Positions 1 to 40,234 of a stretch of 40,234 nucleotides of DNA are shown here, in pieces. Position numbers and translations under genes: made by a program. The notes under the pieces were generated by a model. It saw only the letters and a list, made by a program, of their open reading frames with translations, ran no database searches and had not been told where the DNA came from. Numbering within the stretch: the first letter of the stretch is position 1; every line of letters begins with the position of its first letter. The stretch is from assembly GCA_037127815.1 (NCBI GenBank), contig JBAXXP010000006.1:1-40234 (forward strand), read 5' to 3'. This DNA is from a bacterium. GTDB lineage: Bacteria > Patescibacteriota > Minisyncoccia > Phycocordibacterales > CAIZLB01.

Positions 1-74
1 AGTTCCAGAAGGCGAACAAGGTACCAGGTACGGGATTCTTTGGGAAGATGACGAGAGGGGTGGTGGGGAGGTAG
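1..74 (+). CDS. C-terminal tail of a peptidoglycan-binding (PGB_1) domain protein, partial at window edge
   Basis: In frame 3 the sequence reads FQKANKVPGTGFFGKMTRG and stops at TAG (72-74). FQKANGIPxTGxFGxxTR is the end of the PG_binding_1 repeat that Parcubacteria attach to secreted or S-layer proteins. The 5' part lies outside the window, so size and remaining domains are unknown. Nearly the same DNA recurs at 38.7 kb in a context with no gene body. The domain assignment is from motif recognition. Confidence 0.6.
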   Translation, partial: FQKANKVPGTGFFGKMTRGVVGR

Positions 75-104
75 TTCTGTATGTACTTGTTGTAATCAAT
101 AAAT

Positions 105-136
105 TCGAGACGCTAAGCTCGGGTTTATTTTTTTGT
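105..136 (+). terminator. weak intrinsic terminator after the PGB-domain gene
   Basis: A short CGAG/CTCG stem around ACGCTAAG is followed by GGTTTATTTTTTT. The stem is only 4-5 bp, so this is a weak call supported mainly by the T-tract and its place after the stop codon. Confidence 0.4.
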
Positions 137-204
137 ACCTGTTGCTATTTCCTCATTTATATTGTATGATTGCTGGACTAAATTACACAAATACCAATAT
201 ATAT

Positions 205-1395
205 ATGAACAAACCAAACAATAAGGGATTCCAGAGATCAAAGCCAAAAAGTACGTCCAGAAGCGCCTCAAGAGGGGCTCCAAGCAGTGCTCCTATATTG
301 TCTGCACCCAGAGCACCTAGATACTCTCCAAGTACCTCAAGGTACTCACCATCACGTGGTGCAAAAGGTTCATCGGGCCGTTATTCAAACAATCCTAAGT
401 TTGTAACTTCATATGCTTCAAGAGGAATAACAAAGCATGCTCCAAGTAGTGCGCCTAGAATTATTCCAAAGATTTCAACTAGAATGGCACCTGACTATGC
501 TCCAAGGATTGCGCACGCACGTGTTTCAAGAGACGCTTCAATTGGTACTCCTGTTGTTGCTTCAAAAAATAACACATCATGGGGAAATGAAGCTGAGTGG
601 TACGATAACTATCTAGCTGACAGTGATTCATATCAGAAGCAAATAATCATGCCTAATATTATAAGAATCATTAATCCTACAGTGGGACAGAAGGTTCTGG
701 ATGTTGCTTGTGGACAAGGTCTTTTTTCTGAATCAATGATTGATAAGGGGGCAAATGTAGTAGGGGTGGATATTTCTAACGAGTTAATTACGGTTGCTAA
801 AAATAGATTCAAGGATAAGATATCAGAAAATGACGCCTTCATAGTTTCACCAGCTCATAAAATGATTTCAGCCGGAGTTGAAGAGAAGTCATGTGATTCT
901 GCAATGTGCATACTAGCGGCACAGAACATTGAGGAATTTGATATAGCTCTTAAGGAGTCTGCAAAGATATTAAAGCCAAAGGGAAAAATGGTAATTGTGT
1001 TAAATCACCCATGTTTCCGTGTTCCAAAGAACTCTGATTGGTATTTTGATGCAGAAGGTGGGGGACCTGAGGGAGACCCATCGTACACTATTGTTAATGG
1101 TAAAAAGGCAGGAAGATACGGAAGAGTTGTTTATAGTTACATGAGTGAAGAAGTTATAAAAATTGATATGCATCCAGGAGAAAAAGATAGAAGAAAGAAA
1201 TCTTATACAACATCATTCCATAGACCGATGCAGGTTTATAGTAAGTGGCTTGCTAATGCAGGTTTTGCAATACTAAGAATTGAGGAATGGACAAGTCACA
1301 AGAAGAGTAATCCAGGGACAAGAGAATTAGCTGATAAAAGATGTAAAAAGGAAATTCCTTTGTTTATGTGTATTGAAGCTGTACTGTGGGACTAG
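205..1395 (+). CDS. class I SAM-dependent methyltransferase with a basic repetitive N-terminal tail
   Basis: Residues about 125-396 form a Rossmann-fold methyltransferase of the Methyltransf_11/25 type. Motif I is VLDVACGQG near residue 165, followed by GVDIS (motif II acidic residue) and a post-motif region ILKPKGKMVIV. The first ~120 residues are low complexity and basic, rich in Ser, Arg, Ala and Pro, with APSSAP twice and repeated SAPR/SPSR-like units. They have no predicted fold and may bind nucleic acid or an acidic surface; that role is inference. The substrate cannot be named. I start at the ATG at 205; the longer reading begins with TTG and hydrophobic residues unlike the tail. An ATG at 166 is possible. 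The gene ends just before a copy of the dispersed palindrome. Confidence 0.75.
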   Translation: MNKPNNKGFQRSKPKSTSRSASRGAPSSAPILSAPRAPRYSPSTSRYSPSRGAKGSSGRYSNNPKFVTSYASRGITKHAPSSAPRIIPKISTRMAPDYAPRIAHARVSRDASIGTPVVASKNNTSWGNEAEWYDNYLADSDSYQKQIIMPNIIRIINPTVGQKVLDVACGQGLFSESMIDKGANVVGVDISNELITVAKNRFKDKISENDAFIVSPAHKMISAGVEEKSCDSAMCILAAQNIEEFDIALKESAKILKPKGKMVIVLNHPCFRVPKNSDWYFDAEGGGPEGDPSYTIVNGKKAGRYGRVVYSYMSEEVIKIDMHPGEKDRRKKSYTTSFHRPMQVYSKWLANAGFAILRIEEWTSHKKSNPGTRELADKRCKKEIPLFMCIEAVLWD

Positions 1396-1404
1396 TTTTT
1401 GTTT

Positions 1405-1438
1405 TTTGGGGTCAGGCACCATGGTGCCTGACCCCAAA
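1405..1438. repeat. dispersed palindrome, copy 1
   Basis: The core (1408-1435) is a perfect 28-nt palindrome with half-site GGGGTCAGGCACCA, extended by TTT/AAA to 34 nt. It lies between two plus-strand genes, 30 nt upstream of the -10 box of the CAP-domain gene. A T-run precedes it and no T-run follows, so it does not look like a standard terminator for the upstream gene. Confidence 0.9.
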
Positions 1439-1444
1439 TAGTCG

Positions 1445-1473
1445 TGGACTTATGGGTAAAATTATCGTAATAT
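1445..1473 (+). promoter_or_regulatory. promoter of CAP gene, leaderless type
   Basis: TGGACT (1445-1450), 17 nt, TAATAT (1468-1473), then 7 nt to the ATG at 1481. With usual -10 to start-site spacing, transcription begins at or within 1-2 nt of the ATG. Confidence 0.55.
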
Positions 1474-1480
1474 TACCGAC

Positions 1481-2455
1481 ATGAAGATATATAGGTTATT
1501 ACTTACAGTTCTAATATTTTTCATAGTTATCTATGCTTTTAGGGGGTATTTAAGACCCTCAGATTATGGTTTGGTTAATAATTCTATATTACAAACACTG
1601 GGTGTTTCAACAAATACCTCAAGTACCACAGCTGATGCAGGATTGGAACTATCAGCAAGTTCATCTCCAAGCCTATTGGATAAAATCAAGGAGATAGACA
1701 CTAAAATAAACAATTATACTATAAATAGAGATAAACTATCTCCTGTTATAGGTAATAATAATTCGTCAGATGTTGAAAATAGATTAACCACAGATGGTAT
1801 TTTCTTTGCCGCCAATTCAGAAAGAGTAAATCAATCACTGGACGTTCTTAAAAGGAATTCTGTTTTAGATATTTCTGCACAAATTAAACTTAACGATATG
1901 TTTAGTAATCAATACTTTGAACATGTCTCACCAAGTGGTACTAGTGTATCCGATGTTGTGAACGGTGTTGGATATACTTTTCTCGTTGTGGGTGAAAACC
2001 TTGCGCTTGGAAACTTTGCAGGGGATTCTAAGGTTACCGCTGCTTGGATGGCAAGCCCAGGACACAGAGCAAATATATTAGATAAAAGATATACAGAGAT
2101 AGGTGTTGCTGTTGGCTATGGTATGTATAAAGGTCAAATGCAATGGTTGGCAGTTCAGCATTTTGCTAGACCTATGTCGTCATGTCCATCTCCAAGTGCT
2201 GGAATTAAGACTAAAATTGCCACCGATAAGAACGATCTAGTTCAAAGAGAGGAAGACATTACTACTATGAAAAAAGTTGTAGATAAGACTGAGTCATCTG
2301 ACGCTAATTTCACATTAACAGTATCTAGTTATAATGCACTTGTTAACGATTATAATAATAGACTTAAAAATCTTAGAACAGAAATAGCTAACTACAATGA
2401 ACAGGTTAAGAACTATAATACTTGTTTGGATTCAGTTACGCTGGCAACACAATAA
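1481..2455 (+). CDS. secreted or membrane-anchored CAP (SCP/PR1) domain protein
   Basis: The 324-residue protein starts with a hydrophobic segment (about 4-20), a signal anchor or signal peptide, so it acts outside the membrane. Residues about 128-235 are a CAP domain: HVSPSGTSVSDVV, GENLALG and SPGHRANIL match the CAP signature motifs. In bacteria such domains occur in cell-wall and spore proteins; biochemical function is mostly unknown. A Ser/Thr-rich linker (40-60) precedes a short helical region. The C-terminal ~80 residues are predicted coiled coil (NALVNDYNNRLKNLRTEIAN). Two Cys (SCPSPS and NTCLD) flank the coiled coil and might form a disulfide. It is a single gene between the palindrome and a long hairpin. 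Confidence 0.85.
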   Translation: MKIYRLLLTVLIFFIVIYAFRGYLRPSDYGLVNNSILQTLGVSTNTSSTTADAGLELSASSSPSLLDKIKEIDTKINNYTINRDKLSPVIGNNNSSDVENRLTTDGIFFAANSERVNQSLDVLKRNSVLDISAQIKLNDMFSNQYFEHVSPSGTSVSDVVNGVGYTFLVVGENLALGNFAGDSKVTAAWMASPGHRANILDKRYTEIGVAVGYGMYKGQMQWLAVQHFARPMSSCPSPSAGIKTKIATDKNDLVQREEDITTMKKVVDKTESSDANFTLTVSSYNALVNDYNNRLKNLRTEIANYNEQVKNYNTCLDSVTLATQ

Positions 2456-2510
2456 GACACATAGAAATACTCCAGAGACGTTATGCGCCTCTGGAGTATT
2501 TCTATGTGTC
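2456..2510. terminator. 22-bp perfect hairpin between convergent genes
   Basis: It begins at the base after the CAP gene stop. Arms 2456-2477 and 2489-2510 are perfectly complementary over 22 bp, with an 11-nt loop ACGTTATGCGC. It sits between convergent genes, which suggests a bidirectional transcription end, but neither side carries a long T-run; the only T-rich part is TATTT inside the stem. Confidence 0.6.
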
Positions 2511-2545
2511 TATGTCTTGTAATCATTGTGACGATGAGGATCTCC

Positions 2546-3715
2546 TTATGTAAGCTTCCTTGCGTATCTTACCCCAAGTAGCATTATTAAGGCTAATATT
2601 ATCCATGAATACTCTGTACCCATCGTAAAAATTGCTACCGTTGCAACAGCTGGAACTATCAAAAAAGGAATACTTCTGGCCATTCTAAATAAGCTAATGT
2701 AGCCTGAGTTTGTTGCTTTAACATGTTTGAAGAAATATATTTCTGTTGATACTTCAACTATACTTGCTCCAATTCTAGAGACAAATAATATTGTTGCCCA
2801 AAATATAAAGTTCTTGTCTGTAATAAAAGACATTATTAGTACGGAAAAAGCCATAATTAGGAAACCAAAAATTAAGACCATTTTTTCATCATGTCTTCTG
2901 TCTTCAATTTTTCCAACCAGGAATTGAAATAGTATAAAAGGAAGTAGTGCAATACCTAAAATTAAACCAACTTCTTCCCAGTTAAAGCCGATGTCCTTTA
3001 TTAAGTAAAGCGGCATGTAAATTACCATCCAACAGTAGAAAACATTCAGTAGAAAATCATCGATAAATACATCGTAAACATTTTCAGAATTTAAAAAGTG
3101 TTTAATAGTACGAGTTATATCTATCTTGGGATATTCAGGATCTTTGAAGTTCTTAAAATTCAAAAGAATGATTAATAGGAATGGAATTAAAAATAGAGCT
3201 GATATGGAATATATTTTCCAATACTCAGTACTTTCACTTAGTATAAGCCCAACCATAACGGGGGTTATTATTGGAGCTAGATTATATACAGTTAGATACA
3301 TTCCTCTGACACTACCTACGTATTTTTGCTCCGTGTTTTGTTCTAGAAAAATATCTAAGCAGTAGAAAAGAATAGGACCAATTCCTTGATGTATCACAAA
3401 GAATGCAGCAACAGCAAGGCTCCATGGAAGGAATGCAATACCAAGTAGTATGGATAATTCTACTCCAGTTAGCATAAGTATTAATCTAAAATTACCTCTT
3501 TGTCTTAGGTATTTTGGAATAAGGAGAAAGGTTGAGATACTGGCTAGTGCTCCAAGCATGTAAACGATACCAACCTGAGTTTCAGATAGGAATCCAGAAA
3601 GAAAGCTTGAGTTTATAAAGTAAATTAAATATGTGTGAAAGGAGAGAAGAAGAACTGATACTAGTATGACCAGTAAAACATTTAATGTTTTAATTTTATT
3701 CACAATTTTATCCAT
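2546..3715 (-). CDS. major facilitator superfamily (MFS) transporter
   Basis: The 389-residue protein is almost entirely hydrophobic, with about 12 predicted membrane helices in two halves split by a polar loop near residue 200 (FKNFKDPEYPKIDITRT). The inter-helix basic loops (PKYLRQRGNFR after helix 2, GKIEDRRHDEKM after helix 8) resemble the MFS loop 2-3/8-9 motif. No substrate-specific residues are recognisable; drug or metabolite efflux is possible. It has its own promoter (TAAAAT 6 nt before ATG) directly downstream of palindrome copy 2, so it is probably not cotranscribed with RNase J. Confidence 0.8.
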   Translation of the reverse strand: MDKIVNKIKTLNVLLVILVSVLLLSFHTYLIYFINSSFLSGFLSETQVGIVYMLGALASISTFLLIPKYLRQRGNFRLILMLTGVELSILLGIAFLPWSLAVAAFFVIHQGIGPILFYCLDIFLEQNTEQKYVGSVRGMYLTVYNLAPIITPVMVGLILSESTEYWKIYSISALFLIPFLLIILLNFKNFKDPEYPKIDITRTIKHFLNSENVYDVFIDDFLLNVFYCWMVIYMPLYLIKDIGFNWEEVGLILGIALLPFILFQFLVGKIEDRRHDEKMVLIFGFLIMAFSVLIMSFITDKNFIFWATILFVSRIGASIVEVSTEIYFFKHVKATNSGYISLFRMARSIPFLIVPAVATVAIFTMGTEYSWIILALIMLLGVRYARKLT

Positions 3716-3721
3716 GTATTT

Positions 3722-3727
3722 ATTTTA
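3722..3727 (-). promoter_or_regulatory. -10 box of MFS gene, leaderless type
   Basis: On the minus strand TAAAAT is followed by AAATAC and then the ATG (spacer 6). The expected -35 position abuts the dispersed palindrome. Confidence 0.5.
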
Positions 3728-3737
3728 GCACAGACTA

Positions 3738-3790
3738 GGGTTGGGCACCAAAAATTGGGGTCAGGCACCATGGTGCCTGACCCCAATTTT
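3738..3790. repeat. dispersed palindrome, copy 2, with a decayed half-copy
   Basis: The 28-nt core (3757-3784) is identical to the other copies. The flanks AAAATT/AATTTT extend it to a 40-nt perfect palindrome (3751-3790). Immediately beside it, 3738-3750 (GGGTTGGGCACCA) matches the half-site GGGTCAGGCACCA at 11 of 13 positions, as if a second half-copy had decayed. On the minus strand the element is followed by TTTTTGG, so here it could terminate RNase J transcription. Confidence 0.85.
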
Positions 3791-3813
3791 TGTTTTATTC
3801 TAATTTATTTATA

Positions 3814-6018
3814 CTATACGCAAATCATCACCGGAATGATAATAGGCTTCTTAGCAGTTTGTTGGAAAAGAAATTTTCCCAATGACTCTGAAACAACGTC
3901 TTTAACGTAATCAATGTTAATAGGATGAGAACCTTGAGTAACCTGCTCAATACAGCTCTTAACAAGGTATCTAGTCTCTCTAAGTAACTCCTGTGACTCA
4001 CGCAAGTAAACTGAACCTCTTGAAATAATATCAGGAGACTTCTTAAGCTTACCAGTTGAAGCATTAATCAATGCGATTACAACGAATATTCCATCTTGAG
4101 ATAAGATCTGTCTATCTCTAATAACAACATCCTGTATATCTCCAATAGTGAATCCATCAACCATAACAGTATTGTTTGGAGCTTTTGTAGAAAGTCTAAC
4201 TAGCTTTGTTCCTCCGTCTTGGATTTCAATAATAGTACCGTCGTCTGGAACAATTACATTTTCCTTTGGAACTCCAAGATTCTCGGCAAGCTCAGCGTGT
4301 AATCTAAGCATATAGTGATGTCCGTGAATTGGAATAAAGAATTTAGGACGAAGTTTTCTGTGTAGCCATTCAATTTCACCTCTGTTTCCGTGTCCTGTTG
4401 AGTGAATATAAACATCAGAAGTTCTATAGTGAATAATCTTTACACCAAGTCTCGCAACATTGTCTTTCAACTTTTGAACAGCCTTTTCATTTCCTGGAAT
4501 AATTGATGAAGACAAAACCAGTGTGTCTCTATCTGTTAATCTGAAATTCTTAATACTGTTTGTAGATGCGCGCATTAGGAATGCAAATTCATCTCCTTGT
4601 GCACCTGTTGCAAGTACAACAATCTTATCTGGTGGGTATTGATCAATTTCAGCACCACTGATTACAGTTCCTGGTTTGATTTTTAACATTCCAGCGGCAA
4701 TTGCAATGTCCACGTTATTCTTCATACTTCTTCCTTCGATAATCAATCTTTTACCATACTTCTCACAAGCCATGATGACGTGTGCGATACGGTGAAAGTG
4801 TGAAGCAAACATTCCCATTATAAGTCTACCGTGTGTAGCTCTAATTATTTCATCGAGGTTCTCATGAACAATATAGTCAGGTGTAGAGAATCCTGGGTTT
4901 TCTATGTTTGTAGATTCACCCATAAATAGCAGAACATTTTTACCATCGAAAAGATCGTAATTTTTCTCTTCCTCTGCAGTAACAACAGTCTCTCTGTGAT
5001 CTAGCTTAAAGTCTCCAGGGTTAACAATCATTCCATAAGGAGTATCAACGATAACACCCATGGCATCTGGAATACTGTGACTAACACCAAAGAATCTAAC
5101 ACTGATGTTTCCAAGCTTAACTGACTCTCTATCTCTTTCTACGATTCTATAATCAACTGGTGGAAGATGAGGAAATTCAGATTGACGCTTCTTAATCATC
5201 AAAGAAGTTAAATTTCTTGTGTAAAGTGGGGGATTACCAATTCTGTCCATAATAAATGGAAGCCCTCCAATGTGGTCTAAGTGACCGTGGGTAATGATAA
5301 TTGCTCTAATCTTATCCTTTCTTTCTTCAAGATATTTTGTGTTAGGAAGAATATAGTCAATACCTGGTGTATCAGTGTCTTTGAATTTAAATCCTGCGTC
5401 AATAATGATGATATCGTTTCCGATTTCAATCAATGACATGTTCATTCCAATTTCTTCAACTCCTCCAAGTGGAATAATTCTAATGTTTTCTCCTACAGGA
5501 GGAATATGTAAACTCTCAGGTGCTTTTTGTACATCTGATGCGTTTGAAACAGTTCTCTTTGTTGGATCAGCTTTTTTGTGTCTGCTAATTTGAGTTCTTC
5601 TTTTTGGTCCACGAGCAGGCATCATTTGGTCGCCCTGAGGTTGTCCTTGGAACGCTCCTTGTCCTTGTGGTGCACGATCATTATATTGTCCAGCATCTCT
5701 TGGTCCATAGTCAGCTTGATTGTTTTGTTGTGGGCCTTGTTGCGCATTTGAGCGAGCGCTGTTTACGCTTCTGTTGTACTCAGCAGAGCTTCTCGGTCCT
5801 GTCGCTGATGCTGACGGGTGAGCTGACGATGTTGGAGTTGATGTACGAGAAGTGCTTTCTGTTCCAACAGCTCTCTCTATTGCCATATCAAGGCTTTTGT
5901 CTAGGTTGTTATCATTGTTATTACCACTATCTTGCGCTGTATTTGTACTAGCATTTATTATTTGCTGAAATGGCTTAACGATAGGTGGTCTTGTGTTATA
6001 TGAGTTTCTGTAGTTCAT
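3814..6018 (-). CDS. rnj: ribonuclease J with long disordered N-terminal extension
   Basis: Residues about 177-734 are a metallo-beta-lactamase/beta-CASP ribonuclease J, the 5'-to-3' exonuclease and endonuclease of RNA decay and processing. The metal-binding motif THGHLDHIGG gives H244, H246, D248 and H249. SHSIPDAMG, NPGDFKLD, the beta-CASP STGHGNRGE and PIHGHHYM follow in order, and the C-terminal RNase J dimer domain is present, so the enzyme looks complete. Residues 1-176 are disordered, rich in Asn, Gln, Ser and Pro, and end in a basic patch (ARGPKRRTQISRHKK). RNase J of Firmicutes is about 555 residues and lacks this. The tail might hold RNA or partner proteins, which is inference. It lies 33 nt downstream of the solute-binding protein gene. 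Confidence 0.93.
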   Translation of the reverse strand: MNYRNSYNTRPPIVKPFQQIINASTNTAQDSGNNNDNNLDKSLDMAIERAVGTESTSRTSTPTSSAHPSASATGPRSSAEYNRSVNSARSNAQQGPQQNNQADYGPRDAGQYNDRAPQGQGAFQGQPQGDQMMPARGPKRRTQISRHKKADPTKRTVSNASDVQKAPESLHIPPVGENIRIIPLGGVEEIGMNMSLIEIGNDIIIIDAGFKFKDTDTPGIDYILPNTKYLEERKDKIRAIIITHGHLDHIGGLPFIMDRIGNPPLYTRNLTSLMIKKRQSEFPHLPPVDYRIVERDRESVKLGNISVRFFGVSHSIPDAMGVIVDTPYGMIVNPGDFKLDHRETVVTAEEEKNYDLFDGKNVLLFMGESTNIENPGFSTPDYIVHENLDEIIRATHGRLIMGMFASHFHRIAHVIMACEKYGKRLIIEGRSMKNNVDIAIAAGMLKIKPGTVISGAEIDQYPPDKIVVLATGAQGDEFAFLMRASTNSIKNFRLTDRDTLVLSSSIIPGNEKAVQKLKDNVARLGVKIIHYRTSDVYIHSTGHGNRGEIEWLHRKLRPKFFIPIHGHHYMLRLHAELAENLGVPKENVIVPDDGTIIEIQDGGTKLVRLSTKAPNNTVMVDGFTIGDIQDVVIRDRQILSQDGIFVVIALINASTGKLKKSPDIISRGSVYLRESQELLRETRYLVKSCIEQVTQGSHPINIDYVKDVVSESLGKFLFQQTAKKPIIIPVMICV

Positions 6019-6051
6019 TTTGTTAGTTTTAATTTATTTTAATTTGTTGTT

Positions 6052-7902
6052 TTATTTTTCCGTATTTGTCTTTATTAAGAATTTCCAAATATTTTCTGTA
6101 TCCGTATACCATTTGTTTACATTTGCAAATCTTTCCGATGAGTGATTAAGATTTTCTATCGTTATGCCTTTTGCTCTGCCTGATGTTAAATAAATGTAGT
6201 CTGGTGAATAAAGGAAGATTGCTGGTACATCGTTATTAATTTCTTTTTCAATGCTTTTGTATGCTTCCAATCTGTTGCCGTCATCTGTACTGCTTCTTGC
6301 TGTGTCTAATAGTTTGTCTACTTTTAAATTTGCGTACAATGCGATGTTTAGCCCCGGATCGTTTCTCTGCGATGAATGCCAGAAGGGGTATAGGTCTAGG
6401 TCTCTGTTTATAATGTTTCCAAATAGTAGTGCACTATACTTTCTTGGTCTGATTACTTTTGAGTTTAGATCTGCTGGATCAAATATTTCTAAATCAACTT
6501 TTGCTCCAATCTTTGCCCATATATCCCTCAGTTCTTCTGCCGTCTTTTTTAATTCTGGAATGTTCGATGTTGAGAACGAGAAGGTGAGAGTCTGTGTGCT
6601 TGATGTCTTTCCTGTTTTTGTAACCTTGGTCATTATTCCTTGATCGTTCATTTTCCAACCTGCGTCTGTTAATATTTTTTTGGCGACTTCTATGTTGTCT
6701 ATCTCTATGGGTTTGGGATTATCTGCGTCTGTTGTGTTTCCGTTTATATCATCTGTTTCGGTTACGTCTTTTGCTTTATCTAAATCAGTTTGTTGATCAT
6801 ATGGTATTGGTCCCGTTGCAGGAGTAGCAAATCCATTGAACACATTTTTAATTAAAGTATCTCTATTAATTGCTGTATTAAGAGCTTGTCTCACTTCTTT
6901 GTTTAATAAAACTGGAGCCTGACTTTGATTAAAGAATACTGCAAAAAGTCTTGGTAGTGTTGATTTAACAACATGTTCATTGCTTGATGAAATGCTTTTA
7001 ATATTAGCTTTCACCGCAGCAGCTGGTGTTATTCCACCTAGTCCATCTATTTCACCTTTATTGTATGCGTTTACCGCATCGTCTTCATTTTTATAAAATT
7101 TAACTACGAAATCTTTGATAAGAGGTTTTCCTCCTTCATAATTTGAAAATGATTCTAGAGTATATGACTGATATATTCCTGAACTATCACGAGATGATGA
7201 TTTTATCTTATAAGCTCCAGCTCCAACAGGCTCTCTATTGAAGGCACTGATGTCAAAGGCCTCTGGTGAAACAACTGACCAGATATGCTTTGGCAAAATA
7301 CCCATAGCCATGTTCTCAATAAAAGGTGCATAAGGTTTCTTAAGAATGAACTTAATCTCTGTTGGACTAACTTTTTGAATTTGAACACCATTCCAGTTCA
7401 ATGCTTTTGGACTATTGATTTGAACGTCAGATACTTTTTGAATTGTGAATTCAACATCATCTGTTGTAAGTGGGGAACCATCGTGAAAAGTTAAATTACT
7501 CTTAAGTTTGAAGTCGTATGTTAGACCATCGTCAGATACAGTATATGAGTCTGCAAGTTCAGGAACTAATTGACCACCTTCTGATGGCTTAAGAAGTCCA
7601 GCGTAGATAAGGGAAGTCATGTCCTTGTCTGCGTCAGTGTAGCTGATAAGTGGATTGATGAATCTTGCGTACCCAACAATACCTTCTGTATATGTGCCAG
7701 TATATGTTGGTACTGAAACTGTAAAGGATTTGTTTACTACATCCAGTATTGCTAACCCACTTATTATAAATACAACTAGCAATGCATAAAAAATAGTCTT
7801 TTCAACAATGCTAAAAGATTTAATAGTAATTTTTATTCTATTTAGGAGACTTGATTGATTGACTCTAGTTGATTCCAGAGTTTCGTTTGTATTTTCGCTC
7901 AT
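6052..7902 (-). CDS. family 5 extracellular solute-binding protein (peptide/nickel ABC type)
   Basis: This 616-residue protein matches SBP_bac_5: YTDADKDMTSLIYAGLLKPSEGG, the conserved LTYDFKLKSNLTFHDGSPLTTDDVEFT, and EVRQALNTAINRDTL. A cytoplasmic head of ~36 residues precedes one membrane helix (about 37-58), so it is membrane-anchored rather than a lipoprotein. Family members bind oligopeptides, dipeptides or nickel for ABC import. No permease or ATPase gene is in the window, so this is an orphan binding protein here. It lies downstream of secG on the same strand (149-nt gap). It is about 80 residues longer than classical OppA-like proteins, partly from an Asp/Asn-rich insert (KDVTETDDINGNTTDADNP). 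Confidence 0.88.
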   Translation of the reverse strand: MSENTNETLESTRVNQSSLLNRIKITIKSFSIVEKTIFYALLVVFIISGLAILDVVNKSFTVSVPTYTGTYTEGIVGYARFINPLISYTDADKDMTSLIYAGLLKPSEGGQLVPELADSYTVSDDGLTYDFKLKSNLTFHDGSPLTTDDVEFTIQKVSDVQINSPKALNWNGVQIQKVSPTEIKFILKKPYAPFIENMAMGILPKHIWSVVSPEAFDISAFNREPVGAGAYKIKSSSRDSSGIYQSYTLESFSNYEGGKPLIKDFVVKFYKNEDDAVNAYNKGEIDGLGGITPAAAVKANIKSISSSNEHVVKSTLPRLFAVFFNQSQAPVLLNKEVRQALNTAINRDTLIKNVFNGFATPATGPIPYDQQTDLDKAKDVTETDDINGNTTDADNPKPIEIDNIEVAKKILTDAGWKMNDQGIMTKVTKTGKTSSTQTLTFSFSTSNIPELKKTAEELRDIWAKIGAKVDLEIFDPADLNSKVIRPRKYSALLFGNIINRDLDLYPFWHSSQRNDPGLNIALYANLKVDKLLDTARSSTDDGNRLEAYKSIEKEINNDVPAIFLYSPDYIYLTSGRAKGITIENLNHSSERFANVNKWYTDTENIWKFLIKTNTEK

Positions 7903-8050
7903 GTGTGCTTTCGCGTTTTAGAATGGTACCTAGATAATTTTTTGATAGAGCAAAGTGGTTCTTCTTGGAGATTGTACGGCAAAATACCGATTTATGTCCT
8001 ATTTACCCGAATCTGTAGAGTATTATAGAGTTCTGTGAAAGGTAATAGGT

Positions 8051-8281
8051 TTATGCAAGGCGTAGAGCAATAATTGCAGATGCAACAAACAATAGTGTAA
8101 GAACAATTGTTGCTATAAATAGAAATTTCTCAAATCCACGTCTAGTTCTCCAACTTGAAACAGTATCACTTCCGCCAAATGCACCTCCTGCGCCAGCTTC
8201 TGAGTGTTGCAACAGAATAAAGACCGTTAATAGAACGGCTAGCACGATTTGTATAATAGAGAGTATTGAGCGGATATCCAT
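8051..8281 (-). CDS. secG: SecG preprotein translocase subunit
   Basis: The 76-residue protein has the SecG layout: helix 1 (IIQIVLAVLLTVFILLQ), the conserved cytoplasmic loop GAGGAFGGSDT, and helix 2 (FLFIATIVLTLLFVASAIIAL). SecG assists SecYEG-mediated export. A longer reading to 8455 crosses the long hairpin and adds 58 residues not found in SecG, so I choose the internal ATG at 8281, which also has TATACT 10 nt upstream. Confidence 0.92.
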   Translation of the reverse strand: MDIRSILSIIQIVLAVLLTVFILLQHSEAGAGGAFGGSDTVSSWRTRRGFEKFLFIATIVLTLLFVASAIIALRLA

Positions 8282-8291
8282 CGTTGAAGAC

Positions 8292-8297
8292 AGTATA
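8292..8297 (-). promoter_or_regulatory. -10 box of secG
   Basis: TATACT on the minus strand lies 10 nt before the ATG, predicting a leader of only a few nucleotides. Confidence 0.5.
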
Positions 8298-8317
8298 GCA
8301 GATATGCAAAGGGAGTC

Positions 8318-8445
8318 AATATCCCATCCGAGGAAAACACATCCATATTGTGAACACGCCAGTTTCTTGCTAGAAACTGACTCTGCTCGCTGCAGCTCGC
8401 AAGTTTCACATATGGATGTGTTTTCCTCGGATGAAATGAGATATT
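8318..8445. repeat. long inverted-repeat hairpin between secG and lemA
   Basis: Arms 8325-8348 and 8410-8433 are perfectly complementary over 24 bp (CATCCGAGG...ATCCATAT). Past a one-base bulge the pairing continues a few bases into the loop. Outside it, AATATC (8318-8323) pairs with GATATT (8440-8445). The 61-nt loop holds a smaller hairpin AGTTTC/GAAACT and GC-rich GCTCGCTGCAGCTCGC. No gene is convincing here. It could be a MITE-like element, a structured RNA or a transcription barrier between divergent genes. Confidence 0.8.
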
Positions 8446-8515
8446 CCAACTTCATGTTTGGTAGGACTATTGTATATGGGATGAATAGCCTTTTTGGTAG
8501 GGCGTGGTAAAATAG

Positions 8516-8547
8516 TAGGGTATAAATATATAAGGTATTTAACCCTA
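8516..8547 (+). promoter_or_regulatory. operator-like inverted repeat upstream of lemA
   Basis: TAGGGT(A)TAAATA pairs with TATTTAACCCTA over 12 bp with one bulged A and a 7-nt loop. It covers TATAAATA, a possible -10, about 26 nt upstream of the lemA start. It could be a repressor site or an RNA hairpin in the leader. Confidence 0.4.
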
Positions 8548-8572
8548 GTATTTATCGACATAATAAACAAAC

Positions 8573-9157
8573 ATGAACTTAACTTACATAATAATAATTG
8601 TTGCGGTATTGGTGGTTCTTTACTTCGTTGCTATTTATAATAAATTTATAAGACTTGGTAATAATGGAAAGGAGGCGTGGTCTGACATAGAAGTGCAACT
8701 TAAGAGGCGTTATGATCTTATCCCTAACTTGGTAAATACAGTTAAGGGATATGCTACACATGAAAGTAGTGCATTTGAAAAAGTTTCTAATGCTCGTGCG
8801 GCTGCGATGGGTGCAGGAACTGTTGCAACAGACGGAAGTAGTGAAGCACTTGCTGCAAAAGCAAAGGCAGAAGGAGAATTAACAAATACTTTGAAGTCAT
8901 TATTTGCTGTAGCTGAGGCGTATCCTGAACTTAAAGCAAATACAAACTTTTTGGAATTACAAAGAGAGTTGTCAGATACAGAAAACAAGATTCAATCATC
9001 AAGAAGATTTTACAATGGAAATGTTCGTGATTTGAATATCGCTATTGAAAGTTTCCCATCAAATTTTGTTGCAAAGATGTTTAGTGTACAAAAGATGAAT
9101 CTATTTGATTTACCAGATGGTGATGCAGCACAAAATGTTGTAGAGGTTAAATTCTAG
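8573..9157 (+). CDS. LemA family membrane protein
   Basis: The 194-residue protein has one N-terminal helix (about 4-22) and then the LemA signature: NKFIRLGNNGKEAWSDIEVQ, LKRRYDLIPNLVNTVKGY, and NIAIESFPSNFVAKMFSV. LemA proteins are short outside-out helical-bundle membrane proteins of unknown molecular function, and they are often encoded with the HtpX protease, as here. The gene starts a three- or four-gene run (13-nt then 3-nt gaps to the next two genes). The length is typical of the family. Confidence 0.92.
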   Translation: MNLTYIIIIVAVLVVLYFVAIYNKFIRLGNNGKEAWSDIEVQLKRRYDLIPNLVNTVKGYATHESSAFEKVSNARAAAMGAGTVATDGSSEALAAKAKAEGELTNTLKSLFAVAEAYPELKANTNFLELQRELSDTENKIQSSRRFYNGNVRDLNIAIESFPSNFVAKMFSVQKMNLFDLPDGDAAQNVVEVKF

Positions 9158-9170
9158 ATAGTATAATCAT

Positions 9171-9467
9171 ATGAGTGAAAATATACCTCAAGAGAAATTG
9201 GTGGACAGAGATTCTGTTTCAGAGTTACTTGATAAAAATTTAACCTACATTTTAAAATTAGCTGAAGCTGAAAACCTTTCTGATAATCAAGCCGTCTTCT
9301 CTATGACGGAAAGTATTGCTGATGCAATGATACGAACAGAAAGACCAGAGTTTTTGGACTATCTAAGTACAAGTGCTATAAAACACGCAACAGAGAAGGG
9401 GGCTGAGAGAATAGAAAAGGCTATCGATGCTTTTATATCAAGATACAGTGAAGGCTCACAAAAATAA
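9171..9467 (+). CDS. small conserved-looking helical protein between lemA and htpX
   Basis: A 98-residue acidic, soluble, mainly helical protein of unknown family (VSELLDKNLTYILKLAEAEN; TESIADAMIRTERPEFLDYL). It has no membrane helix, Cys or catalytic motif. Its placement 13 nt after lemA and 3 nt before htpX argues that it is cotranscribed and works with them, perhaps as an adaptor or regulator (inference). TATAAT lies 3 nt upstream of the ATG, too close for a normal start site. Confidence 0.7.
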   Translation: MSENIPQEKLVDRDSVSELLDKNLTYILKLAEAENLSDNQAVFSMTESIADAMIRTERPEFLDYLSTSAIKHATEKGAERIEKAIDAFISRYSEGSQK

Positions 9468-9470
9468 ATT

Positions 9471-10448
9471 ATGGCGACTCTATACACTCACAAAAGTTCT
9501 AATATTTGGAAAACATGGCTATTAATGGCTGTGTTTTTGGTCTTACTGGTTGTTGTTGGATATTTTGCTAGTTTATATTTTGGTAATGTGAATATATTAT
9601 ATATTGCACTTATTTTCAGTTTGTTTATGAATGTTTTGAGCTATTGGTATTCTGATAAAATCGCTCTGTCTATGTCAGGTGCACGAGCAATTGATATGAA
9701 AAATGCGGAAGAGCGAGAAATACACAATCTACTTGAAAATGTTTCTATTACAGCAGGACTTCCAACCCCCAGATTGTTTATTATTGTCGATGATGCACCA
9801 AATGCATTTGCAACAGGACGTAATAAAGAACATGGAGCTGTTGCTGTAACTACGGGGTTGCTTAAGATACTCGATAAAAGTGAATTGGAGGGTGTGCTTG
9901 CGCATGAGTTATCGCATATTGGAAATAGAGATACATTGCTTTCTACGGTTGTTGTTATCTTGGTTGGTCTTGTTGTTATAATTTCCGACATGGTCACAAG
10001 GTCTATGTTTTTTGGAGGAAGAAGAGATAGGGATAGTGATAGTCAAGCTGGAAATATTTTGATGATTGTTGGAATTGTTTTTATAATTCTTTCACCAATT
10101 ATTGCAAGTATTATTCAGTTAGCAATTTCAAGAAAGCGCGAGTTCTTGGCGGATTCAACAGGGGCTTTAATTACTAGATATCCTGAAGGGTTGGCTAATG
10201 CACTTAGAAAAATTTCTGGATATGGTGCGCCGATGATTCATGCAAATAATGCAATGGCTCATTTATATATTTCTAATCCATTTGGCGCAAAGGCAACAAA
10301 CGGAATTGCAAAGATGTTTATGACACACCCTCCAGTTGAGGACAGAATTAAGGCTCTGTTGGGGGAGAAGGCTGCACAAAATATGATGGGGGATAAGGAT
10401 TCGCAAAATATTGCGGGGGAGAATGGAGCCGGGAAGAAAGTTGTTTAA
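9471..10448 (+). CDS. htpX: HtpX-like M48 membrane metalloprotease
   Basis: A zinc-dependent membrane endopeptidase of envelope quality control. Helices near residues 14-34 and 38-56 precede the cytosolic catalytic domain. The zinc motif is HELSH (VLAHELSHIGNRDT), the third ligand Glu lies in REFLADS, and the family Asn-Ala motif DDAPNAFATG is present. Two more helices (DTLLSTVVVILVGLVVIIS and ILMIVGIVFIILSPIIASII) lie between. The C-terminal ~25 residues are Gly/Asn-rich and variable. 325 residues is slightly longer than E. coli HtpX (293). It follows the small helical protein by 3 nt. Confidence 0.93.
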   Translation: MATLYTHKSSNIWKTWLLMAVFLVLLVVVGYFASLYFGNVNILYIALIFSLFMNVLSYWYSDKIALSMSGARAIDMKNAEEREIHNLLENVSITAGLPTPRLFIIVDDAPNAFATGRNKEHGAVAVTTGLLKILDKSELEGVLAHELSHIGNRDTLLSTVVVILVGLVVIISDMVTRSMFFGGRRDRDSDSQAGNILMIVGIVFIILSPIIASIIQLAISRKREFLADSTGALITRYPEGLANALRKISGYGAPMIHANNAMAHLYISNPFGAKATNGIAKMFMTHPPVEDRIKALLGEKAAQNMMGDKDSQNIAGENGAGKKVV

Positions 10449-10476
10449 ATTAAAGACTACTAACAAATTAAATTCA

Positions 10477-11004
10477 ATGCATACAAATATTACAATTCAA
10501 AAAGCTACGCCAGTTGATGTCCTTGGAATTGGGGAGGTTTTTTATAAAACATGGCTTGCAACATACCCAAATGAAGAAATTGGTATAACAACTGAGGATG
10601 TTGAATTCAGGTTTAAGGATAGAAAAAATAGAGATGGAAGCAAGTTTGCAAATATTCCTGATAATGAATTGTTTCTAGTTGCAAAAGAAGGCGACGGTGT
10701 TGTTGGGGTGTGCGATCTTATAAAACATCATGAGAAGAATGAATTGAAAGCAATTTATATTTTGCCAGAATATCAAGGGAGGGGAATTGGAAAAAAGTTT
10801 TGGAACGAAGCGTTAAAATTCTTTGATCTAAAAAAAGATACTATTGTAAATGTTGTTACTTATAATAATAATGCTATTGAGTTTTATAAGAGACTTGGTT
10901 TTGAGGATTTGGGAAAAAGATTTATGGACGAGCATTTCAGAATGGAAAGCGGAGCGATTCCACCAGAGATGGAGATGGTGATGCCAGCGGGCAAAAGTTT
11001 ATAG
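10477..11004 (+). CDS. GNAT family N-acetyltransferase
   Basis: The 175-residue protein has the GNAT fold: an N-terminal ATPVDVLGIGEVFYKTW helix, ELKAIYILPEYQGRGIGKKFW (motif A with the acetyl-CoA pyrophosphate loop Q-G-R-G-I-G-K), and NVVTYNNNAIEFYKRLGFEDLG (motif B). The substrate is unknown. I use the ATG at 10477: the upstream in-frame ATG would overlap htpX by 38 nt and give a non-GNAT leader. It may be the last gene of the lemA-htpX run (28-nt gap). Confidence 0.85.
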   Translation: MHTNITIQKATPVDVLGIGEVFYKTWLATYPNEEIGITTEDVEFRFKDRKNRDGSKFANIPDNELFLVAKEGDGVVGVCDLIKHHEKNELKAIYILPEYQGRGIGKKFWNEALKFFDLKKDTIVNVVTYNNNAIEFYKRLGFEDLGKRFMDEHFRMESGAIPPEMEMVMPAGKSL

Positions 11005-11043
11005 GCAAAAGTTCCTAGATTATGTTAGAGTGTTAATACAAAA

Positions 11044-11130
11044 GGAGAGATGGCTGAGCGGTTTAAAGTACCACCTTGGAAAGGTGGCGTGGGTGAAAAC
11101 CTGCCGGGGGTTCGAATCCCCCTCTCTCCG
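11044..11130 (+). tRNA. tRNA-Ser (anticodon GGA)
   Basis: Acceptor GGAGAGA (11044-11050) pairs with TCTCTCC (11123-11129), discriminator G. The anticodon stem CCACC/GGTGG encloses TTGGAAA, giving anticodon GGA, which reads UCC/UCU. A long class II variable arm (CGTGGGTGAAAACCTGCC) and a T arm GGGGG-TTCGAAT-CCCCC complete the cloverleaf. The CCA end is not encoded. Confidence 0.95.
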
Positions 11131-11285
11131 CAATGATTGAACGAAGTGAGCGAATGAAGGAGAGAAGCGATGCATTTTAATGCATCGCGTGGGGGATGAG
11201 AAAAGTCTGAGTTTATCGCGCGGAGCGTAGCGAGCACGATACGAAGACTGTACAGAAGCTGTAAGCTTCGAATCCCCCTCTCCGC
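11131..11285 (+). repeat. structured spacer ending in a second copy of the tRNA-Ser 3' end
   Basis: TTCGAATCCCCCTCTCCGC (11267-11285) repeats the tRNA 3' end (11111-11131) with one CT unit missing. The spacer can fold: GGAGAG (11159-11164) with CTCTCC (11278-11283), GGGGAT (11192-11197) with ATCCCC (11272-11277), a 9-bp hairpin GCGATGCAT/ATGCATCGC (11167-11188), and inner stems AGTCT/AGACT and ATCG/CGAT. There is no anticodon arm, so it is not a second tRNA. It may be an attachment-site scar, a decayed tRNA duplicate or a structured RNA. Confidence 0.6.
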
Positions 11286-11329
11286 CGAATATACATAGAT
11301 TAAAAAAGCGTCAAACATTGAAATAAAAT

Positions 11330-11335
11330 TATTAT
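11330..11335 (+). promoter_or_regulatory. -10 box of NUDIX gene
   Basis: TATTAT lies 6 nt before the ATG at 11342, fitting the leaderless pattern seen elsewhere in the window. No clear -35 is visible. Confidence 0.35.
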
Positions 11336-11341
11336 TTAAAA

Positions 11342-11851
11342 ATGGAAATCAAAAAAAATATAATATCACCATCGGGTCAAAAATTTGAGATCACTTATAA
11401 TGATGTTGATGAGGATAATGCTTTTATCGGAAAGAAAATGGAAAGCGTAAGAGCCTATTGTTTTATTAAAGATTTGTTGGTGGTTGTACATGAAGCTGCA
11501 GGATACTGGGGAATTCCTGGAGGTAGTATAGAAAATGAAGAGAGTGTGAGAGATGGTGCAGTTAGAGAAGTGATGGAAGAAACAAATATGAAGATTCTGA
11601 AAATGAAATTTGTGGGAATGCATGAGACCATTAGTTTATCAGGGGAATCAGCATTTCAAGCCAGGGTGGTTTGCTTGGTAGAACCTGTAGGGGATTTTAT
11701 AGAAGACCCAGCTGGGGAGATCACAGAGATAAAGCTAATGGACCCGTATGAGTTTATTAAATTAGATGATTATCAGTGGGATGAAATATCTAACAGGATG
11801 TTGGAAAGAGCTATGGAATTTAAAAAGCAGATGGAGATGGAGGCTAATTAA
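11342..11851 (+). CDS. NUDIX hydrolase
   Basis: The 169-residue protein carries a complete NUDIX box GX5EX7REUXEEXGU-like: GSIENEE, then SVRDGAVREVMEETN, with the catalytic Glu residues in REVMEE. These enzymes cleave nucleoside diphosphates linked to another group, for example oxidised nucleotides, ADP-ribose or Ap4A. The specificity is not readable; GYWGIPGG upstream of the box is typical of MutT/ADP-ribose types. It stands alone between the tRNA spacer and a 210-nt gap. Confidence 0.88.
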   Translation: MEIKKNIISPSGQKFEITYNDVDEDNAFIGKKMESVRAYCFIKDLLVVVHEAAGYWGIPGGSIENEESVRDGAVREVMEETNMKILKMKFVGMHETISLSGESAFQARVVCLVEPVGDFIEDPAGEITEIKLMDPYEFIKLDDYQWDEISNRMLERAMEFKKQMEMEAN

Positions 11852-12061
11852 GTCGAATGAATTCTTGATTTGCAAATTTTTTAAACCTGATATACTTATA
11901 ATACAAAAAACAAACCTCTGCCGTGGGCAGTATCATCGATTAAACATTAATTGAAGGGGGTTGGTGAACTACAAAGAATCAAATTATTAAGGACGGGTTA
12001 TTAAATTAAAAAACATTTATAAAAATCGTTTATTGTTAGAAGTATTTTAATATAAAAAAAT
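11852..12061 (+). other. intergenic region upstream of Bro-N gene
   Basis: No gene is convincing. It has a TATACTTATAAT stretch (possible promoter) followed by a small hairpin CTGCC-GTG-GGCAG and a GA-rich AAGGGGG. TAATAT at 12048-12053 sits 8 nt before the Bro-N ATG and could be a closer promoter. Confidence 0.4.
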
Positions 12062-12889
12062 ATGCAAAAAGACAAAATAGCTATATTTGAGGGAAAGAAG
12101 GTTAGAAAAATTATTCACAATGATGAGTGGTGGTTTTCTATTACAGATATTGTTGAGGTTCTAACTGGTGCCACAAATTCCCGTGTTTATTGGGGTGTAA
12201 TGAAAAATCGTCTTAAGGATGATGAAAAAGTTCAGTTGTTTACAATTTGTAAACAACTGAAATTAGAGGCTTCAGATGGCAAAAAATATGAAACAGACTG
12301 CGCTAATACGGAAGGCGTCTTTCGTATAGTACAGTCTATTCCATCGCCAAAAGCCGAGCCTTTCAAAAGATGGCTTGCAAAGGTGGGATATGAACGTGTT
12401 CAAGAAATAGAAAATCCAGAATTAGCGCAACAGAGAATGAAGGATCTTTATGAGAAAAAAGGATATTCAAAAGGGTGGATAGATAAGAGGCTGCGCGGAA
12501 TTGCAATTCGTCAAAATTTGACCGATGAATGGCGCGAGCGTGGAATATTTGCAGAAAGAGATTTTGCTATTTTGACATCAGAAATTTCTAAGGCAACTTT
12601 TGATTTAACACCAAGTGAGCATAAGGAATTAAAAAGTTTGAAGAAAGAAAACTTAAGGGATCACATGACAGATTTGGAATTAATTTTTACAATGCTTGGT
12701 GAGAAAGTTACTACTGAAATATCGGAGAATGAAAAACCTGAAACTTTTGAAAAAAACAAAAAGGTTGCAAAAAGGGGTGGTGGAGTCGCTGGTCAGGCAA
12801 GAAAGTTAACTGAAAAGGAGCTTGGTAGGAAAGTTGTTTCAAGTAAGAATTATTTGAAGACACCAGAAAATAAAAAGCTGACAAAATAA
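12062..12889 (+). CDS. Bro-N domain protein, DinD-like
   Basis: Residues about 3-110 match the BRO N-terminal DNA-binding domain found in phage antirepressors and in DinD: GKKVRKIIHNDEWWFSITDIVEVLTG, then NTEGVFRIVQSIPSPKAEPFKRWLA. The rest (GYSKGWIDKRLRGIAIRQNLTDEWRERG, SEISKATFDLTPSEHKELK, NLRDHMTDLELIFTMLGEK) resembles the C-terminal part of DNA-damage-inducible protein D, which inhibits RecA filament functions in E. coli. The C-terminus is basic (AKRGGGVAGQARKLTEKELGRK). The role here, DNA damage response or phage-derived regulator, is inference. It ends at a bidirectional terminator. Confidence 0.85.
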   Translation: MQKDKIAIFEGKKVRKIIHNDEWWFSITDIVEVLTGATNSRVYWGVMKNRLKDDEKVQLFTICKQLKLEASDGKKYETDCANTEGVFRIVQSIPSPKAEPFKRWLAKVGYERVQEIENPELAQQRMKDLYEKKGYSKGWIDKRLRGIAIRQNLTDEWRERGIFAERDFAILTSEISKATFDLTPSEHKELKSLKKENLRDHMTDLELIFTMLGEKVTTEISENEKPETFEKNKKVAKRGGGVAGQARKLTEKELGRKVVSSKNYLKTPENKKLTK

Positions 12890-12940
12890 AACCTCCTCCA
12901 ACGGGTGCTGAAGGAGGGGTGTCTTGGTGTCGAGTGTTTT
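12889..12940. terminator. bidirectional terminator between convergent genes
   Basis: CCTCC and GGAGG arms surround TCCAACGGGTGCTGAA. On the minus strand the stem is followed by AGGTTTTATTTT; on the plus strand a run of eight T lies ~25 nt beyond. It serves the Bro-N gene and the convergent unknown gene. Confidence 0.65.
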
Positions 12941-12942
12941 TT

Positions 12943-13569
12943 TTAGCGGTCCAAGTTGAGAAGATTTTCTTCAAAGTTAACGGTTCTCTCGAGGTCAATA
13001 AAAACATTCAAAAGTTCTCGGCGCTTTTTCACATGCTCTTTGATTGCATCACCTAGCCGTTGCCAAATTTGGTTAGGCGTACGGTTGGTGAACTCCCAGA
13101 AGGAATCATCGAGTGCTGTTGGTGCACACAACACTTCCATAGGGGTACAGCGTCGAAGGTTGGTATGTTGTCCATGGTTTTCGTAGGTAATATTACTGCG
13201 AACCTGAACGGCGTACCAATTACAACTCCGATCCAACATCCAGAGTTTTTGAGTTACTCCATCTGGACGACCTTCCATGGCGGGGTCATCATTAAAGTGA
13301 AAGGTGTTATCAGAAACATTGTCATCACCCAGAGGAAGAATACCTCGATTATCAAGGAAAGGAAGATATTCAGCTCCCTTAACAAGATCCTTGAGTGTAT
13401 GACGACCAAAGTCATCATACAGTAAAGCAAGTTCTCCTAGCGGGTTAAATGTAAGTTCGTACATATAGGGCTTGATCATGTCGATTCGGGATTGGATCAC
13501 CCGGAGCCACTCTTCTTGCGTGAGCAGTCCTTGAATAAGTATTTTTGCAGTCTCTCTATCTAGTTTCAT
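12943..13569 (-). CDS. protein of unknown function, 208 residues
   Basis: I do not recognise this family. The soluble, mildly acidic protein has a helical N-terminus (ETAKILIQGLLTQEEWLRVI), a middle rich in Asp/Asn (LPLGDDNVSDNTFHFNDD), a possible beta region (DRSCNWYAVQVRSNITYENH), and a helical, basic C-terminus (GDAIKEHVKKRRELLNVFIDLE). It has two Cys and no catalytic motif. Base composition is richer in G+C than its neighbours, as in the unknown genes at 20.3-21.5 kb. It has a long leader (about 130 nt) with a CGCCC/GGGCG hairpin and a possible TTGACT-15-TATGTC promoter, unlike the leaderless housekeeping genes. Confidence 0.7.
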   Translation of the reverse strand: MKLDRETAKILIQGLLTQEEWLRVIQSRIDMIKPYMYELTFNPLGELALLYDDFGRHTLKDLVKGAEYLPFLDNRGILPLGDDNVSDNTFHFNDDPAMEGRPDGVTQKLWMLDRSCNWYAVQVRSNITYENHGQHTNLRRCTPMEVLCAPTALDDSFWEFTNRTPNQIWQRLGDAIKEHVKKRRELLNVFIDLERTVNFEENLLNLDR

Positions 13570-13871
13570 GTTACTTTATGTGTTGTTCCACCCGGCGTGC
13601 CATAGTGGAGTTTTTTGTGCAATACAGGTTTTGAGGTCTGTAAGTTCGCCCTGAATTGGGCGTTCTGATATAAAATGTACCACAGTTATTTAATATGTAC
13701 ATAGGACATAGACTTGCTTGCCACAAGTCAATTAAAGCAATAGAATTAGTGTACCTGTTCAATTTAGGTAGGTATTAATATATTAAATAATACTGTTATA
13801 TAGTTGCCGATGATATTACCAATTAATTAATACTTATATTTTTTATAAAATGTAGGATAACAAATAAAATT
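13570..13871. promoter_or_regulatory. divergent intergenic region
   Basis: This 302-nt gap separates two divergent genes. On the minus strand TTGACT (13726-13731) and TATGTC (13705-13710) could drive the 208-residue gene, leaving a leader that contains hairpin CGCCC-TGAATT-GGGCG (13647-13662). The right part is A+T-rich with TATAAAAT about 20 nt before the next start. No ORF here is convincing. Confidence 0.4.
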
Positions 13872-14333
13872 ATGTCTATGGAAAAATTTGCGGAACCAAT
13901 AAGATTGGAAATAAAAGAAGGAAAGGATAAGACTGTTTTAGTAGAGATAGCAAAATGGAGAAAGATGTTAAGTATTTTAGGCGCAGGAGCACTTGCAATT
14001 GGAGCTATTCATACTGGATTAGAAAGAAGTCATGTAGATGGTGAAGAAAAGGATTCTAAAGATGCTAGTGAGGCATACTCAGCTTCTGGAGGAGTAAGTG
14101 GTGAAGCTAAGGAAATTCCGTTTTCTTATACACTACAGGACGTTGATGGTTTACTAGTGGACCTAGATAAGAAGATTCTATTAGGAGGAGTAACTGACGA
14201 GCAAATGGATACACTGAAGACCATGATCAAGCAAGCTGATGAATATGAAATATATCTTCAGAACTTAAATTTAAAACCTGATGGTGGAACTACGGAGAGT
14301 GGTTACGTTGATGAATCAAAGCCAACTAACTAG
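13872..14333 (+). CDS. small membrane-anchored protein of unknown function
   Basis: The 153-residue protein has a cytoplasmic head (~33 residues), one membrane helix (about 36-52, MLSILGAGALAIGAIHTGLE) and an acidic extracytoplasmic part. That part has a Ser/Gly-rich linker (ASEAYSASGGVSGEAKE), then a short helical domain (DVDGLLVDLDKKILLGGVTDEQMDTLKTMIKQ) and a polar tail. I do not recognise the family. An ATG 6 nt downstream is an equally good start. It ends at a strong terminator and appears monocistronic. Confidence 0.65.
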   Translation: MSMEKFAEPIRLEIKEGKDKTVLVEIAKWRKMLSILGAGALAIGAIHTGLERSHVDGEEKDSKDASEAYSASGGVSGEAKEIPFSYTLQDVDGLLVDLDKKILLGGVTDEQMDTLKTMIKQADEYEIYLQNLNLKPDGGTTESGYVDESKPTN

Positions 14334-14353
14334 TTTCTAGTGTATATATAACA

Positions 14354-14386
14354 AAAAATCACCATACCTGTAGTGTGGTGATTTTT
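14354..14386 (+). terminator. intrinsic terminator
   Basis: AAAAATCACCA pairs perfectly with TGGTGATTTTT (11 bp, 11-nt loop) and is followed by GTTTT. It ends the preceding membrane-protein transcript. Confidence 0.85.
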
Positions 14387-14456
14387 GTTTTAACTAAGAA
14401 AAGAATGGTTCCTTTTAAGGCTGATGTTTGAGCTTTCAAAATAGATTCAAACCCTG

Positions 14457-14462
14457 TATAAT
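14457..14462 (+). promoter_or_regulatory. -10 box of tyrS
   Basis: TATAAT lies 9 nt before the ATG, with TTTCAA 17 nt upstream as a possible -35. There is no room for a T-box or other leader. Confidence 0.55.
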
Positions 14463-14471
14463 CCTACTATA

Positions 14472-15677
14472 ATGAAAATCATTACCGATGAGCATAAAAT
14501 TGACGATCTTCTATCAAGAAGTGTTGTCGAGGTATTACCTTTAAAAGACAACCTTAAGGCAAGTCTTATGAGTGGAAAGCAACTTAGGGTTTATATAGGA
14601 GCTGATCCAACAGGACAAGCGCTTCACTTGGGGCATGCAACAAACTTTATAGTGTTGGAGAAATATCGACAATTGGGACATAAGGCAATAATACTTGTTG
14701 GTGATTTTACAGCGAGAATTGGTGACCCGACGGACAAGACTGCAGCAAGAGTTCAACTTACAAGAGAGCAAGTAATTGAAAATGCTAAGTCATGGTTAAA
14801 ACAATTGGCACCAATTATTGATATTACTAATAAGGAAAATCCTGTTGAGATTGTTTACAATCATGATTGGCTTGCAAAGATGAACTTTGAAGATGTTATT
14901 GATCTTGCTTCAAATTTCACTGTTCAACAAATGCTTGAGAGAGATATGTTTGAAAAGAGAATTGCAGAAAATAAACCAATTTATGTGCACGAGTTTTTCT
15001 ATCCTCTAATGCAAGGTTATGACAGTGTTCATTTGGATGTTGATATTGAAATATGTGGAAATGATCAGAAGTTTAATGCACTTACCGGAAGAACATTGTT
15101 GAAGCGATATAAAAATAAGGAAAAATTTGTCTTTATTACAACTCTTCTTGAGAATCCAATTACAAAAGAAAAGATGATGTCAAAGAGTTTGGGAACTGGT
15201 GTGTTTTTGAATGCGACGCCAGCTGATATGTTTGGTAAGATAATGATGCAACCTGATGAAAACATTGTTCAACTATTTACCGATTGCACCCATTTTGAAT
15301 TAGATGAAATTGCAAAGATTAAAAATCAATTGGAGGTAGGTGAAGGTAATCCACGGGACATAAAGGTTAAGCTTGGACATGAAATTGTTAGAATGTACCA
15401 TGGAGAAAAAGAGGCTAATGAGGCGGTAGAATACTTTGTGAATACTTTTACAAAGAAAGAAATACCAACTGAAATGCCAGATTTTAAGCCTACAGATTAT
15501 AACGTAGTGGCAGTTTTGATTGAGGCTGGGCTTGTGCCATCAAAGGGAGAAGCAAGAAGGGTTCTAGAGCAAGGGGGAATTAAGATAGATGGTGAGGTTG
15601 TGAGCGATGCTTCTTATACAGTACCTGTTGGTGTGGTTTTGCAAAAAGGAAAGATCCATTTTTTGAGAATTGTCTAA
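14472..15677 (+). CDS. tyrS: tyrosyl-tRNA synthetase
   Basis: A class I aminoacyl-tRNA synthetase charging tRNA-Tyr. The HIGH-type motif is HLGH (GQALHLGHATN, near residue 53), KMSKS appears as KMMSKS, and tyrosine-site sequences YIGADPTG and GNDQKFN are present. The C-terminal S4 RNA-binding domain is intact (VLIEAGLVPSKGEARRVLEQGGIKIDG). At 401 residues it has the normal length of the TyrZ/TyrS2-like branch. The leader is at most a few nucleotides and it ends at a strong bidirectional terminator, so it is monocistronic. Confidence 0.95.
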   Translation: MKIITDEHKIDDLLSRSVVEVLPLKDNLKASLMSGKQLRVYIGADPTGQALHLGHATNFIVLEKYRQLGHKAIILVGDFTARIGDPTDKTAARVQLTREQVIENAKSWLKQLAPIIDITNKENPVEIVYNHDWLAKMNFEDVIDLASNFTVQQMLERDMFEKRIAENKPIYVHEFFYPLMQGYDSVHLDVDIEICGNDQKFNALTGRTLLKRYKNKEKFVFITTLLENPITKEKMMSKSLGTGVFLNATPADMFGKIMMQPDENIVQLFTDCTHFELDEIAKIKNQLEVGEGNPRDIKVKLGHEIVRMYHGEKEANEAVEYFVNTFTKKEIPTEMPDFKPTDYNVVAVLIEAGLVPSKGEARRVLEQGGIKIDGEVVSDASYTVPVGVVLQKGKIHFLRIV

Positions 15678-15695
15678 GTTAATTATACGATTATT

Positions 15696-15731
15696 AAACA
15701 GGCCCCGAGCTTTCCAGCTCGGGGCCTGTTT
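15696..15731. terminator. strong bidirectional terminator
   Basis: AAACAGGCCCCGAGC pairs with GCTCGGGGCCTGTTT (15 bp, 6-nt loop TTTCCA), and TGTTTTG follows. It separates convergent tyrS and the sugar transferase gene. Confidence 0.9.
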
Positions 15732-15768
15732 TGTTGGAGTTTTTTGCAGAATTATGCTGTTCTCCTGA

Positions 15769-17091
15769 TTACTTCCCTGCAAAAGAAATCAAAACCTTCA
15801 GTGTTCTTAACGCAATTTTTATATCCAAAAGTATGGATCTGTTTTTGATGTAATACAAATCATATGAAAGCTTGTTTTGAGTCTCTATGTGATCAAGTCC
15901 GTGATGCGGATGATTCTCATGATATATCTGTGCCCATCCAGAAAGACCAGGTTTTACAATATGTCTTAGATTGTAATAGGGAATAGTTTCTGAGTATTTT
16001 GAAACAGCATCAGGAAATTCTGGTCTCGGTCCAATTAAAGATATTTCACCTTTAAGAACATTCCAAAGTTGAGGAAGCTCATCGATTCTACTCTTTCTTA
16101 GAAATGCTCCAACTCTAGTAATTTTATTCTTTGGTTTTTCTTCGCCTTCCGCCCATTGGCCTTCATCATTTGCAACGCTCATTGTTCTGAACTTTGCAAC
16201 CTTAATCAGCTTGCCCTGTTGCCCAACTCTAGTTTGATAACTGAATATTACACCTCCATCATCCAATTTAATTGCAATCCAAACGAATGGGTAGAAAACA
16301 AGGGATGCTACACCAAAGAAGAGTGAAACTATAATATCTTGAATTCTTTTTGAAATATCAAAGATATGTTTTGGTACTGAAGAGATGTGTTCAAGACACC
16401 ATGAATCATCAACAAGAGACATTGGAATTCTATCGAAAACATTTTCGTATAATTCTCTTATATCAATGAATTGAACACCTGAAAAAATTAATTTGTATAA
16501 TGACGATGTAAGGGGGTGAACTGAAGTATCACCAAAATCCACTACAATTATACGAGGGTCTCTAACGTGACTCTTCAATAAATGTATTCCATATCTTGTG
16601 TTTTGATTTATCTCAAGCAATAGTTCCTCAATATCTTTACCATCTCTTGTTGTTAATAATTGTGCGTCTTCATGCTTCTTTGTCTCAAATAGAGATAAAG
16701 CACTCATTCTCCACATTGTTGTTAATACAAGTGCAATGACTAGATAAATTAATAGAAAGAACTTTGGTGTAATCGCAAAATAGGGGATGAAGTAAAAGAG
16801 AGCAACCGCAAGTACGGCGTTAACAATTTGTACATTAATTAAAGTTTGAGGAACTCTTTGTTTGAACAAGAGAGTATTTTTTTCATATAAGCCGGCTACA
16901 TAATATATAAAAATCGATGCGGCAAATATGATGGAGAATGGTATAAGGTGAGACAGGAACAGTTCAGTTGAAGGCAGGCCTTGATATCTTAGAATCAAAG
17001 ATAATGCCAGTGATATGAAAAGCGTTGCTAGGTCACCCAAAAATAACAAGAACGCCCTATTATTAGAGTCTTTTTTATTGATTGTAGCCAT
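15769..17091 (-). CDS. polyprenyl glycosylphosphotransferase (initiating sugar-phosphate transferase)
   Basis: The 440-residue membrane protein has four N-terminal helices, a Rossmann-like middle (the CoA_binding_3-type region with RDPRIIVVDFGDTSVHP), a fifth helix (SLFFGVASLVFYPFVW) and a C-terminal bacterial sugar transferase domain. The signature residues are there: KVAKFRTM, RKSRIDELPQLWNVLKGEISLIGPRPE and KPGLSGWAQI. Such enzymes (WcaJ/WbaP type) transfer hexose-1-phosphate from UDP-sugar to undecaprenyl phosphate, starting exopolysaccharide or glycan synthesis. I use the ATG at 17091, which has TATACT 9 nt upstream; a start at 17112 would precede the predicted transcription start. Confidence 0.9.
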   Translation of the reverse strand: MATINKKDSNNRAFLLFLGDLATLFISLALSLILRYQGLPSTELFLSHLIPFSIIFAASIFIYYVAGLYEKNTLLFKQRVPQTLINVQIVNAVLAVALFYFIPYFAITPKFFLLIYLVIALVLTTMWRMSALSLFETKKHEDAQLLTTRDGKDIEELLLEINQNTRYGIHLLKSHVRDPRIIVVDFGDTSVHPLTSSLYKLIFSGVQFIDIRELYENVFDRIPMSLVDDSWCLEHISSVPKHIFDISKRIQDIIVSLFFGVASLVFYPFVWIAIKLDDGGVIFSYQTRVGQQGKLIKVAKFRTMSVANDEGQWAEGEEKPKNKITRVGAFLRKSRIDELPQLWNVLKGEISLIGPRPEFPDAVSKYSETIPYYNLRHIVKPGLSGWAQIYHENHPHHGLDHIETQNKLSYDLYYIKNRSILLDIKIALRTLKVLISFAGK

Positions 17092-17100
17092 GATGTGGCT

Positions 17101-17106
17101 AGTATA
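17101..17106 (-). promoter_or_regulatory. -10 box of sugar transferase gene
   Basis: On the minus strand TATACT is followed by AGCCACATC and the ATG (spacer 9), predicting a nearly leaderless transcript separate from the upstream genes. Confidence 0.5.
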
Positions 17107-17135
17107 CACCAAAATATAAGAAGATAGAAACCTAC

Positions 17136-17534
17136 TTATTTGTTTGCGATTTCTGATTTCAGAGCCCTAATCTCATCTCTTATATGCTTCAGTGTTATAA
17201 TTTCCTCAGATACAATTTCTTCCGTTCTGTCCTCAACCTTCTTCTCATGTCTAAGTCCTGAAATAATAATTCTATCTCCAACAAAGATAGAAACCATAAG
17301 ACCCATAAGTATAAGGGCAACAGTTGAAACAATAACTTGATTAGGTCCGTAGAAGAACCATCGCAAGGCATCAGTTCTTGTGGCTAACATGTCCGCAGTT
17401 TCCCAAACACCTCTCCAAAATAGAACAACAGCAACACCTCCAAAGAAAGAATACCAGAATGGGTGCTTTGCTAAGTATCCAATAGTGAAATCTTCTGTCC
17501 TTCCAAATAATCTAAAGAATTTTGTTTTGTTCAT
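17136..17534 (-). CDS. small two-helix membrane protein with coiled-coil tail
   Basis: The 132-residue protein has a basic N-terminus (FFRLFGRTEDFTIGYLAKHP), helix 1 (WYSFFGGVAVVLFWRGVWETADML), helix 2 (VIVSTVALILMGLMVSIFV) and a charged, probably coiled-coil tail (EEIVSEEIITLKHIRDEIRALKSEIAN). The family is unknown to me. It lies 9 nt downstream of the DHFR-like gene and is probably cotranscribed, but nothing ties its function to folate. Confidence 0.7.
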   Translation of the reverse strand: MNKTKFFRLFGRTEDFTIGYLAKHPFWYSFFGGVAVVLFWRGVWETADMLATRTDALRWFFYGPNQVIVSTVALILMGLMVSIFVGDRIIISGLRHEKKVEDRTEEIVSEEIITLKHIRDEIRALKSEIANK

Positions 17535-17543
17535 TGTTTTGAA

Positions 17544-18059
17544 TTAATTATTAATAACTTTGTATTCTGATAAAATTGTCCCACTATCTGTTTTTTCTAA
17601 GTTCACTAATTCTAATTTAATATCTAGTGATTCTTTAAATATATTCATTCCTGTTCCAAATAAAACTGGTTCAATTGTTAAATATATTGTATCAACTAAT
17701 CCGGATTTAATAAACATTGTATAGATTGTGCTTCCTCCACAAATTGCAACTTCAGTAAAACCTCGTGTTTCAAGACTTTTTATCAAATCAGCTGGAGATT
17801 CTTTTGTATATTCAACAACACCCTCTATGTTATTTTTTGAAGCATTGTCATCAGGAGAGTAAACAATGTGTAGTCGGTCCTTAAGCGGGGATGGAAATGT
17901 TTGATATGTGTTTAGGCCCATAACCATAACCTTTGCTCGCTTGGTTATTTCAACAAATCTTCTTTTGTCTTCCTTACTTGTCCAATCAGCGGCATGAGTA
18001 CTATTTTTGGCAATGAAGCCATCAAGTGTTTCTGCTACTATAATAAAGGTTTTAATCAT
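17544..18059 (-). CDS. dihydrofolate reductase family protein (DHFR/RibD C-terminal fold)
   Basis: The 171-residue protein has the DHFR/RibD_C fold: MIKTFIIVAETLDGFIAKN, VMVMGLNTYQTFPSPLKDR, and the NADPH-binding ICGGSTIYTMFIKSGLVDTIYLT. The active-site acidic residue of classical DHFR is not certain, so the reaction could be dihydrofolate or another pyrimidine/pterin reduction. Its position, divergent from dCMP deaminase and close to thyA and glyA, supports reduction of the dihydrofolate made by ThyA (inference). It shares a 35-nt divergent promoter region with the deaminase gene. Confidence 0.82.
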   Translation of the reverse strand: MIKTFIIVAETLDGFIAKNSTHAADWTSKEDKRRFVEITKRAKVMVMGLNTYQTFPSPLKDRLHIVYSPDDNASKNNIEGVVEYTKESPADLIKSLETRGFTEVAICGGSTIYTMFIKSGLVDTIYLTIEPVLFGTGMNIFKESLDIKLELVNLEKTDSGTILSEYKVINN

Positions 18060-18094
18060 GTTGAAATGATATCATATTTAAGTATAATTGAACC
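18060..18094. promoter_or_regulatory. compact divergent promoter pair (DHFR-like / dCMP deaminase)
   Basis: Plus strand: TTGAAA (18061-18066), 16 nt, TATAAT (18083-18088), 6 nt, ATG. Minus strand: TATCAT (18071-18066), 6 nt, ATG. Both starts fit inside 35 nt and the plus-strand -35 overlaps the minus-strand -10, so the two genes probably compete for polymerase or are co-controlled. Confidence 0.65.
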
Positions 18095-18619
18095 ATGACA
18101 AAATCAACAATCTCTGATGTGGAAGATACAGTGGCTCCAGTAGGGCGCCCTTCTTGGGATGATTACTTTGTAGAAATAATGAAAGCTGTTGGTAACAGAG
18201 GAACTTGTGATAGAGGGCGTTCTGGTTGCGTAATCGTCAAAGATAAAAGACTTATTTCTAGCGGTTATGTTGGATCACCCGCTGGATGTAAGCATTGTGA
18301 TGAAGTAGGTCATGAAATGCATACGGTTAAAAAGGAAGATGGCACGGAATCTCGTCATTGCATTAGAACCTCACATGCTGAAGAAAATGCTATTGTTCAG
18401 GCAGCCAGAGTTGGTGCTGCAACAGAGGGTGCTACTTTGTATTGTAAAATGTCTCCATGCTATACATGTGCCAAGATGATTATAAATGCGGGAATAAAAA
18501 GAGTGGTAGCGTTGAATGATTATCACGCAGGAGGAAGAAGTAGAGAAATATTTGAAGAGGCGGGAGTTAAGTACGATTTATTAAATGATGTAGTTGAGGC
18601 GTACGCTGATACAAAATAA
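18095..18619 (+). CDS. dCMP deaminase family protein
   Basis: A zinc-dependent deaminase converting dCMP to dUMP, the ThyA substrate. The zinc site is SHAEENAIVQAA (His and catalytic Glu) plus MSPCYTCAKMI (two Cys ligands). The ComEB/dCMP-deaminase hallmarks RSGCVIVKDKRLISSGYVGSPAG and the extra Cys/His insert (CKHCDEVGHEMH) are present. 174 residues is typical. The start is fixed by TATAAT 6 nt before the ATG. The downstream kinase gene begins 4 nt after the stop, so they form an operon. Confidence 0.92.
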   Translation: MTKSTISDVEDTVAPVGRPSWDDYFVEIMKAVGNRGTCDRGRSGCVIVKDKRLISSGYVGSPAGCKHCDEVGHEMHTVKKEDGTESRHCIRTSHAEENAIVQAARVGAATEGATLYCKMSPCYTCAKMIINAGIKRVVALNDYHAGGRSREIFEEAGVKYDLLNDVVEAYADTK

Positions 18620-18623
18620 AAAA

Positions 18624-19211
18624 ATGTCAAAAATTATAATAGGACTTGTTGGTCCAATGGCTAGTGGAAAGGATGTGGTAAAAAAATACCTAGAGGAAAA
18701 GCATAATGCAAAGAGCTGTAAATTCTCTACGATTATTAGAGATGTTCTAGATAGATTGGGTGTAGAAAAGAGTAGGGAAAATATGGTTAACATGTCTACA
18801 TCGCTCAGAATTCTATTTGGAGAAGATTTGCTTGCCAGAGTAATTGCAAAAGACTCACTTGAGCACGATGCTCCTATTGTTGTTATTGATGGCGTTAGAA
18901 GAAATTCTGACATTGTTAATTTGATGGGACTTCCTAATTTCTTTTTGATTTCAATTGACGCGGATCCAGAAGTTAGATTTAAAAGAATGGTTCTAAGAAA
19001 TGAAAACAAGGGCGATGCTGAAAAAACATTTGAGCATTTTATGGCTGATCATAAGTTGGAAACTGAAACACAAATTCCAGAAGTTATGTCTGAAGCAAAA
19101 TTTAAAATAGATAACACGGAAGATACTTTTCCAGTTCTGTACGCTAAGATAGAAAAAGTCTTTGAGGAGATAAAAGCTGAAAGTGCTGCGCAACATATAA
19201 CTATTGAGTAG
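18624..19211 (+). CDS. P-loop nucleotide kinase-like protein
   Basis: The 195-residue protein has a P-loop near its N-terminus (GLVGPMASGKDVVKKYL) and a Walker-B-like hydrophobic strand (APIVVIDGVRRNSDI), followed by FFLISIDADPEVRFKRM, as in dephospho-CoA kinase and adenylate/dNMP-kinase families. The P-loop GPMASGKD deviates only slightly from GxxGxGK[ST], with Asp instead of Ser/Thr at the last position. Cotranscription with dCMP deaminase suggests a deoxynucleotide kinase, but dephospho-CoA kinase-like activity cannot be excluded. I use the ATG at 18624, 4 nt after the previous stop; an earlier start would overlap that gene. Confidence 0.75.
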   Translation: MSKIIIGLVGPMASGKDVVKKYLEEKHNAKSCKFSTIIRDVLDRLGVEKSRENMVNMSTSLRILFGEDLLARVIAKDSLEHDAPIVVIDGVRRNSDIVNLMGLPNFFLISIDADPEVRFKRMVLRNENKGDAEKTFEHFMADHKLETETQIPEVMSEAKFKIDNTEDTFPVLYAKIEKVFEEIKAESAAQHITIE

Positions 19212-19226
19212 ATAAAAATGATAGGG

Positions 19227-19269
19227 AAAAAAATAACCTCCAATATTTAAGAATGGAGGTTATTTTTTT
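19227..19269. terminator. bidirectional terminator between kinase and thyA
   Basis: A 16-bp perfect stem (AAAAAAATAACCTCCA with TGGAGGTTATTTTTTT) and an 11-nt loop. A-tract and T-tract pair, so it works in both directions between the convergent genes. Confidence 0.92.
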
Positions 19270-19289
19270 GTCTGATGACACAGGCTTTA

Positions 19290-20225
19290 CTATACAGCAA
19301 TCGGTGCTTTGATAGCATCGTGAGGTTCATATCCAACTAACTCAAAGTCTTCCATCGTAAAAGAAAATAAATCTTTAACCTCTGGGTTTATTTTCACTGT
19401 TGGTAGTGTTTTGAAATCTCTTGATAATTGCTCCTTAACTTGATCAAAGTGATTTGAATAAATATGCGTATCTCCACCTGTCCAAATAAATTCATGAGCC
19501 TTATATCCTGTTGCTTGTGCAACCATCATAAGTAATAGGGAATAGCTTGCGATGTTGAATGGTACTCCGAGAAAAGTATCGCAACTTCTTTGATATAGTT
19601 GAAGTGACATCTTTCCATTTAATACTTTAAATTGAAATAGACAGTGACAAGGCGGAAGACCAGCTTTTGCCATTTCATCAATGTCAGCTGGGTTCCAGGC
19701 AGAAACAATAAGTCTTCTTGAGTCTGGTGCTGATTTTATTTGCTCAATTAATTTTGCGAGTTGATCTATGTGAACCATGTTTCCATTTTCATCTCTTTTG
19801 TGATCAGGCCATGATCTCCATTGATATCCATAAACCGGTCCAAGGTCTCCATACTTTTTATTGAATTCCTCATCCGTCATTATTTTCTCTGTGAATTCTT
19901 TTAGACCTGATTTCCATTCTTCACTTCCTGTTGGTGGAACTGGTAGACCTTCTGCTTTTAAATACCATTTGAATGGCCATTCATCCCAGATGTGATTATT
20001 GTTTTCAAGTAATGTTTTTAATTTTGTATCACCTTTTATAAACCAAAGTAATTCACTTAGGATTAATTTGAATGGAACTTTTTTTGTTGTTAGTAATGGA
20101 AAACCATCTTCCAAATTGAATCTCATTTGATGTCCAAATATTGCGCGAGTACCCGTACCCGTTCTGTCTGTTGTGTCCTCACCAGTTTCCATAATTCTCG
20201 ATAGCAGTTCATGGTATTGTTTCAT
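19290..20225 (-). CDS. thyA: thymidylate synthase
   Basis: ThyA methylates dUMP to dTMP with methylene-tetrahydrofolate, releasing dihydrofolate. The family sequence is intact: [52 protein letters not shown], the active-site Cys in [10 protein letters not shown], and [17 protein letters not shown]. At 311 residues it belongs to the class with the longer mid-insert ([19 protein letters not shown]). The ATG at 20225 is preceded by TATAAT with a 6-nt spacer, and [16 protein letters not shown] is the canonical start; the longer frame to 20441 overlaps a divergent gene. Confidence 0.96.
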
Positions 20226-20231
20226 ACTCAA

Positions 20232-20237
20232 ATTATA
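20232..20237 (-). promoter_or_regulatory. -10 box of thyA, leaderless type
   Basis: TATAAT on the minus strand, then TTGAGT and the ATG (spacer 6). It is the clearest leaderless promoter among the minus-strand genes. Confidence 0.6.
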
Positions 20238-20261
20238 TGTTTTTTTGAGGGTGGGGTAATC

Positions 20262-20290
20262 TTGACAGTGGTGGTATGTAGGGATATAGT
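20262..20290 (+). promoter_or_regulatory. consensus-like promoter of the helical-repeat gene
   Basis: TTGACA (20262-20267), 17 nt, TATAGT (20285-20290). It predicts a leader of about 50 nt, unlike the leaderless housekeeping genes. Confidence 0.7.
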
Positions 20291-20347
20291 TTTCTCGGAC
20301 TAAGATAAGCCCTAAAACAGAACACAAACCAATTACTCCTAAATCAA

Positions 20348-20809
20348 ATGACAGCGAATGATATTGCAAAGTTTCTTGGTATTTCAGATAACCGAGTTGA
20401 ACAAGCTTTAATGGATAAGGTACTGGTCGAACCACGTACAATTAAACAGGCCAAGGAGGCATTCAATAGTTCTGCGAATGGTAGTGAAGCTGAACGACTA
20501 GTTGTTGAAAAATGGATCAGTCTCTGTACAACTTTCGAGCAAGCCTTTGAAGTGTATGATTATATTCTTTCTTGTCCTACAGATATCAGATGTCTTAACG
20601 TGGATAGTATAATTCGCTTTTGTACAATATCCAATCATTTTGAGATGATATTCATGAGGACCAGTACAGGTAGTGTAACGGAGCGACTTGTGATGGAGAG
20701 ATGGCTAGCTTTTTGCACCACAAAAGAGCAAGTTGCTGAATCGTACAAGGTTGCAGTTCTTGATAGCGAAGCTGAGAGGCTAACGTTGCGCAGGATGGCC
20801 GAGCTTTAA
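20348..20809 (+). CDS. short helical-repeat protein of unknown function
   Basis: The 153-residue protein contains imperfect repeats. [21 protein letters not shown] (about 46-66) recurs as [21 protein letters not shown] (about 108-128), a third partial unit [14 protein letters not shown] ends the protein, and a diverged unit lies between ([17 protein letters not shown]). The N-terminus ([21 protein letters not shown]) looks like a short helix-turn-helix. All-helical repeats suggest a protein-binding scaffold. I recall similar SEAE-type repeats in CPR hypothetical proteins but no function. The G+C content is higher than surrounding genes. It has its own TTGACA promoter and terminator. Confidence 0.72.
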
Positions 20810-20819
20810 AGCTCTTCAA

Positions 20820-20867
20820 AAGACCTCCGTGAGATTGACCTTCAACAGTCCTTCTCGCGAAGGTCTT
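20820..20867 (+). terminator. intrinsic terminator of the helical-repeat gene
   Basis: AAGACCTCCGTGAGA pairs with TCTCGCGAAGGTCTT (one C-A mismatch, one G-U), followed by TCTTATTTTT. The stop codon just upstream lies in a separate 14-nt palindrome GAGCTTTAAAGCTC (20801-20814). Confidence 0.75.
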
Positions 20868-20910
20868 TCTTATTTTTATAATTGAATTTATTCTTGCGAC
20901 TGCATTGGTA

Positions 20911-20938
20911 TTGACAGCACTATAGTGTGTGGTATGTT
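20911..20938 (+). promoter_or_regulatory. promoter of the Cys-cluster gene
   Basis: TTGACA (20911-20916), 16 nt, TATGTT (20933-20938), leaving a leader of about 37 nt before the ATG at 20982. Confidence 0.55.
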
Positions 20939-20981
20939 TTTAGTGAAGTTCTTTTGATACAACCCTCAACCCCTAACGACA

Positions 20982-21548
20982 ATGAAAAGACTGGGAAATT
21001 TACATTTCAACATCGCGACAATCAGCACTGAAAACTTCTTTATACCACTTGTTGAGTTTGATCTATCTCACAAGTCTTGCGAAGGATGCTTCTTTGCTTG
21101 TTGTGAGACCAAGCACTTATTGACCGATGACGATGGAGTCACTCCTTTTGCGGATATGATGATTCGTGCCGCATCCATCAAGGTTAAGAGGAAGCACAAT
21201 CTTCTTTTTGCAACAGGTTTGACTGAAGAGCAGGTGAGTTCGAACCCGAGAATTCAAATCACTGGCGAAGAACGATTGGCACTTTTGACAGCCGAGAGAC
21301 GTGCGTTTGCAGATCCAAATCTCGGATGGAGTTTGTTCCTTGAAGAGGGTCAAAAAACCCTCAGGTATCTCCATGATAAATACGGTTTAAATTGGATGGA
21401 TTTTCTTCGGAGAATTATCATTGATGATGGCCGTAGATGTGCATTCAGCCTTTTCCGTGAAGGCGATGGATCGTGGACTTGGGGAATCTGCCCGCTTGAT
21501 TGCAAGAGGGGAACAGACTCACCAGCTCTTGCTTTTGCAACGTTCTGA
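20982..21548 (+). CDS. Cys-cluster protein of unknown function
   Basis: The 188-residue soluble protein has an N-terminal Cys cluster (CEGCFFACCETKH, about residues 32-44) that could bind zinc or a cluster. A long helical region follows (GEERLALLTAERRAFADPNLGW), then a C-terminal part with DDGRRCAFSLF and GICPLDCKRG, giving three further Cys. I do not recognise the family. Codon use is more G+C-rich than its neighbours, like the gene upstream. It ends at a strong GC-rich terminator. Metal binding is inference from Cys spacing. Confidence 0.7.
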   Translation: MKRLGNLHFNIATISTENFFIPLVEFDLSHKSCEGCFFACCETKHLLTDDDGVTPFADMMIRAASIKVKRKHNLLFATGLTEEQVSSNPRIQITGEERLALLTAERRAFADPNLGWSLFLEEGQKTLRYLHDKYGLNWMDFLRRIIIDDGRRCAFSLFREGDGSWTWGICPLDCKRGTDSPALAFATF

Positions 21549-21598
21549 TGAGCGGTACAGACTGCACAGTTGATTAAAAACTAAGTGACAATATAATA

Positions 21599-21628
21599 GG
21601 CCCCGCACGCGAAGCGTGCGGGGCCGTT
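21599..21628 (+). terminator. GC-rich intrinsic terminator
   Basis: GGCCCCGCACGC pairs with GCGTGCGGGGCC (12 bp, GAA loop) and GTTTTCTTT follows. The next palindrome copy starts about 16 nt later. Confidence 0.9.
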
Positions 21629-21643
21629 TTCTTTACTACTTTT

Positions 21644-21677
21644 TGTGGGGTCAGGCACCATGGTGCCTGACCCCACA
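21644..21677. repeat. dispersed palindrome, copy 3
   Basis: The core (21647-21674) is identical to the other copies and flanks TGT/ACA keep the symmetry (34 nt). It lies after a terminator and 9 nt upstream of the glyA -10 box, so the -35 position falls inside its right arm. Confidence 0.9.
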
Positions 21678-21683
21678 TTTTGA

Positions 21684-21689
21684 TACAAT
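21684..21689 (+). promoter_or_regulatory. -10 box of glyA, leaderless type
   Basis: TACAAT, 7 nt, then ATG at 21697. The -35 position (about 21661-21666) overlaps the palindrome. Confidence 0.55.
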
Positions 21690-21696
21690 TAGAAAT

Positions 21697-22995
21697 ATGA
21701 AAGACATCCAAATCGAGAAGCTTATTCAGGCTGAAAAAATAAGACAGAAAAAAGTTATAAATTTAATTGCCTCAGAAAATATCGTTTCCAAAGATGTACT
21801 GGAAGCACTTGGATCAGAGTTAACAAATAAGTATGCAGAGGGATATCCTGGAAAAAGATATTACGGAGGAAATGAAGTGGTAGATAAAATTGAGCTTTTG
21901 GCGCAAGAGAGAGCTTTAAAACTTTTTGGATTAAATAAAGAAGAATGGAGTGTTAATGTTCAACCATTGTCAGGCTCTCCTGCAAACTTGGCGGTGTATC
22001 TCGCGCTAGTTCCTGCTGGTGCAAAAATTATGGGTATGTCACTTTCACATGGCGGACACTTAACTCATGGACATAAAGTTTCAGCAACCGGAAAGTTTTG
22101 GAAACAAGTTCCATACGGAGTTGATGAAGAAACAGAAGTAATAAATTATGAGGCAATAAAAAATATCGCAACACAAGAAATGCCGGAGATTATTGTTTGT
22201 GGATTTACAGCGTATCCAAGAACTGTAGATTTCAAAAAGTTTAGAGAAATAACTGACGCATCATCGAAGCTTAGAAAAAAACTAGGCCTATCTGAAACAA
22301 TTTTAATGTGCGATATGTCTCACTTTGCAGGGCTTGTTGCAGGCAAGCAATATCCATCGCCTTTTGAATATGCAGACGTTGTTACAACTACAGTTCATAA
22401 AACATTACGCGGTCCAAGAAGCGCAATGATCTTTTCAAGAAATGATAAAATCGTGAAAGGAAAAGATACTATCGTTGGAGGAAATAAAAATGGGGTAGGA
22501 GGAAAAATCGTAAAAGGAAAAGATCAAACTTTTGGAGAATTAATAGACAAAGCCGTTTTTCCAGGTCTTCAGGGTGGTCCTCATATGAATCAAATTGCCG
22601 CTGTTGCAGTAGCATTGAAAGAAGCTGGGACTCCAGAGTTTAAAAAGTATGCATTACAAGTTAAGAAGAATGCAAAAGTGCTTGCGGATGAACTACAAAA
22701 ACTTGGCTGGCATGTAATCTCTGGTGGAACTGATAGTCATTTAGTTTTGATCGATGTTTGGATGCAGGGAATTAAAAATGAACTTGGTGCCGGTGCAATT
22801 ACTGGGGCCGATACAAGTGATAAGCTGGAGAAGGCTGGAATTATCGTAAATAAAAATACCATTCCAAAGGAAGGAAGAAGTGCTTTTGATCCATCGGGAA
22901 TAAGGCTGGGGTCTGCTGCTGAGACAACAAGGGGAAAGGTTGAGAAAGATTTTGTAAACATCGCAAAGAAGATTGATAAGGTTTTGCGTAGCTAA
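21697..22995 (+). CDS. glyA: serine hydroxymethyltransferase
   Basis: A PLP enzyme converting serine and tetrahydrofolate to glycine and methylene-tetrahydrofolate, the one-carbon donor for ThyA. Family motifs: INLIASENIVS, NKYAEGYPGKRYYGG, the PLP lysine in TTTVHKTLRGPR, FPGLQGGPHMNQIAA, and the C-terminal PSGIRLGSAAETTRG. At 432 residues it has normal length plus a small insert (GGNKNGVGGKIVKGKDQ). The ATG at 21697 fits the canonical start (MKDIQIEKLIQAE); a longer frame would translate the palindrome. It belongs with ThyA, DHFR-like, Dut and Tmk in a thymidylate set. Confidence 0.95.
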   Translation: MKDIQIEKLIQAEKIRQKKVINLIASENIVSKDVLEALGSELTNKYAEGYPGKRYYGGNEVVDKIELLAQERALKLFGLNKEEWSVNVQPLSGSPANLAVYLALVPAGAKIMGMSLSHGGHLTHGHKVSATGKFWKQVPYGVDEETEVINYEAIKNIATQEMPEIIVCGFTAYPRTVDFKKFREITDASSKLRKKLGLSETILMCDMSHFAGLVAGKQYPSPFEYADVVTTTVHKTLRGPRSAMIFSRNDKIVKGKDTIVGGNKNGVGGKIVKGKDQTFGELIDKAVFPGLQGGPHMNQIAAVAVALKEAGTPEFKKYALQVKKNAKVLADELQKLGWHVISGGTDSHLVLIDVWMQGIKNELGAGAITGADTSDKLEKAGIIVNKNTIPKEGRSAFDPSGIRLGSAAETTRGKVEKDFVNIAKKIDKVLRS

Positions 22996-23057
22996 TATTG
23001 GCGCTAGTTTGAATAGTTAAATTATATAAAATAATTGATGTCTAATCATAGAATAAT

Positions 23058-23489
23058 ATGCAAATAAAAATAAAAAAACTTACACCAGATGCTATCACAC
23101 CAAATTATGCCCATCACGATGATGCCGGCTTGGATTTATTCGCTATTGAAGAAATGTTAATTGAAGTAGGCCAGATAGTTCAGTTTTCAACTGGAATCGC
23201 AATGGAAGTTCCAGAGGGTTATGTAGGATTGATTTGGGACAAGAGTGGATTATCGCATAATCATGGTTTGAAAACCCTAGGAGGAGTCCTAGATTCAAGT
23301 TATAGAGGAGAAATAAAGATTGGAATAATTAATCTAGGTAAGGAGAGTTATACAGTAGGAAAGGGTCATAAAATAGCTCAGATGATTATTCAACAGAAGG
23401 TAACGGCAGAAATCGTAGAGGTTAGCGATTTAGATAATAATGAAAAAAGTGAAAGAAGGGAAGGAGGACTTGGATCCACAGGAAAATAA
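23058..23489 (+). CDS. dut: dUTP diphosphatase
   Basis: The trimeric dUTPase hydrolyses dUTP to dUMP, keeping uracil out of DNA and feeding ThyA. All five motifs are visible in 143 residues: DAGLDLFA (1), WDKSGLSHNHGLK (2), GVLDSSYRGEI (3, catalytic Asp), GHKIAQMII (4) and REGGLGSTG (5, with the C-terminal Arg-Phe position replaced by Leu-Gly). Length is normal. It precedes tmk by one palindrome copy. Confidence 0.95.
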   Translation: MQIKIKKLTPDAITPNYAHHDDAGLDLFAIEEMLIEVGQIVQFSTGIAMEVPEGYVGLIWDKSGLSHNHGLKTLGGVLDSSYRGEIKIGIINLGKESYTVGKGHKIAQMIIQQKVTAEIVEVSDLDNNEKSERREGGLGSTGK

Positions 23490-23490
23490 G

Positions 23491-23526
23491 TTTTGGGGTC
23501 AGGCACCATGGTGCCTGACCCCAAAA
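23491..23526. repeat. dispersed palindrome, copy 4
   Basis: Core 23495-23522 is identical to the others; flanks TTTT/AAAA extend it to 36 nt. It begins 1 nt after the dut stop, and its core ends 8 nt before the -10 box of tmk, the same arrangement as at glyA. Confidence 0.9.
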
Positions 23527-23530
23527 ATGC

Positions 23531-23536
23531 TACAAT
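23531..23536 (+). promoter_or_regulatory. -10 box of tmk, leaderless type
   Basis: TACAAT, 7 nt, then ATG at 23544. The box and its distance from the palindrome match the glyA promoter. Confidence 0.55.
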
Positions 23537-23543
23537 AAATAAT

Positions 23544-24218
23544 ATGACAATACCAAATGACATGATGACATCGGGAGAAAACACATCGATTAAAAAAAGA
23601 GGAAAATTCATTGTCATTGAAGGTGGGGAAGGAGCTGGAAAAAGCTCGCAATTAAAAAGCATAAAAGAAATTTATGGAGATAAGGTAATTGTAACAAGAG
23701 AACCTGGGGGAACTCCTTTTGCTGAAGAGATAAGACATTTGATGTTGAAGTCCGAACATGCAGGACAGGCCGATGCAAAAACACAATTTGCATTAATATG
23801 GGCAGCAAGAGCAGATCACTTAAAAAATAAAATTATTCCAGCCCTTGAAAGTGGAATAAATGTAATTTCTGATAGATTCGATTCGTCAACTTATGCATAT
23901 CAAATCTATGGACAAGATGGAGAAGAATTGGAAGATCTATTTTGGAAAATAAGAGATTTCTATTTAGGAGATATAAAGCCAGATATTTATATGTATTTGG
24001 ATGTAACCGCAGAAGAAGGATTAAGAAGAAAAAGCTTCCAAGGAATAGACGAGAATAATCATTTTGATAATAGAAAAACAGATTTTCATAATAAGGTGCG
24101 TGAAGCTTATATGAGTTTTATTAAGAAAGTACCAAGTATGGTTATAGATGCAAATCCATCAAAGGATGAGGTTAGGAAGAAGTTGGTTGAAAGTATCGAT
24201 AAAATTTTGGGTGAATAA
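23544..24218 (+). CDS. tmk: dTMP kinase
   Basis: Thymidylate kinase phosphorylates dTMP to dTDP. P-loop EGGEGAGKSSQ, the DR(Y/F) site ISDRFDSSTYAYQ, and the dTMP-binding VTREPGGTPFAEEIR are present; YLDVTAEEGLRRK follows. 224 residues is typical, with a ~20-residue polar head (MTIPNDMMTSGENTSIKKRG). I start at 23544 because it has TACAAT 7 nt upstream and an earlier start would translate the palindrome. Confidence 0.95.
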   Translation: MTIPNDMMTSGENTSIKKRGKFIVIEGGEGAGKSSQLKSIKEIYGDKVIVTREPGGTPFAEEIRHLMLKSEHAGQADAKTQFALIWAARADHLKNKIIPALESGINVISDRFDSSTYAYQIYGQDGEELEDLFWKIRDFYLGDIKPDIYMYLDVTAEEGLRRKSFQGIDENNHFDNRKTDFHNKVREAYMSFIKKVPSMVIDANPSKDEVRKKLVESIDKILGE

Positions 24219-24270
24219 AGCTGAGAGAGGCTGTGGTAATAACTAATTTAAAAACCTGCACCTTTTATGA

Positions 24271-24276
24271 TAGAAT
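24271..24276 (+). promoter_or_regulatory. -10 box of SDR gene
   Basis: TAGAAT, 9 nt, then ATG at 24286. TATGAT overlaps it at 24266-24271 as an alternative. Confidence 0.4.
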
Positions 24277-24285
24277 GTAAGTCAT

Positions 24286-25128
24286 ATGACAAGATTACAA
24301 AATAAAGTTGCATTCATAACTGGTGCAGCAGGTGGAATTGGAAAGGCAATTGCAGAGAAGTTTATTTCAGAAGGGGCAACCGTTGTTATCTCTGATGTTA
24401 ACGATGAGCGAGGTGAGGCAACAGCCAAAGAATTGGGAGAGAAATGCTCATACATGCATTTGGATGTTACAAATGAAGTTGAATGGCAGAAGTCACTGCA
24501 GGCAGTTTTTGATAAATTTAAAAGTCTAAATATTTTAATAAACAATGCTGGAATTTTAGGATTAGAAAATCCAGCTTGGGGACCACAGGATCCTGAGAAC
24601 GCATCACTTGAAAGTTGGAGAATGGTTCATCAAATAAATAGTGATTCAGTATTCCTGGGTTGCAAATATGCAATAAAATACATGAAGCAAAATGGCGTAA
24701 ATGCCGTTGGAAAACCATTAGGAGGAAATATAGTAAACATGTCTTCACGTTCAGGAATTGTTGGAGTACCAACAACAGCTGCATATGCATCAAGCAAGGC
24801 GTCAGTTAGAAATCATACAAAGTCCGTTGCATTATATTGTGCTGGAGAATGTTATAACATTAGATGTAATTCAATTCACCCTGCAGCAATTCTAACTCAT
24901 ATGTGGGATATAATGTTAGGAGCTGGGCCTGAAAAAGATGCAAACATGAAGAAACTTTGTCACGATATTCCACTTGGTAGAATGGGAACACCTGAGGATG
25001 TAGCAAATGTTGCATTGTTTTTGGCATCAGATGAATCATCGTTTATGACAGGAGAAGAAGTTGTAATTGATGGAGGAATATTAGCAGGTACAGCAACGTC
25101 ACCTGGGGACATGACTGAAAAGAAATAA
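24286..25128 (+). CDS. short-chain dehydrogenase/reductase (classical SDR)
   Basis: The 280-residue enzyme has the NAD(P)-binding TGAAGGIGKAIA near residue 13, SDVNDERG (Asp after beta-2, suggesting NAD preference), NNAG, the catalytic Ser in VNMSSRSGIVG, YASSK (Tyr and Lys) and the C-terminal PEDVANVALFLASDESSFMTGEEVVIDGG. It resembles 3-oxoacyl-ACP reductase-like or polyol/steroid dehydrogenases, but the substrate cannot be assigned. The C-terminal ~15 residues are a variable tail. Confidence 0.9.
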   Translation: MTRLQNKVAFITGAAGGIGKAIAEKFISEGATVVISDVNDERGEATAKELGEKCSYMHLDVTNEVEWQKSLQAVFDKFKSLNILINNAGILGLENPAWGPQDPENASLESWRMVHQINSDSVFLGCKYAIKYMKQNGVNAVGKPLGGNIVNMSSRSGIVGVPTTAAYASSKASVRNHTKSVALYCAGECYNIRCNSIHPAAILTHMWDIMLGAGPEKDANMKKLCHDIPLGRMGTPEDVANVALFLASDESSFMTGEEVVIDGGILAGTATSPGDMTEKK

Positions 25129-25153
25129 TCTAAAGTAATAAAAAGAAAATAAT

Positions 25154-26020
25154 ATGGCCGACAAATATTCTGCAGTTTGGGTTTCGCACTCGTCTATGGG
25201 GGACTTTATAAAATGTCCTCGTCTTTATTATTTGCACAATGTTTATAAGAATCCAAAAACGGGGAAGAAGATAAATCTTGTTAATCCTGCGTTATCACTT
25301 GGCTCTGCGGTTCATGAGGTAGTTGAGGGGTTGGCTGAATATCCATCGGAAAAAAGATTTGAAAATCCAGAAGAGTTACTTGTAAGATTTGATAAAGTTT
25401 GGGAAAAATTCAAAGGAAAAAAAGGAGGATTCAAAACAGAGGAGGAAGAAGTAGTGGCCAAAGCTCGAGGAGAAGCGATGATTAGAAGGGTAATGGAGAA
25501 CCCGGGTCCACTGAAAGAAAAGATTGTTAAGCTAAAAGATTCAGCTGGTGGAATGCTTCCAAACTTTTTCCTATCTGAGGCTGATAATATAATTTTATGT
25601 GGAAAGATTGACTGGCTGGGCTATAAACCAGAAGATGATAGTATTCATATTCTCGATTTTAAAACAGGTAAGCATGAAGAAAATAGTGATTCTCTTCAAC
25701 TTCCAATTTATCAATTACTATTGAATAAATTACAAAAGCGTAAAGTAACAGGTGCATCTTATTGGTATTTGGATTCTGATAATGAGCCAAAGGAAATTGC
25801 TTTACCTAATCTAACGGAGTCATACGATAGAGTTTATAAAGTTGCAAAGGCAGTTGCTGATGCTCGTGCGCTTGCTCAAAGGGAAGGACCAGACAAAGCT
25901 TTTGTTTGCCCAAGAGGAGAAGCGGGGTGCTTTGGTTGTATACCATTTGAGAAGATATTGAAAGGCGAGGCCGAGTTTCTTGGAAATGGGGAATGGGGGC
26001 AGGAGATATATTTGATCTAG
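25154..26020 (+). CDS. PD-(D/E)XK nuclease, RecB/AddB-type with Cys quartet
   Basis: The 288-residue protein has the RecB-family nuclease order: SHSSMGDFIKCPRLYYLHN (Cys and RLYY helix), LGSAVHEVVEG (motif I His), GKIDWLGYKPEDDSIHILDFKTGK (acidic residues and D-x-K catalytic core), and LQLPIYQLLLN (motif with Gln/Tyr). One Cys near residue 22 and CPRGEAGCFGC near residue 257 give four Cys in the spacing of the iron-sulfur staple of AddB/Cas4-like nucleases. It is a stand-alone nuclease; no helicase or cas gene is nearby, so Cas4 or AddB function cannot be claimed. It starts 25 nt after the SDR stop. Confidence 0.88.
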   Translation: MADKYSAVWVSHSSMGDFIKCPRLYYLHNVYKNPKTGKKINLVNPALSLGSAVHEVVEGLAEYPSEKRFENPEELLVRFDKVWEKFKGKKGGFKTEEEEVVAKARGEAMIRRVMENPGPLKEKIVKLKDSAGGMLPNFFLSEADNIILCGKIDWLGYKPEDDSIHILDFKTGKHEENSDSLQLPIYQLLLNKLQKRKVTGASYWYLDSDNEPKEIALPNLTESYDRVYKVAKAVADARALAQREGPDKAFVCPRGEAGCFGCIPFEKILKGEAEFLGNGEWGQEIYLI

Positions 26021-26068
26021 GTATATATTAGCTGACCAGTCACCGGGCCGTTTATCGCTTGCTTTACA

Positions 26069-26086
26069 ACCACATTTTTTTGTGGT
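26069..26086 (+). terminator. possible terminator after nuclease gene
   Basis: ACCACA and TGTGGT form a 6-bp stem with an all-T loop, followed by ATTTTACTC. The T-run lies in the loop, so this is a weak terminator call. Confidence 0.35.
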
Positions 26087-26111
26087 ATTTTACTCGTAAA
26101 TATAAAGCTCT

Positions 26112-26264
26112 TTGTCACTCAGACTTTGTTTTGTAAAATCACATGGTAAAGCCATAGGTCGTCTATAAATTGAATTCAGAAGTGATCTCAGAATCATCCT
26201 GCTAGCACAAACGCTAGCGTGTGTGATTGTGAATCTAACTGAATTCAAAAATAGAACAAACAAA
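26112..26264 (+). promoter_or_regulatory. promoter and structured leader of first small membrane-protein gene
   Basis: TTGTCA (26112-26117), 16 nt, TAAAAT (26134-26139) predicts a leader of about 118 nt. TTGAATTCAG (26170-26179) pairs perfectly with CTGAATTCAA (26239-26248). Inside, AATCA pairs with TGATT, and GCTAGC-ACAAAC-GCTAGC forms a top hairpin. The element ends with ATTGTGAATCTAACTGAATT before the start codon, a motif that recurs before the next gene. Confidence 0.55.
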
Positions 26265-26597
26265 ATGGAAATTCAAGCATTGTGTAAGGTAGGTCTGTAT
26301 GTATTGATGGGGTGCTATCTTGTAGTGGCATTTTTTTGCAGCGCCATGGTCGGTATGTCCATTCTCGATCGAAGTAATTCAAAAAAAGTTGGATATGCGG
26401 TTGGTCTTTTGTCCCTCGGTTTTGTTACCGGAGTGGGGTTTTCGTTTCATACCAGCGCTCATGCAATGCTCATTGATTCAACATTAACTTCGGTCATTTT
26501 TGGAATCGTCTGTATCCTTGGGGTACTTGTTGCATGTGGCGCAAGTAGTTGGAGCAATTCTTCTGCTAAAGAGTATGATGATAAGTCCAAAAAGTGA
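26265..26597 (+). CDS. small three-helix membrane protein A
   Basis: The 110-residue protein has three predicted helices: VGLYVLMGCYLVVAFFCSAM, KVGYAVGLLSLGFVTGVGF and VIFGIVCILGVLVACGA. A short polar tail (SAKEYDDKSKK) follows. I do not recognise the family. The ATG at 26265 is chosen because the same leader motif sits at the same distance before the next gene; the ATG at 26223 lies within that leader. It forms a pair with gene B 78 nt downstream. Confidence 0.68.
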   Translation: MEIQALCKVGLYVLMGCYLVVAFFCSAMVGMSILDRSNSKKVGYAVGLLSLGFVTGVGFSFHTSAHAMLIDSTLTSVIFGIVCILGVLVACGASSWSNSSAKEYDDKSKK

Positions 26598-26675
26598 TTC
26601 TATGATTACACTGTAGGTAAGCGCATGCGTACGCAATTGTGAATCTGACTAAATTTAACTCTAGAAATAAAACAA
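26598..26675 (+). promoter_or_regulatory. leader between membrane-protein genes A and B
   Basis: ATTGTGAATCTGACTAAATT repeats the motif before gene A with two transitions. Upstream, GATTC near the start pairs with GAATC in the motif, and GCGCATGCGTACGC forms a small GC-rich hairpin. Confidence 0.45.
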
Positions 26676-27023
26676 ATGAATATCATGGATATGTTTGCTT
26701 TGGTGTGTAGATGGATTGTGTTGTTTTGTTCATCGGCATTTGTATTGGCATTTTCTTGCCTTGCCGCCTTTGGGTACTACAAACACAAAATTGAACCCAA
26801 TCGCCTTGCTCTTGCTATGATTTACACGGTGTTTCTTATTTCAGCGATAGCTGTCTACTACACGGGACATTTTGTGGGACTAGGTACAATGAAGATTGTG
26901 TGTGAGTTGGTAATTCTATCTTTCATTGGGGTATTTGTAGGACTGCCTTCTGAAAAAATCTTTTTTAATCAGGAGAAGCAGAAGATGGAGGTTAAGAAGA
27001 AATTTGGAATCAAATCAGACTGA
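26676..27023 (+). CDS. small three-helix membrane protein B
   Basis: The 115-residue protein has three helices (WIVLFCSSAFVLAFSCLAAF, LALAMIYTVFLISAIAVYY, IVCELVILSFIGVFVGL) and a basic tail (KQKMEVKKKFGIKSD). Topology and size match protein A, though direct sequence identity looks low; the two may be diverged paralogs. No function is recognisable. Its leader motif and GC-rich hairpin resemble those of gene A. Confidence 0.68.
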   Translation: MNIMDMFALVCRWIVLFCSSAFVLAFSCLAAFGYYKHKIEPNRLALAMIYTVFLISAIAVYYTGHFVGLGTMKIVCELVILSFIGVFVGLPSEKIFFNQEKQKMEVKKKFGIKSD

Positions 27024-27028
27024 TACTC

Positions 27029-27127
27029 GCTGGTTTATTTCCAGCAGACCGTATGGTTGAATCGAGCTCCTAATAAGTAGACATTAGTTGTCACTTTAAG
27101 GAGCGCGGTTCGCCTGCGGTTTTTTTA
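27029..27127 (+). terminator. structured 3' region and terminator of membrane-protein genes
   Basis: GCTGG-TTTATTT-CCAGC (27029-27045) is a small hairpin. GCTCCT (27066-27071) pairs with AGGAGC (27098-27103), enclosing AGTaGACA/TGTCACT, so a long imperfect hairpin forms. A GC-rich stretch and seven T then follow. Confidence 0.55.
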
Positions 27128-27163
27128 CTATTTAAAATATGATAGTTCGAGGAATGGCTGAAA

Positions 27164-28081
27164 CTATTCTGAAAGAATCTCACAATATTTTTCCATACCA
27201 AGAATAATTTTGTAGGAAATGTTGTGCCAATGTTTTACAATTAAAATTATAGAACTATCACCATCTAGAGTTTCTATTTTTATAGCTTCATTATCTGTTT
27301 GAGTATTTTTATACTTACTTAGCACCGCGTCAATTTCGATTAACTTTTCTTTGCAATACAAAAGAGACTTTTCTGCAATTTTTAATTTCACAATATCACT
27401 GAGCTCCAAGGGTTTGCCTTGCCAAGAATATAGAATGGTAGGGAGGGTTGTTCTATTATTTTTTATGTCCTCCGATAGGTCCTTAAGATCATCTGAAGTT
27501 TGTCTTATTGAACAAAAACAGAAACAACATTTTATAATGTCTCTGGTATGACTTTTCTGATTAGATACAGCCGAAGATAGAGCGCGGGCTAGAACAAAAG
27601 GTATAATGTAGGGAATAGATCTAATGCCTTGTATCTTATTATATGAAATTGATTGCGGGTCATTTGCACATTGTAAATACTGCCTGTTTACGGAATTATT
27701 AAGTTTTTCTAAGAATACAGATTCCTTGGATTGCTTACTCAGTTCATCAAAAATAATTTTATACTCAAGTAACATTGAAAGAAAAATATTTAAATCTTTT
27801 GCATCACTTTCTTCATCTGCAATGGAGTCTATTGCATTGTAGGAGATTAGACCAAGGGTATATAATTTAACAAGCTTCTTGTTCTGTCCTTTTGGAATTT
27901 CAAGAGACGCCAGATATTGTTTAAATATATCTAGATCTTTAGCAAGCCAGAGGTTTAGGTCGGGGACGTGGCAGGCGGTAGTTGCCTTTATCTGTAGAAG
28001 TTCTCTTTGTTTTGTATTTTTACTATTACACTGGTATGACGACCGTAAATATTGAGCCTTTTTGTAATTTACTTTTAACAC
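27164..28081 (-). CDS. class I isoprenoid (polyprenyl) synthase-like protein, ComQ-like
   Basis: The 305-residue protein is all-helical. SIRQTSDDLKDLSEDIKNN and then RTTLPTIL, near residues 191-217, match the second Asp-rich motif of trans-prenyl diphosphate synthases (Q-x-x-D-D-x-x-D, basic loop, T-L-P). The first motif would be NAIDSIADEESD near 82-93, a D-S-x-x-D variant of DDxxD. Such enzymes condense or transfer prenyl diphosphates; ComQ of Bacillus is a diverged member that prenylates the ComX peptide. The GTG start at 28081 overlaps the kinase by 56 nt and no later ATG/GTG/TTG is available, so the two are probably translationally coupled. ComQ-like function is inference from coupling to a multi-helix kinase. 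Confidence 0.65.
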   Translation of the reverse strand: MLKVNYKKAQYLRSSYQCNSKNTKQRELLQIKATTACHVPDLNLWLAKDLDIFKQYLASLEIPKGQNKKLVKLYTLGLISYNAIDSIADEESDAKDLNIFLSMLLEYKIIFDELSKQSKESVFLEKLNNSVNRQYLQCANDPQSISYNKIQGIRSIPYIIPFVLARALSSAVSNQKSHTRDIIKCCFCFCSIRQTSDDLKDLSEDIKNNRTTLPTILYSWQGKPLELSDIVKLKIAEKSLLYCKEKLIEIDAVLSKYKNTQTDNEAIKIETLDGDSSIILIVKHWHNISYKIILGMEKYCEILSE

Positions 28082-29444
28082 TAATTTTACCTTTGAAATA
28101 TTTTTCTAGAATGTGTTTTGTTGCAGACAGTCCTATTCCACAACCATGTTCTTGTTTTGTAGTATAAAATGGTTCAAATATTTTATCCAATATGTCTTTT
28201 TTAATACCTTGACCATTATCAATTACTCTAATATAAATATTATCAGACTGCAGTTTAATTAGAATCACTACTTTTTTGTTTTCATTTACCCGAATAGGGG
28301 TTGTTTCATTATTATATAAAACATGAGAGTCTATTCCATTTGAAACCAGATTCATTATTATGTGGGAGAAGAGAGTCTGTGATCCATATATTTTTAAATC
28401 AAAATTTCCTTTTGATAATATAATTTTTACGTTATTTTTCATTCCCTTCGATTTCAATATTGCCACCACAGAGCGCATTTCTTCGGTAATACTGAACGTT
28501 GTATAAACACTATCGAGTTTAATATGTTTTCTGGACTGCTCCATTAGTGTCTCCATCTTTTTAATCGATGGTATTAAAAAGTTCACCGTTTCCTTTGCCT
28601 CCTCCATATTGTGCATTTGTAGATTTAGAGCTATTCCAGTTAGTGGGCTCATGATGTCATGAAATAACCCAGAAGATATTCTTCCAAATTCTACCATTCT
28701 ATACATAGAATTTATCTTATCTATTTGAAGAGCCTTAATTTCTTCTGTCCTCTCTTTTACTTTTAATTCTAAATTATCTTTTTCAAATTGTAATTTTGCT
28801 TCCGCTTTTCTTGATCTGTTTAAAGCTTTTTCAAGCTGGCTATTGCTCAACCATGAAAAAAATGCTGCAAATATCAACAATAGGGAATATTCAATAACAT
28901 CAATTTCATTAAAAAAACTATCTTTCCAGCTGTAGTCTATTTCTAGTAGTTGATTTGACTCTATGTAGTTGAATACCCATAAGTGCGCCGATAGTAGTAT
29001 TGCTGATATTAATCCCGCCTTGGAATTTATTAATATTCCTGATATCAAAACTGTGATAAATAACGCTATTAACACAGTTGGTAAATCAGCACCCCATTGT
29101 GAGGATCCATAAAATATACAGGAGTATATAAGTGCTAATATTATGGAGCTACTAACTAAAATAAAATTCTTCTTAGATAACCAAAAAGCGACAGACGTGA
29201 TTATTATGAAGAGTGCCAGTGTAATTATAGATACACCTGTATATAATGAAGATTTTCTATATTGAGAGTATAAGGATAAGAATAATAATAAAAAGAAAAA
29301 AGTTATCATTACTAAACATAAAATATTTAGTATAAACTTTTTTCTTTTTAAATCTTCACAGATTGTGCTATCAAGGAATAATGTATTTTTTATAGAATTA
29401 TAAAAACTTCTAATTTTTTGAGATATATTATTCAGATTTAACAT
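28026..29444 (-). CDS. sensor histidine kinase with six-helix membrane domain
   Basis: The N-terminus (about 35-200) has six closely spaced helices and almost no extracytoplasmic domain, as in kinases that sense lipophilic or small diffusible signals (CqsS, AgrC and ComP types). A coiled coil (EKALNRSRKAEAKLQFEKDNLELKVKE) follows. The H-box is GLFHDIMSPLTGI (phospho-His). The ATPase domain has an N-box IIMNLVSNGIDS, G1 VIDNGQGI, F-box FEPFYTT and G2 HGCGIGLS, so it should be active. No response regulator is in the window. It is the promoter-proximal gene of a pair with the prenyl-synthase-like gene. Confidence 0.88.
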   Translation of the reverse strand: MLNLNNISQKIRSFYNSIKNTLFLDSTICEDLKRKKFILNILCLVMITFFFLLLFLSLYSQYRKSSLYTGVSIITLALFIIITSVAFWLSKKNFILVSSSIILALIYSCIFYGSSQWGADLPTVLIALFITVLISGILINSKAGLISAILLSAHLWVFNYIESNQLLEIDYSWKDSFFNEIDVIEYSLLLIFAAFFSWLSNSQLEKALNRSRKAEAKLQFEKDNLELKVKERTEEIKALQIDKINSMYRMVEFGRISSGLFHDIMSPLTGIALNLQMHNMEEAKETVNFLIPSIKKMETLMEQSRKHIKLDSVYTTFSITEEMRSVVAILKSKGMKNNVKIILSKGNFDLKIYGSQTLFSHIIMNLVSNGIDSHVLYNNETTPIRVNENKKVVILIKLQSDNIYIRVIDNGQGIKKDILDKIFEPFYTTKQEHGCGIGLSATKHILEKYFKGKISVKSKLQKGSIFTVVIPV

Positions 29445-29789
29445 GGTCTATAAACTTAATTCCAAGGATACAATATATCTTCTTGTCTGACTTTGGCAGT
29501 ATTCATATATTACTTTATTATCGATTATAATCAATGCGTCAGATATTATCTGTGAATGTATTTACTTATGGATCCAAATTCTTAGATTGTACAATTACCT
29601 CATGACAAGTAGGTTGTACAACCCAATATTTGAACCTATGAACTAGAATACAAAGAATACGAAACATTGGGGATACTCGACAGTATCCCGTTAATCATCA
29701 TAATCAATAGACATGAGTTTTCTATAAAGATTTCCTAAAGAAAAACGAAAGAAAAAATGTAGTTTTATATAAAATAAGACCTAATATGA
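29445..29789. other. 345-nt gap upstream of the kinase, with two palindromes
   Basis: ATTGTACAAT (29586-29595) and GGTTGTACAACC (29612-29623) are perfect palindromes sharing TTGTACAA, with centres 27 nt apart. GGGATAC-TCGACA-GTATCCC (29670-29689) is a 7-bp hairpin. A 33-codon minus-strand ORF (29667-29566, MFRILCILVHRFKYWVVQPT...) spans the palindromes; a 14-codon plus-strand ORF at 29602 has TACAAT 6 nt upstream. Neither is convincing as a gene alone. Confidence 0.5.
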
Positions 29790-30296
29790 TTACTTTGCAT
29801 TCAGTATCTTTTCGTCATTCTCTTTTGACGATGGGAACGATTTATCTATAAAAAATCTACTATAGCCATTTTCATTGATCTCATCTACATATTTCTTTTC
29901 AAATTCATAAATTGGAGCACCAAGATAATCACCGTTCTTTTCCAGAAGTTCTAACACTTCCTCCTTCGAATAGTTATTATAGAAATCTCGTTTACCTAAC
30001 TCATGCGTAAGGCCTTCAAACAGCTGTTGGTCATCGTATAAGTTTAGATCATCAAGGATTTTATCATAATAATCTTCATTTAAATGTAAAGATCCTGGAT
30101 CTGATTCACACAGATTCTTTTCAAAATCAAATTCTTTTGCAAATTGCAAAAGGTATTCCTCCATTTTATCAATATCATCAACGTCTTTCTTGTATTTTTC
30201 ATCGACAAAATCAGACATGGGGCCAAATATAAATGAGCTTGTTTCTAAAGCTTTTATGATTATCTCGTATTGTTTTTTGGATATATTTATTTTCAT
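29790..30296 (-). CDS. unknown acidic protein linked to the AbiE-like pair
   Basis: The 168-residue, strongly acidic soluble protein has no motif I recognise. It is mostly helical (SKKQYEIIIKALETSSFIFG; DIDKMEEYLLQFAKEFDFEK; EEVLELLEKNGDYLG) and rich in Asp, Glu and Tyr. It starts 11 nt after the toxin gene, in the same orientation, so it is probably the third gene of that operon. Such linked genes may be accessory antitoxins, DNA mimics or passengers; none can be chosen from sequence. Confidence 0.7.
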   Translation of the reverse strand: MKINISKKQYEIIIKALETSSFIFGPMSDFVDEKYKKDVDDIDKMEEYLLQFAKEFDFEKNLCESDPGSLHLNEDYYDKILDDLNLYDDQQLFEGLTHELGKRDFYNNYSKEEVLELLEKNGDYLGAPIYEFEKKYVDEINENGYSRFFIDKSFPSSKENDEKILNAK

Positions 30297-30307
30297 ATGT
30301 TAATATT

Positions 30308-31003
30308 TTATTTCTCATTATTGTGCATTATTTTCAATAAAAAGATTGTATCGCTCTTTAATTTAGCGCGTACTGAATTTTTCTGTGGGTCGGACAGTAG
30401 TTCACCTAGACCATCCAATATATGCTTATTATCCATTGATTCCAGCATACCAATACACTTTTCTAATGCTTGCTTATAGGTTAAACCAGACCTCTCAACT
30501 ACAATTTTTTTATTTATAGGCCAATTATTTTTAGCAAAGTATCGAACATCAAAAATATCTCTACTTGTTTTCCCAATTCTCTCAATCATCGCCATTAATT
30601 TATGTGCAAACATGTCTTCTTGTACCATTACAAGCATGGAAATACCAAGTAAGGTTTTCATTTCATATTTAGATCCGAATTGTCTCCTGTTTACCTCGAT
30701 CTTAATATTTTGAGATTTTTTGTCATAGGAGATAACATTTTTTAAATTTGCCTTTTGTATGTAAGAATCCGTAATAACCCCATAATTGCTTGCAATTTTA
30801 TTTATTTTTTCAAAAACCTCATTTTCTTTTGATTTATCTAATAGATCAAGATCTAAATCAACAGAGTCTCTAGGAAGATCATAAAACATCATAGCAGCAG
30901 TACCACCCTTGAACCCTAAATAGGGGGCTATAGAAGTATCAGAATAAATATCCTTCAGAATCTGTAGTAATATATTTTTATGTTTTAGGTAGTCTAATGT
31001 CAT
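30308..31003 (-). CDS. AbiEii/AbiGii-type nucleotidyltransferase toxin
   Basis: The 231-residue protein matches the AbiEii family (DNA polymerase beta-like nucleotidyltransferase fold). YLGFKGGTAAMMFYDLPRDS and VDLDLDLL supply the glycine-rich loop and the metal-binding aspartates. Further family features are IKIEVNRRQF, the MVQEDMFAHKLMAMIERIGKTSRDIFDV helix (K-x-x-A and R-D-x-x-D), and a helical C-terminal part. Homologs (AbiEii, MenT) act as toxins that nucleotidylate targets such as tRNA acceptor ends, and are blocked by the partner AbiEi. It starts 47 nt after the antitoxin stop. Confidence 0.85.
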   Translation of the reverse strand: MTLDYLKHKNILLQILKDIYSDTSIAPYLGFKGGTAAMMFYDLPRDSVDLDLDLLDKSKENEVFEKINKIASNYGVITDSYIQKANLKNVISYDKKSQNIKIEVNRRQFGSKYEMKTLLGISMLVMVQEDMFAHKLMAMIERIGKTSRDIFDVRYFAKNNWPINKKIVVERSGLTYKQALEKCIGMLESMDNKHILDGLGELLSDPQKNSVRAKLKSDTIFLLKIMHNNEK

Positions 31004-31050
31004 ACGTTTAGTGTAAATTATACTATATACTATTTGTTAATCTGATTATT

Positions 31051-31656
31051 CTATTTATTCAATCGACTATTTTGATAATTCTTGAAGTATTCCGCAACTT
31101 TCTTTTCTAACCTTTTATTATGATAAATTGGTAAAATTTCAAAAACCTTATCCCAATTTAAGTTTGATAAATTATCAAAGTGATAATCCTTACTAATATA
31201 TATACGATCCAAAAATGCTCGCTCCCGTGTTGCCATTGCATATCCTCCTTTATGCTCAATTCCTGTTGTATTACTCAAGACATAGTCTTTCATTCTTATA
31301 AAAGTGATTTTTTGCTCTCCAATACTAATTTCACGATTTATATATGTAGCAACAAAAATATTTCCGTAGTATTGAAAATTGACACCCTCTCTTGTTAAAA
31401 CAGTTTCAAAGCTGATGTAGGATGGGGTATTGATTCTGGTTGCTAATTCAAAAGAATCATAGTTTTTATCTTTAGCATATAAACCTCGACGTACTTTAAC
31501 TAACTTTCCAATCTTTGTGTATTTATTTAATCTGTTGCTGATTATTGATTCATTTTCTTCGCCCCACATCAAAGCCGCGTCCTTTATAGAAAAGATCGTC
31601 TTATCTGACCTCAATAAAGTCTCTAAATATCCACCTTTTGTAGGTTTTTTGTCCAT
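31051..31656 (-). CDS. AbiEi-type antitoxin / transcriptional regulator
   Basis: The 201-residue protein is AbiEi-like: an N-terminal winged helix (TIFSIKDAALMWGEENESIISNRLNKYTKIGKLVKVRRGLY) and a C-terminal domain (YISFETVLTREGVNFQYYG, ATRERAFLDRIYI). In type IV AbiE systems the antitoxin represses its own operon by binding inverted repeats and neutralises the toxin. The ATG at 31656 is chosen; a GTG at 31674 would put the start inside the operator-like repeat. An inverted repeat overlaps the promoter just upstream. Confidence 0.83.
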   Translation of the reverse strand: MDKKPTKGGYLETLLRSDKTIFSIKDAALMWGEENESIISNRLNKYTKIGKLVKVRRGLYAKDKNYDSFELATRINTPSYISFETVLTREGVNFQYYGNIFVATYINREISIGEQKITFIRMKDYVLSNTTGIEHKGGYAMATRERAFLDRIYISKDYHFDNLSNLNWDKVFEILPIYHNKRLEKKVAEYFKNYQNSRLNK

Positions 31657-31660
31657 ATTG

Positions 31661-31700
31661 TGACTGGAATGCACTTTAAACGCATATTCCAGTCATAATA
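31661..31700 (-). promoter_or_regulatory. promoter and operator-like repeat of AbiE-type operon
   Basis: TGACTGGAAT (31661-31670) and ATTCCAGTCA (31686-31695) are perfect 10-bp inverted arms separated by 15 nt, 5 nt from the ATG. TATTAT on the minus strand (31695-31700) overlaps the distal arm. The layout fits autorepression by AbiEi. Confidence 0.7.
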
Positions 31701-31845
31701 CTATCATATTCTCATAAAATAGCAATTGTATTGTACTAAGTAATCTGAATAAACGTATCGTAAAGTAATATTATTAGTCACCCAAATAAGTATAGATAAT
31801 ACTCGAAAATCTGTCCCTCCGCCGTTGACTTCATTCAAATCGTGC

Positions 31846-31851
31846 TATAAT
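31846..31851 (+). promoter_or_regulatory. -10 box of DUF5652 gene
   Basis: TATAAT, 9 nt, ATG at 31861. TTGACT lies 15 nt further upstream (31825-31830). Confidence 0.55.
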
Positions 31852-31860
31852 TAACCCGTT

Positions 31861-32322
31861 ATGATGTACAACAATATATACGAAACAGGACGTCACATGG
31901 GTAACTATGGATATGGTGCATTTCCATATAGTCCAGCTGTGTTCTGGGGATTATCAATTTTAGGTCTTATTGTCGCAGTTTGGTTTTTAATTTCACTCGT
32001 TCTTAAAGGCTACGCACTGTGGAATGCAGCTAAGAGAAATGAGAAGTGGTGGTTTATCGCACTTCTTGTTGTAAACACAATGGGAATTCTTGAACTTATT
32101 TATTTAATATTTGTAGTAAAGATTCCACTTTGTAAAAGATTTGGAGGACATCAATGTTGCGGTAGACATTGCCATTGCGGAGAATGTGATACATGCAAAT
32201 CTGAAGGAAAAGTAATCTGTGCTCTTAGAGATAAAGATTCAGAAGACATGGATATAATGGAAGAAGAAGCATCTCCAGAGAATAAAGAAAATACAAAGAA
32301 AGAAGCAGAAGAAGTTTTCTAG
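31861..32322 (+). CDS. DUF5652 membrane protein with Cys/His-rich tail
   Basis: The 153-residue protein has two helices. The second, with its preceding loop (YALWNAAKRNEKWWFIALLV and NTMGILELIYLIFV), matches DUF5652, a CPR-enriched family of unknown function. Next comes a Cys/His cluster (CKRFGGHQCCGRHCHCGECD, then TCK...C) that could bind metal ions or clusters, and an acidic Glu-rich tail. Topology places the cluster on the side after helix 2. It is monocistronic with its own leaderless promoter and terminator. Confidence 0.82.
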   Translation: MMYNNIYETGRHMGNYGYGAFPYSPAVFWGLSILGLIVAVWFLISLVLKGYALWNAAKRNEKWWFIALLVVNTMGILELIYLIFVVKIPLCKRFGGHQCCGRHCHCGECDTCKSEGKVICALRDKDSEDMDIMEEEASPENKENTKKEAEEVF

Positions 32323-32359
32323 TATTTCAGTATCGGCCGATATTATAATCGCTTAATAT

Positions 32360-32397
32360 AAAACAAAAACGTCATTTTTCATGACGTTTTTTGTTTT
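32360..32397 (+). terminator. intrinsic terminator
   Basis: AAAACAAAAACGTCAT pairs with ATGACGTTTTTTGTTTT (one bulged base). It ends the DUF5652 transcript and also faces the convergent gene. Confidence 0.8.
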
Positions 32398-32443
32398 GCC
32401 TTTTCTAATTCTCCTGATTCCTAATTCCGGTATCTCACTAGAC

Positions 32444-33031
32444 CTACTCGATACAACAATTAATCGCTCTTCTAACCAAATCGCCAAGCTTCGCAGTTAG
32501 GCCTTCTTTCTTTTCGTTCTTATCATCTTTGGTGATTTGACCCTCATCGATTTTCTTTATGTCAGCTGTTGAAATCATTTTCATATTCAAACCCCAGAAT
32601 AGGGAATAAAGCTCATATGATTTATTGAACATATTATATGCATCTTCTTTATGTCCTTGGCTCAATTGTTTTGTTCCAACTTCCATAAGTCTGTAACTTG
32701 CTGCCATTAAGTGTTTTGAAATACACCATACTTCACCCTCGTAATCTTTGATAATTCTTTTAAGAAGCTCCTTGCGCATTTCTCTTACGGTATCAATTAA
32801 ATCATAATATTCATTCTTGCCAGTTTTTGCACCAGTGAAGAAGAAGTGCTCCTCAATACTAACAAGGTTCATGATAGCGATAGATAAATCTTGGTCCGAT
32901 GAAAGATCCATTTTATCTTGCTTCTTCATTGAATCTACTTTATCGATAAACTCTTCTAATTTCTTTACATCAAAGCCCCCAGTTTTTACAGCTGTTGTTG
33001 TGTCGTTGCTTGTGTGTGTTGTTTCATTCAT
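32444..33031 (-). CDS. helical protein of unknown function
   Basis: The 195-residue soluble protein is mostly helical: FDVKKLEEFIDKVDSMKKQDKM, then IAIMNLVSIEEHFFFTG, REMRKELLKRIIKDYEGEVWC, MAASYRLMEVGTKQLSQGHK and AYNMFNKSYELYSLFWGL. The tetratricopeptide-like tail of paired helices suggests a protein-protein interaction module. I do not recognise the family. The first 6 residues of a longer reading are dropped because MNETTHTSND is the natural start. It has no obvious partner, and the next gene upstream ends 44 nt before it. Confidence 0.68.
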   Translation of the reverse strand: MNETTHTSNDTTTAVKTGGFDVKKLEEFIDKVDSMKKQDKMDLSSDQDLSIAIMNLVSIEEHFFFTGAKTGKNEYYDLIDTVREMRKELLKRIIKDYEGEVWCISKHLMAASYRLMEVGTKQLSQGHKEDAYNMFNKSYELYSLFWGLNMKMISTADIKKIDEGQITKDDKNEKKEGLTAKLGDLVRRAINCCIE

Positions 33032-33074
33032 ATATGTATATATTACCACCCAGTGGGCGATTTTGCTAAATCGA

Positions 33075-33623
33075 TTATTTTGTTAAGAAAAAGAAGACAA
33101 GACTTAGAATTACTAGTAAGGCGTTTGGCATAACTACTTTTTCAAAAGGGAAATGCGCGCGCCCTTTATTCTTAGCCTTAATATGCGCATACCATTCTAC
33201 ACTTGTCCAGAACGCAAATGTTCCAACTAGTATTCCAAGCGTTAATTTATCTACTGAAAATGCGGAATCTACGCCAAATGTTTTAAGGGCGCCAAGCTTA
33301 TTTCCAATTATTCCCATGCCCCAAAGTGGAAATATGATTAGAAGATAATAGGCAAGAATTGTAATTTCATTTCTGAATTTAAAATGAATTTTCTTTTTAT
33401 CAAACCAATTGATGTTCCAGAATGACATAGATAGAGTTAAGGCTCCAATCCATAATCCAGTTACCGTATCATCTATTCCAAGCCATCTAGAGAAACCAAC
33501 GCCTGATGCAACGGCAATTGTACAAAGTGGACATACGGCCAGTGCTACTTTATGACTAAGTACTGAAATAGTTCCAATTCCTAGTATTGCAATTTTAAAT
33601 GGGTTTGTTTTATGGTCTGTCAT
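33075..33623 (-). CDS. integral membrane protein with CPxC motif
   Basis: The 182-residue protein has about five helices. Near the end of helix 1 it carries AVCPLCTIAVASGVGFSRWLG, a CPxC redox-like motif beside a membrane surface. A longer polar loop (FDKKKIHFKFRNEI) follows. CPxC in a membrane setting recalls thiol-redox proteins (DsbB/VKOR type), but the other hallmarks are missing, so redox function is only a suggestion. It starts 1 nt after a small upstream ORF, with which it must be cotranscribed. Confidence 0.72.
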   Translation of the reverse strand: MTDHKTNPFKIAILGIGTISVLSHKVALAVCPLCTIAVASGVGFSRWLGIDDTVTGLWIGALTLSMSFWNINWFDKKKIHFKFRNEITILAYYLLIIFPLWGMGIIGNKLGALKTFGVDSAFSVDKLTLGILVGTFAFWTSVEWYAHIKAKNKGRAHFPFEKVVMPNALLVILSLVFFFLTK

Positions 33624-33624
33624 T

Positions 33625-33774
33625 TTATTTATTTATTACCTTATCAATTTGAAAACCATTTTCATACCCCCCTCCAACCTTAGACTTATCTATTCTATCT
33701 AGAGAAATAGATAGAATAGCAATAATTATCGATAATAAAAATAACAGGCTTGATGTAATCAGTTTCTTACTCAT
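33625..33774 (-). CDS. small single-helix secreted or membrane peptide (49 residues)
   Basis: The ORF reads MSKKLITSSLLFLLSIII, then AILSISLDRIDKSKVGGGYENGFQIDKVINK. A basic N-terminus and hydrophobic stretch (5-24) form a signal anchor or signal peptide. It is supported as a gene by TATAAT 8 nt before the ATG (33783-33788) and by stopping 1 nt before the CPxC membrane-protein start. Without it that protein would have no promoter at a normal distance. No Cys is present, so it is not a lipoprotein. Its function is unknown; a partner subunit of the CPxC protein is inference. Confidence 0.68.
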   Translation of the reverse strand: MSKKLITSSLLFLLSIIIAILSISLDRIDKSKVGGGYENGFQIDKVINK

Positions 33775-33782
33775 GTTTGCAT

Positions 33783-33830
33783 ATTATAGTCTTTTTAAGC
33801 ATTTGTGTCATCTTTGCAATATGATATAAT
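33783..33830. promoter_or_regulatory. divergent leaderless promoters (small ORF/aquaporin)
   Basis: Minus strand: TATAAT (33788-33783), 8 nt, ATG. Plus strand: TTGTGT (33803-33808), 16 nt, TATAAT (33825-33830), 7 nt, ATG at 33838. Both genes are predicted leaderless and share a 63-nt gap. Confidence 0.6.
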
Positions 33831-33837
33831 TCCTGGC

Positions 33838-34605
33838 ATGAATACAAATAAAATTTCATATAATAAATATGTAGCCGAAATTATCGGCGCTTTAATATTG
33901 GTAATGGTTGTGGCTTTATCAGGTGCGGGATTATCAGCAATAATATTCGTAGGTCTTGCGTATGCTTTTGTTGTGTATCTTTTTGGAGATATCAGTGGAG
34001 CTCATGCTAACCCAGCATTTACAATTGCTGCTTTAACAATGAAGAAAATCAAGTGGCAAGATGCTATTCTTTACATTTGTGCACAATTAATCGGTGCTGG
34101 TCTTGGTCTTATAATACTTAAAAATATTGGTTTTACTTTCATGGACATTAAGTCAATAGAAAGTCTTACACTTAGCAAATTGTTTTTCGCAGAAGTAATT
34201 GGATCAGCTGTCTTTGCAATGGCTTTTGCTGCATCACTTCATGGTAAGACTACAAAGAGTAATAACGGACTTATCCTAGGATTTGGTCTATTCTTTGGTC
34301 TATTATTTGCAAACATTATTACACAAGGAGTTGGTATTCTTAACCCAGCTATTGCAATTGGTGTAAGTGTATTAAATTGGGCAACAATTCTTGGTCCTAT
34401 TGCTGGAGCTTTGATTGGAGCTTGGTTGTACAGATTTACTGTTCTTGGAAACCTATGTGGATGTAATTCAACTTGCGATAGTTCATGTTTCTGTGGATTC
34501 TGTCACAGAGGTTCAAAGAACAATGTTGAAGAGCCTGTAGTTATCGAGTCTGTAGTATTTGTTGATTCAGCAGATCTAGAGAATCTAGACAGATCTTCAA
34601 ACTAG
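33838..34605 (+). CDS. aquaporin/MIP family channel with Cys-rich tail
   Basis: The 255-residue protein has the MIP fold: six helices and two half-helix loops, SGAHANPAFTIA and GVGILNPAIAIG. The first loop has the NPA signature. The second has NPAI rather than NPAR, so the selectivity-filter arginine is missing, which widens the pore in known channels. The cytoplasmic C-terminus adds a Cys-rich segment (CGCNSTCDSSCFCGFC) and an acidic tail, not normal for aquaporins. The start at 33838 follows TATAAT by 7 nt. Substrate (water, glycerol or other) cannot be read. Confidence 0.88.
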   Translation: MNTNKISYNKYVAEIIGALILVMVVALSGAGLSAIIFVGLAYAFVVYLFGDISGAHANPAFTIAALTMKKIKWQDAILYICAQLIGAGLGLIILKNIGFTFMDIKSIESLTLSKLFFAEVIGSAVFAMAFAASLHGKTTKSNNGLILGFGLFFGLLFANIITQGVGILNPAIAIGVSVLNWATILGPIAGALIGAWLYRFTVLGNLCGCNSTCDSSCFCGFCHRGSKNNVEEPVVIESVVFVDSADLENLDRSSN

Positions 34606-34689
34606 GTATAGCTACACTTATCTATATTCAGGTAATAAATGAATATTGGATAAATTATAAATTCGGGTAATCGTGCAAATATAATCGAT

Positions 34690-35268
34690 ATGAAAACCTT
34701 AATAATCACCGCTCACCCAAGCTCAAAGGGTTTCACACATAGAATCGCTGAGGCATATAAAGCTGGTGCAGAAAGCGTGGGTGTTACTGTTGAAATATTG
34801 GATTTGTACAAGGAATCTCCAAGACAAGATTTCTTTAGTTTTGAAAACATAAGAGATGTGCGAGTTGATCTTATCAGAGATTCTTATCAGGCTAAGATAA
34901 CAGAATCAGATAATATTGTTTTTATTCACCCGCTTTGGTGGGGAGCAATGCCTGCTATTCTTAAAAATTTTATCGATATTAACATATCAGCCGGTTTTGC
35001 CTTCAGATATATTAAAGGAAGACCTGTTGGATTGCTTAAGGGTAAAACTGCAAATGTTTATATCACCTGCGATGGTTCAAAATGGCTTTACAGATTTTTG
35101 GGAATGCCATTTAGAACTACATGGTCTGTGATTACTTTGTTTGTTTGTGGCCTAAAGGTTAGAAAGATAAAGTTACTTGATAAGAAGTTTAAGAAGACGG
35201 AAGATCAGCTTGTTAAGTTTCTGGAGGGGGTTAAGAGGGACGGGGCTAGTTTGGCGGCAGGGAAGTAA
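34690..35268 (+). CDS. flavodoxin-fold NAD(P)H-quinone reductase-like protein
   Basis: The 192-residue protein belongs to the Flavodoxin_2 family (MdaB/KefF/NQO1-like). MKTLIITAHPSSKGFTHRIAEAY binds FMN/FAD phosphate, and HPLWWGAMPAILKNFIDINI is the family hallmark, followed by GLLKGKTANVYITCDG. Family members reduce quinones with NAD(P)H and protect against oxidative stress; the exact acceptor is unknown. TATAAT lies 4 nt before the ATG, somewhat close. Confidence 0.88.
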   Translation: MKTLIITAHPSSKGFTHRIAEAYKAGAESVGVTVEILDLYKESPRQDFFSFENIRDVRVDLIRDSYQAKITESDNIVFIHPLWWGAMPAILKNFIDINISAGFAFRYIKGRPVGLLKGKTANVYITCDGSKWLYRFLGMPFRTTWSVITLFVCGLKVRKIKLLDKKFKKTEDQLVKFLEGVKRDGASLAAGK

Positions 35269-35272
35269 ATTT

Positions 35273-35320
35273 AAAATACCCGCATGAAGCTTATTCCAAA
35301 TAGCTTCATGCGGGTATTTT
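35273..35320 (+). terminator. strong intrinsic terminator
   Basis: AAAATACCCGCATGAAGCT pairs with AGCTTCATGCGGGTATTTT (19 bp, 10-nt loop) and further T follow. The next start is only 15 nt beyond, so the DUF192 gene's promoter must lie within or before this hairpin. Confidence 0.9.
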
Positions 35321-35334
35321 TTTAAAACAAAACA

Positions 35335-35889
35335 ATGAGATCATTTATACTACTGGAACAACCACAAGACACAAGAAAAAACCGACTTATCATTGGTGGT
35401 TTCATAGTCTTTGTCTCTATAATTTCCTATGTCACTTACTACGGTGCATTATATGGAATGAGCAAGCTGAATCTGGGAGATAATAACATTGCCTACGTTG
35501 ATGATTCTGTATTCTTTAAGACTGTAAAGGTTAAATGTGGCAAGAGCCAGTTTACAACCTACATTACACACAGTGACTCCGATAGAGAAAAGGGCTTAAG
35601 TGTCTTTTCTAAAATAAAAGATGAGGAGGCTATGATCTTTACTTTTGATACTCCAAAAAAATATTCCTTCTGGATGAAAGGTATGAAATTCCCAATAGAC
35701 ATTATATGGCTTGATGAAAATGGAAAGATTGTTGACATCGCAAAATCTGTACAGGTCAACTCATATCCAAACATGATTACACCAAGTGAAGATTCTCTCT
35801 ATGTTTTGGAAATAAATGCAGGACTTGCCGATAAATCGAAAATAAATATTGGCGATGTCTGCACCTTTGATTCTGCTCGACTGAAATAG
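35335..35889 (+). CDS. DUF192 family membrane-anchored protein
   Basis: The 184-residue protein has one helix (about 18-40, RLIIGGFIVFVSIISYVTYYGAL) and an extracytoplasmic DUF192 domain: SDSDREKGLSVFSKIKDEEAM, FTFDTPKKYSFWMKGMKFPI, DIIWLDENGKIVDIAK and YVLEINAGLADKSKINIGD. DUF192 is a small beta-rich domain of unknown function found in many secreted proteins. It has no obvious promoter between the terminator and ATG; a reader should consider readthrough from the upstream gene. It is followed by a 197-nt A+T-rich gap. Confidence 0.85.
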   Translation: MRSFILLEQPQDTRKNRLIIGGFIVFVSIISYVTYYGALYGMSKLNLGDNNIAYVDDSVFFKTVKVKCGKSQFTTYITHSDSDREKGLSVFSKIKDEEAMIFTFDTPKKYSFWMKGMKFPIDIIWLDENGKIVDIAKSVQVNSYPNMITPSEDSLYVLEINAGLADKSKINIGDVCTFDSARLK

Positions 35890-36086
35890 TCCCTAAAAAT
35901 GGGCTGATACTGACCTTGACTTTGGTTTTTCTTTACATTAAGAAAAACTTGTTTTCGGCTCGTATTTTTTAGAGTTATACACTGTTTTTTTAGAAAAAAA
36001 GTTATAAAATGTATACTACTCGTTCACCAAAACGAATGAGAAAGGTATGAAGAGAGTTAGTTATTAGAAGATAATTATTGTAATTT

Positions 36087-38567
36087 ATGGCAGCATCAAA
36101 GAAGAAAGTATTGAAAAAGGTTTCAGCAAAGACATCGTCAAAAGTAGTTAAGAAAGTAACTAGCACTAAAAACGTGTCAAAAAAAGTAGTAGCAAAGGCG
36201 GTTCCTGAAAATAAAATCGTTAACATCGTTCCAATTGAAAATACACAAAAAATAGATAAGACCGAGAAGGTTGAAAAGAAGGTCTATTTAGTAAAACGTA
36301 TTATCAAGAGAAGTGGGGAAGTTGTTGCTTTTGACTTTGATAGAATTGTTAGCGCTATTCATAAATCAATGCTTGCTGTTGGTGAGGGTTCTGAAGAAGA
36401 AGCTTCTTTGGTTGCTAATAAAGTTTATGCCGATCTCGTTCGTGTTTCTAAAAAATATAAGAATTTCATTCCAGATGTTGAGGGAATACAAGATACTGTT
36501 GAGAATGAATTAATTTCAAGTGATTATCCAAAGGCTGCAAAGTCATACATTTTATATCGCGCAGAAAGATCAAAGCAAAGAGAAAAAAATATAGACGTAC
36601 CAGCTCATGTAAGAGCGCTTGCTGAAGAAAGTAAAAAGGCTTTTAGAAATCCACTAGGTGAATTCGTTTACTATAGAACTTACTCAAGATGGGTAGAGGA
36701 GGAGTCACGTCGTGAGACTTGGACTGAAACTGTAGAAAGATTCATGTCTTTTATGAAAGAGAATATGGGAGAGAAAGTTACAGAAAAAGAATATGAAGAA
36801 GTTCATCATGCAATCTTCAATCAAGAGGCTATGCCTTCAATGAGACTCTTGCAATTTTCAGGTCCTGCAGCCAGAAGAAATCACGCATCAGTTTATAACT
36901 GTTCATTTACTGCACCTCAAACATATCAAGACTTTGCAGAAATTATGTTCTTGTCTATGTCAGGAGCTGGAGTTGGAGTTTCAGTTGAGAGTTATGCTGC
37001 GCAATCACTTCCACAAATTCAATATCAAAAGAAAGCAAAGCCAGTTGATTATGTAGTTGAGGATACTCGTGAGGGATGGTCAGATTCATTATCGTTTGGA
37101 ATGGAAAAGTGGTTCCAAGGACAAGATGTTAATTTTGATTATTCAAAGTTACGTCCAGCCGGTGCTCGTCTTAAGACAACTGGAGGAAAGAGTTCAGGTG
37201 CTGATCCACTTGTTCAAATTCATAAATTCACAAGAAATAAAATACTATCAAGACAAGGCCAGCACTTAACAAACCTAGATGTCCACGATGTTATTTGTAT
37301 GATCGGAATGGGTGTTGTTTCAGGAGGGGTTAGAAGAACAGCTCTTATTTCTGTGTTCGATCAAAATGATGATTCTATAAGAACATGTAAGTCAGGACAA
37401 TTCTGGAATACAGAACCTCAAAGATCATTGGCTAATAACTCAGCGGCTTACAATCAAAAGCCAACTAATCAAGAGTTCCTAGAAGGATGGCTAGACCTTG
37501 TTAAGAGTGGATCAGGAGAGCCTGGAATATTCAACAGAGGCTCACTTAGAAAGACAATGCCAGAATCTCGTGCAAAACTTTCAGAAGGATGGTGGGATAA
37601 ATTTGGAACAAATCCATGTGGAGAAATCATTCTAAGACCAAAACAATTCTGTAACTTGTCAGAGGTTGTGGCGCGTCATGAAGATACAGAAAAAGATTTG
37701 ATGAGAAAAATTAGAATCGCTACAATTATTGGAACATATCAATCAACATTCTCAGATTTTATTTATCTTTCTCCAGAGTGGAAGAAGAACTGTGATGAAG
37801 AAAGACTTTTGGGAGTTTCAATTACAGGTATGTGGGATTGTCCAGTTGTTAGAAATCCACAAGTTCTAAGAAATCTAAGAGAGGAGACTGTAAGAGTAAA
37901 TAAGATTTATGCAAAAAGATTTGGTATAAATTCTTCAGCTGCAATCACTTGTGTAAAGCCGTCAGGTAACTTGTCACAAACTGTAGATTGTTCATCAGGA
38001 ATGCATGCAAGACATTCAGAGTATTACATTAGACGCGTTAGAATTTCTGCAACAGATTCACTATTTAAAATGATGAAGGATCAAGGTATCCCGTATCATC
38101 CAGAAGTTGGACAGACCGCAGAGAATGCAACAACTTATGTTATTGATTTTCCTGTAAAGGCTCCTGCTGATTCTAAGTTTAAGGATGATCTTAATGCAAT
38201 TGATCAATTGGAATTTTGGAAAATGGTTAAGTTAAATTACACACATCACAATCCTTCAGTAACTATTTCTGTTGGCGATGATGAATGGATTCCTGTTGCT
38301 GAATGGGTATACAAGAACTGGGAAATTGTTGGAGGTCTTTCATTCCTACCAAAGTCAAATCACGTATATCAATTAGCACCTTATGAGACATGTACTGAGG
38401 AGGTTTACAAAGATTTACTTGGCAAGTTTAAGGATCTTGATTTCTCAAAGATTGTTATTTACGAGAAAATGGACGAGACAGACCTTAAGGCGGAGGCAGC
38501 ATGTGCAGGAGGTGGATGTGAAGTAGAGACTATTCCTACAGCGAGTGGAACTACTGTTAAGGCATAG
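36087..38567 (+). CDS. nrdJ: adenosylcobalamin-dependent ribonucleoside-triphosphate reductase (class II)
   Basis: It reduces ribonucleotides to deoxyribonucleotides. Residues 1-66 are a Lys-rich, histone-like tail (KKKVLKKVSAKTSSKVVKKV); an ATP-cone follows (about 68-158). The catalytic core has C272 (YNCSFTAP), the radical Cys C511 in NPCGE (N509, E513), and C522 eleven residues later (QFCNLSEV), matching the C119/C408/C419 set of the Lactobacillus enzyme. The C-terminal CAGGGC (C-x4-C) matches the redox shuttle C731/C736. Class II enzymes need no oxygen and use vitamin B12, which CPR bacteria generally cannot make, so scavenging is implied. It feeds deoxynucleotides to the thymidylate set. 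Confidence 0.9.
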   Translation: MAASKKKVLKKVSAKTSSKVVKKVTSTKNVSKKVVAKAVPENKIVNIVPIENTQKIDKTEKVEKKVYLVKRIIKRSGEVVAFDFDRIVSAIHKSMLAVGEGSEEEASLVANKVYADLVRVSKKYKNFIPDVEGIQDTVENELISSDYPKAAKSYILYRAERSKQREKNIDVPAHVRALAEESKKAFRNPLGEFVYYRTYSRWVEEESRRETWTETVERFMSFMKENMGEKVTEKEYEEVHHAIFNQEAMPSMRLLQFSGPAARRNHASVYNCSFTAPQTYQDFAEIMFLSMSGAGVGVSVESYAAQSLPQIQYQKKAKPVDYVVEDTREGWSDSLSFGMEKWFQGQDVNFDYSKLRPAGARLKTTGGKSSGADPLVQIHKFTRNKILSRQGQHLTNLDVHDVICMIGMGVVSGGVRRTALISVFDQNDDSIRTCKSGQFWNTEPQRSLANNSAAYNQKPTNQEFLEGWLDLVKSGSGEPGIFNRGSLRKTMPESRAKLSEGWWDKFGTNPCGEIILRPKQFCNLSEVVARHEDTEKDLMRKIRIATIIGTYQSTFSDFIYLSPEWKKNCDEERLLGVSITGMWDCPVVRNPQVLRNLREETVRVNKIYAKRFGINSSAAITCVKPSGNLSQTVDCSSGMHARHSEYYIRRVRISATDSLFKMMKDQGIPYHPEVGQTAENATTYVIDFPVKAPADSKFKDDLNAIDQLEFWKMVKLNYTHHNPSVTISVGDDEWIPVAEWVYKNWEIVGGLSFLPKSNHVYQLAPYETCTEEVYKDLLGKFKDLDFSKIVIYEKMDETDLKAEAACAGGGCEVETIPTASGTTVKA

Positions 38568-38652
38568 GTGATTCTGATTCGTTAGAATCTGAATCACGGG
38601 GAAACCGTTAAATAAAAAATAAACCCTTCGCATCGCGAAGGGTTTATTTTTT
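38568..38652 (+). terminator. double hairpin terminator of nrdJ
   Basis: GTGATTCTGATTC and GAATCTGAATCAC (38568-38597) form a stem with one mismatch right after the stop. AAAAAATAAACCCTTCG pairs perfectly with CGAAGGGTTTATTTTTT (38614-38652, 17 bp, 5-nt loop), the actual terminator. Confidence 0.85.
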
Positions 38653-38656
38653 GTAG

Positions 38657-38797
38657 GTTTCTCCGTTGGATAATAGAGGAAGAGAAACTACGTACTCTGG
38701 CCCTGCTACCAAGGCTGCTCTTATCAAGTTCCAGAAGGCAAACAAGGTTCCTGCTACAGGGTTCTTTGGGAAGATGACGAGGGGGGGTGGTGAGTAG
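38657..38797 (+). pseudogene. remnant of a peptidoglycan-binding (PGB_1) domain
   Basis: The open frame reads ...NRGRETTYSGPATKAALIK, then FQKANKVPATGFFGKMTRGG, and stops at 38797. It is the C-terminal half of a PG_binding_1 repeat with no start codon or gene body; an in-frame TAG at 38654 precedes it. The DNA from 38729 repeats the first ~60 nt of the window (AAGTTCCAGAAGGC, TTCTTTGGGAAGATGACGAG). It is probably a decayed duplicate of a larger surface-protein gene. Confidence 0.7.
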
Positions 38798-38828
38798 ATA
38801 GCTTTGTATAATTGAAAGTGTAAATTTA

Positions 38829-38860
38829 AAAAACTCTCAGACATAAATCTGAGAGTTTTT
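38829..38860 (+). terminator. intrinsic terminator
   Basis: AAAAACTCTCAGA pairs with TCTGAGAGTTTTT (13 bp, 6-nt loop). It lies after the PGB remnant and upstream of the secreted protein gene. Confidence 0.85.
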
Positions 38861-38884
38861 GCTTTCTCATTAATACTTTTGTGA

Positions 38885-38890
38885 TATAAT
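38885..38890 (+). promoter_or_regulatory. -10 box of secreted beta-propeller gene
   Basis: TATAAT, 8 nt, ATG at 38899 (a second ATG follows directly). Confidence 0.55.
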
Positions 38891-38898
38891 ATTAGCAT

Positions 38899-40234
38899 AT
38901 GATGAAGAAAATAAACTTGAAGTACACAATACTTACTATTCTATTGTTGGTATTTGTACTTGGTGGGGTTGGGAAGGTGGCGGAAGCGAGGATTTGGTGG
39001 ACCCAAGGTGGTGGTCAAAATTGGACCAAGATTGTTACATCCGCTGATGGAACAAAATTGTATGCGTATCTTGGTTCTGGAAGTAATGAATATATTTATA
39101 CTTCAACATCAAGTGGTATGACTTGGTCACCTGTGACTTCTCTTGGTATGAATAAATGGATAGGTATAGCTATGTCTTCAGATGGTACAAAAGTTGTTGC
39201 TGCTGGAAATACATCAAGCTATATTTACACTTCAACATCAAGTGGGGTAACTTGGGCAACGAGCACTTCAGCAATTGGGGCAAAAGACTGGAATTGTGTC
39301 GGCATGTCTAAAAGCGGCTCGAATATAATTGCGATAAATAATGCTGGAGCATTCAATAATGTTGCTTATGTTTCAACGACAACGGGTAATAGATGGGCAA
39401 GCTCTTCCTTGACTGGTGTCAATCATTACTCGTGTGCTGTTTCATCAGACGGCCTGGGTTTTTTTGTAACATTAATGAATACTGATTTTTCTAATACTTT
39501 GTTGTCATACTCTACATTTGCAAATATAAGTTATTCAAATAATGTACTTACGGGTGGAACTTGGTCAACTGATTTGACTGGTATTGGAGGTAAAATATAT
39601 ATAACAAAAGGCTCTGTGTTGTATGGTTCTGCTAACAACGGATTAACGTGGTCAACCTCAACAATTAGTTCTGTTACCGACTACAATACTCTATCTGGTT
39701 CGTTGGATGGAATTCATCTATATGCAGCTGGTATCAATGGTTTGTATTCTTCACATGATGGAGGGGTTAATTGGATACTGGATTCCTGGTTTAACCAATC
39801 TCAAAATATGGGATCAACCAGGGTTTCTGTTGTAACTTCAGATGACGGTTCTAAGGTGTATTCAGGTCTGTCTGTGGGTAGTATGTCTTTAGCTTTACCA
39901 GTTTTGTCCTCTCCAGGTACATTAATCTCTACGTCCTCCACCTCAATTAGCTGGACCACTGACGAAACATCAACCTCTACAATCTCATACGGACTTGCTG
40001 CAAATGTATATACTGGAATTCTACATTATGACCCAGTTATGTATGATAATTTTGGAACAACAACTCATTCATTTAACGTAACCAATCTTCTTCCTTGTAC
40101 AACATATAATTATATGTACAGCGCAACCGATAAATTCTGGAACACTTCCTCCTCCCCCAACTACTCTTTCAAAACATCAGGCTGTATAGCAAACACCACA
40201 TACATTCAATCAACCTCAACTGCAATCAGCAACC
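38899..40234 (+). CDS. secreted beta-propeller (BNR/YCF48-like) and fibronectin III protein, partial at window end
   Basis: The frame is open from 38899 to the window edge (445 codons seen, no stop). A signal peptide (MMKKINLKYTILTILLLVFV, cleavage near AEA-RIWW) is followed by repeats of the type SSDGTKVVAAG...IYTSTSSGVTWATS, at least five units to residue ~330, as in BNR/sialidase or YCF48-like propellers. Residues about 334-428 form a fibronectin type III-like domain (LISTSSTSISWTTDETSTST, TNLLPCTTYNYMYSATDK). In CPR such long Thr/Ser-rich proteins are surface or adhesion proteins; that role is inference. The 3' part lies outside. Confidence 0.85.
   Translation, partial: MMKKINLKYTILTILLLVFVLGGVGKVAEARIWWTQGGGQNWTKIVTSADGTKLYAYLGSGSNEYIYTSTSSGMTWSPVTSLGMNKWIGIAMSSDGTKVVAAGNTSSYIYTSTSSGVTWATSTSAIGAKDWNCVGMSKSGSNIIAINNAGAFNNVAYVSTTTGNRWASSSLTGVNHYSCAVSSDGLGFFVTLMNTDFSNTLLSYSTFANISYSNNVLTGGTWSTDLTGIGGKIYITKGSVLYGSANNGLTWSTSTISSVTDYNTLSGSLDGIHLYAAGINGLYSSHDGGVNWILDSWFNQSQNMGSTRVSVVTSDDGSKVYSGLSVGSMSLALPVLSSPGTLISTSSTSISWTTDETSTSTISYGLAANVYTGILHYDPVMYDNFGTTTHSFNVTNLLPCTTYNYMYSATDKFWNTSSSPNYSFKTSGCIANTTYIQSTSTAISN

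Follow-up and report, generated by a model that had tools for sequence, protein, structure and literature searches.

The window, the whole stretch of 40,234 nt of Patescibacteria DNA analysed here, probably carries a reduced version of a signalling cassette, new to Patescibacteria, for communication between cells or on contact with the host, in which a short peptide would be lipidated on a tryptophan by a terpene synthase (Q), sensed by a multi-helix membrane kinase (P) and its signal relayed to a response regulator (A). The genes of the full cassette are ordered A-X-P-Q, X being a prepeptide that ends in Trp. The initial annotation had proposed a ComQ/ComP-like coupling for making and sensing a lipophilic signal, and this core idea is supported because it agrees with the adjacency of kinase and synthase, with the class I isoprenoid fold and with the finding of both a cognate regulator and a Trp-ending peptide that is conserved, signalling itself being what such a set of genes would predict. 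Neither the cassette nor peptide signalling by it is described for CPR or Patescibacteria in the titles and abstracts searched (terpene synthases, quorum sensing, peptide pheromones), and within the titles and abstracts searched no description was found of a terpene synthase family like this one in Patescibacteria.

Layout of the window locus

The open reading frames of P0001 and the kinase overlap by 56 nt (Table 1), and the coordinates of the pair and of the overlap were reproduced, as were both motif strings quoted for the 305-aa protein in the initial annotation. The kinase had been called apparently active and this is borne out by a Pfam HATPase_c match at 2.6e-20 and by H, N, D (G1), F and G (G2) boxes that are all intact, the HisKA match being weak (0.0045). 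A six-helix sensor, as first suggested, is reasonable in that a sixth, weaker membrane helix is plausible, but the hydropathy scan clearly shows five helices in the kinase of the window, most relatives having five or six.

Table 1. Genes and elements of the window locus (positions are those of the window)
Feature	Position	Strand	Remarks
P0001, 'Q' component, 305 aa	27164-28081	-	GTG start within the kinase gene; putative alpha-domain-only member of the terpene synthase family
First Asp motif, YNAIDSIADE (P0001 residues 81-90)	27812-27841	-	D85 and D89 match the DxxxD positions that the family conserves (alignment, leave-one-out test)
Second Asp motif, QTSDDLKDLSEDIKNNRTTLP (P0001, from residue 194)	27440-27502	-	Q194, D197, D198, D201 and D205 kept
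Sensor histidine kinase, multi-helix, 'P' component, 472 aa	28026-29444	-	H262 at 28659-28661; catalytic boxes intact; HATPase_c; sensor domain common to cassette kinases
Candidate 'X' peptide gene, MNTAKVRQEDILYPWN-stop, 16 aa	29456-29506	-	Stops 11 nt short of the kinase ATG; PW-ending; tentative
Perfect inverted repeat, GGGGATACTCGACAGTATCCCG	29669-29690	.	Upstream of the kinase; kept in the genus
AbiEii (PF08843, 2e-14) and AbiEi antitoxin genes	30308-31674	-	Upstream of the kinase unit
Two small membrane proteins	26223-27023	+	Convergent with P0001

That no response regulator is visible, as the initial annotation had it, is correct for the window, but the genome does have one, an orphan orthologous OmpR-type regulator on contig C3 (67163-67831, corresponding to L139 5164-5832) with no kinase there. 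The two genes flanking it are those that flank the regulator-kinase pair in the same-genus genome G002, and judged from this synteny C3 is the likely ancestral site of the cassette. The kinase, the peptide and P0001 appear to have moved to the window site, next to the AbiE toxin-antitoxin pair, or else a rearrangement left the regulator behind; the presence of this pair upstream of the relocated unit points to an island that is mobile or rearranged. With kinase and regulator split in the window genome, their putative pairing rests on the synteny of relatives. Low GC at 28-32 kb was considered as proof of recent transfer and rejected, the orthologous kinase in the same-genus genome G001 being equally AT-rich (0.29). 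In G001 a small membrane ORF is likewise convergent with the kinase. The inverted repeat has a counterpart between regulator and kinase in G001-G004 and is possibly a terminator or a regulator site; if translated it reads GILSSIP.

The terpene synthase family

A search with the kinase sensor domain in 380 Patescibacteria genomes gave 22 matches, 18 of them strong, and beside most such kinases lies a protein mostly of 450-670 aa, usually overlapping the kinase end. Its N-terminal domain carries PYPDDLDDT, which is the DxDD motif of class II terpene cyclases, and its C-terminal domain carries the two Asp motifs of a class I enzyme (YTIYDDFFDxEG and RQLNDDAHDWxxDL). Against Pfam the two-domain family gives sub-threshold echoes at most, the best two-domain relative reaching PF00348 at E 0.07. 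Its profile finds drimenol synthase in the PDB (9mhs/9m7d) at E 1e-12, and the model of a two-domain relative (pLDDT 92.8) matches drimenol synthase at 1e-8 by Foldseek, and also single-beta cyclases, while the alpha domain forming the C-terminal half of the model matches GGPP synthases at E 1e-4. Residues D104, D106 and Y202 of the family are invariant in 45 sequences, and the beta domain with DxDD is found in most full-length relatives.

P0001 has no family match in searches of Pfam, NCBIfam and PDB sequences, and a plasmid tblastn search likewise found none. Its description as a ComQ-like prenyl synthase stands as far as a class I isoprenoid fold goes and not as regards ComQ, the comparison of the 305-residue protein with the polyprenyl synthase family having given no PF00348 match, either for P0001 or for anything else in the window genome. 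P0001 is instead assigned, with moderate confidence in the fold, as the predicted alpha (class I) domain alone of the two-domain family, because of profile and direct sequence matches, its place behind the kinase and its modelled fold. A profile of the relatives' alpha domains built without P0001 finds it by hmmsearch at 1.2e-6 in a mixed set, in which the next non-family match stands at 0.74, and hhalign gives 1.9e-6 against the same domains; by tblastn it matches the 698-aa two-domain protein of the same-family genome G012 at E 5e-5 over 200 aa; and it sits behind an orthologous kinase in the position of the two-domain synthases. The structure model, on which the initial annotation had staked the idea of an isoprenoid enzyme, is all-helical (AlphaFold, pLDDT 74) and matches class I isoprenoid folds, MoeN5 and polyprenyl synthases being the best in the PDB (probability about 1, E 5.6e-3 at best), the fold match being moderate with a TM of about 0.35-0.5 and E above 0.001. 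A match in G073 was rejected as a relative of P0001 and is an unrelated deaminase/NUDIX-like ORF.

In a leave-one-out comparison P0001 keeps all five columns that are invariant in the other rows and four of the 16 conserved at 90-99%, D85 and D198 among them, at an overall identity to the family of about 15%. All six of the metal-motif Asp residues (D85, D89, D197, D198, D201 and D205) are kept. The first motif had been called variant, and its sequence does differ from the canonical DDxxD, reading DSIAD, but the motif is not broken, since what the family conserves is D85 and D89, the second position of DDxxD being variable. Alpha-only forms are known beside the kinase from at least three lineages (the window, L049 and L163), and the proteins of L049 and L163, which are distant lineages, keep the five invariant residues and every motif Asp. 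The class II beta domain with its DxDD is absent from P0001, the P0001 branch is very long (6.2 changes per column) and the synthase tree gives it no firm place; going by its divergence, P0001 may be relaxing or declining. At L165 (G328, 2322-3996) a 152-aa protein with a stretch like the second motif (RQLHDDLHDLLRD) overlaps the end of a same-strand 409-aa protein, and may be a still shorter form of the synthase.

The cassette and its peptide across Patescibacteria

When 84,980 species genomes were scanned, with the two-domain protein as the sole query, 56 loci were found; the scan relied on conserved synthase peptide patterns and so motif conservation within its loci is partly ascertained, but the kinase-derived set (L038-L054), free of this bias, gives the same motif picture. 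All of the 56 records that name a lineage are Patescibacteria, a few being titled just 'bacterium', and the lineages take in CPR2, Saccharibacteria, Moran-, Levy-, Davies-, Shapiro-, Roizman-, Colwell-, Nomura-, Taylor-, Berkel-, Magasanik- and Buchananbacteria, and others. The complete Saccharibacteria chromosome CP025011 (L083) has the full cassette in a closed genome. Adjacency of kinase and synthase is not confined to the window genome, the synthase being directly preceded by the same kinase type in 51 of the 52 loci with enough upstream sequence, nearly all within 60 nt and 36 with an overlap, and a search for nearby response regulators found them in 46 of 55 loci, the cassette regulator (Response_reg plus Trans_reg_C) being of the OmpR type. 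Across the 380 Patescibacteria genomes kinase and synthase occur together in 15 and singly in three and three (Fisher 2e-21), the synthase being at a contig end in two of the three synthase-only genomes, and kinase distances correlate with synthase distances at r = 0.81, against a permutation maximum of 0.43.

The gap between regulator and kinase, 92-413 nt where measured, contains a same-strand short ORF for a peptide that is mostly of 34-40 aa. It opens with an amphipathic-looking stretch, continues with L-T-D-x-x-A-R and a variable middle, and has (P)W placed 1-6 residues before its end. A profile seeded with 27 peptides was run against 14,557 short ORFs from all loci; of the 56 synthase loci 50 gave a match, with E from 1e-18 to 5e-3 against noise from 0.43, and many of the matches lie outside the seed. 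Five of the six loci without a match are contig starts, hence 50 of 51 assessable loci are positive, and the sixth, L067, has LLKKVFINKVIRDTMAISAFVVIIMETTLVWS in frame with a non-standard start, so the short Trp-containing ORFs that the initial annotation thought worth seeking near such kinases do exist. Trp is among the last 8 residues in 54 of 54 unique peptides, as PW in 45. A strict PW ORF was found at 38 of 49 loci and in 1.8% of shuffles. At codon level pS exceeds pN in 98 of 98 pairs, which were picked by protein identity and so favour such a result. At L107/L164, a synthase locus without a kinase, the peptide comes immediately before the synthase and overlaps its start, and therefore peptide and synthase belong together. 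Five peptides compared with Pfam and four compared with NCBIfam gave no match, the ComX family included. The earlier remark that no clear ComX is visible nevertheless no longer stands, as an X-like peptide gene is recognised via the relatives, with MNTAKVRQEDILYPWN as the candidate in the window. At the alpha-only loci the candidate peptides end in GTPWRS (L049) and QWLPWY (L163).

The call of MNTAKVRQEDILYPWN as an X gene, made from sequence, is fairly likely and yet tentative because the peptide is short, without the LTDxxAR leader motif of the full family, and no clear ribosome site was seen for its ORF. Of dinucleotide shuffles of the stretch that precedes the window kinase, 0.7% yield an ORF ending in PW; the pattern was already known from other loci when the window and the diverged loci were searched for it. 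An origin of the PW peptide as a hairpin artefact was rejected, as the GILSSIP string seen within the genus is the hairpin and the PW peptide is separate from it. Genomes of the same family have the peptides MIKNLLEHDVDVHTQSKSDVYNSVNGSAYPWNE (G009), MIKNILEGKIDLTTQNKADVYNSVNQTTYPWNE (G011) and MIKNILESSNKNPVIDSGTNLQYYPWSGD (G012), the YPWN(E) tail of the window peptide being common to G009 and G011, and an LPWNK ORF is possible in G008. The PW peptide persists in G009 and G011 although no intact synthase was seen adjoining their kinase, and therefore the linkage of peptide and synthase is imperfect. Within the genus G002-G005 keep the kinase, and the regulator too where the contig reaches, the synthase not being beside the kinase and no PW peptide having been found, and in G001, where no PW ORF remains, all that is left of the synthase behind the kinase is a 28-aa scar with 61% identity to the C terminus of P0001.

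Proposed signalling and known systems

As a working scheme, a prenyl diphosphate would be bound at the Mg/Asp site of Q, in two-domain forms the chain would also be cyclised by proton-initiated class II chemistry, and the lipid (prenyl or cyclised terpenyl) would be put on the Trp near the peptide C terminus. The X tail would then be released and exported, and the processed peptide would be sensed by P within or at the membrane, leading to phosphorylation of the OmpR-type A. In the window version Q would be cut to its alpha domain and X to about 16 aa, with A at the old locus on contig C3. The window genome is 95.6% complete and no polyprenyl synthase (PF00348), UppS, IspH or GHMP kinase was detected in it; among genomes with the kinase family PF00348 and UppS are each present in eight of 16, IspH in just two of 18 and GHMP kinase in one of 18. 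Judging from this absence in the window genome, the donor may therefore be scavenged from the host, or the enzyme may use another substrate. A more daring form of the scheme, in which the beta domain cyclises and the alpha domain transfers, so that host-derived prenyl diphosphates end as a cyclised terpenoid on the pheromone Trp and the signal reports host attachment and neighbours, is possible but doubtful.

Alternatively the synthase could release a free terpenoid, for instance an alcohol of the drimane or labdane type, which would have the membrane as its target or be the signal itself, with the PW peptide a regulatory leader or a protein-protein adaptor. The beta domain does resemble drimenol synthase, the product of which is a free alcohol (PMC12365925), and a polyprenyl synthase gene is present in 13 of 55 loci. 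However a leader peptide would need no PW at its C end, whereas in the cassette peptide a Trp close to the C terminus is conserved, the codons are under constraint and linkage to the synthase is near-perfect, even where the kinase is absent, which makes a free product quite improbable.

Two other readings concern the window protein itself. The very long branch of P0001, together with the deletion of the synthase in G001 and its absence from beside the kinase in G002-G005 while the kinase persists, as does the regulator where the contig reaches, would suit a decaying, functionless relic of a lost synthase, the kinase having been re-wired as in the genus relatives; yet the 305-codon frame is intact and all invariant residues are kept despite the low identity otherwise, and so a relic seems unlikely. 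Least probable is an ex-enzyme turned sensor subunit that binds host prenyl diphosphate and informs the kinase. Such a subunit would suit both the lack of an isoprenoid pathway in the window genome and the recurrence, in three or more lineages, of alpha-only forms beside the kinase that keep all their metal-binding Asp, but PW candidates lie upstream of the kinase in the window, L049 and L163 alike, and a retained peptide modification fits these better.

If the preferred reading of a lipidated peptide signal is right, the cassette would be a chemical language for host-dependent episymbionts, with kinase, regulator and signal supplied as one unit, and a terpene cyclase paired with a ribosomal peptide would be new chemistry. 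As the capacity to make isoprenoid precursors seems to be missing in most carriers, it also becomes directly testable what is taken from the hosts of CPR cells and what these cells tell about them.

Among solved structures MoeN5 and the trans-polyprenyl diphosphate synthases are nearest in fold to the P0001 model and have Asp-rich motifs in common with it, but there is no significant sequence match (about 10% identity), and the first motif of the P0001 family is, unlike theirs, DxxxD with a variable second position. The beta domain of the family has the same fold as that of the drimenol synthase AsDMS (HAD-TCbeta; PDB 9mhs, 9m7d; PMC12365925) and as single-beta class II cyclases (MstE). D331/D333 of AsDMS, the DxDD acid, align with D104/D106 of the family, and Y426/Y427 with Y201/Y202. 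In AsDMS the beta domain is fused to a HAD phosphatase and in the family to a class I alpha domain; also unlike AsDMS the genes of the family lie with those for a two-component system and for a peptide, and P0001 is without the beta domain.

ComQXPA is the Bacillus quorum sensing system that uses an isoprenylated-Trp peptide, ComX, and a 2014 census placed ComQXPA-like loci in Firmicutes only (PMC4008528). The likeness of the cassette to it is one of role, both having a class I isoprenoid-fold enzyme, a short prepeptide with Trp near its C terminus, a multi-helix kinase and a response regulator, in genes that are tight, often overlapping and on a single strand. The gene order is A-X-P-Q in Patescibacteria, with A on another contig in the window genome, as against Q-X-P-A. 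Unlike its ComQXPA counterpart the cassette Q has no PF00348 match and is of two domains with a class II cyclase domain; X has no match to the ComX family and yet is short, with Trp near its C terminus, and lies next to the kinase as in ComQXPA; and the kinase is of the HisKA type (a weak match), differing from that of ComQXPA. The cassette regulator is of the OmpR type (Trans_reg_C), unlike ComA, which is of the NarL/LuxR type. By membership, then, the cassette is judged on its genes not to be ComQXPA, most of the features compared (family models, gene order, regulator class) being different, and its working principle is predicted by analogy to be the same. Apparently the cassette is an independent origin of the ComX solution, a lipidated Trp peptide read by a membrane kinase.
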